Part shown: piece after piece, positions 1 through 64,000 of the stretch
Numbering within the stretch: position 1 is the stretch's first letter
How the letters are laid out: every line of letters starts with the position of its first letter
From: Sediminitomix flava
Lineage (GTDB): Bacteria; Bacteroidota; Bacteroidia; Cytophagales; Flammeovirgaceae
Length of the DNA stretch: 64,000 bases
Assembly (NCBI RefSeq): GCF_003149185.1
Contig: NZ_QGDO01000002.1
Span: 806,001 to 870,000 of the forward strand
Reading direction: 5' to 3'
Position numbers and translations under genes: made by a program
The notes under the pieces: model-generated
Told to the model about the DNA's origin: nothing
The model's input: only the letters and a program-made list of their open reading frames with translations
Databases searched by the model: none

Positions 1-1587
1 CTCAACTCTTTCTTTAGCTGTTTTATCAGCCTCTTCGTTAGCTTTCGCTTCTTGCTTCATTTTCTCGATTTCCTCGTCAGTCAAACCTGAAGAAGCTTCG
101 ATACGGATTTTTTGCTCTTTGTTTGTTGCTTTGTCTTTAGCAAGTACATGCAAAATACCGTTAGCATCAATATCGAACGTTACTTCAATTTGAGGCACAC
201 CTCTTGGTGCTGGTGGAATTCCATCTAAGTGGAAACGACCAATTGTTTTGTTATCGTTAGCCATCGGACGCTCACCTTGAAGAACGTGAATCTCTACTGA
301 AGGCTGGTTATCAGCTGCAGTTGAGAATGTTTGTGACTTCTTCGAAGGAATTGTAGTGTTTGCCTCGATCAATTTAGTGAATACACCACCCATTGTTTCG
401 ATACCCAATGAAAGTGGAGTAACATCAAGAAGCAATACGTCTTTTACTTCACCTGTCAATACACCACCTTGGATAGAAGCACCAATTGCAACTACTTCAT
501 CAGGGTTAACACCTTTAGAAGGCTTCTTACCGAAGAACTTCTCTACTTCCTCTTGTACTTTAGGGATACGAGTAGAACCACCTACCAAGATTACTTCATC
601 GATATCTGAAGCAGAAAGACCTGCATCGCTCAAGGCTTTTCTACATGGCTCCATTGATCTTCTGATCAATGAGTCAGATAGTTGCTCGAACATTGCTCTT
701 GAAAGTGATTTTACTAAGTGTTGAGGCACACCGTCAACTGGCATAATATAAGGCAAGTTGATTTCAGCATTAGAACCTGAAGAAAGCTCAATTTTAGCTT
801 TTTCAGCTGCTTCTTTCAAACGTTGCAATGCCATTGGGTCTTTTCTTAGGTCGATTGTTGGGAAGTCTTTTTGGAACTCCTCTGCCAACCAGTCGATGAT
901 TACTTTATCGAAGTCATCTCCACCAAGGTGAGTATCACCATTTGTAGAAAGTACTTCAAATACACCATCACCTAATTCCAATACTGAAATATCGAAAGTA
1001 CCACCACCAAGGTCAAATACTGCGATTTTCTTGTCAGAATCCGCTTTATCCATTCCGTATGCCAAAGCTGCTGCTGTTGGCTCGTTGATGATACGTTTTA
1101 CTGTCAAACCAGCAATCTCACCTGCTTCTTTTGTTGCTTGTCTTTCAGCATCGTTAAAGTAAGCTGGTACAGTTACTACTGCTTCTGTAACTTCAGTTCC
1201 CAAGTAGTCTTCAGCAGTTTTCTTCATTTTTTGAAGAATGATTGCAGAAATCTCTTGTGGAGTATATAATTTGTCGTCAATCTTTACACGTGGAGTATCG
1301 TTTGGACCTGCTTCAACGCCATAAGCAACTTGTCCAATCTCGTTGTTTGCTTCAGAATATTTTTTACCCATAAAACGTTTTACTGAAGCAACCGTTTTTG
1401 TAGGGTTTGTAATCGCCTGACGTTTTGCTGGATCTCCAACTTTTCTTTCTCCGTTATCCAAGAAACCAACAATTGAAGGAGTCGTTCTTCTACCTTCTGA
1501 GTTAGGGATTACAACTGGCTCGTTACCTTCCATTACGGCAACGCATGAGTTGGTAGTTCCTAAGTCGATACCAATAATTTTTCCCAT
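1..1587 (-). CDS. dnaK: Molecular chaperone DnaK (Hsp70), C-terminal part outside window
   Basis: The reverse strand from 1587 translates without interruption for 529 codons to the window edge. It begins [18 protein letters not shown], the Hsp70 phosphate-1 loop, and continues with [13 protein letters not shown] (phosphate-2) and an [13 protein letters not shown] segment (adenosine pocket), then the linker [16 protein letters not shown] and the start of the substrate-binding domain. Family knowledge: DnaK is the cytosolic ATP-dependent chaperone working with DnaJ and GrpE; the usual length is about 635-640 residues, so roughly 110 residues of the C-terminal lid lie outside the window. Neither dnaJ nor grpE is next to its start; the next gene upstream is glnS, on the same strand, whose terminator lies between them. 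A sigma-54-like element lies about 80 bases upstream. Confidence 0.98.
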
Positions 1588-1663
1588 GATTAATTAAGCG
1601 TTATATAAAGTGAATATTTTAAATCTAAACAAAGTATCCTATTCAGATACATGGACTCCTAGA

Positions 1664-1679
1664 ACAAGGCACGTGCCAA
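1664..1679 (-). promoter_or_regulatory. Sigma-54-like -24/-12 element or palindromic operator upstream of dnaK
   Basis: On the minus strand the bases read TTGGCAC, five bases, then TTGT. This fits the sigma-54 consensus TGGCAC-N5-TTGC(A/T) except for the C of the -12 GC pair. The central ten bases (1668-1677, GGCACGTGCC) are also a perfect palindrome, so a dimeric repressor site is the alternative reading. No perfect TAnnTTTG housekeeping box was seen between here and the dnaK start; the nearest candidate, ATACTTTG around 1630-1637, has two mismatches. Confidence 0.4.
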
Positions 1680-1856
1680 TAGAAAAAAAACTTTTTTTTG
1701 TGTCATAATGTCATCGCTCATTCAATAGCTGTCAGACATCATGAATCATCGACATTCAATTTGTCAGTTTTTAATTTCTAACTATTGTTCAATTCTGACT
1801 TAATAGATTAAAATCTTTACCGTATGCCAAAACACATTTTCTATGGAAATGAAAAA

Positions 1857-1882
1857 AGCCTCCTTAAATAATTAAGGAGGCT
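1857..1882 (-). terminator. Rho-independent terminator of glnS
   Basis: A perfect 11-bp inverted repeat (1857-1867 with 1872-1882, four-base loop) lies just after the glnS stop and is followed on the minus strand by a run of T. It separates glnS from dnaK. Confidence 0.9.
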
Positions 1883-1906
1883 ATCATTCTTTACTCTAAA
1901 AAGTAA

Positions 1907-3619
1907 TTATTTTTTCTTTGCCCAGCTATCTCTCAAACCTACTGTACGGTTAAAGATCAACTTCTCGGCTGTGCTATCTTTATCTACATTGAAGTAACCC
2001 ATTCTTTGGAATTGGAAACTATCTAATGGTTTTACCTCTGCAAGACTAGGCTCAATCTTCGCGTTTGAAATGACTGTCAAAGAATCAGGATTCAAGAAGT
2101 CTTTAAAATCTTTCTCTTTGTGTCCGTCAGGAGCTTCATCATTAAATAAACGATCATAAAGGCGAACTTCTGCATCTAAAGCATGAGCTGCTGACACCCA
2201 ATGTAGCGTACCTTTCACTTTACGTTGTGAAGCTTCTGTTCCACTTCCTGAACGGCTATCTGCATCATAGGTACAGTGAATTTCTGTAATGTTTCCATCA
2301 GCATCTTTCACTACAGACTCTCCTTTGATGATATAAGCATTTTTCAGACGAACTTCTTTACCTAATGTCAGACGGAAGAATTTACGGTTAGCTTCTTCCT
2401 TAAAGTCTTCACGTTCGATGTAAAGAACTTTACTGAATGGTACTTTTCTACTTCCAGAATTTTCATCTTCTGGGTTATTTTCAGCATCCAACCACTCTTC
2501 TTCTCCTTCTGGGTAATTATCAATCACCAATTTCACAGGATCAAGAACTGCCATTACACGGTCTGCCACTTTATTCAAATGTTCACGAACAGAGAACTCT
2601 AGTAAAGCAACATCAATTACATTTTCACGACGACCTACACCAATTGTTTTTGCAAAGTTACGAATTGACTCTGGCGTATATCCGCGACGACGCAAACCTG
2701 AAATTGTAGGCATACGAGGATCATCCCATCCTGATACAGCTCCAATTTCTACCAATTGCATCAACTTACGCTTAGACATTACAGTATAGCTCAAGTTCAA
2801 ACGTGCAAATTCTCTTTGCGAAGGTTTGATTCCTCCATCATAAATTTGCTCCAAGAACCACTCATACAATGGTCTGTGTACTTCAAACTCAAGTGTACAA
2901 ATAGAGTTTGTAATTCCTTCAATATAATCTGATTGTCCGTGAGCATAATCATACATTGGATAAATATGCCATTTATCTCCTGTACGGTGATGACTCTTAT
3001 TTATGATACGGTACATTAAAGGATCACGCATATGCATGTTTGGAGAAGCCATATCAATTTTGGCACGAAGAACAGCAGCTCCTTCTGGTAGTTCACCATT
3101 CTTCATTTTCTCAAACATTGCTAAGTTTTCCTCAACAGGTCGGTCACGGAACGGACTTGCTGTACCTGCAACCGTAGGTGTTCCTTTTTGTGATGCAATT
3201 ACTTCTGCAGACTGCTCGTCTACATAAGCTTTACCATCTTTGATCAATTTGACAGCCCAAGTGTAGAGCTGATCAAAATAATCAGAAGTATATTTTACAT
3301 CTCCATCCCATTGGAATCCTAGCCATTTCACATCTTCTTTAATGGCATCTACATATTCCTGTTCTTCTTTAGATGGATTGGTATCGTCAAAACGAAGGTT
3401 ACATTTTGCCTGGTACTTCTGAGCCAATCCGAAGTTCAAACAAATAGACTTCGCATGTCCGATATGCAAATATCCATTAGGTTCTGGAGGGAAACGAGTA
3501 TGTACTACCCCACCATGTTTTCCTTCTTTGAGTTCGTCTTCAATGATCGACTCAATAAAATTCAGCGAACTATTATTTTCTTCTGCTGAATGATTTGTCT
3601 CATTATGGCTCATATGCAA
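1907..3619 (-). CDS. glnS: Glutaminyl-tRNA synthetase
   Basis: A 570-residue class I aminoacyl-tRNA synthetase that charges tRNA-Gln in the cytosol. Visible motifs: [15 protein letters not shown] (HIGH motif at residues 52-55), a KMSKS equivalent written VMSKRKL near residue 283, and the GlnRS anticodon-binding beta-barrel half, with [12 protein letters not shown]-like sequence, to the end. Length is close to the roughly 554 residues of the E. coli enzyme. The first in-frame ATG is at 3619; a second ATG two codons later gives MSHNETNH and is equally plausible. It stands alone with its own terminator. A TAATTTTG -7 box is 20 bases upstream of the start (3640-3647), without a good -33 partner. 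Presence of GlnS suggests direct tRNA-Gln charging rather than only the GatCAB route. Confidence 0.97.
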
Positions 3620-3639
3620 AAATTTAAAACTGTGATCTG

Positions 3640-3647
3640 CAAAATTA
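3640..3647 (-). promoter_or_regulatory. Putative -7 box of glnS promoter
   Basis: Minus-strand TAATTTTG matches the Bacteroidota -7 consensus TAnnTTTG. No clear TTG is found 19-20 bases upstream, so support is partial. Confidence 0.4.
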
Positions 3648-3740
3648 GAAATTACAACCTAAAGCTTTACTGATCATTGGCACTTTTTTTCCTCAATTTT
3701 GGCAGTACCACCTCAATACAAAAGCTTTTAAAATAAAAAA

Positions 3741-3765
3741 CCGTCTCTTCTGTAAAAAGAGACGG
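3741..3765 (-). terminator. Terminator of the Nudix-type regulator gene
   Basis: A nine-bp perfect stem (3741-3749 with 3757-3765) with a T-rich tail on the minus strand lies 26 bases after the stop codon of the gene at 3792-4505. Confidence 0.85.
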
Positions 3766-3791
3766 CTAAAGACAATTTTTTTTCAGATTTC

Positions 3792-4505
3792 TTACTGACC
3801 AAATGCCATTGATTTCAATTCGAAGTTGAAACCTGCTTGAACAAGTTCATCATACTTGTCTGGGATGAAAGTATAATAATAGGCTCCTTTTTTAGAAACA
3901 CCTTTTTGTTTTTCATCCAATTTGATCAAAAGATTTGTAGCCAATATCTTTTTACGGAAGTTACGTTTATCAAACTGCTTCTGGTGAATTGCTTCATAAA
4001 GCGATTGCAGTTCTGGCAAAGTAAATTTCTCAGCCAATAACTCGAATCCGATAGGTTGGTATCTTGATTTTCTTCTCAATTTACCCCAAGATTTCTGTAT
4101 CATGTCTTCATGGTCAAACATCAATCGAGGTAAATCTGTAATAGGGAACCAAGCAGCCTGCTTATCTTCTAAAACGGCCTGGTCATATAGGTCAGCTTTT
4201 ACCAAAGCATAATATACAATTGAAACTACACGGTCAGTAGGATCACGATCAACTTCTCCAAAAATGGAAAGTTGTTCCATATAAATATTATCTAGTCCCG
4301 TTTGTTTCTTCAATACACGGGAAGCCGCTTCATCCAATGATTCCCCTGCATGCAAGAACCCTGTCGCTAAACCCCAAGCACCTTTGTATGGATCCTGCTT
4401 TCTTCTTGACAAAAGAACTTTTAGCGTTCCTTTCTCATATCCGAAGATCACACAATCTAATGCTAATAACGGTCTGTAGGCACTTTCATAATATAAATTG
4501 CTCAT
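3792..4505 (-). CDS. NrtR/AraR-type transcriptional regulator with degenerate Nudix domain
   Basis: A 237-residue protein with an N-terminal Nudix fold (about residues 10-145) and a C-terminal winged-helix part (about 155-225, with DKRNFRKKIL, typical of NrtR-family regulators). The 23-residue Nudix box GFLHAGESLDEAASRVLKKQ-TGL keeps the first glycine, the E at position 7, R at position 15 and final G, but the three metal-binding glutamates of REUXEE are V, K and Q. It is therefore unlikely to hydrolyse nucleotides. Known relatives in Bacteroides (AraR type) use the dead Nudix domain to sense a sugar, while NrtR relatives sense ADP-ribose. The effector here is unknown. No sugar-utilisation genes adjoin it, so targets are probably elsewhere. 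Confidence 0.85.
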   Translation of the reverse strand: MSNLYYESAYRPLLALDCVIFGYEKGTLKVLLSRRKQDPYKGAWGLATGFLHAGESLDEAASRVLKKQTGLDNIYMEQLSIFGEVDRDPTDRVVSIVYYALVKADLYDQAVLEDKQAAWFPITDLPRLMFDHEDMIQKSWGKLRRKSRYQPIGFELLAEKFTLPELQSLYEAIHQKQFDKRNFRKKILATNLLIKLDEKQKGVSKKGAYYYTFIPDKYDELVQAGFNFELKSMAFGQ

Positions 4506-4554
4506 AGGGATTTCTTTTATCTAGAGAGTAGTTTAATCTATAGAGTTTCGAATG

Positions 4555-4562
4555 CAAATATA
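4555..4562 (-). promoter_or_regulatory. Putative -7 box of the Nudix-regulator gene
   Basis: Minus-strand TATATTTG is a perfect TAnnTTTG match, about 50 bases upstream of the start codon; no TTG at the right distance was seen. Confidence 0.4.
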
Positions 4563-4790
4563 ACAAATACCCAAGCAAACTTAGAGGTCAAGCTTTACTA
4601 TTCGCTATAAAAATGTGATTATTTCGCAAAAAATAACTCAATCCTACTATAAACTCCATTAATACAATTATACAATTAATTTATATAAATTTTAAGTCGT
4701 AAAAGTTATATTTTGTTTAATTCCTCTCTATGTAAAACACAGGTAAAAGTAGTACAAAACCATTTAAACACCTGATTTACTGAAGAAATC

Positions 4791-5669
4791 TTATTCATAA
4801 TGATTTAACTCTGCCTTTGTTTTTTCTCTAGTATACTTCCATCTATTGTGTGTCCAAAGCCAATTTTCAGGCTGTTCTCTGATCACTTTTTCACACTCTT
4901 CAGCATACTTCTTGACAATGTTATGCTTATTCTTTTCGTAAGGTCCTTCAGAAAGTTTTACAAATTCTACGGTGTAATAACCTCTTTTTTCCTTCAAAAC
5001 CTTTACAAAATAAGCTGGATAGTTTGTTGAAACAGCTATTCTGTCTGCACCAGTAAAGAATGGAGTATCCAATCCCATGAATTCTGTCCAGTATTTCGGG
5101 CTACTTCTGTGAGGAGCTTGGTCTGCAACCATCACAAAGCCTCTCTGAACACTTCTTCTAGATATGATTTCTCGAAAAACTTTATCCATTGGTATTGGCT
5201 TTCCATCAAATTTGGAACGGACAGAAATCATAAGCTTGTCAAAGAATTTGTTGGATAAAGTCTTATAAACTGCATCCATCGGCTTGGATAGTTGTGCAGA
5301 ACCTCCCTGTAAAATCCATTCCCAGTTTCCTTGATGTGAAGCCATGATGATAATAGAATACCCTTTATCAAATTCTGCTTCCACTATTTCTTTATTAAGA
5401 AACCTCACTCTTTTCACTATTTCTGATTCTGAAATGGTAATTCCTTTAACGACTTCCATTCCTAAATCGGATAAATGACGGTAAAATTTCTTAAGAATTT
5501 CCTTATGTTCTTTATCTGACTTATCGGGAAATGCTTTTTGAATATTTTGAAGGGCTACCTTTCTTCTGTAGCGTAGAATGTAAGCTATAAATAAATATAA
5601 AAAATCAGCTTTGAGATATAATACCCACAAGGGTAATCGAGATATAAGTTTTAAGAACCACATAAACAT
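4791..5669 (-). CDS. LpxL/HtrB-family lysophospholipid acyltransferase
   Basis: A 292-residue inner-membrane protein with an N-terminal hydrophobic segment (MFMWFLKLISRLPLWVLYLK) and the acyltransferase motif SHQGNWEW, in which H and E form the HX4(D/E) catalytic pair. ENWLWTHNRWK near the C-terminus is also typical of the family. Family knowledge: these enzymes move an acyl chain onto lipid A precursors at the cytoplasmic face of the inner membrane. Bacteroidota relatives are often annotated as lipid A biosynthesis acyltransferase. It lies after the rpsC terminator and is probably transcribed separately. Substrate and acyl length cannot be read from the sequence. Confidence 0.9.
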   Translation of the reverse strand: MFMWFLKLISRLPLWVLYLKADFLYLFIAYILRYRRKVALQNIQKAFPDKSDKEHKEILKKFYRHLSDLGMEVVKGITISESEIVKRVRFLNKEIVEAEFDKGYSIIIMASHQGNWEWILQGGSAQLSKPMDAVYKTLSNKFFDKLMISVRSKFDGKPIPMDKVFREIISRRSVQRGFVMVADQAPHRSSPKYWTEFMGLDTPFFTGADRIAVSTNYPAYFVKVLKEKRGYYTVEFVKLSEGPYEKNKHNIVKKYAEECEKVIREQPENWLWTHNRWKYTREKTKAELNHYE

Positions 5670-5766
5670 CTAATCGTAATCGATCTAAACCTTTGATGAA
5701 TTACGGAAAAGTCTCAAAAAAGTTGAATTACAGTCCAAATAAGTACACAAAAAATCATATAAAAGA

Positions 5767-5794
5767 AAAGCCCGAACAATAATGTTCGGGCTTT
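5767..5794 (-). terminator. Terminator of the ribosomal protein operon after rpsC
   Basis: A perfect 11-bp stem (5767-5777 with 5784-5794, six-base loop) followed by a T-rich minus-strand tail, 21 bases after the rpsC stop. It closes the r-protein operon at this point. Confidence 0.9.
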
Positions 5795-5815
5795 GTATAG
5801 ATGAGAAAGTGAGAA

Positions 5816-6598
5816 TTATTCTCCTTTCTTTTGTCCACCTCTTTTGTTGCGTTGGCCACCACGGTTACCACCACGGTTGCCACCACGGCCACCACGGTTA
5901 CCACCTTTTTGACCACCACGACGGTTATCTCTCTTACCAGCATCTGGGTTCAATGAAAGATCACGCTTACCGTAAACCTCACCTTTGAAGATCCAAACTT
6001 TGATACCGATGATACCGTATACTGTCAAAGCTTCAGACAAAGCGTAGTCGATGTCCGCTCTCAAAGTATGCAAAGGAATACGTCCCTCTTTATACATTTC
6101 AGTACGAGCCATCTCAGCACCACCAAGACGTCCAGAAACTTTAACTTTGATACCTTTTGCACCTAGACGCATAGCGTTAGCAATTGCTTGCTTCATAGCT
6201 CTACGGTAAGATACACGGTTTTGAAGTTGTTGAGCGATAGACTCACCTACCAATTTCGCATCCGTTTCAGGTCTCTTGATCTCGAAGATATTGATTTGGA
6301 TATCTTTTCCAGTCAATTTCTTCAATTCTTCTTTTACCTTGTCTACTTCAGCACCCGCTTTACCAATCACAACACCCGGACGAGCAGTGTGAATAGTCAA
6401 AGTGATACGCTTAAGCGTACGCTCGATAACCACTTTAGAGATACCTGCTCTTGGGTTAGGAATACGAGCTGCAAGATATTTTCTGATTTTCTCGTCTTCA
6501 ACTAGTTTGTCTGAGAAGTCTTTACCACCGAACCAGCTTGACTCCCAGCCTCTGATGTATCCTAGTCTAAGACCAATTGGATTTACTTTTTGTCCCAT
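5816..6598 (-). CDS. rpsC: 30S ribosomal protein S3 with Gly/Arg-rich tail
   Basis: A 260-residue S3. It begins [18 protein letters not shown] and carries the KH segment around [13 protein letters not shown], then the C-terminal S3 domain ([19 protein letters not shown] and [14 protein letters not shown]). S3 binds the 16S rRNA head and lines the mRNA entry channel. Residues from about 222 onward form an extension rich in Gly, Arg, Asn and Lys with repeated GGNRGG units, making it longer than the 233-residue E. coli protein. It follows rplV after 15 bases and is the last gene of the operon: a terminator, not rplP, comes next. Confidence 0.97.
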
Positions 6599-6613
6599 TG
6601 AAACTGTGTTTTA

Positions 6614-7006
6614 TTAGTTATCTGATTCGTTTTCGTCTTTCACTTGGATATCGATCAAAGACTCAGAAGCTGAATCGATCACCAATGTTACATTGTTAGA
6701 TCTTTTACGGATTCTGTGTGCTCTACCTTGTGGAGCTGGACGGAATCTTTTCAAAGTTCTACCTTGAGTAACGAAGATCTCTTTTACGAAAAGATCTGCA
6801 TCTTCGATAGACTCATCTGGGTTTTTAGCTTCCCAGTTTGCAACTGCAGATAACAACAGTTTTTCAACAAGAGGAGCACCTGCTTTACGCTCGAACTTCA
6901 AGATGTTCAAAGCATCAACAACTTTTGCTCCGCGGATCGAATCCACTACAAGACGCATCTTACGTGGAGCGATCGCACATTTATTTAATTTAGCTACTGC
7001 TTCCAT
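6614..7006 (-). CDS. rplV: 50S ribosomal protein L22
   Basis: A 130-residue protein with the family start [20 protein letters not shown] and the C-terminal beta-hairpin region [20 protein letters not shown] that reaches into the exit tunnel. L22 binds 23S rRNA and lines the tunnel near the macrolide site. Its ATG overlaps the rpsS stop codon by one base (TAATG), showing translational coupling. The C-terminus has an acidic tail (VKDENESDN). Confidence 0.97.
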
Positions 7007-7284
7007 TATCTCTTACCTTTGTCTTTTTTGTTGATGTGACCTCTGAAGTTACGAGTAGGAGCAAATTCACCTAATTTGTGACCTACCATGTTTTCAGTTA
7101 CATAAACAGGAATAAATTTGTTTCCGTTGTGTACGGCAAAAGTATGTCCGATGAAATCAGGAGAGATCATTGATCTTCTTGACCAAGTTTTGATAACTTG
7201 TTTCTTTCCTGAAGCATCCATCGCCTCGATTTTGCTTTCAAGGCGGAAATCAATATATGGTCCTTTTTTTAATGATCTAGCCAT
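7006..7284 (-). CDS. rpsS: 30S ribosomal protein S19
   Basis: A 92-residue S19 ([20 protein letters not shown], then [22 protein letters not shown] and [16 protein letters not shown]). It forms a complex with S13 in the 30S head and contacts the A-site finger. The start overlaps the rplB stop by one base and the end overlaps the rplV start by one base, so the three cistrons are coupled. Confidence 0.97.
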
Positions 7285-8111
7285 TATTTCTTAGATTTTC
7301 TTGATACGATCAACTTATCAGAGTACTTGTTTTTCTTTCTAGTTTTTTGACCTTTAGCGTAAAGACCATTTCTAGAACGTGGGTGACCTCCTGAAGATTT
7401 ACCTTCACCACCACCCATTGGGTGATCTACTGGGTTCATTGCCACACCTCTTGTTCTTGGACGAACACCTAACCATCTGCTACGTCCTGCTTTACCAAGA
7501 CGAACGTTCATGTGGTCTCCGTTAGAAACTGTACCGATTGTTGCGTAACAAGTTACTAGAACCAATCTTGTTTCACCTGAAGGCAACTTGATAGTTGCAT
7601 ACTTTCCTTTTCTACCCAACAACTGAGCGTATCCACCTGCAGAACGTACCATAGAAGCACCTTTACCTGGTTTCAACTCGATGTTGTGGATGATTGTACC
7701 TACAGGAATCTTCGACAATGGAAGAGCATTACCTACATCAGGAGTAGCTTCTTCGCCAGACATCAATGTTTGTCCAACTTGAAGACCTTCTGGTGCGATA
7801 ATATAAGTTTTCTCTCCGTCAGCGTATTCCAACAATGCAATACGAGCTGTACGGTTTGGATCGTATTCGATACCAACTACTGTAGCAGCAACACCGTGCT
7901 TGTTTCTTTTGAAATCAATGATACGGTATCTCTTCTTGTGTCCACCACCGATATAACGAGCAGTCATTTTACCAGTGTTGTTACGACCACCTGATCGTTT
8001 CTTTGGAGCCAATAGAGATTTCTCCGGTGTGCTTTTTGTAATCTCCTCAAATGTAGGGGCAATTCTATGACGTTGCCCTGGAGTTACTGGTCTTAACTTC
8101 TTAACACCCAT
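7284..8111 (-). CDS. rplB: 50S ribosomal protein L2
   Basis: A 275-residue L2 with the OB-fold N-terminal half ([20 protein letters not shown]) and the C-terminal signature [20 protein letters not shown], whose histidine is required near the peptidyl-transferase centre. Length matches the family (about 273). There is an unusually long 121-base gap to rplW upstream, which contains a hairpin (8187-8221), whereas all other gaps of the operon are 23 bases or less. Confidence 0.98.
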
Positions 8112-8186
8112 TTTTTAAAGATAATTTTGCTATTACTGTCCCTCGTTAGGAACAATACACAACAATGAAAAACTAATTTATTTAAA

Positions 8187-8221
8187 GAACGGCTTAAGTC
8201 TCTAGTGAGGAATAGCCGTTC
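8187..8221 (-). promoter_or_regulatory. Hairpin in the long rplW-rplB gap
   Basis: An eight-bp perfect inverted repeat (8187-8194 with 8214-8221) with a 19-base loop lies in the 121-base rplW-rplB gap. No T-run follows, so it is not a plain terminator. It may be a processing or translational control site for rplB. Confidence 0.4.
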
Positions 8222-8232
8222 ACTCAAATCGC

Positions 8233-8520
8233 TTAAAGATTTTCGTATACGTCGATGATATCACCTTCCGCTACAGTAACATAAGCTTTTTTGTAAGCTG
8301 AAGTTCTGCCTTCAAGGATAGCTGTCTTCGTATATTTCACTTTTCTTTCAGCTGGCATGATTACAGTGTTTACTTTTTCTACTGTAACACCGTATTTAGC
8401 TTCAATCGCCTGCTTAATTTGAATTTTGTTAGCGTTTTTGTTCACTACGAATCCGTAAACGCCATTTTCATTCATCTCAGCGATTTTCTCTGTTACTAGA
8501 GGTTTGATTAAGATTTGCAT
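8233..8520 (-). CDS. rplW: 50S ribosomal protein L23
   Basis: A 95-residue L23: MQILIKPLVTEKIAEMNENG at the start, then the conserved basic-aromatic segment NKIQIKQAIEAKYGVTVEKV. L23 sits at the exit-tunnel opening and is the docking site for trigger factor and SRP. It follows rplD after 23 bases. Confidence 0.96.
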   Translation of the reverse strand: MQILIKPLVTEKIAEMNENGVYGFVVNKNANKIQIKQAIEAKYGVTVEKVNTVIMPAERKVKYTKTAILEGRTSAYKKAYVTVAEGDIIDVYENL

Positions 8521-8543
8521 ATCTTTTTTTTCGCTTTAAATGA

Positions 8544-9155
8544 TTAAGCCAATTTTTCAACTGCGCTTTCTACAAAGATTACTTTGTCTGCGTTCAGGAT
8601 ATCGTAAGTATTCAAGTCCGCAGCTACAACTACGTTTGCTTTAGGAACGTTTCTTGAAGACAAGTATACGTTTGCATCGTATTCTGGAAGAACTAGAAGC
8701 GTTTTTCCTTCGAATTTCAATGCGTTAAGCACTTCGATGTAAGCTTTTGTTTTAGGAGCCTCAAAAGTGAATGCTTCAACAACTGCAACGTTGTTTTCAG
8801 TAGCTTTGTAAGACAATGCTGACTTACGAGCCAATTCTTTCACTTTTTTGTTCAATTTGAAGCCATAGTTTCTTGGTCTTGGACCAAAAACACGTCCTCC
8901 ACCTCTGAAAACTGGAGATTTGATTGAACCTGCACGAGCTGTACCTGTTCCTTTTTGCTTCTTGATCTTTTTAGTAGAACCTGTAATTTCAGCTCTCTCC
9001 TTAGCTTTGTGAGTTCCTTGTCTTTGGTTAGCCAAGTATTGTTTCACGTCCAAGTAGATCGCGTGATCTTTAGGCTCAATACCAAATACCGCTTCAGGAA
9101 GAGTTACAGTTCTACCTGTTTCAGCGCCTTGAATATTAAGTACTGCTAATTCCAT
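8544..9155 (-). CDS. rplD: 50S ribosomal protein L4
   Basis: A 203-residue L4 with the tunnel-loop sequence [13 protein letters not shown] and [20 protein letters not shown]. In E. coli L4 represses its own operon by binding the leader, and a structured leader is also present here upstream of rplC; whether L4 acts on it is not known. It starts eight bases after rplC. Confidence 0.97.
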
Positions 9156-9163
9156 GTTTTAAA

Positions 9164-9784
9164 TTACTTTTCGATGATCACGTAAGAATTTCTCGCTCCA
9201 GGGATCGCACCGCTCAAAAGAATCAAATTCTCTTCAGCATAAAGTTTGATCACTCTTAGGTTTTGAACCGTTACACGCTTACCACCCATACGGCCTGCCA
9301 TACGTAGACCTTTGAATACACGTGAAGGAGTCGAACAAGCACCAATGGCACCTGGCGCTCTTAGACGGTTGTGCTGACCGTGAGTAGCTTGACCTACACC
9401 ACCGAAACCATGTCTCTTAACAACACCTTGGAAACCTTTACCTTTTGAAGTACCAGCTACATCAACGAATTCGCCTTCTTCAAATACTTCCTCAAGCTTA
9501 AGCTCTTGTCCAAGTGTGAACTCACCTTCTACATTTCTGAACTCAACCAACTTTTTCTTTGGAGTAGTACCTGCTTTCGCGAAGTGACCTTTCAAAGCTG
9601 CTGGCGTTCTTTTTTCTTTTCTTTCGTCAAAACCAACTTGGATCGCGTTGTATCCGTCAGTTTCCTCAGTTCTAACCTGAGTGATTACGTTAGGACCAGT
9701 TTGAATCAACGTACAAGCTACATTCTTGCCGTTTTCATCAAAAATACTAGTCATCCCGACTTTTTTACCAATTAATCCAGGCAT
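9164..9784 (-). CDS. rplC: 50S ribosomal protein L3
   Basis: A 206-residue L3, beginning [20 protein letters not shown], with the signature [22 protein letters not shown] and the [20 protein letters not shown] segment. L3 initiates 50S assembly and approaches the peptidyl-transferase centre. It is the first gene of this operon; rpsJ, which normally precedes it, is absent from the 385 bases upstream. There is no Shine-Dalgarno sequence (the bases before ATG read TTTAATAGG), as is common in Bacteroidota. Confidence 0.97.
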
Positions 9785-9923
9785 CCTATTAAATAATTAA
9801 TTTGTTAAACGTGATAGGTTTTCCACGTCTTTTCATAAGCAGCGGACAAACAAAAACCCGTTAAGCTTCGATAGCTTTAACGAGCTGAGTATCATGCTTT
9901 AGCTTTTGAAAAGCTCATAAAAT
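9785..9923 (-). promoter_or_regulatory. Structured 5' leader of the rplC operon with attenuator-like hairpin
   Basis: The transcript from the promoter at 9930-9960 would have about 139 untranslated bases. It contains a small hairpin around AGCTTTT/GAAAAGCT (about 9901-9914) and a longer one at 9857-9883 (CTCGTTAA pairing with TTAACGGG, partly wobble) followed at once by TTTTTGTTTG on the minus strand. Stem plus T-run resembles an intrinsic terminator inside the leader, as expected for attenuation. Autoregulation by an r-protein is inferred from other bacteria. Confidence 0.55.
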
Positions 9924-9929
9924 GAGTCG

Positions 9930-9960
9930 CAAAGGTAGAGGATTTATTTTTCTCTATCAA
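9930..9960 (-). promoter_or_regulatory. Promoter of the rplC-rpsC operon
   Basis: On the minus strand a TTG (9958-9960) is followed after 20 bases by TACCTTTG (9930-9937), a full match to the Bacteroidota -33/-7 consensus. Confidence 0.8.
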
Positions 9961-10169
9961 GCTAACTCTCTGTTTTTTTAATGCTTCGGCTTTATATTTT
10001 CACAAAAATTCGACTGAAATTTCCTATTATTTCAACTCTAGCATTAAAAAAGAGGATTTTTCGACAGGAAATCTTCGCTCTGTACTTTTTCTTAAATCAG
10101 ATTTATTAACTTTCGAACACTTAGTTGAAAGAAAAAGACTACTGCCCAAACTCATACTTTAATATTTTT

Positions 10170-13100
10170 ATGGCTAAAACATTGTTCCGACTACTAACTA
10201 TTGTTTTCATCTGTCATTCATTTTTTGGAATGGCTCAAAAAGCACAATTAAAGTCTAGTCAACGCTACTACCAAGAAGGTGAATACGCAAAAGCACTTCA
10301 AAAAATAGAAGGTAAAGTAACTAAGCGTAATCAACGAAAATCTCCATATGCATACGCTGTTCTTTCTTTATACAAAGCAAGATATGAGCAAGCGATGGGA
10401 AATACGGATTTTGAAGTATCGCTTACAGAAGCTATTGACTATTTCCAAGAATATAAAGAGCGTCAGCCGCTAGCTTATGCTATCAGTTTGCTTACGGCTT
10501 CTGAGTTATATTTAAAATACTCAGATATTCACTCTGCAGACTCTTACCTTAAAGAAGCTGAAGCTATAATCAACCCGATAAAAGATAAAGGTGCTTTTTG
10601 GGATAAGAGATTCGAAGAAAAATATCTACTCACCAAAATTGGTATTGCAAAAAGCAAAGGTCATTACAATGATGCATCTTTTCTTACCCCAAGGCTTCAA
10701 GAAGTAAGTCAAGGGAATATCACTTCACAAGAGAAGATTTTTTCATTGCTTGACGGAAAAGTCAAAACTCAGAAAGTTTTAGGTAGAGCTGCGAGAGAAC
10801 GTAAACGTAATTATGCGCATACCCTCACATTGGAAGGTGAAATCCTTAGACTTCATGGAAATTATGAGTTGGCTAACATTACGCTCAAAGATGGACTAGA
10901 ATGGATTAAGAAAGCTTTAGGGAAAAATGATCCTGCTTACGCTATTCATTACCATGAGTATTTGATGAATCAATTAGATAAGGGGATTGATGATTTGGCA
11001 CTGAAAAAAGAATTTGAAAAAAACCTCTTTAAAGCAGAAAGAGTACTTGGACTTATTCATCATGAATACTTAAAAATTCATGAAGACATTATTTCCTATT
11101 ATTCATCTCATGCTTTTTCAGCCAAAAGAAATAAACAATGGTGGGAAATCAACCATAACATCACAAAGTACTATGGTAGAGAAACTCCTTATTATTCTAC
11201 TGGAGTTCGTCTGGATGCGTTAAATGACTATCAGAATAAAAACTATAAAAGTTCTAGAAGAAAATTACTTCGTCTGATTAATGACATTCAAAAAACACCC
11301 GACAATCACGAAGAAAAATTAAAGGTTCTTGAACTACTATATAAAGTATCTGTAGCTACTGATGAATTGCAAGCTGCCAAAACATATCAGAATCAACTTT
11401 TAGATTTCCAAAAATTACAGCTTGGTGAAGAATCTCTGCTTTATCATATGACAAAAACAGAGCAAGCTCTTCATCTTATGCAATACACCAATGAGTTTGA
11501 TCACGCAGATTCTATCTACCACACACATTTCAATGAGAATGTAAAAGGTTTGCTATTACCGACTCATAAAGACTACACTGCATTTGTTGAGGGTTACGCA
11601 AACTTCTCTGAAATGATTGGAAACTTTACAGAAGCGCTAAGTCTTTCTAAAGAGATTGAAGATATTAAAAGAAGTAAATACGGTACTGACCATTTAAGGT
11701 ATGCATCTGGTTTGAACCAACTTGCTGATGTAGAAATCAAGATTGGAAAGTATGAAGAAGCGGACTCTCTTTTAGAAAGAGGTTTAAACATCTTTAATGA
11801 TCAATCTTATCGAAGAGGAACTTTCAATGAAGATCATGCAGCTTTATTAGAAACAGCCGCTCGTTACAATGCCTTATTAGGGCTTTACGACCAAGCTCAA
11901 TCCTACTTAAATAAATCTGAAAGATTAAGTAAACGTATACCAAAAGCTTCAGCGAATTCGTCTAACATTGCCGTTCGTACACAGCTTTATATTCACACTG
12001 AAAAATATTCAGAAGCTCAAGAATTACTTGAAGAAACGATTAAAATAAGAAAGGAAAGATACGGAGATAGTAGCCGTTTCCTTATCGAACCTTATGGACA
12101 GTTTGCCGAATTAGAATACATCAGAGGTAATTATACAGCTGCAGATTCAATGGCAGAGCTTACTCATAAGCTTAGTCTTGAAACTTTTGGTGAAGGTAGT
12201 TTGCCTTTATCTCCTATTCTTCAGACGATGGCAAATATCAAAACTGCCATTGGAGACTATAAGACATCTCAAGAACTTATCAGAAAATCCTTAGCCATCT
12301 TAACGGAGGCATATGGAGAAAATCACGTTCAAGTAGCACAAGCCTACACTGAACTAGCCTTAGTAAGTTTGTATGAAGGAAGTGATCCTGAAACCGTACA
12401 GCCATACTTCCAGAAAGCTGTTGATATCATCGAAAATCAATTAGGTAGCGACACTCCAATGTACGCTTCGGCTCTGAGAAATCTCGCCCTTAACGAGATA
12501 GAAACAAAGAACTATGACGAAGCAAGAAACCTATTGCTTGTAGCTCAGAAAATTTTCACTGAAAAACTAGGTACAGCCAAAAACACCTATTCAGCGAATA
12601 TTGAAATGATTTTGGGTGACCTTGAAACAAAAGTTGGTACTGATTTCGAAAAAGCCCTAAATCACTACTTGCATGCGAAAGGAACTTATTCATCTATTTT
12701 CTCTAAGAATCACCCACTTTATGTAGATGCTCAAGCTAATGTTGGAAGAGCTTATTACAACTTGGATAATCTAAAGAAAGCTAGAAAGTATACCGAGAAA
12801 ACGCTTAAACAATACGATACCTTTATCAAGAAATATTTCCCTGCGCTTACCAGTAGAGAAAAAACACAGTATTGGTTAAAGATCAAAGACGACTTCGAAT
12901 TCTACAGTAATTTAAGTGTTCAAAATCCGAAGAATAAAAAGATGTTAGCCAATATGTATGCAAATACATTGGAAACTAAATCTCTACTGCTGGATGCTTC
13001 TAAAAAAATACGTCAGAAAATCTTAGCTAGTAATGACAGTATCCTAATTGAGCAATACAGTACATGGGAAAACAAGAAGGCTGAACTTGTTAAACTGTTA

Positions 13101-14411
13101 GCACTTTCACAAGATGATGCTCAACAACTGGAGCAAACACCAAAGCAACTAGAAAAAGAAATCAATGATCTGGAAAAAGAATTAAGTAAACGTTCTGGTC
13201 TGTTTTCTAAGAAAAAGAAAAGACGTACAAGCTGGAAGGATGTTCGTAAGTCTTTAGCAAAAGATGAAACTGCAATCGAACTGATCCGATTCAGACACTT
13301 TGACAAAGTATTTACAGACTCTGTTGTATATGCTGCAATGGTCGTTAACCCTACTGGGCAAGCTCAGATTGTTGAATTACCCGATGGAAATTATCTTGAA
13401 AAAGAAGGGTTAGGGTATTATAGAACCTGTATTGAGTTCGAATTAAAAGACACCGATTCATACACTAGATATTGGGAGCCAATTGCTAAAAGAATAAACG
13501 AGAATAATACGATTTATTTATCGGCTGAGGGAGTTTACAACCAAATGAACTTGGAAGCACTTTTAGCAGAAGACTCAAAATATGTCCTGGATCGAAATCA
13601 TATTTCTCTGATTAGTTCTACCAAAGACCTTATTGATAATGCTAAAAAACCAGATGAAGTAATCAATCCTAATGTAAACGAGATTGCATTATTTGGTAAT
13701 CCTGTATTCTACAATGATCTAAGTGAAGAAGAGTACGATCAATACACGAACAGACGAATCACACAGCTTCCAGGTACATTAGCTGAGGTAAAAAGGATTC
13801 AAGACCTTCTTTCACAATCTGGAAACACAAACAACTTGTTTATCCATAAAGAAGCAACAGAAGAAGCCGTTAAGAAAGTAAAAAGTCCTAAAGTATTCCA
13901 TATTGCAACGCATGGTTTCTTCCTTGAAGATGAAGACAAACTCCAAAGTGATGACAATATTCTTACTCAAGGTAAAGAAGCTACAAACCCACTTCTACGT
14001 TCTGGACTGCTACTCACAAATGCTGGTCCTTTAATGGATGAAGGGAATGTTTACGAATTTAACAAAGAGGAAGCAATCCTTACCGCTTACGAAGCAATGA
14101 GCCTAGACCTTGACGAAACGGAACTTGTCGTATTGAGTGCATGTGAAACAGGTCGAGGTGATGACAAAGTAGGTGAAGGAGTTTATGGTCTTCAACGTGC
14201 ATTTATTGTAGCTGGAGCCAATGCCATTATCATGAGTTTGTTTGAAGTATCAGATGAAGCAACACAAGAACTCATGTCAAACTTCTACAGAAACTGGTTA
14301 GAAGATAACATGGAGAAGAAATCAGCTTTCGTTCTTGCAAAAAAACAGCTTAGAGAAAAATTTGATGCACCAAAATACTGGGCACCATTCATTATGGTTG
14401 GAGGTATTTAA
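10170..14411 (+). CDS. Secreted TPR-rich CHAT-domain (caspase-like) peptidase
   Basis: A giant protein. The first ATG of the frame is at 10125, but the ATG at 10170 gives a clean signal peptide (MAKTLFRLLTIVFICHSFFG, then MAQ), so I chose it (1,413 residues). Most of the chain is tetratricopeptide-like helical repeats, including a long Kinesin-light-chain-type stretch with recurring AY..LA.....G.Y..A spacing. The C-terminal 300 residues are a CHAT domain: the catalytic His lies in FHIATHGFF (His1248) and the Cys in LSACETG (Cys1325), so the dyad is complete. Family knowledge: CHAT proteins are clan CD cysteine peptidases related to separase and caspases; several are switched on by TPR-bound partners. 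Export suggests action in the periplasm or outside. It stands alone with its own terminator; the substrate is unknown. Confidence 0.88.
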   Translation: MAKTLFRLLTIVFICHSFFGMAQKAQLKSSQRYYQEGEYAKALQKIEGKVTKRNQRKSPYAYAVLSLYKARYEQAMGNTDFEVSLTEAIDYFQEYKERQPLAYAISLLTASELYLKYSDIHSADSYLKEAEAIINPIKDKGAFWDKRFEEKYLLTKIGIAKSKGHYNDASFLTPRLQEVSQGNITSQEKIFSLLDGKVKTQKVLGRAARERKRNYAHTLTLEGEILRLHGNYELANITLKDGLEWIKKALGKNDPAYAIHYHEYLMNQLDKGIDDLALKKEFEKNLFKAERVLGLIHHEYLKIHEDIISYYSSHAFSAKRNKQWWEINHNITKYYGRETPYYSTGVRLDALNDYQNKNYKSSRRKLLRLINDIQKTPDNHEEKLKVLELLYKVSVATDELQAAKTYQNQLLDFQKLQLGEESLLYHMTKTEQALHLMQYTNEFDHADSIYHTHFNENVKGLLLPTHKDYTAFVEGYANFSEMIGNFTEALSLSKEIEDIKRSKYGTDHLRYASGLNQLADVEIKIGKYEEADSLLERGLNIFNDQSYRRGTFNEDHAALLETAARYNALLGLYDQAQSYLNKSERLSKRIPKASANSSNIAVRTQLYIHTEKYSEAQELLEETIKIRKERYGDSSRFLIEPYGQFAELEYIRGNYTAADSMAELTHKLSLETFGEGSLPLSPILQTMANIKTAIGDYKTSQELIRKSLAILTEAYGENHVQVAQAYTELALVSLYEGSDPETVQPYFQKAVDIIENQLGSDTPMYASALRNLALNEIETKNYDEARNLLLVAQKIFTEKLGTAKNTYSANIEMILGDLETKVGTDFEKALNHYLHAKGTYSSIFSKNHPLYVDAQANVGRAYYNLDNLKKARKYTEKTLKQYDTFIKKYFPALTSREKTQYWLKIKDDFEFYSNLSVQNPKNKKMLANMYANTLETKSLLLDASKKIRQKILASNDSILIEQYSTWENKKAELVKLLALSQDDAQQLEQTPKQLEKEINDLEKELSKRSGLFSKKKKRRTSWKDVRKSLAKDETAIELIRFRHFDKVFTDSVVYAAMVVNPTGQAQIVELPDGNYLEKEGLGYYRTCIEFELKDTDSYTRYWEPIAKRINENNTIYLSAEGVYNQMNLEALLAEDSKYVLDRNHISLISSTKDLIDNAKKPDEVINPNVNEIALFGNPVFYNDLSEEEYDQYTNRRITQLPGTLAEVKRIQDLLSQSGNTNNLFIHKEATEEAVKKVKSPKVFHIATHGFFLEDEDKLQSDDNILTQGKEATNPLLRSGLLLTNAGPLMDEGNVYEFNKEEAILTAYEAMSLDLDETELVVLSACETGRGDDKVGEGVYGLQRAFIVAGANAIIMSLFEVSDEATQELMSNFYRNWLEDNMEKKSAFVLAKKQLREKFDAPKYWAPFIMVGGI

Positions 14412-14434
14412 TGATAAAATCAATACTAAAAAGA

Positions 14435-14461
14435 AAGGCTTGAACCGAAAGTTCAAGCCTT
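14435..14461. terminator. Bidirectional terminator between the CHAT gene and proB
   Basis: A perfect 11-bp stem (14435-14445 with 14451-14461, loop CGAAA) with a T-run on the plus strand and an A-run before it, so it can stop both convergent genes. Confidence 0.9.
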
Positions 14462-14483
14462 ATTTTTTTGATATAAACGAGTC

Positions 14484-15263
14484 TCAATTTGATGCAATTG
14501 GTGAAAAACGAGTAAAACCTAATTCCCCATTTAAACTTTGAATAAGGAAATTTGGGTGTGCTCCATTCAATAGAAATACTTCAATGTTCTGATCGAAGCA
14601 AATTTTAACCGCACTTATTTTAGAGGTCATTCCTCCTGTACCCAAACCATTTTCCCTTTCTTCAATATATTGATCGACAGTATCCAATTCATGTACTTCC
14701 CGAATCAATTGTGCCTCTGAGTATAAATTCGGATTTTTATCAAATAGTCCTTCAACATCTGAAGCTATAATCAACTTCTCGGCACTCACCAGTGTAGCTA
14801 CCAAGGCTGAAAGCTTGTCATTATCCCCTAAAATCAACTCTTCTACCGCTACGGTATCATTTTCATTGAATACAGGAATAAAACCATGCATTAGAAGTTC
14901 ATTGACTGTATTACGGGTATTCTTCTTCGATTCCTCATTATCAAAATCTTTATATGTCATCAGACATTGTGCTACTTTCAACCCAAAGTCTGCAAAAACT
15001 TCAGCATAAATCTGAAGCAATTTGGGTTGTCCAATAGCAGATAAAGCTTGCTTTGAGGGAAGTTGATTTGAATCCCATGCGGAAAGATTGATAAACTGAC
15101 GTGCCGTAGCTACTGCTCCCGATGACACAATGATAATATCATAAGTATCTCTCAGTTCTATAAGTTGCCTAGCAATATCTTCAATCTTACCTCTCGAAAT
15201 ACGGTCAGTTCCTGCTGTTAGTGTTGAAGTCCCTACTTTAAGTACAATCCTTGGTTTTCTCAT
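14484..15263 (-). CDS. proB: Glutamate 5-kinase, short form without PUA domain
   Basis: A 259-residue amino-acid kinase that phosphorylates glutamate in the first step of proline synthesis. I start it at 15263 (MRKPRIVLKVGTSTLT), because that ATG overlaps the proA stop codon (TAATG) and places the kinase motif KVGTSTL at the N-terminus; an upstream in-frame ATG (15299) would run 36 bases into proA. Other motifs: IIIVSSGAVA, FNENDTVAVEEL-LGDNDKLSA and GLGTGGMTSKISA. The E. coli enzyme is 367 residues and ends in a PUA domain; here the protein stops after the kinase domain. Feedback inhibition by proline is usual for the family. Confidence 0.95.
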   Translation of the reverse strand: MRKPRIVLKVGTSTLTAGTDRISRGKIEDIARQLIELRDTYDIIIVSSGAVATARQFINLSAWDSNQLPSKQALSAIGQPKLLQIYAEVFADFGLKVAQCLMTYKDFDNEESKKNTRNTVNELLMHGFIPVFNENDTVAVEELILGDNDKLSALVATLVSAEKLIIASDVEGLFDKNPNLYSEAQLIREVHELDTVDQYIEERENGLGTGGMTSKISAVKICFDQNIEVFLLNGAHPNFLIQSLNGELGFTRFSPIASN

Positions 15264-16456
15264 TAGCCTCTTATTTGTCCTTCTCCATCTACAAACCACT
15301 TATTAGAAACTAATTGCCCCATTCCTACAGGACCTCTAAAATGTAGTTTTTGAGTACTAATAGCGATTTCAGCACCAAAACCGAGCTGTCCGCCATCCGT
15401 AAATCGTGAAGAAGCATTATGATATACAGCAGCACAATCAACTCCATACTGGAAAATCTGTGCTTTATCTCTATTATTTGTCACAATTACTGCTGAATGC
15501 CCACCCGAATATTCATTGATTTTCTCGATTGCATTTTCTAGCGTATCAATCTGACTAAAAAGTATTTTTTCGGATAAAAATTCTTCAGACCAAACCTCAT
15601 CCCCTTCAACTACATTCAATCGAGTATCTAATTGATCAATCGTATGATCTGCTAGTACATTCAAGCCCATTTCTTTCGCTTTTGTCACTAGCTTTTCGAG
15701 TTTCACTTCCAACTCAGGTATTGAGCTATTCAACAATACTTTATCAATAGCATTACATACACTCAAACGGCTCTTACCATTCAAAACCAAATCTATTGCC
15801 ATATCAAAATCCGCTTCATCATCGATATAGACAAAGTTATTTCCTCTACCACTAATCAATAATGGGACATTTGTAGTAGACTTGATATAATTGATTAAAC
15901 CCTCTCCTCCTCTTGGAATAATAAGGTCAAGTTTGTGTGTATTTTCTGCAAGTAACTTTTGTGTAGTTGCTCTATCAATATCCAAATACTGTACATAGTC
16001 TGTAGAAACATCATTTTGCACTAAGGCTTGATGCCATAATTTCACTAAATACAGGTTTGAATTCTTTGCTTCTTTACCACCTTTTAAAAGAATTTTATTC
16101 CCTGCCTTAAATGCGCTCACTGCTGCCTCAATTGTCACATCAGGACGAGATTCATAAATAATTAGAATTGTACCGAAAGGCACTACTCTATTCTCCACCT
16201 TCATTCCATTAGGATGTGTATAAGCATGAAGAACTGTTCCGACAGGGTCATCTTGAAGCATTACTTCATCTACAGAAACAGACATTCCCTTCACTTTACC
16301 TTCATCAACCTTCAAACGGTCAACTAATGTAGCATCCAAGGAAGCCGCTCCTTCTAAATCCCTCTGATTTTCAGCAATAATCTCTTGCTTGTGCTTCAAC
16401 AGCAAAGTAGACAGGTCTCTTAAAACATTATTCTTTTTGGTAGTAGATATCAACAT
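15263..16456 (-). CDS. proA: Gamma-glutamyl phosphate reductase
   Basis: A 397-residue member of the aldehyde dehydrogenase superfamily that reduces glutamyl-5-phosphate to the semialdehyde with NADPH, the second step of proline synthesis. Visible: VPFGTILIIYESRPDVTIEA near residue 93, GGKEAKNSN, the nucleophile segment SRLSVCNAIDKVL with catalytic Cys, and the end motif HFRGPVGMGQL. It precedes proB and their codons overlap by one base, so they form a two-gene proAB unit in reversed order relative to E. coli proBA. Confidence 0.96.
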   Translation of the reverse strand: MLISTTKKNNVLRDLSTLLLKHKQEIIAENQRDLEGAASLDATLVDRLKVDEGKVKGMSVSVDEVMLQDDPVGTVLHAYTHPNGMKVENRVVPFGTILIIYESRPDVTIEAAVSAFKAGNKILLKGGKEAKNSNLYLVKLWHQALVQNDVSTDYVQYLDIDRATTQKLLAENTHKLDLIIPRGGEGLINYIKSTTNVPLLISGRGNNFVYIDDEADFDMAIDLVLNGKSRLSVCNAIDKVLLNSSIPELEVKLEKLVTKAKEMGLNVLADHTIDQLDTRLNVVEGDEVWSEEFLSEKILFSQIDTLENAIEKINEYSGGHSAVIVTNNRDKAQIFQYGVDCAAVYHNASSRFTDGGQLGFGAEIAISTQKLHFRGPVGMGQLVSNKWFVDGEGQIRG

Positions 16457-16503
16457 AGCAATAAAAGTTAGTCACACATTAATATGTTTTCAATACGCTA
16501 ACC

Positions 16504-16511
16504 CAAATATA
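16504..16511 (-). promoter_or_regulatory. Putative -7 box of the proAB promoter
   Basis: Minus-strand TATATTTG matches TAnnTTTG 48 bases before proA; no TTG at the expected distance is visible. Confidence 0.4.
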
Positions 16512-16666
16512 AGACAGATTTCAATTATTGATATTAAATATTAATATTTTTATAATTTTTAGCTTAAATAATTACAATTAACTCAAATAAAAGCAGAAAT
16601 AATCAGTTACATTTCAAAAAATCAGAATGGATATACAAAGGACTTCTCCTAATCTGAAAAATAAAA

Positions 16667-16700
16667 AAGCCCCAATAGAAACTTAATTCTATTGGGGCTT
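16667..16700 (-). terminator. Terminator of yidC
   Basis: A 14-bp perfect stem (16667-16680 with 16687-16700, six-base loop) with a T-run on the minus strand, 20 bases after the yidC stop. Confidence 0.92.
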
Positions 16701-16720
16701 CAGTGTATTAGTAAGAAAGA

Positions 16721-18556
16721 TTATTTCTTTCCGCCTTTTTTCTTCTTGTTTTGTGCTTCTTGCTGCTCTTGAGCTGCTTTCATTGCTTCTTGAAGACGAA
16801 CTTGGAAACCTGATTTCTTCTTGTTTCCACTTGCATTACGTTTTTTGTTCTCTTCCAATTTAGCCAAGATTTTATCTTCGTTGATAAATCTTTTAGCCAA
16901 AGTTTGTTGAGAAATTGTAATCAAGTTTGATACGAAGTAGTAGTATGTCAAGGCTGCTGCGAATCCGTTCAATACGAATAAGAACATCACTGGCATTACA
17001 TAAGACATTGCTTTCATTGGCCCTTGCTGTGCTTGCATACCTGCATTCATCTTGTTATTAAGGTGAGTGTAGATAAGTGTTGAAGCAGTCATCAATAAAG
17101 TGAACAATGAAACGTGATCTCCGTAGAATGGAATCTCGAATGGTAAATTCAAGATTGAATCATAAGTTGTCAAATCTTCAGCCCAAAGGAAACTTTGGTG
17201 TCTCAAAGGCAAGGCATTCGGGAATAGGTTATACAATGCCAAGAAAATAGGCATTTGGAATAACATAGGAATACACCCACTCAATGGATTTACACCAACT
17301 TGTTGGTATAACTTCATTGTTTCCATTTGTACCTTCTGAGGATCATCCTCTCCTACTCTTTCTTTGATCTCATCAATTTGAGGTTTCAATACCTTTGTTT
17401 TTGCCATCGACAAGTAAGACTTGTAAGTCAATGGGAAAAGGATTGATTTGATCAACAATACCATGATGAAAATAACTACACCATAGTTTGAAATATATGA
17501 AGCTAAAATTTTGAATAGAGGAATGAATGCAATTCGGTTCATCCAACCAAAAATCCCCCAACCCAAATATACGTTTTGTTCAAAACCTGGAGTTACTTCG
17601 TCACAGATATCATAATCGTTTGGACCGAAGTAGAATCTGATGTTTCCATCTTTAAAATCTGCGAATGGCACTGAAAGCTGAACATCACCAGTCTTTACAA
17701 CTGAAGTATCTTTTTCGTTTACAGTCCAAGCTAGGTCTGCATTGTTGAATTGCTTATCTGTAATGATCGAAGAGTTGAAGAATTTCTGCTTCATACTCAC
17801 CCATCTCAAAGGCTTATCAACAATCACTTGATCATCTCCTGTCGGGTTTTGTGACAAGTAATCAAAGCTATCGTCTGTTGCGTAATAGTTTACAGTAGAA
17901 CGCATACGGCTTTGCTTCATGTCAGACTCAACCAAACGCATATGATCTACCCAACGGAATGTCACTGCTTCTTTAGTCACGTATGGTTTTAAAGCTGCAA
18001 ACTCATTCTCATATTGAATGATAAAACCTTCACTTTCCAAACGGTAAGTTCTGTTCAAAACTGGCTTATCACCTGCTCTAAGCGTGAATGTAACCTCGTT
18101 TGAATTTGAAGATGATACTTGATAATAAAGTTTGTTTAGGTCAACTTCACCCCACTTATCAGTAGTCACTACTTCAGAAATATTGCTACTTTCCTCTGTA
18201 ATCAACTTAAGTGTATTGTCATGCTGGTCAGTAAAGTTTTTAAGAAGCACTTCTTTAACTGTACCACCTTTTGTACTCAAAATTACTTTTACATCATTAT
18301 TTTCAAGTACAATGTCTTTCTCCGTTCCTTGAACCCCCTCAGCAAACAAACCGTATTGGTTTTGCAAAGCTGAATCACTCAAAGTAATCGTATTGTTGCT
18401 TTCTGTTGTTTCTGTAGCTGTTTCTGACACAACTGAGGTTGTCTCCTGTACGGCATTGTCTGGTTGTTCTACAGGCTCTGGAGCAAACCAGAACATATAA
18501 ACCCCCAGCATTGCTGTGATCAGAATAAAACCTAAGGTTTGTTTATTATTCTCCAT
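16721..18556 (-). CDS. yidC: Membrane protein insertase YidC
   Basis: A 611-residue Oxa1/YidC insertase. It has an N-terminal TM (TLGFILITAMLGVYMFWFAP), a large periplasmic P1 domain (about residues 60-345), the conserved membrane core (about 350-555, including GVVIFIMVLLIKSILFPLTY, a LSGCIPMLFQMPIFLALYN segment and the last TM in FLFVLNGFAAALTYYYFVSN), and a Lys/Gln-rich cytosolic tail ending KKKKGGKK. It inserts inner-membrane proteins alone or with SecYEG; the basic tail resembles ribosome-binding tails of other YidC proteins. A promoter and terminator frame it as a single gene. It is not next to rnpA or rpmH. Confidence 0.97.
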   Translation of the reverse strand: MENNKQTLGFILITAMLGVYMFWFAPEPVEQPDNAVQETTSVVSETATETTESNNTITLSDSALQNQYGLFAEGVQGTEKDIVLENNDVKVILSTKGGTVKEVLLKNFTDQHDNTLKLITEESSNISEVVTTDKWGEVDLNKLYYQVSSSNSNEVTFTLRAGDKPVLNRTYRLESEGFIIQYENEFAALKPYVTKEAVTFRWVDHMRLVESDMKQSRMRSTVNYYATDDSFDYLSQNPTGDDQVIVDKPLRWVSMKQKFFNSSIITDKQFNNADLAWTVNEKDTSVVKTGDVQLSVPFADFKDGNIRFYFGPNDYDICDEVTPGFEQNVYLGWGIFGWMNRIAFIPLFKILASYISNYGVVIFIMVLLIKSILFPLTYKSYLSMAKTKVLKPQIDEIKERVGEDDPQKVQMETMKLYQQVGVNPLSGCIPMLFQMPIFLALYNLFPNALPLRHQSFLWAEDLTTYDSILNLPFEIPFYGDHVSLFTLLMTASTLIYTHLNNKMNAGMQAQQGPMKAMSYVMPVMFLFVLNGFAAALTYYYFVSNLITISQQTLAKRFINEDKILAKLEENKKRNASGNKKKSGFQVRLQEAMKAAQEQQEAQNKKKKGGKK

Positions 18557-18631
18557 TTTATTGATAATTACAAAGCTATTTATCCGCTAAGATAAGACAG
18601 ACTTCCAAAGAAGCTTCTCCTTCCAAGAGGC

Positions 18632-18661
18632 CAAAGGTACATGATTTTACCTAAAAATCAG
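18632..18661 (-). promoter_or_regulatory. Promoter of yidC
   Basis: Minus-strand TACCTTTG (18632-18639) preceded 19 bases upstream by CTG (18659-18661), one mismatch to the -33 TTG. Confidence 0.65.
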
Positions 18662-18701
18662 ATGGAAGGTTTTACTTTACTGAGATATTATATAAAAAAA
18701 C

Positions 18702-18735
18702 AGACCTTTCCCCCATAACATTCGAGGAAAGGTCT
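18702..18735 (-). terminator. Terminator of pyrG
   Basis: A ten-bp perfect stem (18702-18711 with 18726-18735) followed on the minus strand by a T-run, 17 bases after the pyrG stop. Confidence 0.9.
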
Positions 18736-18751
18736 TTAATCTATGAAGTGA

Positions 18752-20433
<1,682 letters not shown>

Positions 20434-20481
20434 TAAGAATAACAGTTCAGAAACAGTTTTTAGCTCTAAGTAAAAAATAAA

Positions 20482-21021
20482 TTATTCTTCGTTAAGTACC
20501 AAAGACCCTATACGAACTTCCTTTTCCTCAGGGTTTTCAAAATATTTTTGAAGTGCAAAGGTCGTTGAATGGAAGGCTATTTCGTCCCAAGGAATATCCT
20601 TTTCGTCAAATAATTTCACTTCCAAACTCTCAGCTGTTTTCTCGACAAAGTAACCATCTTTGATATCCGCTAAGAAATGTAGATACACATGACTAACCTT
20701 CGGAATACTATAAACCACATGTAATCTTTGAATCTCCACAGTTGCTCCTGTTTCTTCAAAAACTTCACGTTTTGCTCCTTCTTCAGCCGTTTCAATACTT
20801 TCCATAAAGCCTGCGGGCAAGTTCCAATAACCATATCTTGGCTCGATTGCTCTTCTACAAAGCATTACCTTACCTTCATAAACAGGCAAACAACCTACAA
20901 TAAGTTTAGGATTCTGATAATGTATAGTACCGCAGTTGGAACAAACGTATCTTGGCAGATGATCTCCTTCTGGTATAATAAAATCCAATGCATCGCTTCC
21001 ACAATGGCTACAAAAGTTCAT
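20482..21021 (-). CDS. Zinc-ribbon Nudix hydrolase
   Basis: From the ATG at 21021 the protein has 179 residues and starts MNFCSHCGSDALDF; an upstream ATG at 21069 would add 16 residues before the zinc ribbon and is less likely. Two CxxC pairs (CSHCG and CSNCG) form a zinc ribbon (residues 4-30), followed by a Nudix domain with an intact box: GFMESIETAEEGAKREVFEE then TGA. The ribbon-plus-Nudix order is seen in NudC-type NADH pyrophosphatases and ADP-ribose or FAD pyrophosphatases, but this protein is much shorter than NudC. The substrate cannot be decided from sequence. Confidence 0.88.
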   Translation of the reverse strand: MNFCSHCGSDALDFIIPEGDHLPRYVCSNCGTIHYQNPKLIVGCLPVYEGKVMLCRRAIEPRYGYWNLPAGFMESIETAEEGAKREVFEETGATVEIQRLHVVYSIPKVSHVYLHFLADIKDGYFVEKTAESLEVKLFDEKDIPWDEIAFHSTTFALQKYFENPEEKEVRIGSLVLNEE

Positions 21022-21069
21022 ATTCCTTACTTGGTTAAAAGGTTTAAAAAGTCTGTCATCATATAACAA

Positions 21070-21479
21070 ATGTCAGATAAGTTAGTTTATTGCCCTTAAA
21101 TATAGAACTATATAGACTTTAAGTTTTACAGAAACTTTTTATATCAATAAAAGAGTTCTGCACTAGAGCATACAGATTGCTTTCAGACTTAAAATTTTGC
21201 AGAAATGCGGTTTGATACAAAAAATTATTAGATTTGAGGCTTCAACTCTAACTCATATAGTGTTTAATTGACAATAAATAATAAAAATCAAGTTTTGGTA
21301 TTGAGTATCTAACTCAATATGAGATCATTTGTATAAAAAATAAAGACCAACGCTCGCACAATTCTTTACTAAAATCAGCCATATATAAATCTTACTCTCT
21401 TAACTGTAATTAGTTCAGAATAAGCGTTTCGGTCATACAATAGAAAATATCAACACGATTTACTGTAAAACTAAAATTC
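21070..21479. other. 410-base intergenic region between the Nudix gene and maeB
   Basis: No gene is seen. It holds a TAGATTTG box on the plus strand (21229-21236) with TTTG only 14 bases upstream, too close for a normal promoter, and an eight-bp inverted repeat TATTGAGT-N5-ACTCAATA at 21299-21319 that could be an operator for maeB. Confidence 0.5.
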
Positions 21480-23744
21480 ATGGCTAAAGACAAAATTAGG
21501 AAGCAAGATGCCCTTGATTACCATCAATTGGGTACTCCTGGTAAAATAGAAGTTATCCCTACCAAACCGACCAATACACAAAGAGATTTAGCACTTGCAT
21601 ACTCTCCTGGTGTAGCCGTTCCTTGTGAAGCAATTGCTGCCAATAAAGAAGATGTATATAAATATACTGCAAAAGGAAATCTTGTAGCCGTGATTTCCAA
21701 TGGTACTGCAGTGTTAGGGCTTGGGGATATCGGACCAGAAGCTTCTAAACCTGTAATGGAAGGGAAAGGATTGTTATTTAAGATCTTTGCAGGTATTGAT
21801 GTATTTGATATTGAAGTAGATGCTACCGATGTTGATGAATTCTGTAAAGTAGTGAAAGCCTTAGAGCCTACTTTCGGTGGTATCAACCTAGAAGATATTA
21901 AAGCTCCAGACTGTTTCGAAATTGAGAAGCGCCTTAAAGAAGAAATGAATATTCCTGTCATGCACGACGACCAGCATGGTACAGCTATTATTTCTGGTGC
22001 AGCTCTTCTTAATGCCTTAGAAATTGCGGAAAAGAAGATAGAAGATGTAAAAATTGTAGTTTCGGGTGCAGGAGCTTCTGCAATTACCTGTGTAAAACTA
22101 TTTATTGATTTAGGAGCTAAAAAAGAAAATGTAATTATCTGTGATAGCCGCGGTGTAATTCGTGCAGACAGAGATAACCTTTCTGGAAATAAAAAAGAAT
22201 TTGCTACAGCACTAGATTTTCATCAGTTAGAAGATGCGATTCAAGACGCTGATGTATTCTTAGGACTTTCTAAAGGTGACTTGATGACACCTGATATGCT
22301 ATTGAAAATGAATAATAATCCAATCGTTTTCGCTTTAGCAAACCCTGATCCTGAGATTGCATACGATCTTGCCATCGATACACGTGAAGATATTATTATG
22401 GCAACAGGTCGTTCTGACCATCCTAACCAAGTAAATAACGTATTAGGATTCCCATTCATTTTCCGTGGTGCACTAGACGTTCGTGCAACTGCAATTAATG
22501 AGGAAATGAAATTGGCTGCCGTAAAAGCCATTGCTCGTCTGACGAAAGAGCAAGTGCCTGATGCTGTATTGAAAGCATATCATAAAGATAAAATGTCTTT
22601 CGGAAGAGATTATATTATTCCGAAACCAATGGACCCTCGTTTGTTGACAACTGTAGCTCCTGCCGTAGCTAAAGCTGCTATGGATTCTGGTGTTGCTCAA
22701 TTTGAAATAGACGATTGGGAAGCATACAAAGAAGAGCTAGAGAAACGTATGGGTAAAGAGGATTACGTAATCCGCTCACTCATGAACAAGGCAAGACAAA
22801 AACCAAAGCGTATTGTTATGCCTGAAGCTCATGACCCACGTATCTTGAAAGCTGCTCAGATTGTATCTGATGAAGGATTGGCAAAACCAGTTCTTCTAGG
22901 TAAAATCAGCTTGATTAGAAAATTAGCTGCGGATATGAAAATCGATATCGACGGTATTGAAATCATAGACCCTCGTTCGGAAGGAAATAAAGAAAATCGT
23001 GAGAAATATGCTCAGATGTTCTACGATATCCGTAAGCGAAAAGGTGTCAATGAATTTGAGGCTCGCGATGCCATGAACCGTAGAAACTACTATGGAGCCA
23101 TGATGATTGAGAATAGTGATGCAGACGGTCTTGTAACAGGTCTTAGCCGTCAATTCTCTGAAACACTTCGTCCGATGCTTCAAATTATTGGTGGAGAAGA
23201 TGGAAACAGAGTGTCATCAATGGAGGTACTTCTAACAAAGAAAGGTCCGCTTTTCCTTGCTGATACCGCTATTTACCGTGACCCTACTGCCGAGCAACTT
23301 GCTGAAATCACACTACAAGTGAGTGCTACCGTACAGCGTGAATTTGATATTGAGCCACATGTTGCACTTCTATCATATTCAAACTTTGGTAGTACAGAAG
23401 GTAAAGAGCCAAGAAAGATGCGTGAGGTGTTACGTTTAGTGAAAGAAGCAAAACCAGATTTGGTTATTGATGGTGAAATCCAGCCGACTTTCGCTTTAAA
23501 TCCTGAAACGTTAAAAGCTCAGTTCCCATTCACAGAACTTATTGATAATAATGTGAATGTCTTGATTTTCCCTAACCTTTCTGCAGCCAATATTTCATAT
23601 AAAATGGCTCAAGAAATTGGTGGTGTTGAAGGATTTGGACCTGTACTTTTAGGTATGAACCGTCCTGTACAGCTTCTTGACATGAGTTCAGATGTTCAAG
23701 ACATTGTAAACATGGTTACAATGACTGTAGTAGACGCTCAATAA
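21480..23744 (+). CDS. maeB: NADP-type malic enzyme with C-terminal phosphotransacetylase-like domain
   Basis: A 754-residue multidomain malic enzyme that decarboxylates malate to pyruvate. The N-terminal part (to about residue 425) has the malic signature (LALAYSPGVAVPCEAI, PVMHDDQHGTAIISGAA) and a Rossmann motif VVSGAGASAIT. The rest (about 430-754) is a phosphate acetyltransferase-like domain (KRIVMPEAHDPRILKAA ... VALLSYSNFGSTEG ... FPNLSAANISYKM). E. coli MaeB has the same layout and 759 residues; there the extra domain is regulatory and binds acetyl-CoA. Transcribed alone, it converges on hxlR, and their terminators overlap. Confidence 0.95.
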   Translation: MAKDKIRKQDALDYHQLGTPGKIEVIPTKPTNTQRDLALAYSPGVAVPCEAIAANKEDVYKYTAKGNLVAVISNGTAVLGLGDIGPEASKPVMEGKGLLFKIFAGIDVFDIEVDATDVDEFCKVVKALEPTFGGINLEDIKAPDCFEIEKRLKEEMNIPVMHDDQHGTAIISGAALLNALEIAEKKIEDVKIVVSGAGASAITCVKLFIDLGAKKENVIICDSRGVIRADRDNLSGNKKEFATALDFHQLEDAIQDADVFLGLSKGDLMTPDMLLKMNNNPIVFALANPDPEIAYDLAIDTREDIIMATGRSDHPNQVNNVLGFPFIFRGALDVRATAINEEMKLAAVKAIARLTKEQVPDAVLKAYHKDKMSFGRDYIIPKPMDPRLLTTVAPAVAKAAMDSGVAQFEIDDWEAYKEELEKRMGKEDYVIRSLMNKARQKPKRIVMPEAHDPRILKAAQIVSDEGLAKPVLLGKISLIRKLAADMKIDIDGIEIIDPRSEGNKENREKYAQMFYDIRKRKGVNEFEARDAMNRRNYYGAMMIENSDADGLVTGLSRQFSETLRPMLQIIGGEDGNRVSSMEVLLTKKGPLFLADTAIYRDPTAEQLAEITLQVSATVQREFDIEPHVALLSYSNFGSTEGKEPRKMREVLRLVKEAKPDLVIDGEIQPTFALNPETLKAQFPFTELIDNNVNVLIFPNLSAANISYKMAQEIGGVEGFGPVLLGMNRPVQLLDMSSDVQDIVNMVTMTVVDAQ

Positions 23745-23783
23745 GAAAACATATCAGAACTATCTATAAATTGTATTGTATAG

Positions 23784-23804
23784 CGCTAGGGCTAAGCCTT
23801 AGCG
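23784..23804 (+). terminator. maeB terminator overlapping the 3' end of the HxlR gene
   Basis: A nine-bp stem with one G-T pair (23784-23792 with 23796-23804, loop TAA) followed by TTATTTTTTT on the plus strand. It covers the stop codon of the convergent gene on the other strand. Confidence 0.85.
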
Positions 23805-24169
23805 TTATTTTTTTCTCCTTTTTCTACTAGCTCAATATTTTCCATAATTGCAGCAGCTACCCCACCCCAATCCGCAATAGACTTTAAAACAGGCTCCAAG
23901 GTCTTTCCAAACTCAGTTAGTTTATACTCCACTTTTAATGGCGGTTTATCCGTATAAACTTCTCTGATAATCAATTTATCATCCTCTAGTTGCTTCAATT
24001 GCAAACTTAGCGTACGTTCCGTGATTGTTGGAATTAGTTTTCTGATTTCATTATACCTTTTTGTACCATCAAGTAAATGTATAAGGATAACAGACTTCCA
24101 CTTTCCTCCAATAAAACGCATTGTCAAACTTGTATCGCAGGGATAAACCTTATCTTCTAATTTATACAT
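23792..24169 (-). CDS. HxlR-family winged-helix transcriptional regulator
   Basis: A 125-residue protein with the HxlR pattern: an N-terminal Cys (YPCDTSLTMRFIGGKWKSVI), then a winged helix with FNEI-like YNEIRKLIPTITERTLSLQL, QLEDDKLI and VEYKLTEFG. Family members are dimeric DNA-binding regulators; several sense electrophiles or redox stress through the N-terminal Cys, which is present here at residue 11. Its target is not evident: neighbours are maeB (convergent) and a small coiled-coil gene. Its promoter is clear at 24193-24223. Confidence 0.92.
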   Translation of the reverse strand: MYKLEDKVYPCDTSLTMRFIGGKWKSVILIHLLDGTKRYNEIRKLIPTITERTLSLQLKQLEDDKLIIREVYTDKPPLKVEYKLTEFGKTLEPVLKSIADWGGVAAAIMENIELVEKGEKNNAKA

Positions 24170-24192
24170 AACGCTATTCTTTATTCCTTACA

Positions 24193-24223
24193 CAAAGGTA
24201 CAAGACTATGAACAGGCTAACAA
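24193..24223 (-). promoter_or_regulatory. Promoter of the HxlR gene
   Basis: Minus-strand TTG (24221-24223), 20 bases, then TACCTTTG (24193-24200): full consensus match. Confidence 0.75.
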
Positions 24224-24281
24224 GCTATCAAAAGTATAGTTGTGTGAATATTCTGAAATGAGCCATACGTCCAAAATAAAA

Positions 24282-24311
24282 AGAACCCACTCCAAAGTTG
24301 GAATGGGTTCT
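24282..24311 (-). terminator. Terminator of the small coiled-coil gene
   Basis: A 12-position stem with one mismatch (24282-24293 with 24300-24311) and T-rich minus-strand tail, downstream of the gene at 24378-24782. Confidence 0.85.
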
Positions 24312-24377
24312 AATTCTTATTCAATGAGGGAAACTCAAATGAATGAAGAGTATATATGAGTAAAACTAATTATGCTA

Positions 24378-24782
24378 TTACAATTTTGAATCTATAATAC
24401 CTTTGAGTGTCGCCATTTGCTCTTTTAGAAGTGAAATGACTTCATCTTTTTCTGCAAGTTGTACCTCTAAAGCTTCGATTTTAGCCTTCAATAGAGAAAT
24501 TTCTGAATCATCTTTTTTGACATTTACTTCTACATCTACGTTAGAAGATTTTGCGTCATTTTTTTCGTCTTCAATTACGATGGTTTCTTCATCTGCACAA
24601 TTCCTTCTGCCTCGTCTTCTCCCCCTCTTCCCGAACTCTTTTTCCATTTCGTAAGCAAAGTCTGCCATATCTCTAGCAAATCCGCCACCTTTGTTTCGAC
24701 CTTGTTCTTTGAAGCCATCCATAGCTTCACCAATTAGTTCTTCGATTAGATTTTGGATTTTGTCTTTTCTTTCTTTGTCCAT
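24378..24782 (-). CDS. Small charged coiled-coil protein of unknown function
   Basis: 134 residues, no recognised family. The N-terminal third is polar and charged with a short basic run (KRGRRRGRRN, about residues 51-60); it is followed by an acidic segment and then a C-terminal helix with heptad spacing (ISLLKAKIEALEVQLAEKDE) that should form a coiled coil (about residues 94-134). No signal peptide, so probably cytosolic; the basic run could bind nucleic acid. It has its own terminator and lies between the HxlR gene and the efflux operon. Confidence 0.7.
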   Translation of the reverse strand: MDKERKDKIQNLIEELIGEAMDGFKEQGRNKGGGFARDMADFAYEMEKEFGKRGRRRGRRNCADEETIVIEDEKNDAKSSNVDVEVNVKKDDSEISLLKAKIEALEVQLAEKDEVISLLKEQMATLKGIIDSKL

Positions 24783-24912
24783 GAGGATAAGTTTTTGATG
24801 TTGAATCGTTTGATTAATTTGACATTATTAAAAAACATACTCCTTAAGACGGCTATTGCTGTGATTGGGTTACAACAAAATCATCTTTTTATTTGGACAA
24901 AGATGTTAAAAA

Positions 24913-24948
24913 AAGAACCACAAGAATTGATTGACTCTTATGGTTCTT
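24913..24948 (-). terminator. Terminator of the tolC-hlyD-permease operon
   Basis: Eight-bp perfect outer stem (24913-24920 with 24941-24948), extended inward by AAGA/TCTT after a one-base bulge, with a T-run on the minus strand. Confidence 0.85.
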
Positions 24949-24956
24949 CTTTTCTT

Positions 24957-26135
24957 CTAACTATTTTCTTGTTTCATCATTCTTTTGGTCTTTAAACTAA
25001 CCAAAAGCAAACACAATAGCCCCGATACAAGACCTATAATCATAAGGTTTGTCACTTCCATTGTAATCTGATCAATCCTTGCTCCATAGAATAAAACTTT
25101 TCTAAATCCTGTAAGGAAATGTGTCAATGGGATGCAGTTCGCAACATATTGGATGGCTAAAGGCATTTCAGAAAGAGGCCAAGAGAAACCCGATAAAATG
25201 AAACTTGGCGTAGCTATAACCATCAAAAATTCTGTTGCTTTCAATTGGGAAGGAAATATCCAACTGAAAAGTGTACCAATGCTTGTGAGTGACAACATAA
25301 ATACACAAACCAATAAGAATAAAGCTCCTTCATGAGCTATAGTAGGCATATTAAACATTGGGAAGAATTGCCATTGTAAAACACCCCAAAGCAATACGCC
25401 CAGCAACCAATAAGGCATAGATTTCACAGTGAGAAGCATCAGAGGATTGTGGTTCGCTTGTTTTGCCAATGCATCAAACGAGTCTTCTTCAAACTCTTTG
25501 GCAAAAGTAAGTGCCATTACAATCAAGAATACTTGCTGCATAATCGTCCCCATAATTCCTGGCCACATAAAGGTCAAGTAATTAGAGTTTCCATTATATA
25601 ATCTATCAGTATTTATCTTGAAAGGTTCATATTGTTCCAATGCTGTATTTATCGGTACTCCTTGTTTATTCAGGGCTGTAATCTCAACTCCTGCTTTTAG
25701 CGTACCTAAAGAAGTCAGAATACCCATATTCGCATAGTTTGCGGTCACAACGTTTGCTCCATCTATATCTACTTGAATTTCGGGATACCTTTTTTGCATG
25801 ACATCGGCTTCAAAGCCTTTCGGAATTGTCACTGTAGCTACAATATCATTACTACTCAAGTCCTTTATTTTCTCATGTTCATTTTCACGAAAAGCAACTA
25901 CTTCCAAATAGGAATTATCTTCCAACATTTCAATAGCCTTATGACTTAGCGGTGTATTGTCATAATCCAAAACAGTAATAGGTAAATCTGTTACTTTGGC
26001 TTGTTTATAGACAAAACCAAACAATAATCCGTAAGCTATTGGCGCTCCTATAAAAATAGCAACCGCTACACTATTAGAGCGAAACATCTTCCACTCTCTG
26101 AGCATCAGCCGACCAAAGTTGTAAATCATTTCCAT
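24957..26135 (-). CDS. ABC-2 type transporter permease
   Basis: A 392-residue inner-membrane permease of the ABC-2 type. One N-terminal TM (SVAVAIFIGAPIAYGLLFGF), a large periplasmic domain (about residues 45-200), and five C-terminal TMs with the typical FSWPLSEMPLAIQYVANCIP segment between the fifth and last. It is the third gene of an export operon, 35 bases after the HlyD-type gene. Family knowledge: YhhJ-like permeases work with an ATPase, yet no ABC ATP-binding gene lies in this operon or anywhere in the window. Confidence 0.9.
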   Translation of the reverse strand: MEMIYNFGRLMLREWKMFRSNSVAVAIFIGAPIAYGLLFGFVYKQAKVTDLPITVLDYDNTPLSHKAIEMLEDNSYLEVVAFRENEHEKIKDLSSNDIVATVTIPKGFEADVMQKRYPEIQVDIDGANVVTANYANMGILTSLGTLKAGVEITALNKQGVPINTALEQYEPFKINTDRLYNGNSNYLTFMWPGIMGTIMQQVFLIVMALTFAKEFEEDSFDALAKQANHNPLMLLTVKSMPYWLLGVLLWGVLQWQFFPMFNMPTIAHEGALFLLVCVFMLSLTSIGTLFSWIFPSQLKATEFLMVIATPSFILSGFSWPLSEMPLAIQYVANCIPLTHFLTGFRKVLFYGARIDQITMEVTNLMIIGLVSGLLCLLLVSLKTKRMMKQENS

Positions 26136-26170
26136 ACATTCTACTTTTTAAGTGAGGACTAATGATTTTA

Positions 26171-27124
26171 TTACTTCAAGATTAGAGTTGTATTTGTCAA
26201 CAGACCTTCTGTCTCTTTGAAGTTTGTAGGAACAATTTTCAGTTCATACAAAGACTGATCTACTTCGTAATTTGGGTTCATAGACTTACGTGCGGCATAA
26301 CTAGAAAGCTCTTTTATACTTACCAATTTTCCTTGAATTGGCTTCTGCTCTCCGAAAGCAGGTGTTACCGTAATCTTTGTTCCTATTTTATAGTTTGCGA
26401 CATCTTGCTCTGCCATTGCAAAACGGAAATACGTTTCATTTTTAGCATAACCCACAAAAATGTTATAGCCCGGCAAAGCTAATTCTCCAACCTTCAGTGC
26501 AACAGTCTCCAAAGTCATATCTGCTGGCGCAATCAAATAACGTTCTCCCAATGCAACATTCACTTCTTGCAAAGCACCTTCAGCTCTTCTAAGTGTACCT
26601 AAAGCCATTCGCTGCTTTTCTGAACGCACACCACTTTCTACTTCTTCTTTTTTTGCTTCAGTCCCTTCTAATTTTGCTTTCGCCATCAAGTATTTGGTAT
26701 GTACTTCATCATACTTTTGTTCTGTGATGAGCTTTTCATCATACATCTGTTTCACCCTATTCAGACTTTTTTCTGCAAATCCGAATTGTTCTTTGGCAGC
26801 ATTATAAGCAGCGTTTACTTGCTCTATTTGTTCTTTAGTAGCACCCTTAAAAGCCATTTCATACTGAGCCTTTGCAGCAGCTACCGCTCCTTCTGCTTGT
26901 TGAAGTTTTGCTTCTGCTTCTGGTACATCAACCATAGCCAAGGTATCTCCTTTATGAACTGTTTGCCCTTCAGAAACTCTCAACTCTGTAATTCGACCTG
27001 GAACTTTAGAGGCAACAGAATACACTTCTCTTTTTAATTTCCCTTTGAAGAAAGTTTCATTTTCAGTATTCTGACAAGCTGTCAAAGCTGCTATTGCGAA
27101 CAGGATTGTATATATCTTTTTCAT
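26171..27124 (-). CDS. HlyD-family periplasmic adaptor lipoprotein
   Basis: 317 residues. A lipoprotein signal (MKKIYTILFAIAALTAC) puts the mature N-terminus on a lipid anchor. It is followed by a lipoyl half (VPGRITELRVSEGQTVHKGD), a long helical hairpin (about residues 70-185, AKLQQAEGAVAAAKAQYEMA) and a beta-barrel domain. The YhiI/EmrA-like adaptor links an inner-membrane transporter to a TolC-type channel. It sits between the tolC-like gene (32 bases) and the permease (35 bases). Confidence 0.9.
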   Translation of the reverse strand: MKKIYTILFAIAALTACQNTENETFFKGKLKREVYSVASKVPGRITELRVSEGQTVHKGDTLAMVDVPEAEAKLQQAEGAVAAAKAQYEMAFKGATKEQIEQVNAAYNAAKEQFGFAEKSLNRVKQMYDEKLITEQKYDEVHTKYLMAKAKLEGTEAKKEEVESGVRSEKQRMALGTLRRAEGALQEVNVALGERYLIAPADMTLETVALKVGELALPGYNIFVGYAKNETYFRFAMAEQDVANYKIGTKITVTPAFGEQKPIQGKLVSIKELSSYAARKSMNPNYEVDQSLYELKIVPTNFKETEGLLTNTTLILK

Positions 27125-27156
27125 TGTATCTTATTCAAAAATTGGCAAATAATTGA

Positions 27157-28659
27157 TTATTGTAAATGGTCGGCATCTAAAGTTCCCATTGCTTCTAGCA
27201 AAGATGCTGCTGCCACTCGCTGACGGTGTAAAGTTTGAATTTTGTCAAGTCGTGCATTTTCAAAATCAGTCACAGCTTCTAATAACTGATTTGTATCTGC
27301 TAGACCATTTTCGAGTTCACGTTTACGAATAACAAGTGCTTCTTTAGCGTCCTCAGCTTTCTCTTCTTGAAGATCAACCAACTGAGTTGACACTTGCCAT
27401 TCCATATACTTCTTCTCTAAATCTAATGCGACCATTTCTTCAGCATGCATTTTTTGAGCTTGCATATTTTCAAGCTCTAATTGAGACTTTTGAATATCTT
27501 TTTTACGAACTGTACCGTCAAAAATCTCCCATTTCAAACCAACTCCTACAAAAGCAAATGGCTCAATCTTCGTAAGGTCTGAACCACCATGCATCACATG
27601 AGCAAAAGCTTTTGCCTTTGGTAAGTATTCGGCTTTTTCTGAATGGTGTTTGTGTTCCAATGCCATTACAGAATGATCTAATGCTCTAATTTCTGGACGA
27701 GCTGAAGTGTTCGTTTCATCTATATTTACCCACCACAACTCAAGTTTGGGTTGTACTTGTCTAATTTCTTCTACAGGAATTCCTGTCAACTGTTGAAGTT
27801 TTGCATATAATAAAGATTGACTTCCTTTGAGCTCAATCTCTTTCGCTTTAATCTCCTGTTCTGCAATCTTGATTTTATTCAAGTCATAGCTTGTAGCTAA
27901 ACCCACTTCTACTGCTTTTTGAGCAAATTCTGTTTGTTTGTCCAATCTTTTTCGGGAGTCTGCCAATACTTGAAGTGATTGATTAACTACCGCTAGTCTG
28001 TCATAGTAATCAAGTGTCTCTTTGATCACATCAATCTCTTTCTTTTCAACCATTGCCTCTAAAGCCATAGACTTTTCATGAGCTGCTTTAGATAATGCGG
28101 GGATTTTACCTCCTGAAAAAATGATCATATCTGCATGAAGATCATAGAACCAAAGGTGTTGGTCGTTCAGCGCTAATGACAATGTAGAAGGAAACATACC
28201 ACTCAAACTTCCCATCAGTTCTCCCCCCACTTGAGAAAAATAACCTTGTGTATGTCCCATCAATGCCTGTGTACTTGGGTCAGCTAATGCTGCTGCTAAG
28301 TTTGGGTCTTTCGCTGCGGCTCCTTGAAGGTACTGTTGATACCCATCCATGACACCATTTATGGCTTCACCTCCATTTTCAATCAAATGATTAAATCCAT
28401 CCTGATATTCACTGATATCTCGTTCCATGCTCAAACTGTTCAGTGTATATAAATAAGCCGAAGACAAGCCCACTTTAGGAATGTACATTGCCTTTGCTTT
28501 TTTACTATCAATCTGAGCATCCTTTACTTTATTCTTCTGAATCTTGATTTCGTAGTTACGTTCGAGTGCTTTCTCCACAAAAAAGTTACGATCAAGTTCT
28601 TGAGCGAATAGCTTCATTGGCAATAGAACCAACAAAAACCATAAACCTTTCTTTTTCAT
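27157..28659 (-). CDS. TolC-family outer-membrane efflux protein
   Basis: From the ATG at 28659 the protein is 500 residues with a clean signal peptide (MKKKGLWFLLVLLPMKLFAQ). An upstream ATG at 28701 lies inside the operator-like palindrome and is less likely. Two helical hairpin halves with heptad-like repeats (KNKVKDAQIDSKKAKAMY; EVGLATSYDLNKIKIAEQEI; ELENGLADTNQLLEAVTDFE) are typical of TolC outer-membrane channels. It is the first gene of the operon with an adaptor and a permease, so the three proteins likely form a tripartite exporter; the substrate is unknown. Confidence 0.9.
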   Translation of the reverse strand: MKKKGLWFLLVLLPMKLFAQELDRNFFVEKALERNYEIKIQKNKVKDAQIDSKKAKAMYIPKVGLSSAYLYTLNSLSMERDISEYQDGFNHLIENGGEAINGVMDGYQQYLQGAAAKDPNLAAALADPSTQALMGHTQGYFSQVGGELMGSLSGMFPSTLSLALNDQHLWFYDLHADMIIFSGGKIPALSKAAHEKSMALEAMVEKKEIDVIKETLDYYDRLAVVNQSLQVLADSRKRLDKQTEFAQKAVEVGLATSYDLNKIKIAEQEIKAKEIELKGSQSLLYAKLQQLTGIPVEEIRQVQPKLELWWVNIDETNTSARPEIRALDHSVMALEHKHHSEKAEYLPKAKAFAHVMHGGSDLTKIEPFAFVGVGLKWEIFDGTVRKKDIQKSQLELENMQAQKMHAEEMVALDLEKKYMEWQVSTQLVDLQEEKAEDAKEALVIRKRELENGLADTNQLLEAVTDFENARLDKIQTLHRQRVAAASLLEAMGTLDADHLQ

Positions 28660-28686
28660 TATTCTTGAAATGTGTAATATAATGAG

Positions 28687-28700
28687 TGAATGTTCATTCA
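28687..28700. promoter_or_regulatory. TetR-type operator-like palindrome in the efflux operon leader
   Basis: TGAATG-TT-CATTCA, a six-bp inverted repeat with two-base centre, sits between a TAAGTTTG -7 box and the start codon. Half-sites of this type are common for TetR-family repressors of efflux operons. No TetR gene is adjacent, so a regulator would act from elsewhere. Confidence 0.5.
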
Positions 28701-28709
28701 TTTATTTTC

Positions 28710-28717
28710 CAAACTTA
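28710..28717 (-). promoter_or_regulatory. -7 box of the tolC-hlyD-permease promoter
   Basis: Minus-strand TAAGTTTG matches TAnnTTTG; transcription would start near 28703, immediately before the palindrome. A -33 TTG at the right distance is not visible. Confidence 0.5.
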
Positions 28718-28897
28718 AAGGAAACCTTTCAAATGCTAAAAATCGATCATCTTGATTTAGAAAAAGAATGGTTTCCTTACTTGTTTCTTAGGATTTATAC
28801 AAACTTATGAAAGGTGTAAATGAACCGTTGAAAAAGGTATCTAGAATGACATATACCCAAACTGAAATTGAAAATTTTCACACTGAACGGCATTCAA

Positions 28898-29539
28898 CTA
28901 ATTCAAAAAACTAAAATGCTGATTCGTATACTTAGCCGTATTCACTAAGTTTTTCATATTCTTGAGCGTATCTATTGGAGTATCCACAACTACACTATTT
29001 GCCAACCAAGAAGGGATATCACCAGCAGGGTCTGCGTGAAACTCAAAGATTACTTTTGTAGAAAAATCATCAATTTTCTTTAGAAGCCATCTGCCTCCAC
29101 CTACTCTTATTCTAATTTTATCTTTTTCCTCGGGTAATTTATTTGCCTCCAATTTTATATTAACCTCTAAGAGTTCTTCCGATTTGTTATACTGAAATAC
29201 ATACTGATAAATACCATCTCTTGGACTGAGTGGCCAAGGTGCTTCAGATACAGAATAGTAAACTAAAAGTGAATCGGCACTATTTGAAAGTAATTTGGCA
29301 AATGATGTATTAGGCATCCAATCAGCTAAAGACGGAATATCTTGAATTAAAGCTATGCAGTTAGAAATTGGAGCTTTGATATCACATTCTCCCTTAAATG
29401 CTTTCAGCTTTGAACCTTCAACATCTTTTAGATAGACCTTTATTTGCTCCTTCTCTTTTTTAAACTCCCAGTTCTTTTGCGCTTTAACTTCAAAAACTGT
29501 GAGTAAAAGGAAAACGTAAATGAATAGATAGATTTTCAT
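28898..29539 (-). CDS. Secreted START/SRPBCC-domain protein
   Basis: 213 residues from the ATG at 29539; the frame could extend to a TTG further up, but this ATG gives a proper signal peptide (MKIYLFIYVFLLLTVFEVKA). The rest is a START-type lipid-binding fold: IPSLADWMPNTS, PWPLSPRDGIYQY and WLLKKIDDFSTKVIFEFHAD are the conserved patches. START domains bind lipids or other hydrophobic ligands. It is exported to the periplasm. It is divergent from the DUF3784 gene at 29661. Confidence 0.85.
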   Translation of the reverse strand: MKIYLFIYVFLLLTVFEVKAQKNWEFKKEKEQIKVYLKDVEGSKLKAFKGECDIKAPISNCIALIQDIPSLADWMPNTSFAKLLSNSADSLLVYYSVSEAPWPLSPRDGIYQYVFQYNKSEELLEVNIKLEANKLPEEKDKIRIRVGGGRWLLKKIDDFSTKVIFEFHADPAGDIPSWLANSVVVDTPIDTLKNMKNLVNTAKYTNQHFSFLN

Positions 29540-29660
29540 AAGAGATATTTTATACAACAATCTATCTTCTAGAATTGAATTACTTGAATAATTTCAACAA
29601 TTCACTACGCTAAAAACCCCGAAACTTCTATCTTTTCATTACAAATCAAAAAACACCCAC

Positions 29661-30383
29661 ATGATCTATCTTATCGTTTTCATTAGTCTACTTTTTTTAG
29701 GAATAGGTTCACTTATAAATGAATCTAATGCGAAATACCTTCTTTCAGGATATAATACAATGTCTGAAGAAGAACGTAAAAACTTTGATTTAAAAGCCTT
29801 CCTTCCTTTCTTCAAAGGCTTTCATCATTTCCTCGGTATTTCATTTTTAGCCTTGAGTATTGGACTATACTTTATTAGTGAAGAAGCACTTGGTTTATTC
29901 TTGGCTGTATATCCTATACTTTGCTACATTTATTTCATACTCAAGAGTCATCAAAAGTTCTCGAACTCACTCAAAACGCCTTGGTATCAGATCAGTATTG
30001 TTGTACTCGTCATCACACTAGCTACTGTCACTACTTTGTTCGCTTTCGGTCTGAAAGAAGATCATATTGTCATAAAGCCTAATCAAATTATTGTTGAAGG
30101 TTTTTATGGTGAAGAACTACAAAATGATGAAATCGCTTCTATTTCTCTGATTGACGACTTACCCAATATCACACTACGTGCAAATGGCTTTTCCATTGGA
30201 GAAATTGACAAAGGTTATTATAAGACGGAAGATGGAGAAAAAGTAAAACTAGTGATTAATAAAGTAAGGAAGCCTATTTTGTTGATCACAAAGACAAACG
30301 GGGAAAAAATCTATTTTTCAGCGAAAACAGATAATAATCAGACAGTTTTGAGAAAAATTAAAAAGCTTTCGACAAAGTTCTGA
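29661..30383 (+). CDS. DUF3784 membrane protein
   Basis: 240 residues. Three TM helices are visible (residues 1-20, 56-76, 112-134) plus a short hydrophobic stretch at 78-95. The N-terminal pattern of a TM, then SGYNTMSEEERKNFD, then a second TM is that of DUF3784. The C-terminal half (about 140-240) is a soluble beta-rich domain resembling a PH-like fold (IKPNQIIVEGFYGEEL, SISLIDDLPNITLRANGFSI). The function is unknown. It starts the plus-strand run leading into the photolyase-like cluster and may be co-transcribed with it, as only 65 bases separate it from the next gene. Confidence 0.8.
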   Translation: MIYLIVFISLLFLGIGSLINESNAKYLLSGYNTMSEEERKNFDLKAFLPFFKGFHHFLGISFLALSIGLYFISEEALGLFLAVYPILCYIYFILKSHQKFSNSLKTPWYQISIVVLVITLATVTTLFAFGLKEDHIVIKPNQIIVEGFYGEELQNDEIASISLIDDLPNITLRANGFSIGEIDKGYYKTEDGEKVKLVINKVRKPILLITKTNGEKIYFSAKTDNNQTVLRKIKKLSTKF

Positions 30384-30448
30384 ACATTTTGAAAAACTCA
30401 TTGTTTAAGGATTAAGAATTTTAGTTAAACAAAATAAATCCCAAAAGC

Positions 30449-30622
30449 ATGTTCGGTCTATTCAAGAAAAAATCAAAAGCGGAGATACTCCAAAAGAAAT
30501 ACGAAAAGTTACTGAAAGAGTCACATGATCTATCCAAAAGTAACCGCATGAAGGGAGACCAAAAGTATGCGGAAGCAATGGAAGTACTTAAAGAAATTGA
30601 AGCATTACCAACTCAAAACTAA
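30449..30622 (+). CDS. Lacal_2735-type small protein
   Basis: A 57-residue protein: MFGLFKKKSKAEILQKKYEK at the start, then KESHDLSKSNRMKGDQKYAE and LKEIEALPTQN at the end. The composition (basic MFGLFKKK head, then two amphipathic helices) matches the small family called Lacal_2735 in Bacteroidota. The function is unknown. It ends eight bases before the SRPBCC gene and so belongs to the same operon. Confidence 0.8.
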   Translation: MFGLFKKKSKAEILQKKYEKLLKESHDLSKSNRMKGDQKYAEAMEVLKEIEALPTQN

Positions 30623-30630
30623 CTTTTCTC

Positions 30631-31116
30631 ATGGCTTTCTATCAATTCTACAGAGAACAAAAAGTTAACGCAAGCATTGAACAGGTTTGGGATTTCATTT
30701 CCTCCCCAAGAAATCTCAAGGAAATCACGCCCGACTACATGGGCTTTGATATCACCTCAAAAATGCTCCGTGAAAAAATGTACCCAGGAATGATCATCAG
30801 TTATAAAGTCAGTCCTCTTTTGGGTATTAAAACGGATTGGGTAACTGAGATCACTCATGTCAAAGACTTTGAATTCTTTGTTGACGAACAACGTGTTGGC
30901 CCTTACAGCATGTGGCATCATCAGCATCATATAGAACCAATTGATGGTGGCGTTTTGATGAAAGACATTGTTACTTATCAACCACCTATGGGATTTCTTG
31001 GTGCTATTGCCAACTCATTATTTATTGAGAGTAAACTCAATGAAATCTTTGCTTACCGATGGATAGCCGTTGAAAAACGCTTTGGTAAGTTCAATGAAAT
31101 CCCAGTTCAAAAGTAA
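30631..31116 (+). CDS. SRPBCC-family protein (cell division inhibitor SULA-like)
   Basis: 161 residues of an SRPBCC/START-like ligand-binding fold: NASIEQVWDFISSPRNLKEI, TPDYMGFDI and WHHQHHIEPIDGGVLMKDIV. No signal peptide, so probably cytosolic. The ligand is unknown. Proteins of this type often sit next to cryptochrome/photolyase genes in Bacteroidota and gamma-proteobacteria. It starts eight bases after the preceding small gene and ends 12 bases before the TIGR03643 gene. Confidence 0.85.
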   Translation: MAFYQFYREQKVNASIEQVWDFISSPRNLKEITPDYMGFDITSKMLREKMYPGMIISYKVSPLLGIKTDWVTEITHVKDFEFFVDEQRVGPYSMWHHQHHIEPIDGGVLMKDIVTYQPPMGFLGAIANSLFIESKLNEIFAYRWIAVEKRFGKFNEIPVQK

Positions 31117-31128
31117 TTTACGTTTCGT

Positions 31129-31416
31129 ATGTCAAAGTTTACATCTCTGAGTGAGAGAGATTCTGACAGGATAATTCAGATGGCTTGGGAAGACCGAACT
31201 CCCTTTGAAGCTATCGACTATCAATTCAACCTATCCGAAAGCGATGTGATTAAGTTCATGAGAGCTAATTTGAAAGCAAGTAGTTTTAGGTTGTGGCGCA
31301 AAAGAGTTGGAGAAGGTAAAAGTCAAAAACACTCGAAAAAACGTAATCCCGAAATTAAAAGGTTTAAATGCAATAGACAACGCATCATTAGCTGTAACAA
31401 GATTTCTAAACGATAA
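31129..31416 (+). CDS. TIGR03643-family protein
   Basis: 95 residues: SERDSDRIIQMAWEDRTPFE, AIDYQFNLSESDVIKFMR and SSFRLWRKRVGEGKSQKHSK, which is the family pattern. The N-terminal half looks like a helix-turn-helix (residues 10-45) and the C-terminal half is strongly basic, so nucleic-acid binding is plausible but unproven. The stop codon directly abuts the ATG of the photolyase-like gene. Confidence 0.85.
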   Translation: MSKFTSLSERDSDRIIQMAWEDRTPFEAIDYQFNLSESDVIKFMRANLKASSFRLWRKRVGEGKSQKHSKKRNPEIKRFKCNRQRIISCNKISKR

Positions 31417-32517
31417 ATGTTCTCTACAGATTACCAAAATATTGCCCAAAAAGTAAAGACACTTGATCCTGTAGGCTATTCTAGTACCAGAAACTATGTT
31501 GATGGAAATGTAAGTTATTTGTCACCATACATTTCTAGAGGAGTCATATCTACAAAACAAGTTTTGCAAAGCTTGATCGATAGAGGCTACAATCTCTATC
31601 ATCAAGAGAAGTTTATCCAAGAATTGGCTTGGAGAGACTATTGGCAACAAATATGGGTAGCCAAAGGAGATCAAATAAATACCGATCTTAAACAGCAACA
31701 AGAAAAAGTAGCTCATCATGATATCCCCACCTCCTTGATGAAAGCTACGACAGGCATTGCGGCAGTAGATCATGCAATCATTAAATTCTATGACACCGGA
31801 TACATTCACAATCATATACGTATGTACATTGCCGCAATTGCTTGTAACATTGGACAGAGTCATTGGTTTGCGCCTGCACAGTGGATGTATTACAACTTAT
31901 TAGATGCAGATTGGGCGAGCAATGCCCTTAGTTGGCAATGGGTTGCTGGAGCTAACAGCGGAAAGAAATATTATGCAGAACAGGCAAATATCAACAAGTT
32001 TTGTTACACCGAACAACATGGCACATACTTGGATATGCCCAAAGAGGATTTGCATGATGTTGATATTCCGAATGAATTAATAGATACAAGTACTTTTAAA
32101 TTTGAAACACCTTTACCCGAAAAACAACAAATTGAGGTAGACTCTGAGTTACCAACTTATATCTATAATTTCTATAACCTTGATCCACTATGGCATCAAG
32201 AAGAGAAAGCTAACAGAATACTGCTATTGGAGCCTAGCCTTTTCGAACAGTATCCTGTTTCACAAAAAAGCATTGATTTCATACTTTCACTATCCGATAA
32301 CATTGAGGGTATTCAAGTCTATATAGGTGAATTCACTGAAATGAAACAAGAATATAAGTTGAATGATATAGTCTATAAAGAACACCCACTCAACCAACAC
32401 TACAAAGGAACAGAAGAGCCTAGAGATTGGATGTTTAGTCCTAAAGGTTACTTCCCATCATTCTTCGCTTATTGGAAGAAATGTCGAAAAGAATTGAAAC
32501 AACTCGCTGAAGCTTAA
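31417..32517 (+). CDS. Photolyase/cryptochrome-like FAD-binding protein without an N-terminal antenna domain
   Basis: 366 residues. The FAD-binding helical domain of the photolyase/cryptochrome family begins almost at residue 1: SYLSPYISRGVIS, FIQELAWRDYWQQIW, VDHAIIKFYDTGYIHNHIRM, and LLDADWASNALSWQWVAGAN. The usual N-terminal alpha/beta antenna domain is missing. Instead residues from about 250 to 366 form a second part with ANRILLLEPSLFEQYPVS and IEGIQVYIGEFTEMK, compatible with a Rossmann-like fold placed after the FAD domain. DNA-repair activity or photoreceptor role cannot be decided. It is the core of a tight operon with TIGR03643, flavin reductase and DUF2256 genes. Confidence 0.85.
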   Translation: MFSTDYQNIAQKVKTLDPVGYSSTRNYVDGNVSYLSPYISRGVISTKQVLQSLIDRGYNLYHQEKFIQELAWRDYWQQIWVAKGDQINTDLKQQQEKVAHHDIPTSLMKATTGIAAVDHAIIKFYDTGYIHNHIRMYIAAIACNIGQSHWFAPAQWMYYNLLDADWASNALSWQWVAGANSGKKYYAEQANINKFCYTEQHGTYLDMPKEDLHDVDIPNELIDTSTFKFETPLPEKQQIEVDSELPTYIYNFYNLDPLWHQEEKANRILLLEPSLFEQYPVSQKSIDFILSLSDNIEGIQVYIGEFTEMKQEYKLNDIVYKEHPLNQHYKGTEEPRDWMFSPKGYFPSFFAYWKKCRKELKQLAEA

Positions 32518-32531
32518 CCAAAATTTTTACG

Positions 32532-33170
32532 ATGCATTTAACCAAAGAAGACATAGAAAACGAAGGACGTGTTAAGCGACTGAACCTTATCAATTCGATA
32601 ACAGGAGTAAAACCTGCCAACCTAATCGGTACTTACTCGGAAAACGATGGTTCAAATCTGGCCATCTTCAGCTCAGTAGTTCACCTAGGAAGTCATCCTG
32701 CATTACTCGGCTTTATTCTCAGACCACAACATGAAGTGTGTCGTCATACCTACGAGAATATTCTAGAAACGGGGGTATTTACGATCAATAGAGTCCATCA
32801 AGAATTTATCGATAAGGCACATTACACTTCTGCTAAGTTTGAAAGAGAATTATCAGAATTTGAAGAATGCCAACTCACAGAAGAATATATAGAAGGTTTT
32901 CAAGCTCCTTTTGTCAAAGAAAGTCAGGTGAAATTAGGTATGCGTTACCTAGAAACTATTCCGATTCCAATCAATGATACGATGATGGTCATCGGACAGA
33001 TTGAACACTTGATTGTACCAGACCATGCTGTAGATGAAAAAGGACTTATAGACCTAAGTAGTACTGAAGATGTAGGTATAGGAGGACTAAATGCTTATTA
33101 CGCATTGGAGAAAGTCGGTCAATTTCCTTACGCTCGACCTCACGAAGTGCCCGAATTCAAAAAGGTATAA
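32532..33170 (+). CDS. Flavin reductase-like FMN-binding protein
   Basis: 212 residues of the flavin reductase-like/FMN-binding split barrel: GVKPANLIGTYSENDGSNLA at residues 26-45, FSSVVHLGSHPALLGFILRP and FTINRVHQEFIDKAHYTSA. Such proteins bind FMN and reduce or transfer electrons to flavin; a natural role here would be supplying reduced flavin to the adjacent FAD protein, which is inference. It starts 14 bases after the photolyase-like gene and ends three bases before the DUF2256 gene. Confidence 0.85.
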   Translation: MHLTKEDIENEGRVKRLNLINSITGVKPANLIGTYSENDGSNLAIFSSVVHLGSHPALLGFILRPQHEVCRHTYENILETGVFTINRVHQEFIDKAHYTSAKFERELSEFEECQLTEEYIEGFQAPFVKESQVKLGMRYLETIPIPINDTMMVIGQIEHLIVPDHAVDEKGLIDLSSTEDVGIGGLNAYYALEKVGQFPYARPHEVPEFKKV

Positions 33171-33173
33171 ACA

Positions 33174-33365
33174 ATGAAAAAGCAACACCTTCCCACCAAG
33201 ATTTGTCCCGTATGTAACCGAAGTTTTACATGGCGCAAGAAATGGGCAAAAGATTGGGATGAAGTAAAATATTGCAGTGAAAGGTGTAAAAGAAATAAAA
33301 ACAAGAGAGATAATTCAAACGCTACAAACACACATCATGTACTTAGAACAGATCTAGCTGTTTAA
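33174..33365 (+). CDS. DUF2256 zinc-ribbon protein
   Basis: 63 residues: [20 protein letters not shown], then [12 protein letters not shown]. The CPVC and CSERC pairs form a treble-clef or zinc-ribbon unit, the DUF2256 hallmark. The C-terminal 20 residues are variable. It is the last gene of the photolyase-like operon, followed by a terminator. Confidence 0.9.
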
Positions 33366-33373
33366 TTTTTAGA

Positions 33374-33400
33374 GAGGAGCAACCTGTTAGGTTGTTTCTC
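33374..33400 (+). terminator. Terminator of the photolyase-like operon
   Basis: An 11-bp stem with two G-T pairs (33374-33384 with 33390-33400) followed by TTTTGTTTT, eight bases after the DUF2256 stop. Confidence 0.85.
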
Positions 33401-33498
33401 TTTTGTTTTATAGACACCTTACAGTCTAGTTTACAAAATCCTTTTGTTAGTTATTTTTATAATTACATTTCAATACCCTAAACTATTTTTTCTTCTCC

Positions 33499-34080
33499 AT
33501 GGAAAATCTCAAATCGTATTTATCTACTATATCTCCTATCTCTGAAGAAACATGGACTGCCGTATCTCAGCTCTTCACTTTTGAGCAACTCAATGAAAAA
33601 GAATTCTTTATTGAAGAAAACAAGTATGCTGAAAAAATAGCATTTCTTGAAGAAGGCTGTGTTCGTGCATTTTTCACAAATAACGAAGCCAAAGAATATA
33701 ACAAGCAATTCTTTGTCGCTCCGAGTCTGATCGGGGCTTACACCTCTCTTCTGACCAAAACACCTAATCTAATTCCTCAACAAGCACTCACTGAGTGTAA
33801 AATATGGATAGCTGACTTCAATGAACTTGAAAAAATGTATGAACTATATCATGACCTAGAACGCTTAGGAAGAAAAATAGCTGAATTCTACTTTCTTGAG
33901 AAAGAGAAAAAAGAGCTAGAAATGGCACTTCAAAATGCAACCGAACGCTATCTGAAATTCAGAAAACAATTTCCAAACCTAGAACAAGTCATCCCTCAAT
34001 ATCACATTGCTTCTTACCTAGGAATTTCAGCTACTCAACTCAGTAGGCTTCGCAAAAACTTACATACGGTCAACTACTAA
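33499..34080 (+). CDS. Crp/Fnr-family transcriptional regulator
   Basis: 193 residues with an N-terminal cyclic-nucleotide-binding-like beta barrel (about 20-110: FFIEENKYAEKIAFLEEGCV) and a C-terminal helix-turn-helix (PQYHIASYLGISATQLSRLR). The phosphate-binding cassette of true cAMP receptors (RxxxAxxxxG) is not recognisable, so the effector is probably not cAMP. Many Bacteroidota carry such proteins next to the gene they control; here the next gene is a secreted SMP-30-like lipoprotein 70 bases downstream, and the photolyase-like operon lies upstream. Confidence 0.85.
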   Translation: MENLKSYLSTISPISEETWTAVSQLFTFEQLNEKEFFIEENKYAEKIAFLEEGCVRAFFTNNEAKEYNKQFFVAPSLIGAYTSLLTKTPNLIPQQALTECKIWIADFNELEKMYELYHDLERLGRKIAEFYFLEKEKKELEMALQNATERYLKFRKQFPNLEQVIPQYHIASYLGISATQLSRLRKNLHTVNY

Positions 34081-34150
34081 AGTCTTTACATAGGTAAACG
34101 AGACTTCCTTTATTTACTCCGAGATTTGTCAAAAACAAAATTCGATTCAA

Positions 34151-35257
34151 ATGACAAATCTTAAAAGACACAGCTATTACTTTTTGCTTTTGCTTTTTTT
34201 CACCTCTTGCTCCTTAGAACCTTCAGCATGGAATCCTCCGAAAAAGCCAAAATTCGAAAATGAGTTAAGCACAAATCAACAATTGCTTTCTGCTCAAAAA
34301 ATAGCATTAAAAACTTGGGTAGGGCCAGAAGATATCATTTTTGATGATCTCGGAAATTTATATTGTGGAGTACATAAAGGAGTAAATGATTTTAGTGATG
34401 GAAAAATATTGAAAATTTCTCCGACAGGAACAGTTGAAATTTTTTACGACGCAGGCTCTTGGGTAGCTGGTTTACATTTCGATAAAGCCAATAATTTGAT
34501 TGCATTAAGCCACAAAGAAGGTTTAATCTGTATCAGTCCAAATAAAGAGGTAACGGTATTAGCCAAAAAAAATGAAAAACAATTGCCATTTCTAATTCCA
34601 AATGGATTAGATATCGCTTCTGACGGTATGATTTACTTTTCGAATACTTCTAGTAGCTCTCCATACACTGTCAAATATGGCCGGAAATTGATCATGGAAC
34701 TGAAAGCCGAAGGAGGACTTTACCAATACAACCCTTACACCAAGAAAGTAAGAACACTAATCAATGGTACTTATTTTGGGAATGGTGTTGTCCTTTCAAA
34801 AAACGAAGACTTCCTTTTAATGACCGAAACCAGTAAATACCGAATTATCAGATATTGGCTAAAAGGTGAGAAACAAGGGACGTCAGAAGTATTTATGGAT
34901 AACCTCCCTGGTTTTCCAAACGGAATCTCTATTCGGGAAGATGGTAGTTTTTGGTTAGGTTTTTCTACTTGTCGAAATGATGCGCTTGATAATGTACATG
35001 CTAAAACAGGGTTTAAAAAGCTGATTTACGGACTTCCAGAAGTTCTTCAACCCAAGCAACAGGCTTTTGGAATGATCTTAAACATCAGTTCAGAAGGTGA
35101 AATTCTGAATGCTCTTTTTGACCTAGAAGGCAACGTAATTCCTGAAGCAGGAGCGGTAAAAGAGTTTGACGGGCATCTTTATATTGGTGGAGATAACATT
35201 CCGTATATCGGGAAATACAAACTAGAAAGAACCTTTGTTTCTCATGCTAAACCTTAG
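34151..35257 (+). CDS. SMP-30/strictosidine-synthase-like lipoprotein
   Basis: 368 residues, with a lipoprotein signal (YYFLLLLFFTSC; Cys20 is the lipid site). The rest is a six-bladed beta-propeller: GPEDIIFDDLGNLYCG, FLIPNGLDIASDGMIYFSNT, TYFGNGVVLSKNEDFLLMTE and PNGISIREDGSFWLGFST are the repeating blades of the strictosidine-synthase/SMP-30 family. Such proteins hydrolyse lactones or esters, bind Ca2+, or have lost activity. It lies just after the Crp-like gene, probably under its control. Confidence 0.85.
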   Translation: MTNLKRHSYYFLLLLFFTSCSLEPSAWNPPKKPKFENELSTNQQLLSAQKIALKTWVGPEDIIFDDLGNLYCGVHKGVNDFSDGKILKISPTGTVEIFYDAGSWVAGLHFDKANNLIALSHKEGLICISPNKEVTVLAKKNEKQLPFLIPNGLDIASDGMIYFSNTSSSSPYTVKYGRKLIMELKAEGGLYQYNPYTKKVRTLINGTYFGNGVVLSKNEDFLLMTETSKYRIIRYWLKGEKQGTSEVFMDNLPGFPNGISIREDGSFWLGFSTCRNDALDNVHAKTGFKKLIYGLPEVLQPKQQAFGMILNISSEGEILNALFDLEGNVIPEAGAVKEFDGHLYIGGDNIPYIGKYKLERTFVSHAKP

Positions 35258-35327
35258 GATAATTTCATTCTAAAAATAAAGCACGAATCAAATCTAACAC
35301 TTAACTTGTTCGCTTAAACTTGCAAAA

Positions 35328-35717
35328 ATGAATAAGAAACAGATTTTTTTAGGCTTAGCACTCGGAGTTTTTCTTTTTGAAGTATTACTAGCAACAATAC
35401 TCAAAGACACTTTTCTCAGACCGACATTTGGAGATTACTTGGTTGTCATTCTAATGTATGCACTTCCTAGAGCTGTAATCAATATTAGGCCAATCGTTCT
35501 TGGAATTAGCGTCTTACTATTCGCCTACTTTATCGAATTTGGTCAATATATTGACATTTTAAATCGCTTAGGAATTCAAAAAAATACATTTACAAACCTC
35601 ACTCTTGGGCATTCTTTTGATTGGTACGATATCCTAGCTTATACCCTAGGTGTAATGACAGTTCTTATTTTTGATTTGGCAATCATCAGTAAAAAGCTTG
35701 AAGAAAAAGCGGTATAA
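35328..35717 (+). CDS. DUF2809 membrane protein
   Basis: 129 residues with four TM helices (roughly 5-24, 34-54, 56-74, 100-122) and the motif FIEFGQYIDILNRLGI, followed by HSFDWYDILAYTLGV. This arrangement is that of DUF2809, related to VanZ-like proteins. The function is unknown. It shares a bidirectional terminator with the WG-repeat gene on the other strand. Confidence 0.85.
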   Translation: MNKKQIFLGLALGVFLFEVLLATILKDTFLRPTFGDYLVVILMYALPRAVINIRPIVLGISVLLFAYFIEFGQYIDILNRLGIQKNTFTNLTLGHSFDWYDILAYTLGVMTVLIFDLAIISKKLEEKAV

Positions 35718-35749
35718 ATATTTACTTCACTCAAAGAAGTGTATTTGAA

Positions 35750-35785
35750 AAAATCCCATAGGCTACGCTACCTTTGGGATTTTTC
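35750..35785. terminator. Bidirectional terminator between DUF2809 and WG-repeat genes
   Basis: A 14-position stem with one mismatch (35750-35763 with 35772-35785), with A- and T-runs at its ends. It overlaps the stop codon of the minus-strand gene. Confidence 0.85.
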
Positions 35786-36397
35786 TCCTTCTATTATATT
35801 TCCTTTTTTATCAATTACAAACCACTCCTCGCTTTCTATCCTTAAATGGTCTTCTCCATCCAAATATTCTCTTGCTGTATAAGTAACTTCTGATTTCCCA
35901 TCATAAAAAGGCATTGCAAAATCAAACTGACATGGAATAACTAGCTGCCCATAAATATTAGCGAAACCCATTTTTCCATTTCTTGATACTCGAGTTAATC
36001 CTTCATTGAAATAATCGGGACCGATGTCATAGGTTACGATATCAAAAAGGGTATTCTCATCTTTATCAATGATAACCTGTCTTCCATACGTACTATCATT
36101 CGGGTGTTCCATCACATAAGCGAAATGCTTTAAAGTATCTGTTCCGAAATAAGCATATTTGCCAAAAGGAATAATCGTATCACCTTCTATGCTGATATAT
36201 GCTACACTTACACCATATCTGAGGTAATCTTCATTGGTAATAGCTATTAATGGCTCTGAAACTAACGTATCTGAAAGCTCTTTATCAAAGTATTGATAAT
36301 TAGTCACCTCCTTTGGGATATATTGCCTGCAAGAAAATATGGTTTGAAATAGTAAGACTTGCAGTAACATCAAAAAAATCACTTTCTTATTCATCAT
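35768..36397 (-). CDS. WG-repeat-like lipoprotein
   Basis: 209 residues with a lipoprotein signal (VIFLMLLQVLLFQTIFSC; Cys23) and C-terminal WG-type repeats: GLTRVSRNGKMGFANIYGQL-VIPCQFDFAMPF and EWFVIDKKGNIIEGE. WG repeats build beta-rich binding surfaces; function unknown. The start overlaps the stop of the preceding gene by four bases, so the two are translationally coupled. Confidence 0.75.
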   Translation of the reverse strand: MMNKKVIFLMLLQVLLFQTIFSCRQYIPKEVTNYQYFDKELSDTLVSEPLIAITNEDYLRYGVSVAYISIEGDTIIPFGKYAYFGTDTLKHFAYVMEHPNDSTYGRQVIIDKDENTLFDIVTYDIGPDYFNEGLTRVSRNGKMGFANIYGQLVIPCQFDFAMPFYDGKSEVTYTAREYLDGEDHLRIESEEWFVIDKKGNIIEGEKSQR

Positions 36398-36993
36398 TGA
36401 AGTAAGTCAGATAAAATACGCCCTCTTTTGTCTCTTCTTTCAACCTTATCGCCTTTAAGACATATAAAACATCGTTTCATAATATCATATTCTACAATTT
36501 CATCATATTCTGTAGGAATAATATTCTTTCCAAAAGCATTGCATACGCCTTCTTTACCGTCTTTCTCCACTACGATGTATCTATCAATTTTCTTAAAATC
36601 TAACTTAGAATAAATACATGGCATCAATGAAATATACTCTGTATCCAACAAACCATAATTATCATCCTTTTGGACTAAAACATATTCACGTTCTACAAAG
36701 TATATTTTCTTTAAATGTGAAAAGAAGGATTCAGCAAACTGCTTTCTTTTTTTCACATAAGGACGAATACCAAACTTCATAAGACTAAGAAATACAATTG
36801 CTAGTACGAAAAAAATTATGGTATTTCTCATTTCTGAAGGTGGGCTATCAATATCCATTGCCTTCAACCAAAAAGCAGCGAGTCCTAAAAAATTCAAACC
36901 GATAAGCATACTAAATATGCCAATCTTATTTTCTCTTGACGACTTCCTACAGTGTTTATCATGGTAGACACTTCCTTTTTCTACTTCCTCCAT
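36394..36993 (-). CDS. Membrane protein with WG-like repeats
   Basis: 199 residues with two TM helices (about 26-44 and 55-75) and a cytosolic or periplasmic C-terminal domain with WG-like units (DDNYGLLDTEYISLMPCIYS; KEGVCNAFGKNIIPTEYDEI). It pairs with the downstream WG-repeat lipoprotein through a four-base overlap, so the two proteins may act together in the envelope. No further function can be named. Confidence 0.7.
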   Translation of the reverse strand: MEEVEKGSVYHDKHCRKSSRENKIGIFSMLIGLNFLGLAAFWLKAMDIDSPPSEMRNTIIFFVLAIVFLSLMKFGIRPYVKKRKQFAESFFSHLKKIYFVEREYVLVQKDDNYGLLDTEYISLMPCIYSKLDFKKIDRYIVVEKDGKEGVCNAFGKNIIPTEYDEIVEYDIMKRCFICLKGDKVERRDKRGRILSDLLQ

Positions 36994-37017
36994 CTTATAT
37001 CTGATCTCTTACTTATT

Positions 37018-37929
37018 CTATTCTTTCTGATGAGAGGTAACTTTATTTTTCAAGCTTTCAACAATCAATTGAAAAGACAATTCCGCTTCTTTCATCACAG
37101 GTAATAACGGCCAAATGTGAGGCATATTTTCACCTGTAATTACTTTAACCTCTACTTCTGATTCTTTTAGCTTCTCAATAGTCAACTTTTGATCAGGATA
37201 AGTAATATCGTTTTCAGCAGCATAAATGGTTGTTAAAGGAAATCTATCAAATTCACCATATAACGGAGAAATTAAAGTATCTTTCAATTCTAGCTTACCT
37301 GCACACAGTTTCTTTGCACTAAGTACACCTTTTCTTGCCAACATCGGATCTCTAAATTCTACAGCTTCTATCTCTGAATTTGTCATAGATGCATCCATCA
37401 CTGGTGAAATAAGTATGATTTGCTTGGGAAGCTTTATTGTCTGCTTTATCAAACATTGCATTAAACTCACCACTAACGTTCCGCCTACAGAATCACCAAT
37501 CATAGAGATATTATGAGGTTCAAATTCCTCTAGTGCTTTCTGATAAATTAGATAAATATTCTCTGATATCGTCCCAATCTGATTTTCGGGTGCTTTAGGG
37601 TAATCACAAAGCCAGACTTTTTGAGCTGTTTGAGTTGCTATTTTCTTAACGGCATCCCAATGCAATTGCGTAGGTCCAGAAATAAATGCTCCACCATGAA
37701 TGGAAATCACAAGCTGATTTGAAGTTTTATTTAATCCTACTTCAGTTACTACAGAATCGGCTATTTCTATACTTCTTAACCTATTTCGTTTAAAAAATTG
37801 ACCTTTGGGTTTATGCTGATCTTCTTTCCTTACTTTAAAAACATCAATCGGGTCTTCACTAAAATTCTTTTTTATTCCTTTTAGTCTAATGATAAATAGT
37901 GTGAGATAGTAGCTTATGCTTTGTTTCAT
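37018..37929 (-). CDS. Alpha/beta hydrolase of the HSL/acetyl-esterase type
   Basis: 303 residues. The HSL-family oxyanion motif SIHGGAF (HGG at 78-80), the nucleophile elbow GDSVGG (Ser147), a likely acid in AAENDITYPDQ and the His in MPHIWPLLPV form a complete catalytic set. No signal peptide is obvious. The family hydrolyses short acyl esters; the substrate is unknown. It starts 24 bases before the WG-like membrane gene upstream of it on the map and may be co-transcribed with that pair. Confidence 0.85.
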   Translation of the reverse strand: MKQSISYYLTLFIIRLKGIKKNFSEDPIDVFKVRKEDQHKPKGQFFKRNRLRSIEIADSVVTEVGLNKTSNQLVISIHGGAFISGPTQLHWDAVKKIATQTAQKVWLCDYPKAPENQIGTISENIYLIYQKALEEFEPHNISMIGDSVGGTLVVSLMQCLIKQTIKLPKQIILISPVMDASMTNSEIEAVEFRDPMLARKGVLSAKKLCAGKLELKDTLISPLYGEFDRFPLTTIYAAENDITYPDQKLTIEKLKESEVEVKVITGENMPHIWPLLPVMKEAELSFQLIVESLKNKVTSHQKE

Positions 37930-38007
37930 TTTTGGTTTTCTAAGTATGAAAAAATTGAATCACCCACAATCCATTCCCACGATAAACCTCATTCTATTAG
38001 TTAATTT

Positions 38008-38517
38008 CTATTTCGCTTTGACTCTTATTCCCACAATAATTACTGCTTGTTTCAAAGAGTTTATATATAAATATTCTTGTGGAATCATGGCAAGAGTATC
38101 CTTTATCTGATCATAGTTTTTATAATCAAAGCTTGAAATTCGCTCAACAATCAAATTATCCTTTACAAGATATATAGTTTCGTATGCCACATGATAACGT
38201 GCATACTCTTCAGTCACTATACAAAAATCGATTTCCTCCAGTTTATATACTCGATGTCTAGTAAACGATTTGAACAGGATTGCCTCTTGATCAATTTTAA
38301 TCTTTGTATTCAAGATAATAAAATACCTGAGGAAGGTATAAGAAATCAGAAGACTAAAAATGATCATACATACTTCTTGAAAGGCAAAACCACTTTTTAG
38401 TACCTGTACCGAATCTATAAATAACTTTGTAGAAAGTAATAAAGCAATTGGCAACGTAAAAAATAGAAGCAAAAAAGGGAAAAGGTTTTTCTTCGATCTT
38501 ATCATATAAGTTGTCAT
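38008..38517 (-). CDS. Small membrane protein with PH-like domain, unknown
   Basis: 169 residues: two TM helices (about 11-33 and 43-68) followed by a soluble domain (ILNTKIKIDQEAILFKSFTR, RVYKLEEIDFCIVTEEY) with the strand pattern of bacterial PH-like domains. A start at the ATG five codons later (MIRSKKNL) is also possible. No recognised family. It lies in a string of unrelated minus-strand accessory genes. Confidence 0.6.
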   Translation of the reverse strand: MTTYMIRSKKNLFPFLLLFFTLPIALLLSTKLFIDSVQVLKSGFAFQEVCMIIFSLLISYTFLRYFIILNTKIKIDQEAILFKSFTRHRVYKLEEIDFCIVTEEYARYHVAYETIYLVKDNLIVERISSFDYKNYDQIKDTLAMIPQEYLYINSLKQAVIIVGIRVKAK

Positions 38518-38570
38518 TTTAGTTGCTTATCAGTTTTCCTCTTCGGTAAGTATTATCCTATCTATAATTT

Positions 38571-39272
38571 CTAAGGTCCTTGATTTATATATCTTCTTAA
38601 ATATTTATTCTCTTTAAATACCCAAGTAACCTCATAGAAACCTGCCCCATCACTATTGCTCATCGTCACATAAATAAAATCTTTATACTTCTTCAAATAT
38701 GATTTATCTAAAGTGACCTTATAAAGATCATTAAATGCATTGGTGGGTAAATCAAAAGTAGCTTGTTCTATTTGAATTGTGATTTTATGAATCACATTAC
38801 TTGGATTACCTGTATCAGTACCCCAAAGGCATTCATAGAATAACTCCTTATTTTCTTTATCAGAAAGCTTACGAGTCTCAATAAAAACTTTAAAATTATC
38901 AGAACTTAGTTCTATCAGATTTACTGAAACTCTTTTCCGTTTATAAGTTGTTTTGATTTCAGATAATGGTAACAGTCTCGAGGAATGCAGAAATCCACTA
39001 CTCATCATTTTACTAGCTTGTCCACATTTACTTCTTGAATCACGATTCAGATAAACAGAAATCCAATTTTTCTTTTCAAACTTGTCATCACTATTAAATT
39101 CAAAAACTTCCCCATCTACAAACTTATCCTTGATTTCTGATTGAATAGTAGCTATTTCTCTAACATTTGTATAACCATCAGAGTCATTGATTATTGCTGA
39201 TACTATTTGCGCCTGAACTCTAGTCAAACTTAAAGTTGAGGCTAAAAAAATAAAGGCTAAAAAGTATTTCAT
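38571..39272 (-). CDS. Secreted SH3-like domain protein
   Basis: 233 residues with a signal peptide (MKYFLAFIFLASTLSLTRVQ, cleaved near AQA/QIV). Residues 25-100 resemble a bacterial SH3 domain (INDSDGYTNVREIATIQSEI ... NWISVYLN ... GFLHSSRLLPL). The C-terminal half has no known domain. Such SH3 domains bind cell-wall or protein ligands in the periplasm. It stands apart from the act operon, whose terminator lies 50 bases upstream of its start. Confidence 0.7.
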   Translation of the reverse strand: MKYFLAFIFLASTLSLTRVQAQIVSAIINDSDGYTNVREIATIQSEIKDKFVDGEVFEFNSDDKFEKKNWISVYLNRDSRSKCGQASKMMSSGFLHSSRLLPLSEIKTTYKRKRVSVNLIELSSDNFKVFIETRKLSDKENKELFYECLWGTDTGNPSNVIHKITIQIEQATFDLPTNAFNDLYKVTLDKSYLKKYKDFIYVTMSNSDGAGFYEVTWVFKENKYLRRYINQGP

Positions 39273-39321
39273 AATATCTAGAACCGAATAAAAATATATA
39301 CTCTCTAAAACTTAGAACGAA

Positions 39322-39355
39322 AAAATCCCTTAGACATTACTGCCTAAGGGATTTT
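39322..39355 (-). terminator. Terminator of the act operon
   Basis: A 12-bp stem (39322-39333 with 39344-39355, ten-base loop) ending in a T-run on the minus strand, 27 bases after the actF stop. Confidence 0.9.
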
Positions 39356-39381
39356 GTATTTCTACACCTTACTAGGAAATC

Positions 39382-40722
39382 CTAGCAGTGGTGGTGAATT
39401 GCTTCTTCAAGCATTGGGTGATTCTTAGCAACCAATTTGTGTTTTGCTAAACCTTGGAAGAATACGAATACGAATGCAGCGAAGAAGATTACGCCCAATC
39501 CGATTTCGATAAATCCTAGAGAACCAGCCTCTTTCATTACTCCTGGAGTGATTAGCAAATAGAACTCTAACCAGTGACCTACCAATACCAATACTGCAGC
39601 TACTTGAGCAATACCAAACTTACGTTTAGCATCTCTTGTCATCAAGACGAAGAATGGCATCAAGAAGTTGAAGATCAAGGTAGTAAAGATCAACCAAGAA
39701 TATTTATCAGACATCAATCTGTCTACGAAGTAAATCGTTTCTTCTGGAATGTTTGCGTAGTAGATCAATAGGAACTGTGCAAACCATAAGTAAGCCCAGA
39801 AGATTGAGAAACCGAACAAGAACTTACCGATATCGTGTACGTGGTTCTCATTAACGATTTTCAAATATCCCCAATCTTTCAACTTCATAGTTACAAGCAT
39901 CAATGCAGCCATACCTGAAGCCAAGTAAGCTGAAAGGATGTACCATCCGTACAATGTCGAGAACCAGTGAGGGTCAATTGACATGTACCAGTCCCATGAA
40001 GAGATTGATTCTGAAACTCCGAAGAAAATCAAGAAAGCAACACCCAAACGTTGTAGTTTACGGAAGTTCAATGTTGTTCCTTGTGGTTGGTTATCTTCAT
40101 CCAAAGTTACTTTCTTAAGCATCCACATGAAGAACAACCATCCTGCACCGATGAATACGATTCTACCAATGTAGAAAGGAGTGTTCAAGTAAAGACGCTT
40201 ACCAGCAATAATTGGATCAAAAGTATCTGCTGTAGGATCAGCCCAAAGGTAATCATGTGTCCAGTGGAATAGATCGTGGCTACCAATTAGGAATGTCACT
40301 AAAAGCACACCCAATGAAATTGGCAAGAAACGACCGAAACGTAACATGATACGCAAGAAAGGTACTGACCATCCTGCATTCGCTACAAATTGTAATGCAA
40401 AGAAGAATACACCAATGATACCCAAACCTAGGAAGTAAAGGTTGTTGTACCAAATAGCTGACAATACTCTAGTGAATAGAGATGGTCCGTGGTGCTCACC
40501 TTCAGCAGCGTGATCTGCAACTGCTGCATGAGCTTCAGCTGCACCTTCTACTGCGTGATGTGCTTCTTCATGACCGTGACCACCAAACATAGCGATCACC
40601 AATCCTAGTACGAACAAGGCAACTCCTACCACTCCAACAGTGATAATGCCTTTCTTCAAGGAGCTTTTAAACTCAAACTGCTCCTCAACCGCGTTTTTAA
40701 TATCTATATCAACGTGTCCCAT
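39382..40722 (-). CDS. actF: Alternative complex III subunit ActF
   Basis: 446 residues, a polytopic inner-membrane protein with about ten TM helices, of the quinol:cytochrome c oxidoreductase ActF type (NrfD-like, related to ActC). In alternative complex III it forms part of the membrane anchor and quinol site. Two unusual features: a His/Ala-rich stretch after the first TM (about residues 45-80, with GGHGHEEAHHAVEGAAEAHA) and a C-terminus ending in IHHHC. It follows actE after 21 bases; a terminator closes the operon, so no cytochrome oxidase genes follow. Confidence 0.93.
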   Translation of the reverse strand: MGHVDIDIKNAVEEQFEFKSSLKKGIITVGVVGVALFVLGLVIAMFGGHGHEEAHHAVEGAAEAHAAVADHAAEGEHHGPSLFTRVLSAIWYNNLYFLGLGIIGVFFFALQFVANAGWSVPFLRIMLRFGRFLPISLGVLLVTFLIGSHDLFHWTHDYLWADPTADTFDPIIAGKRLYLNTPFYIGRIVFIGAGWLFFMWMLKKVTLDEDNQPQGTTLNFRKLQRLGVAFLIFFGVSESISSWDWYMSIDPHWFSTLYGWYILSAYLASGMAALMLVTMKLKDWGYLKIVNENHVHDIGKFLFGFSIFWAYLWFAQFLLIYYANIPEETIYFVDRLMSDKYSWLIFTTLIFNFLMPFFVLMTRDAKRKFGIAQVAAVLVLVGHWLEFYLLITPGVMKEAGSLGFIEIGLGVIFFAAFVFVFFQGLAKHKLVAKNHPMLEEAIHHHC

Positions 40723-40743
40723 TATCAGATTCGTTTAAGTTGA

Positions 40744-41535
40744 TTACTTACCTTGAAGTGTTCTTACGTAACGAACAATTTTCCAACGCTCCTCAGGGTT
40801 AATCTGAGATTTGTGCGCCCACATTCTTCCTCTACCGTGAGTGATCACGTGGAAGATGTGTCCGTCAGATGCAGTTTTCACAGCGTTACCTTTCAAGTTA
40901 GCAACCCCTTTGAATACTACACCAACTTTACCTTTACCGTTACCCTCTGCACCGTGGCAAGGCTGACAGTAAGAAGTATAAAGTGCTTTACCATCTTTTA
41001 CAAGGTCTTTATCAAAAGCAGCAAGCTCAGCGTCAGAAGCGCCTTTACCTGCAGTTTTCAACATTGTTGAAACTGTTTCCTTGTCAGTCAATGGATTGAC
41101 TAACTCAGCCGCAGCCAACTCGATATCCTCTTTGCCGTATTTTGAATAATCCAAAATCAGCTGATCTGGTTGTGCTTCGTTTGCACCTGTAACAGAAGTG
41201 AAGTTCTGTCTTGCAACAGTTCCTTCTACAGGTTTCTTCACGTTGATTGCAACTTTACCGTTGTAATCATTGTATGGAAGAGAGTTGATGAACTGCTTGT
41301 AGTAGTTCTCATTCTCATCTGCTCCATAGAATTTATCTACAACACCGTAAGCAATTGCACCCAAACTTGTAGGAATTTCCTCACCTGTGATCTGAGTCAA
41401 TGGCTCGTATGGTACTGAGTGATACATCTGAGGTGCATATTCAACACCCGGATCGTTTCCATCAGCGCTACAACCTGTTAAGGCTACAGCTCCGATCAGA
41501 CATAGTCCTGCTAATTTATTGCTAAAAAATCGCAT
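40744..41535 (-). CDS. actE: Alternative complex III subunit ActE, mono-haem cytochrome c lipoprotein
   Basis: 263 residues with a lipoprotein signal (LAGLCLIGAVALTGC) and one haem c motif CQPCH near residue 195, followed by GAEGNGKGKVG, with a distal Met in the C-terminal part (GRMWAHKSQI). ActE passes electrons from the complex to a soluble carrier or oxidase. It lies between actD (42 bases) and actF (21 bases). Confidence 0.94.
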   Translation of the reverse strand: MRFFSNKLAGLCLIGAVALTGCSADGNDPGVEYAPQMYHSVPYEPLTQITGEEIPTSLGAIAYGVVDKFYGADENENYYKQFINSLPYNDYNGKVAINVKKPVEGTVARQNFTSVTGANEAQPDQLILDYSKYGKEDIELAAAELVNPLTDKETVSTMLKTAGKGASDAELAAFDKDLVKDGKALYTSYCQPCHGAEGNGKGKVGVVFKGVANLKGNAVKTASDGHIFHVITHGRGRMWAHKSQINPEERWKIVRYVRTLQGK

Positions 41536-41577
41536 GATCTTTTCTTTTAACTTTAGAATAAACGATGTCTAAAAGGA

Positions 41578-42192
41578 TTATTTATTAAGTGATCTAGCAG
41601 ACTCAGTAACACCGTTAGTGAACAAGTCAACTACATACTCGATAAATGAGCCTTTATTTTCTTTATCAGTGAAATCTTTACGATTTACTTCCTCAGCTTG
41701 AACGTCTTTCAATAAAGCAGTTAGTTCTTCTTCGCTAAGGCTATTTGCAGCAAGGTCAATTGCCATTACGTGCTTATCGTCAGATTGTCTTCTGTCAAAT
41801 ACACGAGGTACTTTGTGAGGCTTCAAATCTTGCGTTCCGAAGAATGTACCTACCATACCGAAAGCTGAAAGAAGTACAGTCAATTCGAAAGTAATTGGCA
41901 CAAAGTCAGGAATAGCTACGTGTGTTTTACCACCAATGATCATAGGCCAATCAATACCCATTACCCAAGTTTGGAAGAAGATTGCTAATGATGTTCCTAG
42001 TGCACCAAAACCGAAAGCGGCTTTAGGCATGAAAGAACGTTTGTAGCCAAGTGCATCCTCCAAGAAGTGAACTGGATAAGGAGTGTAAACCTCTTCGATT
42101 TTTACACCTTGTTTTCTAACGTGTTTTACCGCATTCAGCAAGATGTCATGGTCATCGAAAATACCGACTAAAAAATGCTTATTTTTCTCCAT
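41578..42192 (-). CDS. actD: Alternative complex III subunit ActD (DUF3341)
   Basis: 204 residues: an N-terminal DUF3341 domain (FLVGIFDDHDILLNAVKHVR, IEEVYTPYPVHFLEDALGYK) with two TM helices (about residues 60-78 and 98-120, PITFELTVLLSAFGMVGTFFG). ActD caps the membrane part of alternative complex III; it has no cofactor. Separated by 26 bases from actC and 42 from actE. Confidence 0.94.
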   Translation of the reverse strand: MEKNKHFLVGIFDDHDILLNAVKHVRKQGVKIEEVYTPYPVHFLEDALGYKRSFMPKAAFGFGALGTSLAIFFQTWVMGIDWPMIIGGKTHVAIPDFVPITFELTVLLSAFGMVGTFFGTQDLKPHKVPRVFDRRQSDDKHVMAIDLAANSLSEEELTALLKDVQAEEVNRKDFTDKENKGSFIEYVVDLFTNGVTESARSLNK

Positions 42193-42218
42193 GTCGTTTC
42201 TCTTTTTTCTGTTAAAGA

Positions 42219-43652
42219 TTATCCTTGCTCTTCTACTGGCACACGGTCAGCTTCAGGCAACACATCATTAGAAATTGTTCTTCTACTCTTGTACACTTTA
42301 GAATCTGAATCCTTCAAGATTGACTTCACCTCTGCCATGTTGACAACTGGGAAGTATTTCGAGAATAGGAAGAATAAAGTGAAGAATAAACCGAATGTCA
42401 TTACATAACTCATCACATCGTGGATTGTAGGGTTGAAGTACAACCAGCTTGATGGCAAGAAGTCACGGTGAAGCGAAGTTACGATAATTACGAAACGCTC
42501 AAACCACATACCGATGTTTACTACAATAGAAATGAAGAAGATAAAGCCGATGCTTGTTCTTGCTTTCTTGATGTAGAACATTTGAGGAGAGATTACGTTA
42601 CATCCCATCATAGCCCAATATGCCCACCAGTACTGACCTGTCATACGGTTTACGAATGCATATTGCTCGTATTCAACACCTGAATACCATGCAATACAGA
42701 ACTCAGTAATATAAGCGATACCTACTACAGAACCTGTAATCGTGATTACGATACACATCAACTCGATGTGCTCCATAGTGATATAATCTTCTAATTTGTA
42801 AACTTTGCGAGTGATGATCATCAACGTCAATACCATGGCAAAACCTGAGAAGATCGCTCCTGCTACGAAGTAAGGAGGGAAGATCGTTGTATGCCATCCT
42901 GGGATAACTGATGTTGCAAAGTCAAATGATACGATAGTGTGTACTGAAAGTACTAGAGGAGTTGACAAACCAGCCAAGATCAATGATACAGCTTCATAGT
43001 GCATCCAAGTTTTTGCTGATCCGTTGAAACCCATTGACAACATACCGTACATCAAACGGCTCATTTTTGTCGTTGCTCTATCACGGATAGTTGCAAAGTC
43101 AGGAATAAGACCGATGAACCAGAATACCAACGATACTGAGAAGTATGTTGAAATCGCAAATACGTCCCACAATAGTGGAGAGTTGAAGTTCACCCAAAGT
43201 GAACCATATGTGTTTGGTAAAGGCAATGCCCAGATACCACCAATCCATGGACGTCCCATGTGTACTACTGGCCAAAGAAGGGCACAAATAACGGCGAAAA
43301 TTGTCATCGCCTCAGCAGCACGGTTAATTGATGTACGCCATTTCTGACGGAACAAAAGCAATACGGCAGAAATCAATGTACCGGCGTGACCGATACCTAC
43401 CCACCATACGAAGTTGGTAATATCCCAAGCCCACTGTACGGTCTTGTTCATACCCCACTTACCAATACCATTCCATAGCATGTCCCCTAAGTAGTAGCCA
43501 CCAGCTAACAACAAAAGAACAGACACACCGAAGGCAGCCAACCAACGAGGATTAGGCGCAGCCTCCACCGGACGACAAATGTCTTCCGTAATATCCTTAT
43601 ACGTTTTACCACCGGTTACCAGTGGCTCACGAACTTTTGATACAACCTGCAT
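42219..43652 (-). CDS. actC: Alternative complex III subunit ActC (NrfD-like)
   Basis: 477 residues, polytopic NrfD/PsrC-type membrane protein with about ten TM helices; [20 protein letters not shown] carries the conserved His-containing TM and FEVR-like sites for quinol. It receives electrons from quinol and hands them to the iron-sulfur arm of ActB. It starts 89 bases after actB, the largest gap in the operon, which contains a strong hairpin (43706-43733). Confidence 0.95.
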
Positions 43653-43705
43653 ATATTTTTGGTTATCTATGTTTCAGTTTTTACAGAAATCTGCTAAAAG
43701 GAAAG

Positions 43706-43733
43706 GGATAAAGGATTTTGACATCCTTTATCC
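43706..43733 (-). promoter_or_regulatory. Intra-operon hairpin between actB and actC
   Basis: A perfect 11-bp inverted repeat (43706-43716 with 43723-43733, six-base loop) lies eight bases after the actB stop. The minus-strand tail reads CCTTTCCTTTT, too interrupted for a strong terminator, so partial attenuation or mRNA protection is more likely. Confidence 0.6.
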
Positions 43734-43741
43734 GCTATCAT

Positions 43742-46700
43742 TTATGCGTCATGTTTCTTAGAAGCGTCTTTGTTTCTTACTTTCGCTAGATAATAAACGT
43801 TTGGACGAACGTTGATCTCATCTAGTACGTTGTAAGCTCTTTCTTCCAACTCTCCTTCAAGAAGTTTACGAACATTTGAGTTAGAGTCGTTCAAGTCACC
43901 AAACTGAATAGCTCCAGCAGTACAAGAAGCAGCACATGCTGTAGTAGCATCTCCGTCTCTCATTTCTCTGCCTTCAGTCTTAGCTTTCAATTTACCAGCT
44001 TGGATTCTCTGAACACACATAGAACATTTCTCCATTACACCTCTTGAACGAACTGTAACGTCTGGGTTCAATACCATTTTACCCAAGTCGTTGTTCATAT
44101 GATAGTTGAACTCATTATTGTTGTGGTATTTGAACCAGTTGAAACGACGTACTTTGTAAGGACAGTTGTTCGCACAGTATTTCGTACCGATACATCTGTT
44201 GTAAGTCATTTGGTTCAAACCTTCTGTAGAGTGCGTAGTTGCAGCTACCGGACATACAGTTTCACAAGGAGCGTTGTTACAGTGCTGACACATCATAGGC
44301 TGGAATACAACTTCAGGATTTTCCAAAGCTCTTTCCATTGTCATATAATCGTCTGGCATTGATACGTCTGCCTCTTCGTGAGCGTAGTAACGGTCAATTC
44401 TCAACCAGTGCATTTCACGACGGTTGATTACCTCTTCTTTACCTACCACAGGAACGTTGTTCTCAGTGTGACAAGCTACTACACAGGCGTTACATCCGTT
44501 ACATGCGTTAAGGTCGATAGCCAATCCCCAGTGGTGATTGTTGTATTCGTGAACATCAGATTTGAATCCGATTCTCTCGTTCCACAACAATGCTGTAGCT
44601 GGTTTTTTAGCGATTTCTGCAGCTTTTTCATCTGCATTTTTATAACCATCACCTTGGATATCCCAAAGAGAGATATCTGTTGGTTTTTTCTCACCGTTGT
44701 AAGATGAAATTTTCACTTCGTGTCTTGCAGCAGCAGGATTCTTCACATATTCTGCAAGTGTAGTCTCTTGGATGATAGACTCACGCGCCATGATTGTCTC
44801 ATGCGTTTGTGTTTGAGCAACTTGCTCTTGTCTACCTGCCGACTTCACTTCGATACCTGAAGTAATATTATAGTCTACAAATCCATTGTCAGAACCAGCA
44901 AATGCAAATGCGTTAACGCCACCAGCCTCAGCTGCTACACGTCCTGCACCTTCACCTCTACCGTATCCGTAAGGAATTGCGATTACGTTCTTTTTCAAAC
45001 CAGGCTGTACGATTGCTGGCAACTCGATTGTGTTACCGTTGATCGTGATCGCTACTACGTTTTTCTTAGTCTCAAACTCTTCAGCTGAGAACAATTCTTT
45101 CGCCAAAGCTTGAGAAATTGCAACGTAGTTACCCCAAGTCACTTTCGTGATTGGATCTGGAGTTTCTTGAAGCATTGGGTTGTTAGCCATTGCACCGTTA
45201 CCGATTAGGGTTGGAGCAAAAACTACAAGTTCAATACCTTCGTTATTTTTCTTATACTTTGATCTGATTACTTGACCAGCAGCATCAACATCAAAGCTTG
45301 AAGTATAATCTACTGAAGCATCACTAGATTCGTGTACACTTACTGTAGAAGCAACTTCCAATACACCATTGTGAAGTGAACGTACCCAGAACTTATCAAA
45401 AGTAGCTTCTTTTGATTGAAGAGGGAACAAGTTCTCTTTCCAATAAGTCTTGATGATTTCCTCGTAACTACGTACATCGCCTGCCCAAGTCAAGAATGAA
45501 TCTTGTGCTTGACGAGTATCGAAGATTTTAGAGATTGTTGGTTGTCCTAATGAGAAGAAACCTTTCTTAACTTCTGCATCATTCCAAGCCTCAAGATAAT
45601 GTGTATCTGGAGCGTTGTATGTACAAAGAGAAGCTGTTTCGTTTAATCTATCTGCAGTAGCAACTGAAAGTTTAGCTTTCTTAATTGCCTCAGCGATTTC
45701 AGCACCTCTTGGGTGATCGTACACAGGGTTTGTGTTGTAGAAAACTACTGAACCTACACGACCTGATTTCAAGTCGTTGATGAAATTAGTCATTGCCTTG
45801 TCACTTCCTTGCTTAGTGAAAGAAGGATTGTTCAAGTCCAATGTCTTACCGTAGTTATCTAGCATTTGGTTGATACCATTCACCAACTGTTGTACTGCTA
45901 CATTGTTGATTCCTGACACTACCAATGATTTGCCTTTTGCTTTCAAAAGGGCTTTCGCAGCTTTAGTAATTGTCTCAGCTTTTACTGCTGGAGCTTTTAC
46001 GGCTGTATTTCCTGTTGCTTTTGCTACTTCGTTGTAAAGAGCGGCAACATAAAGACCTTCTTCTGAAGGTTTAACTGGCGTACGGTAGTCAGCAGATGAA
46101 CCTGTAATTGTCAACATGCTTTCGAACTGGAAGTGTTGAGACATTTCCTTCTTGTTCGGTCCTACTTTACGTCCTGGAGTATATTGAGCAGTATGCTCAA
46201 CACCAGCTACCCAGTTATTGTGGAAATCAGCACCAAAGCTGACAATAACGTTTGCTTTGTCAAAGCTATAAGAAGGAACAACTGCTTTACCGAATTGTGC
46301 CTTGTTAGCTTCGATCATTGCAGAAACAGTTTCTTGATCGTAAGTAACTACCTCTGCATTATATTTATCAGCAAATGCATTAAGAGCAATTTTTGTTGAA
46401 GGAGAAACGATAGAGTGAGAGACTACTACAGTTTTCCCAGCTTTGCCCAAGCCACTGATTACTTCTTTATCTAATTCTTTCCAGCTAACTTTCTTTCCAC
46501 CTTTCGTTGGATACTGGATTTTCTCTACATCATAAAGTGAGATCACTGAAGCGTGCGCTCTAGCTGATGCACCACCTCTAGTAACTGAAGAGAATGTGTT
46601 ACCCTCTACAAAGATTGGTCTACCTTCTCTTGTTTTTACAACGATTGGGTAAGCCTCACTACCATTGATGAAAGTAGAAGCATAATAGTTAGGAACACCT

Positions 46701-46960
46701 GGGTCTACGTTTTCAGGTTTGTTCAAGTAAGGGATAGCTTTCTTTACTGGAGCTTCACAAGCTGCCAAAGAAACTGCCGCCAAACTGAATCCCATTTTCT
46801 TCAAGAAGTCACGTCTAGTGTCGCCACTTTCCTCCCCACTATTATCACCATAAGCATCTTTAATTGGTAAATGCTCTGGGAATTCCTTATCTGCATTTTT
46901 TACGAACTCAGGGTCGTTTGTCAGTTGCTCAACGCCCTTCCAATATATTTTCTTTGTCAT
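43742..46960 (-). CDS. actB: Alternative complex III subunit ActB, molybdopterin-type/iron-sulfur fusion
   Basis: 1072 residues. The N-terminus carries a variant Tat signal (RRDFLKKMGFSLAAVSLAAC) with a Cys that may be lipidated. Residues about 60-740 are a molybdopterin oxidoreductase-like domain (B1); in known ActB proteins this domain lacks the cofactor. The C-terminal part (about 790-1050) is an NrfC/PsrB-like ferredoxin arm with Cys sets CNGCNACVVACHTE, CQHCNNAPCETVC, CIGTKYCANNCPYK and CSMCVQRIQ/ACAASCTAGAI, fitting three [4Fe-4S] clusters and one [3Fe-4S]. It transfers electrons from the membrane subunits to the cytochromes. It is 51 bases after actA. Confidence 0.96.
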   Translation of the reverse strand: MTKKIYWKGVEQLTNDPEFVKNADKEFPEHLPIKDAYGDNSGEESGDTRRDFLKKMGFSLAAVSLAACEAPVKKAIPYLNKPENVDPGVPNYYASTFINGSEAYPIVVKTREGRPIFVEGNTFSSVTRGGASARAHASVISLYDVEKIQYPTKGGKKVSWKELDKEVISGLGKAGKTVVVSHSIVSPSTKIALNAFADKYNAEVVTYDQETVSAMIEANKAQFGKAVVPSYSFDKANVIVSFGADFHNNWVAGVEHTAQYTPGRKVGPNKKEMSQHFQFESMLTITGSSADYRTPVKPSEEGLYVAALYNEVAKATGNTAVKAPAVKAETITKAAKALLKAKGKSLVVSGINNVAVQQLVNGINQMLDNYGKTLDLNNPSFTKQGSDKAMTNFINDLKSGRVGSVVFYNTNPVYDHPRGAEIAEAIKKAKLSVATADRLNETASLCTYNAPDTHYLEAWNDAEVKKGFFSLGQPTISKIFDTRQAQDSFLTWAGDVRSYEEIIKTYWKENLFPLQSKEATFDKFWVRSLHNGVLEVASTVSVHESSDASVDYTSSFDVDAAGQVIRSKYKKNNEGIELVVFAPTLIGNGAMANNPMLQETPDPITKVTWGNYVAISQALAKELFSAEEFETKKNVVAITINGNTIELPAIVQPGLKKNVIAIPYGYGRGEGAGRVAAEAGGVNAFAFAGSDNGFVDYNITSGIEVKSAGRQEQVAQTQTHETIMARESIIQETTLAEYVKNPAAARHEVKISSYNGEKKPTDISLWDIQGDGYKNADEKAAEIAKKPATALLWNERIGFKSDVHEYNNHHWGLAIDLNACNGCNACVVACHTENNVPVVGKEEVINRREMHWLRIDRYYAHEEADVSMPDDYMTMERALENPEVVFQPMMCQHCNNAPCETVCPVAATTHSTEGLNQMTYNRCIGTKYCANNCPYKVRRFNWFKYHNNNEFNYHMNNDLGKMVLNPDVTVRSRGVMEKCSMCVQRIQAGKLKAKTEGREMRDGDATTACAASCTAGAIQFGDLNDSNSNVRKLLEGELEERAYNVLDEINVRPNVYYLAKVRNKDASKKHDA

Positions 46961-47011
46961 GGTCTTTTAGTCAAAAACTTTAAAGTTTGTATGCCAAACG
47001 TTAGACAAAAA

Positions 47012-48262
47012 TTAGTAGTGGCATTTCGCACACTCCAAACCTCCGATATTTTCTACTTTCATTGGTTCTTTAGCCGTGCTTTCGTGCAACTCAACTAGTC
47101 TATCGTAGTATTCGTTACCCTTTGTATTCACATCTGTTTTTCTGTGACAGTCAATACACCATCCCATTGTTAGAAGTGAATGTTGTTGCACGATTTCCAT
47201 CTCCTTGATATCTCCGTGACAAGTTTCACACTCGACACCACCCACTTTAACGTGTTGTTGATGGTTAAAATAAGCCAAGTCAGGTAGGTTATGGATTCTT
47301 ACCCACTGAATAGGTTGATTATTTTCAATCGCAGCATAGATTTTTTGAATCTCTTCAGACTCAGTTCTTACTTGCGAGTGACAGTTCATACAAATGTTAG
47401 CAGAAGGAATGTTTGCATTCTTTGACTTCTCTACGCCTGTATGACAGTACTTACAATCGATTTCGTAATATCCTGCGTGTAGCTTATGTGAGAAAGCGAT
47501 TGGCTGCTCAGGAGCATAACCTTGTTGTACACCAATAGAGAATAATCCATCGATTGTCGCTTTAGCTACCACTATGATAAATACGAATGATGCAAATCCT
47601 ACAAATATTTGACTCTTGAATACTGCGCTAAGGTCAAATTTCTGGTTTACATAAGCTGCGTCATCTGATGACAAATCCTTTTGTTGGTTCAAGTATTTTG
47701 TCAATACATTGATCAACATCAAAAGAACAACTAATACGATCACCAAGATAACACCTAAACCAATGATGATTCCGATCAATAGATTTGTACTAACTGCTTG
47801 TTCAGCTCCTGCTACAGCTGCATCGCCCGCTGCTGGATCAGTTGCTACCTCTGCCACTTTAGGACCTGCGATAGTCTCCGCTTTCACATAAGCAAGAATA
47901 GATAAAATCTCTTCATCAGATACCGCCTGGTTAGGCATGTACTGCTGATACTGCTCGTAGAGGGCTTTTGCATATTCATCCCCACTATCGATAACTTTCT
48001 TTGGGTATTTAACAAAATTCTGGATCCACTTAACGTCTCTTCGCTCATATACCGCTTTCAAAGCTGGTCCTACAACCTGCTCATGAACAGCGTGACATGA
48101 CGAACAGTTGGCGTCAAACAGTTCCGCACCTGCTGCAACTTGTCCTTCATCTGATGGGATACCGTCTCCAGCTCCTTGTCCAAATGAGAGATTTGCCGCC
48201 AGCAGTAACCCAAGCCAAAGGATTGCGAATCGCAATCTTGTAACACTTCTGCCGATACTCAT
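47012..48262 (-). CDS. actA: Alternative complex III subunit ActA, N-terminal cytochrome c fused to pentahaem domain
   Basis: 416 residues. After a signal peptide (RFAILWLGLLLAANLSFGQ) there is a mono-haem domain with CSSCH (Cys53-His57), two TM helices (about 160-185 and 215-240), and a cytochrome c3-like domain with five motifs: CKYCH, CMNCH, CETCH, CIDCH and CAKCH, the last at the very end. Six haem c sites in total. The founding ActA of Rhodothermus has five; the extra N-terminal unit is a fusion. It is the first gene of the operon and has a perfect promoter 49 bases upstream. Confidence 0.95.
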   Translation of the reverse strand: MSIGRSVTRLRFAILWLGLLLAANLSFGQGAGDGIPSDEGQVAAGAELFDANCSSCHAVHEQVVGPALKAVYERRDVKWIQNFVKYPKKVIDSGDEYAKALYEQYQQYMPNQAVSDEEILSILAYVKAETIAGPKVAEVATDPAAGDAAVAGAEQAVSTNLLIGIIIGLGVILVIVLVVLLMLINVLTKYLNQQKDLSSDDAAYVNQKFDLSAVFKSQIFVGFASFVFIIVVAKATIDGLFSIGVQQGYAPEQPIAFSHKLHAGYYEIDCKYCHTGVEKSKNANIPSANICMNCHSQVRTESEEIQKIYAAIENNQPIQWVRIHNLPDLAYFNHQQHVKVGGVECETCHGDIKEMEIVQQHSLLTMGWCIDCHRKTDVNTKGNEYYDRLVELHESTAKEPMKVENIGGLECAKCHY

Positions 48263-48310
48263 TTTTGTATAGTTTTTAGTCTTACTATTACTCTTCTATG
48301 TTAACATCCG

Positions 48311-48341
48311 CAAATCTAGTACTAAGCGTCCTCTTTTCAAA
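48311..48341 (-). promoter_or_regulatory. Promoter of the act operon
   Basis: Minus-strand TTTG (48338-48341) and TAGATTTG (48311-48318), with 19 bases between the TTG and the -7 box: a full consensus match 49 bases before actA. Confidence 0.85.
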
Positions 48342-48752
48342 TAAATATCAAGCCTGAATGGTGACTTTAATCATAAACATTTTGATATTGATTTTAAAAA
48401 AGTTCATTCATAATCAGCATATTAACACCGATTAAGGCTTATTTCGACTTATTTAGAATAACTCTAAATTGCATTATCGAGTTATATTGTTGTCATAAAG
48501 TGTCATAAAAACATCTCCATTAACAATTAGAGGAAAGCACCGTCAAACACTTATTTAGTCAACATGAATACCTCCTCTATGTTATGAAGGCTTCTTGATA
48601 TGAAAGCAAGTTGTCCCTCATGTTAAACATTATTCACTTTTATTAACTCTTAAGTGTAGAATTGTACTTTTATAAGAATTACTAAATCTCATAAAAAGAT
48701 CAGACTAATAAACTGTAACAACATGAACTACTTGTTACGAAAAAGGTAAAAA
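48342..48752. other. AT-rich intergenic stretch between act promoter and tRNA terminator
   Basis: No gene, repeat or clear regulatory signal was recognised in this about 410-base stretch apart from its AT richness. Confidence 0.4.
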
Positions 48753-48754
48753 AA

Positions 48755-48783
48755 AACGCCTAGAAGTTAAACTTCTAAGCGTT
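48755..48783 (-). terminator. Terminator of tRNA-Cys
   Basis: Stem with one bulged position (outer AACGC/GCGTT, inner TAGAAGT/ACTTCTA) followed by T-run on the minus strand, 12 bases after the tRNA. Confidence 0.85.
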
Positions 48784-48794
48784 TTATAAAAGAG

Positions 48795-48865
48795 AGGTCT
48801 CGAGCGGATTCGAACCGCTGTACATGGTTTTGCAGACCACTGCCTAGCCACTCGGCCACGAGACC
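48795..48865 (-). tRNA. tRNA-Cys (anticodon GCA)
   Basis: A 71-base cloverleaf on the minus strand: acceptor stem GGTCTCG/CGAGACC, D arm with GGCTAGGC, anticodon stem GTGGT/ACCAT enclosing CTGCAAA (anticodon GCA), and T arm AGCGG-TTCGAAT-CCGCT; discriminator base T. The 3' CCA is not encoded. It has its own promoter and terminator. Confidence 0.97.
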
Positions 48866-48884
48866 TTTTGTCTTTTTTGCGATG

Positions 48885-48916
48885 CAAAGGTAGCAGATAA
48901 AGGTAGTTTCACCAAA
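48885..48916 (-). promoter_or_regulatory. Promoter of tRNA-Cys
   Basis: Minus-strand TTTG (48913-48916) and TACCTTTG (48885-48892), with 20 bases between TTG and the -7 box; the start would lie about 13 bases before the mature 5' end. Confidence 0.8.
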
Positions 48917-49103
48917 GCTTTCTAAAATAAAAATGCAAGCTTAGCCATTGCAAACTGATTATCAACCACTTTTTTTTCTTTCAGCTCAAAATTCTTTTCA
49001 AAAAAGCATTCAAATGTGTTTTGTATGTAGATGCTGTAAACTTTTTCTTTTATTTTTTTACAATAAAAAAGCTATCTTCATCATCTAATTTAACATCAAA
49101 ATA

Positions 49104-49760
49104 GTGCTAGAAAGTTATAAACATAGAGGACTCAGAAGTCAAATGATAAAAATGCTTCAACGAAAAGGTATTTCAAACCATCAAGTTTTAGAAAGTATGG
49201 GAAGGATACCTCGTCACCTCTTTATGGATAGTGCTTTCTTAGAACATGCCTACCAAGACAAACCTTTTTCAATTGGTCATGGGCAAACAATTTCTAGTCC
49301 TTATACCGTTGCAACTCAAAGCTCATTATTAGAACTTCAAAAAGGAGATAAAGTATTAGAAATTGGTACTGGATCAGGTTATCAAGCCTCCGTTTTAGCA
49401 GATATGGGTGCTCAGGTTACAAGTATTGAATACCTACAATCGTTACATGTAAGAGCTAATAATCTACTTAAAAAATTAGGCTACAAAGTAGACTGTATTC
49501 ATGGAGATGGCTCATTGGGCTATCCCGTCAAAGGGCCTTATGATAAAATCATTGTCACTGCTGGTGCTCCTTTTGTTCCGAATAAGCTTCTTTCTCAGTT
49601 GAAGACAGGAGGAATTTTGGTGATTCCAATTGGAGATTCCAGTTCTCAGATAATGACCCGTTACCACCGTATTTCAGAAAATGAATTTAAAAAAGAGACT
49701 TTCGAACTATTCTCTTTTGTTAAATTGAGAGGAGAACAAGGTTGGGATAGTCTCAACTAA
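49104..49760 (+). CDS. pcm: Protein-L-isoaspartate O-methyltransferase
   Basis: 218 residues from a GTG start; the first ATG (residue 14) would cut the conserved YKHRGLRSQMIKML region, so GTG is preferred. SAM motif I is VLEIGTGSGYQASVLA, with PFSIGHGQTISSPYTVA before it and VTAGAPFVPNKLLSQLKTGG after it, all typical of Pcm. The enzyme methylates isoaspartyl residues in aged proteins and so starts their repair. Gene spacing to the acyl-CoA thioesterase is 21 bases, suggesting co-transcription. Confidence 0.95.
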   Translation: MLESYKHRGLRSQMIKMLQRKGISNHQVLESMGRIPRHLFMDSAFLEHAYQDKPFSIGHGQTISSPYTVATQSSLLELQKGDKVLEIGTGSGYQASVLADMGAQVTSIEYLQSLHVRANNLLKKLGYKVDCIHGDGSLGYPVKGPYDKIIVTAGAPFVPNKLLSQLKTGGILVIPIGDSSSQIMTRYHRISENEFKKETFELFSFVKLRGEQGWDSLN

Positions 49761-49781
49761 AACCAATAAACACAAAACACG

Positions 49782-50309
49782 ATGACAAAACAGCAAAAAC
49801 TGGCGAGTGAATCTAAAGTTGTTACCAACCAAATTGTACTACCCAACGAAACCAATCCTCTGAATAAACTAATGGGAGGTGAACTTCTACACCAAATGGA
49901 TGTGACAGCTGCAATTGCAGCGCAAAGACATAGCAATAGCATTGTAGTTACGGCATCTGTAGATAATGTATCTTTTAATCACCCGATTGGTCTTGGAAAT
50001 ATAGTGACACTTGAAGCCCAAGTTACACGTTCATTCACCTCGTCAATGGAAGTTTACATCAAGGTTTCTTCTGAAGATATCACTACGGGAATTAAACAAA
50101 TGACCAATGAAGCCTATCTTACTTTTGTGGCGATCGATGGGAAAGGTAATAAAGTACAGGTTCCTCAACTTGTTCCTGAAACGGAGCAAGAGAAAGATAA
50201 ATTCGCTTCTGCGCTCCGTAGAAGACAACTACGTTTGATATTAGCAGGAAAAATGAAACCTGAAAATGCAGAAGAGCTACAAGCTATCTTTATAAATAGA
50301 GAAAAATAA
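49782..50309 (+). CDS. Acyl-CoA thioesterase (hotdog fold)
   Basis: 175 residues with the hotdog signature: NPLNKLMGGELLHQMDVTAA, RHSNSIVVTASVDNVSFNHP and TNEAYLTFVAIDGKG, typical of the cytosolic acyl-CoA hydrolase (YciA/BFIT) group. It hydrolyses acyl-CoA to free acid and CoA. Chain-length range cannot be read. Co-transcribed with pcm; a terminator follows. Confidence 0.9.
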   Translation: MTKQQKLASESKVVTNQIVLPNETNPLNKLMGGELLHQMDVTAAIAAQRHSNSIVVTASVDNVSFNHPIGLGNIVTLEAQVTRSFTSSMEVYIKVSSEDITTGIKQMTNEAYLTFVAIDGKGNKVQVPQLVPETEQEKDKFASALRRRQLRLILAGKMKPENAEELQAIFINREK

Positions 50310-50321
50310 GACATAAAAAAT

Positions 50322-50345
50322 GCCTCTGTCTTAAAAAACAGAGGC
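50322..50345. terminator. Terminator after the thioesterase gene
   Basis: Eight-bp perfect stem (50322-50329 with 50338-50345) with T-run on the plus strand and A-run before it, so it may serve both convergent genes. Confidence 0.85.
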
Positions 50346-50381
50346 TTTCCTCATGGATGAGCTTTAAAAAGTTTGTAATCT

Positions 50382-51284
50382 TTATTCAGAGAGATTGACT
50401 GTAAAGTAATCCCCATCATCTAAACTTACACTTACTACATAACCTTCATCATCGCAAGTACCATCACCATAATTCACTTGAATACTATGATTGCTACTTG
50501 TAAATCTTTTCTCTCCGCTTACAGGAATCCATGCTAGACCACAAGACCTTTTCACAATAAGAGGCGATACTACTTCCATTGTATAAACTCCACCATCTCT
50601 TTTCTGCCCCGAAGCATTTCCTTCTATACTAAACTCTTCTTCAAAAAAACTCTCTCCTGCAACTTTCTCGATTGTCCAATCGGCATCTCTTGTTATTGAA
50701 GAACCATCGAAGAAGGTCAACTTTCCACCTTTCAAGGTTGAAATCAATAAATCGTTTTGTCCCTCTTCAAAAATCGCTCGAGTTGTTCTTGTTCCTTCTA
50801 CTTTTACATCATTGGCATAGAATGATTCAAATACAATACTTCTCTTAAGAGATAAACGAGTTTGTGCATTACTCAACAAAGCCTCATCAACTACATGCAA
50901 TTTACCTCTTAGTACTCTTGTTATTCCAAATACCTCACTCTCACAACCTTCTTCTCCAAAATCTACGGTATACTCGTTAATAATAGATAAAGGTGACACA
51001 TTATACAGTACTGTATCTAATGTAACCACCGCACAAGTAGTTTCTGAAGTACTACTTCTCGCATTACTACTTTCTTCAAACTGTCTAATCACAAAATCTA
51101 ACTCGGCCTCTACAACATCATATTCTTGATCCGCTTGAGCATCATCAGATACAATACTTAACTCTGCCTCTCTTTCAACATCTGTCAATGGAGCATCTGC
51201 ATTTACTAACTCATCTAGTTCCGAACATGCACAGATTCCAATTAACAAGACCACACCTATGCGATAAATAAAACTTTTGATCAT
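50382..51284 (-). CDS. Lipoprotein of unknown function
   Basis: 300 residues with a lipoprotein signal (YRIGVVLLIGICAC; Cys20), then an acidic, Glu/Asp-rich linker and a beta-rich C-terminal domain with six or more Cys residues (TTCAVVTLD, EEGCESEVFG, KRSCGLAW, DGTCDDEGYV) that may form disulfides in the periplasm. No known domain recognised. It is a single gene, convergent with the pcm operon. Confidence 0.65.
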   Translation of the reverse strand: MIKSFIYRIGVVLLIGICACSELDELVNADAPLTDVEREAELSIVSDDAQADQEYDVVEAELDFVIRQFEESSNARSSTSETTCAVVTLDTVLYNVSPLSIINEYTVDFGEEGCESEVFGITRVLRGKLHVVDEALLSNAQTRLSLKRSIVFESFYANDVKVEGTRTTRAIFEEGQNDLLISTLKGGKLTFFDGSSITRDADWTIEKVAGESFFEEEFSIEGNASGQKRDGGVYTMEVVSPLIVKRSCGLAWIPVSGEKRFTSSNHSIQVNYGDGTCDDEGYVVSVSLDDGDYFTVNLSE

Positions 51285-51629
51285 TCTTATTGGGGATTTT
51301 AGTTTAGCTGATCTTTCGATTTTTCATTCTCTTATGCTTGAGACAGCTTACTAGCACATGTTGACAAACAAATAGAAAAAAATGCTTAATTATTTCGCTA
51401 ATTCACAATAAACTATACTAATAGAGTACGCAAATAATATTCAGAATAAATAGCTCGAACAAACAATACTTACTTTACTAATACTAAAAATAACAGCACT
51501 TACTTTTTTACCTACAGGAGCATTCCTCAACTAAAAGACTATCTTAAAAAGATTCTTCCTTACAATTAATTAGAAAAAAAGATCTTTAAATTAAAATATA
51601 TTCTACTTTTATGTATTTTATTAGCGTAG
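51285..51629. other. AT-rich intergenic region between the lipoprotein and umuD-like genes
   Basis: About 345 bases without an ORF. A repeated ACTTACTTT stands near 51468 and 51499. No consensus promoter was recognised for either divergent gene. Confidence 0.4.
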
Positions 51630-52064
51630 ATGAAAGTGTCAATACGCGTAAAATGCTTTATCGTGATTAAATTATTCAGTTCTATCATTCCTGCTGGCTA
51701 CCCATCTCCTTCTGATGAATTTATGGAGGAAGACTTACGAATAGAAGAATACCTCATCAGAAATCAGCCTGCAACTTTCATGATTCGTGTAAAAGGTGAA
51801 TCGATGCACAATGCAGGTATTTTCGACAATGACCTTCTCATTGTTGATCGCTCCGTTTTGGCTAAACACAATGATGTGATACTGGCTTGGCTCAATGGCG
51901 AGTTTACGGTCAAAAGATTTCTTCAGACAGATACAGATACTTGGCTAAAAGCCGAAAACTACAAGTTTAGACCTCGTAAAATAGACCCTAAAAAAGATAC
52001 TTTTCGTGTTTGGGGAGTTATTACCTTTAGTATTCGACATCACAAATTTCACCACACGATCTAG
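51630..52064 (+). CDS. UmuD-like S24 peptidase (SOS mutagenesis accessory)
   Basis: 144 residues. It aligns along its length with UmuD: LFSSIIPAGYPSPSDEF with an Ala22-Gly23 self-cleavage site, the catalytic Ser in VKGESM (Ser58) and catalytic Lys in EFTVKRF (Lys95), and the last strand VWGVITFSI. Family knowledge: RecA filaments trigger self-cleavage and the product joins UmuC as translesion DNA polymerase V. No umuC gene follows: the next gene is on the other strand. So this is either an orphan UmuD or acts with a distant UmuC. Confidence 0.88.
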   Translation: MKVSIRVKCFIVIKLFSSIIPAGYPSPSDEFMEEDLRIEEYLIRNQPATFMIRVKGESMHNAGIFDNDLLIVDRSVLAKHNDVILAWLNGEFTVKRFLQTDTDTWLKAENYKFRPRKIDPKKDTFRVWGVITFSIRHHKFHHTI

Positions 52065-52086
52065 CTGACACAAAACATAAAAAAAA

Positions 52087-52117
52087 GAGCTCAACCTATA
52101 TATCATAGATCAAGCTC
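52087..52117 (-). terminator. Terminator of the TPR-caspase gene
   Basis: Thirteen-position stem with wobble pairs (52087-52099 with 52105-52117) followed on the minus strand by an eight-base T-run, about 30 bases after the gene's stop. Confidence 0.8.
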
Positions 52118-52145
52118 CTTATTTAATTCTGTTTTATGATGAGAA

Positions 52146-54404
52146 TTATATCTGAGGCTCAGGACGTTTTCTGAATACAAACTCTCCCCCTTCATCACCA
52201 ACATTTCTAAGTCGGTCACCCATTGGCATCTGACCATCTGTATTATTATAAACAGTTTCTTTTACATATTGAATAAGCTGAGTCACCAACATTTTATCTT
52301 TTCTGTTTACTCTCAAATAAGTCATCAACGCTTTTGCGAAAGGTGAATTTGTACCCGCTTCTCCATCAGAAACATACTGAAGGAAACCTGAAGTTAGTCC
52401 CCAACGAGATTTAAACAACTCAGCTTCATCAGCGTAACTAGCGCCTCTATGACCATGAGCGAATAACGAACCTGAGAAACATGCATCTGCAATTAAGAAT
52501 GTATGCTGTGTATCCAACATTTTCACATACTTCAAAATTGTTTCATTAGAGATATAAGTATCTGTTGCACTTAGATCAGCGGAACCGTTAACTGGAACCC
52601 AGAATCCTTCCTCAAAAGCTTTATCGTAATAACCATGTCCCGAATAATAAATCAAAAGGTTATCTGTAGGTTGAATTTTTTCTTTCAGTTCAAGAATAAC
52701 CTTACGAATATTTGATGCAGTCACTTCTTCGTTATACAATTCAAACACATTTTCATCTTCAAAAGTATAATGACGTGTCAGCATATCTCTTACATCTTGT
52801 GCATCTTTTACCGCATTATCTAGAGGTGTCCACTCGGTGTATTCATCTACTGAAATCATCAATAAATAATACTTAGGAGCTTCCATCACATCGATATCCA
52901 AATCCATCGCAAAATCTTCCTCTGCAGCTGAAGGCTTGTCTGAAAGATTTAGGTCAAAACTCAAGATATCCGATTGAGAAAGACTTTTATCCGCAATCAT
53001 TAATTTGAATGAATTCACATCCGTCTTAATTGCCTTAAAGCCCCTTGTCGCTACCTGCGAATCGGTATAGCTCACTTCTAAAGAAACCTCGACACCTTGC
53101 ATGGCTTCAAGGTTCTCTATCACAACATTTTTATCGAAAACCAAACCTGGTGTTTCAATTACTGAGAATAGTTTTACAGTAGGTTCTTCAGCTACACCTG
53201 TTCCAAAGTTATCTACACGGAACTTGATAAAACCTTTCCCTCCTTTTTCAAGTTCTTGTGCTCCTTCTGGGTATTCAAATCGGAGATTAGAAACCAATAG
53301 TTTACTTTGTCCTTGAGCTTTCGGTGTTTCTTCTACTGCTTCTACAACTTCTTCTTCCGCTGTTATTGCAGCAATCGACTCCTCACTATTTTTTAATGCA
53401 TCAATTCCTTCTCCATCATTGGCTACTTCTTCAATTGAATTTTCAGCCTCTTTCAGATCATCTACTGAACTTCTGTTAGTCGCTACAATTTCATCTTCTC
53501 CAAATGCAGTACCCAACTGACGTAAGTTTGCCAACTGAAGAACCGTTGAGTTTAGAGATTCTATCGCATCATTATCTTCCGTGTTTAGTTCAGCTGTTTT
53601 TTCAAAGTATGGCTTTGCTTTTAAGAAATGATCCAATGACTGTTTTCTTAATGCATTACCTTCAGCTTGAAAGGCCTCATCTGTAAGTTGATTCATCTCG
53701 TTCAACAAACCAACAGCAGTATTATAATTGATAATACCTAAGTTGTACAATGCATTGAAGTAATTCGGGTCAACATCCAAACACTGCTCATAAAGAGATA
53801 CAGCTCCTTCCAGATCATCACTCTGATGAAGAATCAATGCTAAATTGTATTTGAAATCAACTTCTTCAGGATAGGTTTCTACCAAGTTTTCAAGCAAAGC
53901 TACAGCTTCCTCTATTCGTTGTTCTTGGAAGAATATATTTAATTTAAACTTCGAAAATTCTATAGCTCTTGCAGGGTATTTTTCAGCAGCAGAATCAAGG
54001 AGCACCAAAGCTTGATCTACATCTGTCTCTACCATTTCTTGAACTTTGCCTAAATATTCCAACTCATCAATCTGCGTAAGAAGCATCGCAATATCTGGCG
54101 AAAGGTATTTGAAATAACCTTGGAAGTCATTTGCAAAATCTTGTACTAAACCAAAGTCATTCAGTACAAACGCACAGTTTGCGCCATAAATGTAGGCTGT
54201 AGTATCAGTTGGGATAACTCGAATCGCTTCTACAAATGAATAAAGTGCTTCTTCATAATTTTCTTCCTGATAAAGAAGCTCGGCTTTGTCCATATGAACA
54301 TGCCACTTTGCCTGAAGTTCTGGGTCTTGTTTTGCATCCTGAGCAAATAAGGTGGACAAGCTCAGTAAGAAAGTTGCAATTGATAATAAAAAAATTCTGG
54401 TCAT
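52146..54404 (-). CDS. Secreted TPR protein with caspase-fold (C14) peptidase domain
   Basis: 752 residues: signal peptide (IFLLSIATFLLSLSTLFA), four or more TPR units (about 30-270, NYFNALYNLGIINYNTAVGL), an acidic linker, a beta-rich CARDB-like segment (about 370-480) and a C14 caspase domain (about 510-745). The catalytic His is in IYYSGHGYYD (about 590) and the Cys in ADACFSGSLF (about 642), so the dyad is complete. It resembles metacaspase-type peptidases exported to the periplasm. The 780-residue gene precedes it by 125 bases, with an imperfect hairpin between them, so partial read-through is likely. Cleavage target unknown. Confidence 0.88.
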   Translation of the reverse strand: MTRIFLLSIATFLLSLSTLFAQDAKQDPELQAKWHVHMDKAELLYQEENYEEALYSFVEAIRVIPTDTTAYIYGANCAFVLNDFGLVQDFANDFQGYFKYLSPDIAMLLTQIDELEYLGKVQEMVETDVDQALVLLDSAAEKYPARAIEFSKFKLNIFFQEQRIEEAVALLENLVETYPEEVDFKYNLALILHQSDDLEGAVSLYEQCLDVDPNYFNALYNLGIINYNTAVGLLNEMNQLTDEAFQAEGNALRKQSLDHFLKAKPYFEKTAELNTEDNDAIESLNSTVLQLANLRQLGTAFGEDEIVATNRSSVDDLKEAENSIEEVANDGEGIDALKNSEESIAAITAEEEVVEAVEETPKAQGQSKLLVSNLRFEYPEGAQELEKGGKGFIKFRVDNFGTGVAEEPTVKLFSVIETPGLVFDKNVVIENLEAMQGVEVSLEVSYTDSQVATRGFKAIKTDVNSFKLMIADKSLSQSDILSFDLNLSDKPSAAEEDFAMDLDIDVMEAPKYYLLMISVDEYTEWTPLDNAVKDAQDVRDMLTRHYTFEDENVFELYNEEVTASNIRKVILELKEKIQPTDNLLIYYSGHGYYDKAFEEGFWVPVNGSADLSATDTYISNETILKYVKMLDTQHTFLIADACFSGSLFAHGHRGASYADEAELFKSRWGLTSGFLQYVSDGEAGTNSPFAKALMTYLRVNRKDKMLVTQLIQYVKETVYNNTDGQMPMGDRLRNVGDEGGEFVFRKRPEPQI

Positions 54405-54466
54405 TGTATTAAGTTATTAGTTCTCCCCAATATAGATCTGTTTCTGTTTTTAGTTTAAAAGCATAA

Positions 54467-54506
54467 AGAGAGAATGTCGGTTCTAAGTCACACACATTCC
54501 CTCTCT
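54467..54506 (-). terminator. Weak hairpin between the 780-residue gene and the TPR-caspase gene
   Basis: An 11-position stem with mismatches (54467-54477 with 54494-54506) but only CTCTCTTTATG as tail on the minus strand. Read-through to the caspase gene is likely. Confidence 0.4.
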
Positions 54507-54529
54507 ACACGCTAAAAAGTAATCTTTTC

Positions 54530-56872
54530 TTATTCTACATTTCCTTGAATGAGACGTAGCTCATCATTCAAAGTCAGAAGAACTAGCTTCTGATCTTTTA
54601 AGTCTTTATCATCGCTTTTCTTCCCTTCCATACCAATAATATTGATACGGTCATCATGATTACTGACAGCTTCAACTGCATATTGTGTTTTTGATTTTGT
54701 CTTGTAATCTCTGATAATATTCCCGAGATGATCATACACACCAATGTAAATATTTGTACCTCCCGAAGAAGCATCTACAGCATTTACTTTTTGTTTTTTA
54801 GCATCAACAATAGATTGATAATTCGACACTAAAAGCAAATGATCTCCAAATGGCTCAAATGATTGAATTTCTCCAGCAAGCATTAATGAATCAGCCCATA
54901 GCTCCTCTCCGTCAGATTTGGCACATAGCAATTGAGTAGGCTGCAAGTTATCTGGAGTACTAATCCCTTCAGACTTGAAAGTAAATAGGTACGCTCTCTT
55001 TTCAGCAAATGGACTAACTGTCTCAGGCTCTAGTTGACTTGGAACAATAAAGTTATGCCCTTGCATACCTCTATCATTAAACCTGACTAAAGTATTCATA
55101 ACAGTTTCTCCTTTCTCATTCTCCTCTGTTGCTTCCGTATGAAGTACTAAAGTTGTGTTTCTACGTTTGATATTGAAAGCCGCGACTTTTGTATGCAAAG
55201 TTCCTTTCAAGCTATCTTCAGCGATTTGAGGTTCTTTATACCAATCCAACTCTTCTCCTTTTACTTGAAGAATGAAAGGTTTTCTTCCTGTATGATCGGA
55301 CTTATAACCTGCTACAACAAAAGTAGAATCTGTACTTCGTTCTAAGAATTGAGTAAAGTATCTAGTCTCTCTTTTTTCAACTTTAACTTCTTTCTTTTCC
55401 GTAGCAAATTCATCTTCTTCTAATTCACTTCCGATATCAAAAAGTAAATCATCATCTTTCTGACCATCCTCATCAATAAATAATGGAATTTTTACTTCAT
55501 CATATATTACATAAAGAGAATCTGTAAAAGGCTTATTACTTTCTGAAATAAGATCGATGATGTCATTTTGAGTCTTCAGAGACTCTCTACTCAATTGTTT
55601 CTTTTCCGCTCCTAAAAAGGAATTAAGTTTGCCTAAATACAACTCATCAAAAAAGTCTCTATGCTTCAATAATTGCACAGGATCTTTAGATTTAGCTTTA
55701 ACTTTACCCAAGAAATCTTCACTAATCATAGTGTATGTCCATTGCTCTGCCAACGAACGTAATTCTCTTTGATAAGAAAGTGCTGATGTTGCTGAATCTC
55801 CTTGAATTTTCTGATTCAACATATTGATTTTAGAAACTTTATAGCGGTACAAATCTACAGGTAATGCTGAAAGATCAAACTTCTTGATTTTAAGAATATT
55901 CTTTCTATTTACACGAAGGTCTTCTTCATTAGGCACTGTAGCTGTTGCTCGTTCCTTAATCCCCAAGTCCAATTCTTTGTCATAGCTGGTGATCAACGCT
56001 CTCAAAGGAACAATATGTTCTGTATGATAAGCGACAACATCATCATGCCAAGTGCTATAATCCCAAACTGTGATTTCATTGGCTAGAAAATCAGACTTTG
56101 CAAACCCATGCAATCTGTAGTTTTCAATTGGTGCTAATGTATAAGTTTGATTATAACCTTCAATCGGGAAATCTTTGATAAACGCTTTATACTTATCAAA
56201 ATAAGCTACAAATGCGTTGTAGTTTGCTTTTACTTTCGCTAATCGTTCAAATAGATCAGCATCAGCCATCATGTACAAGTCTTTCAGTGTTCCGTATTTT
56301 TCACAGATACTGATAAACTCTTCCTGCCCTTCAGTGTAATGAATTACAGCTTTGTTGAAATACATATTAACCGTATCAACATTGGCTTTATAAAGTTTAG
56401 CTGCAGCGACACGGCTTTCTATTTCTTTCTTTACTAAGAAATGATCCACTTTTTCCTGCCCTACTTGTGCAAAAGAAGATTTCAAGAATTCTAGGTAAAA
56501 AGTCTTTGCCTTCTTTCCTTTCACTTCTTTCTCGTTAAGTACAGGAAGAGTCATTTCCATATATTTGACGGTAGAATCTACAGTAGCAAAAACGGCATCA
56601 TCCTCCTTCAGAACATCAAATCCTTTGATCTGACGCTCATAATATTTCCCGATCTGATATCTTACATTCACCTCTAATGGATGATATTGTAAGAACTTTT
56701 TCATATGACGAAGTACTTTCGGATTTTCATCTTCATTTGCCTCGATCAGAGGAAAAAGGTCCTTATACTTTAATGGCAGATACAGTTCTTCTTCACTAAT
56801 GATCTGAGCATTAGAAATTGACTGTATTGAGAAAAGGCCAAAAAGTAAGAATATATATTTTTTAGCAGACAT
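54530..56872 (-). CDS. Secreted 780-residue protein of unknown function in a PD40-OmpA operon
   Basis: Signal peptide (MSAKKYIFLLFGLFSIQSIS, then NA). The N-terminal half is helical (TPR-like: MKKFLQYHPLEVNVRYQIGK) and the C-terminal half (about 480-780) is beta-rich with repeated segments of seven-bladed-propeller type (TRYFTQFLERSTDSTFVVAG, RAYLFTFKSEGISTPDNLQP, LLVSNYQSIVDAKKQ). No family recognised. Twelve bases separate it from the upstream PD40-OmpA gene, so they are certainly co-transcribed; it is likely exported to the periplasm or surface. Confidence 0.7.
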   Translation of the reverse strand: MSAKKYIFLLFGLFSIQSISNAQIISEEELYLPLKYKDLFPLIEANEDENPKVLRHMKKFLQYHPLEVNVRYQIGKYYERQIKGFDVLKEDDAVFATVDSTVKYMEMTLPVLNEKEVKGKKAKTFYLEFLKSSFAQVGQEKVDHFLVKKEIESRVAAAKLYKANVDTVNMYFNKAVIHYTEGQEEFISICEKYGTLKDLYMMADADLFERLAKVKANYNAFVAYFDKYKAFIKDFPIEGYNQTYTLAPIENYRLHGFAKSDFLANEITVWDYSTWHDDVVAYHTEHIVPLRALITSYDKELDLGIKERATATVPNEEDLRVNRKNILKIKKFDLSALPVDLYRYKVSKINMLNQKIQGDSATSALSYQRELRSLAEQWTYTMISEDFLGKVKAKSKDPVQLLKHRDFFDELYLGKLNSFLGAEKKQLSRESLKTQNDIIDLISESNKPFTDSLYVIYDEVKIPLFIDEDGQKDDDLLFDIGSELEEDEFATEKKEVKVEKRETRYFTQFLERSTDSTFVVAGYKSDHTGRKPFILQVKGEELDWYKEPQIAEDSLKGTLHTKVAAFNIKRRNTTLVLHTEATEENEKGETVMNTLVRFNDRGMQGHNFIVPSQLEPETVSPFAEKRAYLFTFKSEGISTPDNLQPTQLLCAKSDGEELWADSLMLAGEIQSFEPFGDHLLLVSNYQSIVDAKKQKVNAVDASSGGTNIYIGVYDHLGNIIRDYKTKSKTQYAVEAVSNHDDRINIIGMEGKKSDDKDLKDQKLVLLTLNDELRLIQGNVE

Positions 56873-56884
56873 GGTTCAAAAAAA

Positions 56885-58951
56885 TTAGTTGATAATAGAT
56901 AGTACTTTCATCTCAACTCTACGGTTCAATGCACGATTTTCTTCCGTATCGTTTTCTACCGCAGGTTGGCTTTCGCCATATCCTCTAGGCACAATGCGGT
57001 CACCTTGAATACCGAAGGTACTCACGTATGCCGCCGCACTTAAGGCTCTATCTTGTGAAAGCTCCAAATTGTAATCATCCTTACCTACATCATCGGTATG
57101 TGCAGCAAGCTCAACCACAATATTTGGGTTATCCTTCATCATTTTCACCAAACGCTTCAACTCTTTGTATGAACTTTCTACAAGTTCAGCTGAATTTGAC
57201 TCAAAAAGAATGTCTTTCAATGGAAGTTTCGTATTTGCTTTCAAAGCATGCAAACTCACATCTAGCTTTTTGTTTTTCTTTTTAGTATCAAACTTGGTTG
57301 AGAAGAATGAATAACCTTTCGGACTTCTTACCTCAACATTATATTTACCGCCTTTACGAAGATTCGTTTTATACTTACCGTCTTTTCCTTCTTCAGCACT
57401 GATCTCAATCACTTCACCAGTTTCTTTGTTGGTAATTACAATGTTTGCATCTACTTCTCCTCCAGATTCGACATCTGCAATATTGAACTCAAACTCTTCC
57501 ATTATCGGAGGTAGTTCCAAATCATATTCAAAGTCATGATACTTTACTGTTGAAGTCAAATCAAAAGTAAAATAAGCTGAATCAAAACCTTCTTTAAAAG
57601 CTGTAAAGTGGTATTTCTTACCTAAAGGAAGACTCAAAATATTATTTTCTACTTTATGCAACTTTGAGAAAGTAGCAATTTCCTCCATGGTCTCAGCATC
57701 ACGCACCAAAAGATTTGCATCAATCTGCTCCAAAATTTCTTTATCATAAAGATTCAATTGGAGATTTGCTGTAGCAAAAAGCTCTATATCTTTCCCAATC
57801 TCTTGATACTGCTTCAAGTCTCTCAAGTCATAATAGAATGTATAATCTGAAAAACCGTTTGCTGTGGCATTGATCTCATAATTCTTACCCTCAGTAAGTA
57901 CCAATGAGTACCAACCATCTTCACTACACTCTTGCTCAAAGATGAACTCTGTAGTTTCTGCATCTTGCACTTTCAGACCACCAATCACAGGATTACCATT
58001 CGTATCTCTGAAATACCCTTGAATCGTAATGTTTTTGTATTGTCTGTGTTCTTCAGGGATTACCGCTTGATAAATGTCATAGTTCCATTTCAGAAGCCCT
58101 TCTTGCTCCTCCATGATCTCTTCAGAATGTGGTTCTCCAAAAATGAAGAAAAGCAAGTCACCATTTGCCGATACTGAAGAGAACTGATCGTCTCTTGGTG
58201 TATTTGCAAAAGACAAGTTTTGAGGATCTGACCACTCCCCTGCCGAATTTCTTTTAGAAATATATAAATCGTAACCGCCTTTACCTCCAGCTCTTTTAGA
58301 TGAGAAGATTAGCGTTTTACCATCTGACATAATACGAGGAGCTTTTTCACAATCCATATTGATTTGAGTTGGTAGCGGGCGAGGTTCACCCCAACTTCCA
58401 TCTTCTTGTTTGTGTGACTCCATGATATCATAACAAACAGAACCATTCTCTTTTACCACTGTATCTAAACGAACAAAGTACAATTGGTTTCCATCTGCCG
58501 ATACCGAAGGGAAGGTATCTTCACTGTCACTATTGACTGGTTCTCCTACATTAAAAGGTTCACTCCAACCTGACTCTGTACGTTCACAATAATAAATATC
58601 TCCTGCACCCATTCCGCCTTCGGCTGCCGCAAAGAAATAAAGATAGTTACCATCATAGGTAATCGAAGGACCTCCAATCAGACCTCCATCCTTTACTAAA
58701 GCATTTGCTGCTTCAATAGGAATAGGGCTTGTCCAATTTCCGTCTTCATACTTGGTTTCAAATAATTTCCACTTCCCTTCATCCCTATCACTCTGAAAAA
58801 TCATTGTTTTCCCGTTGGCACTTAAGGTTGGTGCGTATTCTGTAAAAATCGAGTTCACGCCTTGAGGCAAACGCTTAAACTCGTAAGCTTGTGAATAAGT
58901 CAGCAAGGGCAATAGACACAGGCCTAACAGAAATAATAATTTCTTAAGCAT
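56885..58951 (-). CDS. OmpA-family protein with PD40 repeats and CarboxypepD_reg-like domain
   Basis: From the ATG at 58951 (MLKKLLFLLGLCLLPLLTYS) 688 residues; an ATG six codons earlier (58969) is possible but lengthens the signal peptide. Order: PD40/WD40-like propeller (about 15-290; PSVSADGNQLYFVR, SSVSANGDLLFFIF), carboxypeptidase-regulatory-like beta sandwiches (about 310-560), then an OmpA-C domain (about 575-688) with ELAAHTDDVGKDDYNLELS and RGYGESQPAVENDTEENRAL, which binds peptidoglycan. The layout resembles PorE-type proteins of type IX secretion, but T9SS core genes are not here. Confidence 0.9.
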   Translation of the reverse strand: MLKKLLFLLGLCLLPLLTYSQAYEFKRLPQGVNSIFTEYAPTLSANGKTMIFQSDRDEGKWKLFETKYEDGNWTSPIPIEAANALVKDGGLIGGPSITYDGNYLYFFAAAEGGMGAGDIYYCERTESGWSEPFNVGEPVNSDSEDTFPSVSADGNQLYFVRLDTVVKENGSVCYDIMESHKQEDGSWGEPRPLPTQINMDCEKAPRIMSDGKTLIFSSKRAGGKGGYDLYISKRNSAGEWSDPQNLSFANTPRDDQFSSVSANGDLLFFIFGEPHSEEIMEEQEGLLKWNYDIYQAVIPEEHRQYKNITIQGYFRDTNGNPVIGGLKVQDAETTEFIFEQECSEDGWYSLVLTEGKNYEINATANGFSDYTFYYDLRDLKQYQEIGKDIELFATANLQLNLYDKEILEQIDANLLVRDAETMEEIATFSKLHKVENNILSLPLGKKYHFTAFKEGFDSAYFTFDLTSTVKYHDFEYDLELPPIMEEFEFNIADVESGGEVDANIVITNKETGEVIEISAEEGKDGKYKTNLRKGGKYNVEVRSPKGYSFFSTKFDTKKKNKKLDVSLHALKANTKLPLKDILFESNSAELVESSYKELKRLVKMMKDNPNIVVELAAHTDDVGKDDYNLELSQDRALSAAAYVSTFGIQGDRIVPRGYGESQPAVENDTEENRALNRRVEMKVLSIIN

Positions 58952-58969
58952 TACACTATTAATAAACAT

Positions 58970-59304
58970 TATTTAAAAAATCTATGACTAGAAAGTAGCG
59001 CAAATATACGAATATTATATTAACCATATGTTATCTGACTATATTTCAAGAAGATAATTAAATAATAAACGAAATCATTTCACTACAAGTGTTCACAGAA
59101 TCAAAATATTTATCGCTAAAATGTGATATTCTTGAAATAAACGCTAAACCTTATGTTTTTTAAGATTATTAAACATTTTCATATTTTTCTCTTAAATTGT
59201 GAGCTATTATTCAGTGTATACTAAAAACTAAGCTGCAACTAGCAGCAACCAATTCGTGTCAAATTTAAATAATCTCTAAAGCGATTTAGGGACATTATAA
59301 TCTT
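58970..59304. other. 335-base divergent intergenic region
   Basis: AT-rich region between the divergent PD40-OmpA operon and TonB receptor gene. It contains TATATTTG at 59001-59008 on the minus strand, a -7 match for the OmpA operon; no -33 box fits. No promoter could be assigned to the receptor gene. Confidence 0.45.
59001..59008 (-). promoter_or_regulatory. Putative -7 box of the PD40-OmpA operon
   Basis: Minus-strand TATATTTG, full -7 match, 50 bases upstream of the chosen start (58951). No -33 at the usual distance. Confidence 0.4.
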
Positions 59305-61653
59305 ATGAAACAACTATTACTAGCCATTTCAATTATGGTTTGCCTGACATCCTATGGGCAAAATGTAGCTACACAAAAAGTATCTCTCACAGGTCTTATA
59401 AAAGATAAAAAAACAGGCCAAGCGTTAAGCTATGCAACCGTAAGCTTACAACACAAAACGGATTCTACTCAACTTACTGGAGCTCTCACAGACGAAAATG
59501 GTAGATTCTCAATTACAACTACTACAGGGAGTTACCTATTAAAAGTAGAGTTTATGGGATTTAAAGCTTATGAAAATCCTAACTTCGAATTATTAAAAGA
59601 CAGCAACTTACCAACCGTTTTCCTTGAGGAAGATTTACACACGCTCAATGAGGTTGAAGTCACAGCAGAGAAAACAAGTGTGGAGTACAAATTGGATAAA
59701 AAGGTTTTCAATGTCGGTAAAGACTTACTCTCAAAAGGAGGAACAGCTAATGATATTTTGGATAACGTACCATCTGTAACTGTTGACGCAGCAGGTGGAA
59801 TATCCCTCAGAGGCAATAACAATGTCCAAATACTAATTAACGGCAAACCTTCTATCATTACACTCAACAATGGGCTTGAACAAATTCCTTCTGAAAGTAT
59901 TGAAAAAATTGAAGTCATTACCAACCCTTCTGCCCGATATGAAGCACAAGGAACGGCAGGAATTATCAACATCATTTTGAAGAAAAATAGAAAATCAGGC
60001 TTTAACGGTTCTATACAATTAGGAACAGGAATTCCCGACCAACATACGGCTTCTCTAAACTTGAATTACAAATCAGAGAAGTTCAATGTCTTTTCAACTT
60101 TAGGTTACCGTTACTCCAACTTCTTTGGTGGTTCTGAATCTTCTCAAACCATTTTTCAACCAACTACACTTTACATTGATCAAATGAATGATCAGCAACG
60201 AAATGATAATGCACACAATTATCGGGTAGGTGCTGAATATTTCATCAATGATAAAAACACCATCAACTTTTCTATTTCTCGCTATCAAATGGATAATGAT
60301 GACTTCACGACCATCACTTATAACTATTTGGATGAAGCGAAAAATATAGAAAGAACTGAAATCCGTGAAATCGACTACTTCGAACCAATGGATTACAAAG
60401 AAGCTAATCTGACATATACAAAGCTATTCAGTAAAGAAGGACAAAAACTTACGGTAGATGTCAATTATGATTGGTGGTACAACGAAGAATTAGAAGACAT
60501 CAGTTACAAACAAAGCTTCCCTACTTCTGATAATTACCAAGCATTCAATACCCGAAACTACGAAGCTTCCGATGATCTAACCATTCAATCTGATCTTGTA
60601 TTTCCGATTTCAAAAGATCAACGAATTGAAGCAGGTCTTCGTTTTCAGACCAGAGACATTACTTCTGACTATTATGTAAAAGAGGAGTTAGATGGTCAGT
60701 TCGTTACTTTGGGCAATTTTGATAACAAAATGTTGTATGAAGAGACAATCTCGGCAGCTTATGCTCAATACGGCAATAAGTTCGGGAAACTGAATTATTT
60801 ATTCGGACTTAGAATGGAACATTCAAGCATCCGAATTACAGACCGAATCAATGAACTTAATTTACCTAAAGACTATTATAATTTCTTCCCTACTGTACAC
60901 TTCAACTACCAACTCAATGAGAAAGATAAACTTCAGTTGAGTTATAGCAGAAGAATCAGCAGACCTCAGTTCTGGCAACTGAATCCATTTGGTGGTTTTT
61001 CAGATGTACGTGATCAGTTCAGAGGGAACCCTGATTTGAATCCGAATTTCACAGATGCTTTTGAATTTGAAATTCTTAAAACCTCAGACAAATTCACAGT
61101 CAATCCATCGGTTTATTTCCAAGAAACTTCTGACTTTTTCCAATTTATCGTTTCTCCAGATGAAGAAGGCTACTTAATCACAACTTTAGTCAACCTAGGA
61201 ATAGAACAACGTTTAGGTCTTGAGCTTTCAACTACTTACAATCCTTTTAAATGGTGGAGACTTTCGGGTGATTTCAACTTCTACAAATTCAAACAACGTG
61301 GGCAGTTAGAAGGAAAAAGATATGATGCGGATAACCAAACTTGGACAGCACGTATCAATAACCGCTTCAAATTACCGAAGAAATTCACGATTCAAGGAAG
61401 TTTCAATTACCAAGGAAAAAGCGTAAATGCACAATACACTTCGTACGCAAATCATTACGCCGATCTAGCAATTAGCAAAGATATCATGAAAGATAGAGCG
61501 AATATTTCGTTCAGAGCTATCAATATGTTGGATTCACGCAGAAGAATTCTGAGTGCTGAGGGAGAAGGATTTCTTTATGAGTCAGAATCTTGGTGGATCG
61601 GTAGAAGACTTAGCCTAAACTTCACTTACAAATTCGATCAGCTAAAAAATTAA
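59305..61653 (+). CDS. TonB-dependent receptor-type outer-membrane beta-barrel protein
   Basis: 782 residues: signal peptide (MKQLLLAISIMVCLTSYG), a CarboxypepD_reg-like domain (about 27-110; GLIKDKKTGQALSYATVSLQ), plug domain (about 118-225; VTVDAAGGISLRGNNNVQIL then INGKP), and an outer-membrane barrel of the OMP_b-brl_3 group with final aromatic-rich strands ending LNFTYKFDQLKN. No SusD-like gene follows, so it is not a polysaccharide-utilisation pair; the ligand is unknown. Shares a bidirectional terminator with the C69 gene. Confidence 0.92.
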   Translation: MKQLLLAISIMVCLTSYGQNVATQKVSLTGLIKDKKTGQALSYATVSLQHKTDSTQLTGALTDENGRFSITTTTGSYLLKVEFMGFKAYENPNFELLKDSNLPTVFLEEDLHTLNEVEVTAEKTSVEYKLDKKVFNVGKDLLSKGGTANDILDNVPSVTVDAAGGISLRGNNNVQILINGKPSIITLNNGLEQIPSESIEKIEVITNPSARYEAQGTAGIINIILKKNRKSGFNGSIQLGTGIPDQHTASLNLNYKSEKFNVFSTLGYRYSNFFGGSESSQTIFQPTTLYIDQMNDQQRNDNAHNYRVGAEYFINDKNTINFSISRYQMDNDDFTTITYNYLDEAKNIERTEIREIDYFEPMDYKEANLTYTKLFSKEGQKLTVDVNYDWWYNEELEDISYKQSFPTSDNYQAFNTRNYEASDDLTIQSDLVFPISKDQRIEAGLRFQTRDITSDYYVKEELDGQFVTLGNFDNKMLYEETISAAYAQYGNKFGKLNYLFGLRMEHSSIRITDRINELNLPKDYYNFFPTVHFNYQLNEKDKLQLSYSRRISRPQFWQLNPFGGFSDVRDQFRGNPDLNPNFTDAFEFEILKTSDKFTVNPSVYFQETSDFFQFIVSPDEEGYLITTLVNLGIEQRLGLELSTTYNPFKWWRLSGDFNFYKFKQRGQLEGKRYDADNQTWTARINNRFKLPKKFTIQGSFNYQGKSVNAQYTSYANHYADLAISKDIMKDRANISFRAINMLDSRRRILSAEGEGFLYESESWWIGRRLSLNFTYKFDQLKN

Positions 61654-61680
61654 TAAACTGAACTTACACTGAATAAAAAC

Positions 61681-61717
61681 ATGAGTCATCCCAAATCATT
61701 AATTCGGGATGACTCAT
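61681..61717. terminator. Bidirectional terminator between the receptor and C69 peptidase genes
   Basis: Twelve-bp perfect stem (61681-61692 with 61706-61717) flanked by A- and T-runs. Confidence 0.88.
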
Positions 61718-61743
61718 TTTTAGTTATAGATAAACCCTAAAGG

Positions 61744-63423
61744 TTATTCTTTCACTTCCAATCGATCTTCAGTGTCTTCCACTACTTGTTTCTTCCATTG
61801 TTCGCTATATCCCGGGAAGTTAGGGGAAGGGCATTGCCCATATTCACTTCGTTCAAACTGACCTTTTTCAGTTTGTTTCTTCACGTTTCCATCCATGTAT
61901 TTTACGATGAGCTGCTGACCAAATTTCTTCCAATCCATAACCATTTTATTGGCTGTCGTCACTGAGAAATCCGTTACAAATGCTCTCGCTTTTTCTGGAG
62001 ATTCTTCAAACATTTCACTTGCCGATTTGTCAATCATAGCCGTATAATCTACGAACTTAGTTTCAAGTTCTTTTTGCTTCTCACGGATGTCTTGAATCAT
62101 ATCCGAATAACGTAGATAAGCAAAGTTTGAAACCGTATTAAAAATCCAGAATGCAGAAGTTTCCGAATAAGTAAGCATATCACCATTTCCTACCTCAAAA
62201 GTTTCTGGCACTTCTGTCATACCACAGTACATTGGTGTATAAACAGTAGAATAAGTATCGTCTACTCCAAACCACAGTATTCCGCCAATAGGGTCTGGTA
62301 AAGAAGCTCTTGATTGAGCAACCAAAGAAAAACCTGTCTGTTGTGTAGAAATTGCTCTTTCATTGAAATACTCTTTTCCTTCATATTCCCAAGTCAAACC
62401 TCTCCAACGGTACGGCAAATCAAAGGCTCCTGCCCCTGCATCTTGTGTCATGTCCAATGGTGTTCCTTCGTAGTGATCACGCATTAGCTCCATTACATCT
62501 TGAACCGATAGCTTTTTAGATGGCTTCACCCACAATGGTAGTTTATTTGTCGTAAAACCTGTTGCTTCGTCCTTCTCCAATTTCCCTTCTGCGTAAGCTG
62601 TAAACTTATCCATTCCATCTGTCAGACGGTTATAAATTGACCATACACGAGCATCACAGAAACGAGCACCACCAAAGTCCACAGGGGCATACACCTCTGC
62701 AAAATCAAAATCTTTATCTTTTCCTTTGTACCATCCTTTGTTTTTTGCAAACTCAATTACATCAGCTGAGTACAAACAATTCTCTTTATCATCTTGAGGA
62801 AATTTACCAATTCTAGCTTGGTTGGCATGAGCTGCTACATATCCATTTGGTACTCTACGAGCTACCCAAACAGCACCTTTTTCTCCTTCACCTTTCCCAA
62901 TCAATTCCATGTACCACACTTCATTTTTATCAGAAATTGAGAAAGACTCACCCGAACTGTAATAACCGTAGGTATTCACCAATTCACCCATAATCGTGAT
63001 TGCTTCACGAGCTGTTTTTGCACGTTGTAAAGTAATGTAGATCAAGCTACCATAGTCTATGATTCCATCATTTTGTCCTTGGCACTCCTTTCTTCCTCCA
63101 AAAGTAGATTCTGTAATTGCAAGCTGATGTTCGTTCATATTCCCTACCACAGAATAAGTCTGCGCTACTTGAGGAATTTGACCAAGGGGCTTTCCTGTAT
63201 CCCAATCAATCACGTCCAGCATTGTACCTTCAGGATAAGTCATTGCAGGATAGAAATACAATTCTCCAAACAATACATGTGAATCGGCGGCATAGGTAAT
63301 CATATTGGAACCATCTTTTGTAGCTCCTTTTGTTACCATGATACTCGTACAAGCCAATGCTGAAGGTTGCGCAAACAAGCCTAAAACAAATAAGCCCAAT
63401 AAAGACAATACATTCTTTTTCAT
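61744..63423 (-). CDS. Secreted C69-family dipeptidase
   Basis: 559 residues. Signal peptide MKKNVLSLLGLFVLGLFAQP-SALA is followed directly by CTSIMVTKGATKDGS, so the mature N-terminal residue is Cys25, the nucleophile of C69 (Ntn-hydrolase) peptidases. Conserved downstream segments: QLAITESTFGG, DYGSLIYITLQRAKTAREAI and SFSISDKNEVWYMELIGKGE. The family cleaves dipeptides with broad range; export suggests peptide scavenging in the periplasm. Confidence 0.92.
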   Translation of the reverse strand: MKKNVLSLLGLFVLGLFAQPSALACTSIMVTKGATKDGSNMITYAADSHVLFGELYFYPAMTYPEGTMLDVIDWDTGKPLGQIPQVAQTYSVVGNMNEHQLAITESTFGGRKECQGQNDGIIDYGSLIYITLQRAKTAREAITIMGELVNTYGYYSSGESFSISDKNEVWYMELIGKGEGEKGAVWVARRVPNGYVAAHANQARIGKFPQDDKENCLYSADVIEFAKNKGWYKGKDKDFDFAEVYAPVDFGGARFCDARVWSIYNRLTDGMDKFTAYAEGKLEKDEATGFTTNKLPLWVKPSKKLSVQDVMELMRDHYEGTPLDMTQDAGAGAFDLPYRWRGLTWEYEGKEYFNERAISTQQTGFSLVAQSRASLPDPIGGILWFGVDDTYSTVYTPMYCGMTEVPETFEVGNGDMLTYSETSAFWIFNTVSNFAYLRYSDMIQDIREKQKELETKFVDYTAMIDKSASEMFEESPEKARAFVTDFSVTTANKMVMDWKKFGQQLIVKYMDGNVKKQTEKGQFERSEYGQCPSPNFPGYSEQWKKQVVEDTEDRLEVKE

Positions 63424-63844
63424 CTATGAATTGATTTTAATTCGAGATTCTACAAGCTAAAAAGGTAACACTTATGCCGTTTAAAGATTCCCAACAAGAC
63501 TGAATAGCTTCTAATAAGACCTAATACATGTTTAGATTAGGAACTATTTTGTTCAAAAAGAAAAGGCTAAAGTTTGATGATTTTCACTGAGAATTAAGAA
63601 CTAGTTTCTTAATTCCTTTCAAGGTTAATCTTGTGGTAATTTTGAAAGTCAGGTAATAACAATAAACACTGTTTGAAGAGTTAGCGAAGCAATCTTCAAA
63701 CTTAATAATGAAAGAAAGAGTCTGAAGACTCATTTAAAACTAGATTTATTTCGATACCGAAGAACTCGCCTTTAATATTCATTGATGAATTCGTAAATAA
63801 CTTTGCTTAACTCTACGAATAGTGAAAACTTTTAGGGCAAAAGA
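63424..63844. other. Intergenic stretch near the right end
   Basis: About 420 bases without a recognisable gene. An AAAAGGTA-type near-match to the -7 box (minus strand, near 63460) may belong to the C69 gene. Confidence 0.4.
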
Positions 63845-63845
63845 A

Positions 63846-63873
63846 AAGGCCAATTCAAAATTGAATCAGCCTT
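63846..63873 (-). terminator. Terminator of the partial gene at the right end
   Basis: Stem of AAGGC/GCCTT outside and ATTCAA/TTGAAT inside, with small mismatch between, and T-rich minus-strand tail, 21 bases after the stop at 63895. Confidence 0.7.
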
Positions 63874-63894
63874 TCAGATCATTTATCTGACATT

Positions 63895-64000
63895 TTAATT
63901 TTCAGCAGGGCAATCACATTTTTTGGTGTATGTAGTCGGTAATGGCTGATAGGCTACTCCGCTACTGTTTTCTAATAAAAGAGTGAATTCTAATATCATC
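63895..64000 (-). CDS. C-terminal part of an unknown protein, cut by window edge
   Basis: The minus strand is open from the window edge to a TAA at 63895-63897, giving 34 residues that end TTYTKKCDCPAEN. An in-frame ATG occurs at the second visible codon, so a 34-residue peptide is possible, but a longer gene entering from outside is more likely. The following terminator supports a real 3' end. No function can be named. Confidence 0.5.
   Translation of the reverse strand, partial: MILEFTLLLENSSGVAYQPLPTTYTKKCDCPAEN

Follow-up and report, generated by a model that had tools for sequence, protein, structure and literature searches.

The window analysed, a 64,000-nucleotide stretch of the Sediminitomix flava genome (NZ_QGDO01000002.1, positions 806,001 to 870,000), contains a compact cluster of six ORFs, all on the + strand and separated by gaps of 8, 12, 0, 14 and 3 nt. 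The first three encode a 57-aa DUF6435 (Lacal_2735) small protein (30449..30622; PF20027, 27.8 bits against a cut-off of 26.9; NF033487, 82.5 bits), a 161-aa SRPBCC protein of the PF03364 type (30631..31116; 28.3 bits, cut-off 23.4) and a 95-aa DUF2805 (TIGR03643) protein (31129..31416; 118.7 bits in Pfam, 114.7 bits in NCBIfam). These are followed by a 366-aa protein, PHRL (31417..32517; PF03441, FAD_binding_7), assigned from its family match, model and residues to the inverted-topology (NewPHL/SPL-type) photolyases, a 212-aa flavin reductase-like protein (32532..33170; PF01613, 65.6 bits), and a 63-aa cysteine-rich, zinc-ribbon-like DUF2256 protein (33174..33365; PF10013, 80.5 bits). A predicted intrinsic terminator hairpin of 15 pairs and -19.1 kcal/mol follows on the same strand (33371..33403; z -6.41, with 0/200 shuffles equally stable). 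A preliminary description of the locus had reported six genes spaced by 0 to 15 bases and closed by a terminator, in agreement with this layout, and the families that it named (SRPBCC, TIGR03643, flavin reductase and DUF2256) were all matched in the Pfam and NCBIfam searches.

The same description called the fourth protein photolyase-like, a label that missed two features: the PF03441 match is confined to the first half of PHRL (aa 66-195), and the last ~130 aa match no Pfam or NCBIfam family above cut-off. In the AlphaFold (AF2) model of PHRL (pLDDT 94.5, pTM 0.91) the FAD domain begins at residue 1, and aa 1-223 (31417..32085), the FAD/catalytic domain, align mostly with photolyase FAD domains (VIA-align, Z 13.3-16.4). 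Row 6 of this alignment list is a trypanosome mitoribosomal protein (7pub_Ff, Z 15.5). Neither PF00875, the N-terminal antenna domain of class I CPD photolyases, nor PF04244, the N-terminal domain of FeS-BCP / DPRP (6-4) photolyases, gave a match in PHRL at E up to 1. Unlike DASH (TIGR02765), PHRL has the FAD domain first, and it scored 57.4 bits with the TIGR02765 model, below the cut-off of 317.05. An ordinary class I photolyase was ruled out by the N-terminal FAD domain together with the lack of a PF00875 match, and a truncated or broken photolyase by the relatives found across Bacteroidota, which share the length and ends of PHRL.

Residues W72, R73, H131, N132, R135, W150, D163, D165, N169, W173 and W175 are present in 97/97 PHRL sequences, and the FAD-site residues among them are invariant also in comparison with canonical rows; by this sequence evidence, PHRL is predicted to bind FAD. 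Conservation extends to E69, W72, N132, M136 and W175, which align with the CPD-pocket residues of class I photolyases as assigned from the E. coli enzyme. Of the tryptophans, W173 and W150 occur in all 97 sequences and the third in none, compared with 7/7 canonical rows, which matches the ‘mere Trp dyad’ in the description of NewPHL (PMC8948257). The FeS motif C..C..C after WxW, by which FeS-type SPL and Phr4-Phr6 are recognized, occurs in 0/97 PHRL rows versus 5/5 rows from Deinococcus and L051.

In a tree built on trimmed domains, with the short row can_L033 left out and the long row hostB_C2 included, the 13 PHRL rows fall into a starred group (99/99) that excludes four alphaproteobacterial relatives. 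Support for the reversed proteins as a single clade is only 58/11, the reversed comparison rows being alphaproteobacterial and Deinococcus relatives only, and relatives from other phyla were sampled through plasmid records only. The recurring surroundings comprise DUF6435, DUF2452 or SRPBCC, DUF2805, PHRL and a second photolyase, together with flavin reductase, DUF2256 and a DPRP (6-4) photolyase, the full set not being present in every locus. Partners within 4.5 kb were counted in 60 loci of relatives, each offering 4.5 kb or more in either direction, and 55 of these loci contain at least one partner gene, a recurrence judged far beyond chance: DUF2256 in 41, DUF2805 in 34, flavin reductase in 17, DUF6435 in 13, DUF2452 in 6 and SRPBCC, as detected, in 3. 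Only 1/171 partners, a flavin reductase, lies on the opposite strand. The preliminary description's claim that several of these families recur beside photolyase genes thus holds for DUF2256 and DUF2805, but much less for SRPBCC and flavin reductase. Its proposal of a flavin-based light or DNA-repair module, which overlooked the reversed domain order, is supported by co-occurrence reaching far beyond close relatives, and this removes the first objection that it had itself raised, that co-occurrence might stop there.

The distribution of PHRL was surveyed in 296 genomes. DUF2256 and DPRP are present in 17/17 PHRL genomes and DUF2805 in 14/17. Among genomes with DUF2256, DASH is found in 2/17 with PHRL versus 64/77 without (Fisher p 3.9e-8), and the near-exclusion persists when counted by genus (2/13 versus 33/43, p 1.2e-4), although these tests overstate independence because the genomes are related by descent. 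DUF2256 lies within 6 kb of DASH in 38/66 genomes with both, within 6 kb of PHRL in 12/17, and near both in none; in Bacteroidota, the reversed-domain photolyase and DASH thus tend to alternate beside DUF2256. The Sediminitomix flava genome is one of the two exceptions in which PHRL and DASH coexist, with a borderline DASH (317.1 against the cut-off of 317.05), and strict DASH replacement therefore fails there. DASH is described as a single-strand photolyase (PMC9649867), and because of its near-exclusion among DUF2256 genomes, PHRL most likely fills this single-strand photolyase slot, an apparent common position beside DUF2256 and DPRP.

The six genes probably constitute a photoreactivation operon, the core of which is a photolyase of the NewPHL/SPL kind. 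In the proposed enzyme, the N-terminal FAD domain would hold a complete flavin site and a CPD-type pocket, and the antenna-type alpha/beta domain would have moved to the C-terminus. Using blue light, PHRL would most likely reverse cyclobutane pyrimidine dimers, with single-stranded DNA as the probable substrate, taking the part played by DASH cryptochrome in related genomes, and its FAD may be reduced via the Trp dyad, possibly with the help of the flavin reductase. We infer roles in the operon for DUF2805, DUF2256, SRPBCC and flavin reductase, with DUF2805 and DUF2256 as putative nucleic-acid or enzyme partners. A more tentative suggestion, which we consider possible but doubtful, is that DUF2256, together with DUF2805, works as an accessory factor dedicated to the single-strand photolyase slot and serves both DASH and NewPHL, two topologically different proteins that would replace each other at one locus; DUF2256 might then present single-stranded lesion DNA or hold the photolyase at stalled forks. 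The operon gives DUF2805 (TIGR03643) and DUF2256, widely conserved small families that are uncharacterised, a concrete photoreactivation context open to testing.

An unlikely alternative, though the strongest of those considered, is that PHRL acts on double-stranded DNA, RNA or 6-4 products and that the exchange with DASH is a lineage effect. The shared descent of the genomes is in keeping with this, as are the VIA alignments, in which prokaryotic (6-4) photolyases are nearest to both PHRL domains (for the FAD domain, within ties). By contrast, the sequence-profile matches of PHRL are led by the class I CPD enzymes 1owl/1tez (E 1.8e-25), a DPRP (6-4) gene already accompanies PHRL in every one of its genomes, and the near-exclusion of DASH survives counting by genus.

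It is rather improbable that PHRL is a cryptochrome-like light sensor without repair function, with DUF2805 as its DNA-binding output. DUF2805 does lie directly upstream (in 42/50 pairs found within 300 nt, the distance between its end and the first PHRL start is -7 to +4 nt), and the preliminary description considered it HTH-like and basic, putatively a nucleic-acid partner; a sensor of this kind, however, fits poorly with the retained CPD-pocket residues, with other photolyases as PHRL neighbours, and with the exchange of PHRL for DASH, given the description of the latter as a single-strand photolyase (PMC9649867).

The reading of PHRL as an inverted-topology photolyase also draws on the C-terminal alpha/beta (antenna-type, ‘Z’) domain (aa 238-366; 32128..32514), which was modelled alone with pLDDT 94.6. 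Rows 1-13 of its VIA realignment are photolyases and cryptochromes only, headed by five prokaryotic (6-4)-type photolyase N-terminal domains (Z 7.5-7.8, so that VIA Z for this domain stays below 8), and the best other row has Z 6.3. A chain of hhalign comparisons links the PHRL C-domain to those of Deinococcus and L051 (P 0.0016, 101 columns), and these to canonical antenna domains (P 0.00047, 85 columns), with an SDR control at P 0.08-0.37. In two Deinococcus proteins PF03441 is succeeded by PF00875 (E 7.2e-4 and 1.0e-3), and in Deinococcus QL22 PF00875 comes next as a separate gene (E 2.3e-4), all three matches being below Pfam's 26.6-bit cut-off; PF00875 was searched for and not found in D. 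wulumuqiensis and five alphaproteobacterial relatives. Split FAD and antenna genes occur in both L051 and Deinococcus QL22. The PHRL C-domain and DPRP N-domains aligned out of register over 10 columns (P 0.019), and the comparison with alphaproteobacterial C-domains gave P 0.37. Least probable of all is an unrelated Rossmann-like domain, joined as a new partner to a truncated photolyase, as might be read from plain Foldseek, in which phosphopantetheine adenylyltransferases (PPATs) rank on top (E>0.02) with no photolyases among the listed matches, from the weak direct hhalign comparison with canonical antenna domains (P 0.088) and from HMM searches without a significant match in either direction, but which is opposed by the VIA realignment, the chain via Deinococcus with the split pair in L051, and the inverted forms described in PMC9426592. 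The order in PHRL, FAD domain first and antenna-type domain last, is accordingly well supported, though not proven, each test of the C-domain being moderate when taken singly.

Inverted topology, though unusual, has been described before under the names NewPHL and SPL, for proteins presented as single-strand CPD photolyases; in view of the forms in PMC13274461 and PMC9426592, the reversed order of PHRL could not be taken as unreported. Descriptions of NewPHL give it an inverted domain topology (PMC13274461) and a conserved Asn beside FAD (PMC12083526), and PHRL resembles NewPHL, as so described, in both respects and in the Trp dyad, while differing in belonging to a Bacteroidota branch that has a distinct conserved operon. 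Of the traits by which NewPHL/SPL is recognized, four were found for PHRL: inverted order, conserved FAD residues, Trp dyad and near-exclusion of DASH. NewPHL is reported to substitute for DASH (Emmerich et al. 2020).

Short photolyase-like proteins (SPL; Xu et al. 2021) are described as having no N-terminal alpha/beta domain and as having FAD and pocket regions resembling class I/III (PMC9649867, PMC9178010, PMC9498864). PHRL shares these features; it differs from SPL, as reported, in carrying an equivalent of the missing domain at its C-terminus. This adds to the evidence that the second domain of ‘short’ photolyases can be present after all, at the opposite terminus or encoded by the adjacent gene, a point relevant to the view of these proteins as primitive ancestors. 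Reversed order is also described for the picocyanobacterial Phr7, Phr6 and split Phr4+Phr5 (PMC9426592), the last of which parallels the split genes of L051 and Deinococcus QL22. According to that account, Phr7, like PHRL, has no FeS cysteines, whereas Phr4/6 carry them, and its section 5 names no DUF2805 or DUF2256 partners. Within the collection of papers searched, none combined DUF2256 with photolyase and, for photolyase with circular permutation, no listed title concerned a permuted photolyase; the available portion of PMC11362059 contains nothing on a reversed-domain photolyase class. In proteorhodopsin-bearing Flavobacteriia, photolyase and ‘photolyase-related’ genes are described in proximity (PMC5932025), a possible counterpart of the PHRL operon. 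A rhodopsin gene was observed near PHRL in some loci.

The preliminary description of a close-packed cluster of six genes closed by a terminator was borne out by six ORFs, all on the plus strand and separated by gaps of 8, 12, 0, 14 and 3 nt, and by a hairpin at the operon end (33371-33403, z -6.41 vs shuffles). Domain search likewise recovered the families named there (SRPBCC, TIGR03643, photolyase-like, flavin reductase and DUF2256), the six ORFs matching DUF6435/Lacal_2735, PF03364 (SRPBCC-type), DUF2805/TIGR03643, PF03441, PF01613 and DUF2256. A sigma-70-type promoter scan gave 12 sites against an expected 10.4, in line with chance, and thus no promoter is claimed. Directly 3' of the terminator, 33499-34080 encodes a possible Crp/Fnr-like regulator, with a PF00027 match below its cut-off.

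The fourth gene encodes a 366-aa FAD protein (31417-32517), which together with its relatives is designated PHRL. In this protein PF03441 covers only aa 66-195, no domain was matched N-terminal of it, and over the final ~130 aa no family exceeds its cut-off. Protein-level searching of 296 genomes from the window's phylum, taken as Bacteroidota because one of them (G054) shares a contig region with a Balneola locus (L069) and the named relatives are nearly all Bacteroidota, found near-full-length relatives in 17 genomes (41-59% identity); ordinary photolyases gave 22-34% identity in segments of the N-terminal ~240 residues. The 17 include a copy reported as three pieces (G150), but not a split relative (G280) or a 100-aa remnant (G101). 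In a scan of named genomes, the best 80 loci have 50-62% identity across nearly the whole PHRL length; one of these (L069) repeats another (L036), and three come from MAGs with the labels Rhodobacteraceae, Opitutaceae and Gammaproteobacteria, which may be misbinned. One locus contains a 100-aa ORF (L052:7944-8246, minus strand) with 49% identity to PHRL aa 2-79, and tblastn found no more PHRL matches within the locus; it is probably a decayed copy.

The domain order of PHRL was examined by structure and by sequence. The AlphaFold2 model of the window's protein (pLDDT 94.5, pTM 0.91) was searched with VIA-align, in which aa 1-223 align mostly with FAD domains from photolyases and cryptochromes; Z spans 13.3-16.4 across the 50 listed rows, the sixth of which is a mitoribosomal protein from a trypanosome. 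For the last 129 aa, modelled alone (pLDDT 94.6), VIA rows 1-13 are all photolyases or cryptochromes, of which the five highest (7ykn, 8a1h, 8ijy, 3zxs and 6dd6) align through their N-terminal domain (Z 7.5-7.8, rmsd 2.2-2.4, 93-97 residues); the best row of any other kind, a universal stress protein domain, has Z 6.3. Because Z was below 8 and plain Foldseek ranked phosphopantetheine adenylyltransferases first (E>0.02), sequence evidence was sought.

HMM searches between the PHRL C-domain and antenna domains gave nothing significant in either direction, and direct profile comparison with canonical antenna domains was weak (P 0.088, 42 columns, in the expected register); comparison with the N-domains of DPRP, the (6-4) photolyase, gave P 0.019, out of register. 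A connection is provided by other reversed forms. The PHRL C-domain matches five C-domains from Deinococcus and locus L051 (P 0.0016, 101 columns), which in turn match canonical antenna domains (P 0.00047, 85 columns) and six alphaproteobacterial C-domains (P 0.00046), while a Rossmann (SDR) control gave P 0.08-0.37 against the five profiles; PHRL and alphaproteobacterial C-domains compared directly gave P 0.37. The antenna family PF00875 follows PF03441 in plasmid proteins of Deinococcus AJ005 (aa 300-395, E 7.2e-4) and D. psychrotolerans (aa 301-395, E 1.0e-3), both below Pfam's 26.6-bit cut-off, and was not found by domain scan in the D. wulumuqiensis protein or in any of five alphaproteobacterial proteins. 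In Deinococcus QL22 (L160:2908-4199) the FAD gene precedes an antenna gene with a 4-nt overlap (PF00875 E 2.3e-4, also below cut-off), and L051:9898-11317 (minus strand) has a similar split pair of FAD-only and antenna-only (PF00875 E 0.017) genes with a 4-nt overlap, then DUF2256. All tests combined, the reversed domain order of PHRL is well supported, not proven.

In a tree of FAD domains only (45 rows), 13 PHRL rows group together at 99/99 and the alphaproteobacterial and Deinococcus/L051 reversed forms unite at 89/79; all 22 reversed forms lie on one side of a branch supported by only 58/11. A divergent photolyase family of ~490 aa (L112:9089-10561 and 31 similar ORFs), often overlapping the PHRL end by 4 nt, forms a long branch in this tree, and its L112 member scores far under every NCBIfam cut-off. 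Published work describes split phr4+phr5, fused phr6 and a Phr7 whose FAD domain is N-terminal and Z-domain C-terminal (PMC9426592), a Trp dyad in NewPHL (PMC8948257), and SPL as a separate class (PMC9649867, PMC9178010) without an N-terminal domain (PMC9649867); the PHRL architecture is therefore already known, and the window's protein is best filed as a predicted NewPHL/SPL-type member, placed by architecture.

Among the matches listed, W72, R73, H131, N132, R135, W150, D163, D165, N169, W173 and W175 are identical in 97/97 PHRL sequences (two being the same contig), and E69 is Glu in 95/97. By alignment with E. coli photolyase, these positions correspond to the FAD site and CPD pocket, with W173 and W150 matching the first and second Trp in the electron chain. 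The third-Trp column contains Trp in 0/97 PHRL sequences listed, 0/5 Deinococcus/L051, 0/4 alphaproteobacterial and 7/7 canonical proteins, and a C..C..C motif after WxW occurs in 0/97 of those PHRL sequences versus 5/5 Deinococcus/L051 proteins. FAD in the N-terminal domain would be reduced via W173/W150 or by a cellular reductant, possibly with help from the flavin reductase; blue light would power the transfer of an electron to a CPD that is flipped into a pocket putatively built by E69, W72, N132, M136 and W175, with the C-terminal domain as a putative cap over the FAD site. DUF2805 and DUF2256 may act on DNA or on the enzyme, and 6-4 lesions would be left to DPRP.

Co-occurrence counts combine several searches, taken as covering the same 296 genomes: PHRL occurs in 17, DUF2805 in 84, DUF2256 in 94 (93 above the Pfam cut-off), DPRP in 100, DUF2256 with DPRP in 86, and DASH cryptochrome (TIGR02765) above its cut-off in 71. 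All 17 PHRL genomes contain DUF2256 and DPRP, and 14 contain DUF2805. Among the 94 DUF2256 genomes, DASH is present in 2/17 with PHRL versus 64/77 without (p 3.9e-8), and by genus in 2/13 versus 33/43 (p 1.2e-4); these p-values are indicative because genomes share descent. The distance from DUF2256 is at most 6 kb to DASH in 38/66 genomes with both, to DPRP in 31/86 and to PHRL in 12/17; in none of the 94 are PHRL and DASH both that close, and 38/94 DUF2256 genes lack all three in that range. Genus g114 has one PHRL-only and one DASH-only genome; in g21 DASH occurs whether or not PHRL is present, and g2 has no DASH in either case. Against a swap between DASH and PHRL, the window's genome, one of only two PHRL genomes with DASH in the sample, has a DASH-type gene (G000:C2:1257228-1258466, L054) scoring almost exactly at the family cut-off (317.1 vs 317.05), and no small partner was detected next to its DPRP, which is 262 kb away. 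No published account of the DUF2805/DUF2256 operon or the Bacteroidota DASH swap was found in the limited literature set searched.

The neighbourhood sample comprised 95 distinct loci among the matches listed (minus the window and one duplicate contig), 60 of them with at least 4.5 kb on each side. Partners within 4.5 kb in these 60 were DUF2256 (41), DPRP (36), DUF2805 (34), PF00875-type photolyase (20), flavin reductase (17), DUF6435 (13), DUF2452 (6) and SRPBCC (3), with five loci (L046, L070, L075, L092 and L107) lacking any. Of the 171 partner genes in these 60 loci, one is on the opposite strand. Across the loci listed, the end of DUF2805 falls between -7 and +4 nt relative to the first PHRL start in 42/50 pairs at most 300 nt apart, and partner families rank top in de novo clustering of neighbours, save one short-chain dehydrogenase cluster (18 loci). 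A DUF2452-type ORF (L112:7270-7680; likewise in L056 and L072) lies between DUF6435 and DUF2805, the SRPBCC slot of the window. A rhodopsin-type cluster occurs in six of the loci listed, and PF01036 was confirmed in the sole one tested (L043:4765-5505, near the photolyase cluster); a photolyase cluster enriched in Flavobacteriia bearing proteorhodopsin is described in PMC5932025.
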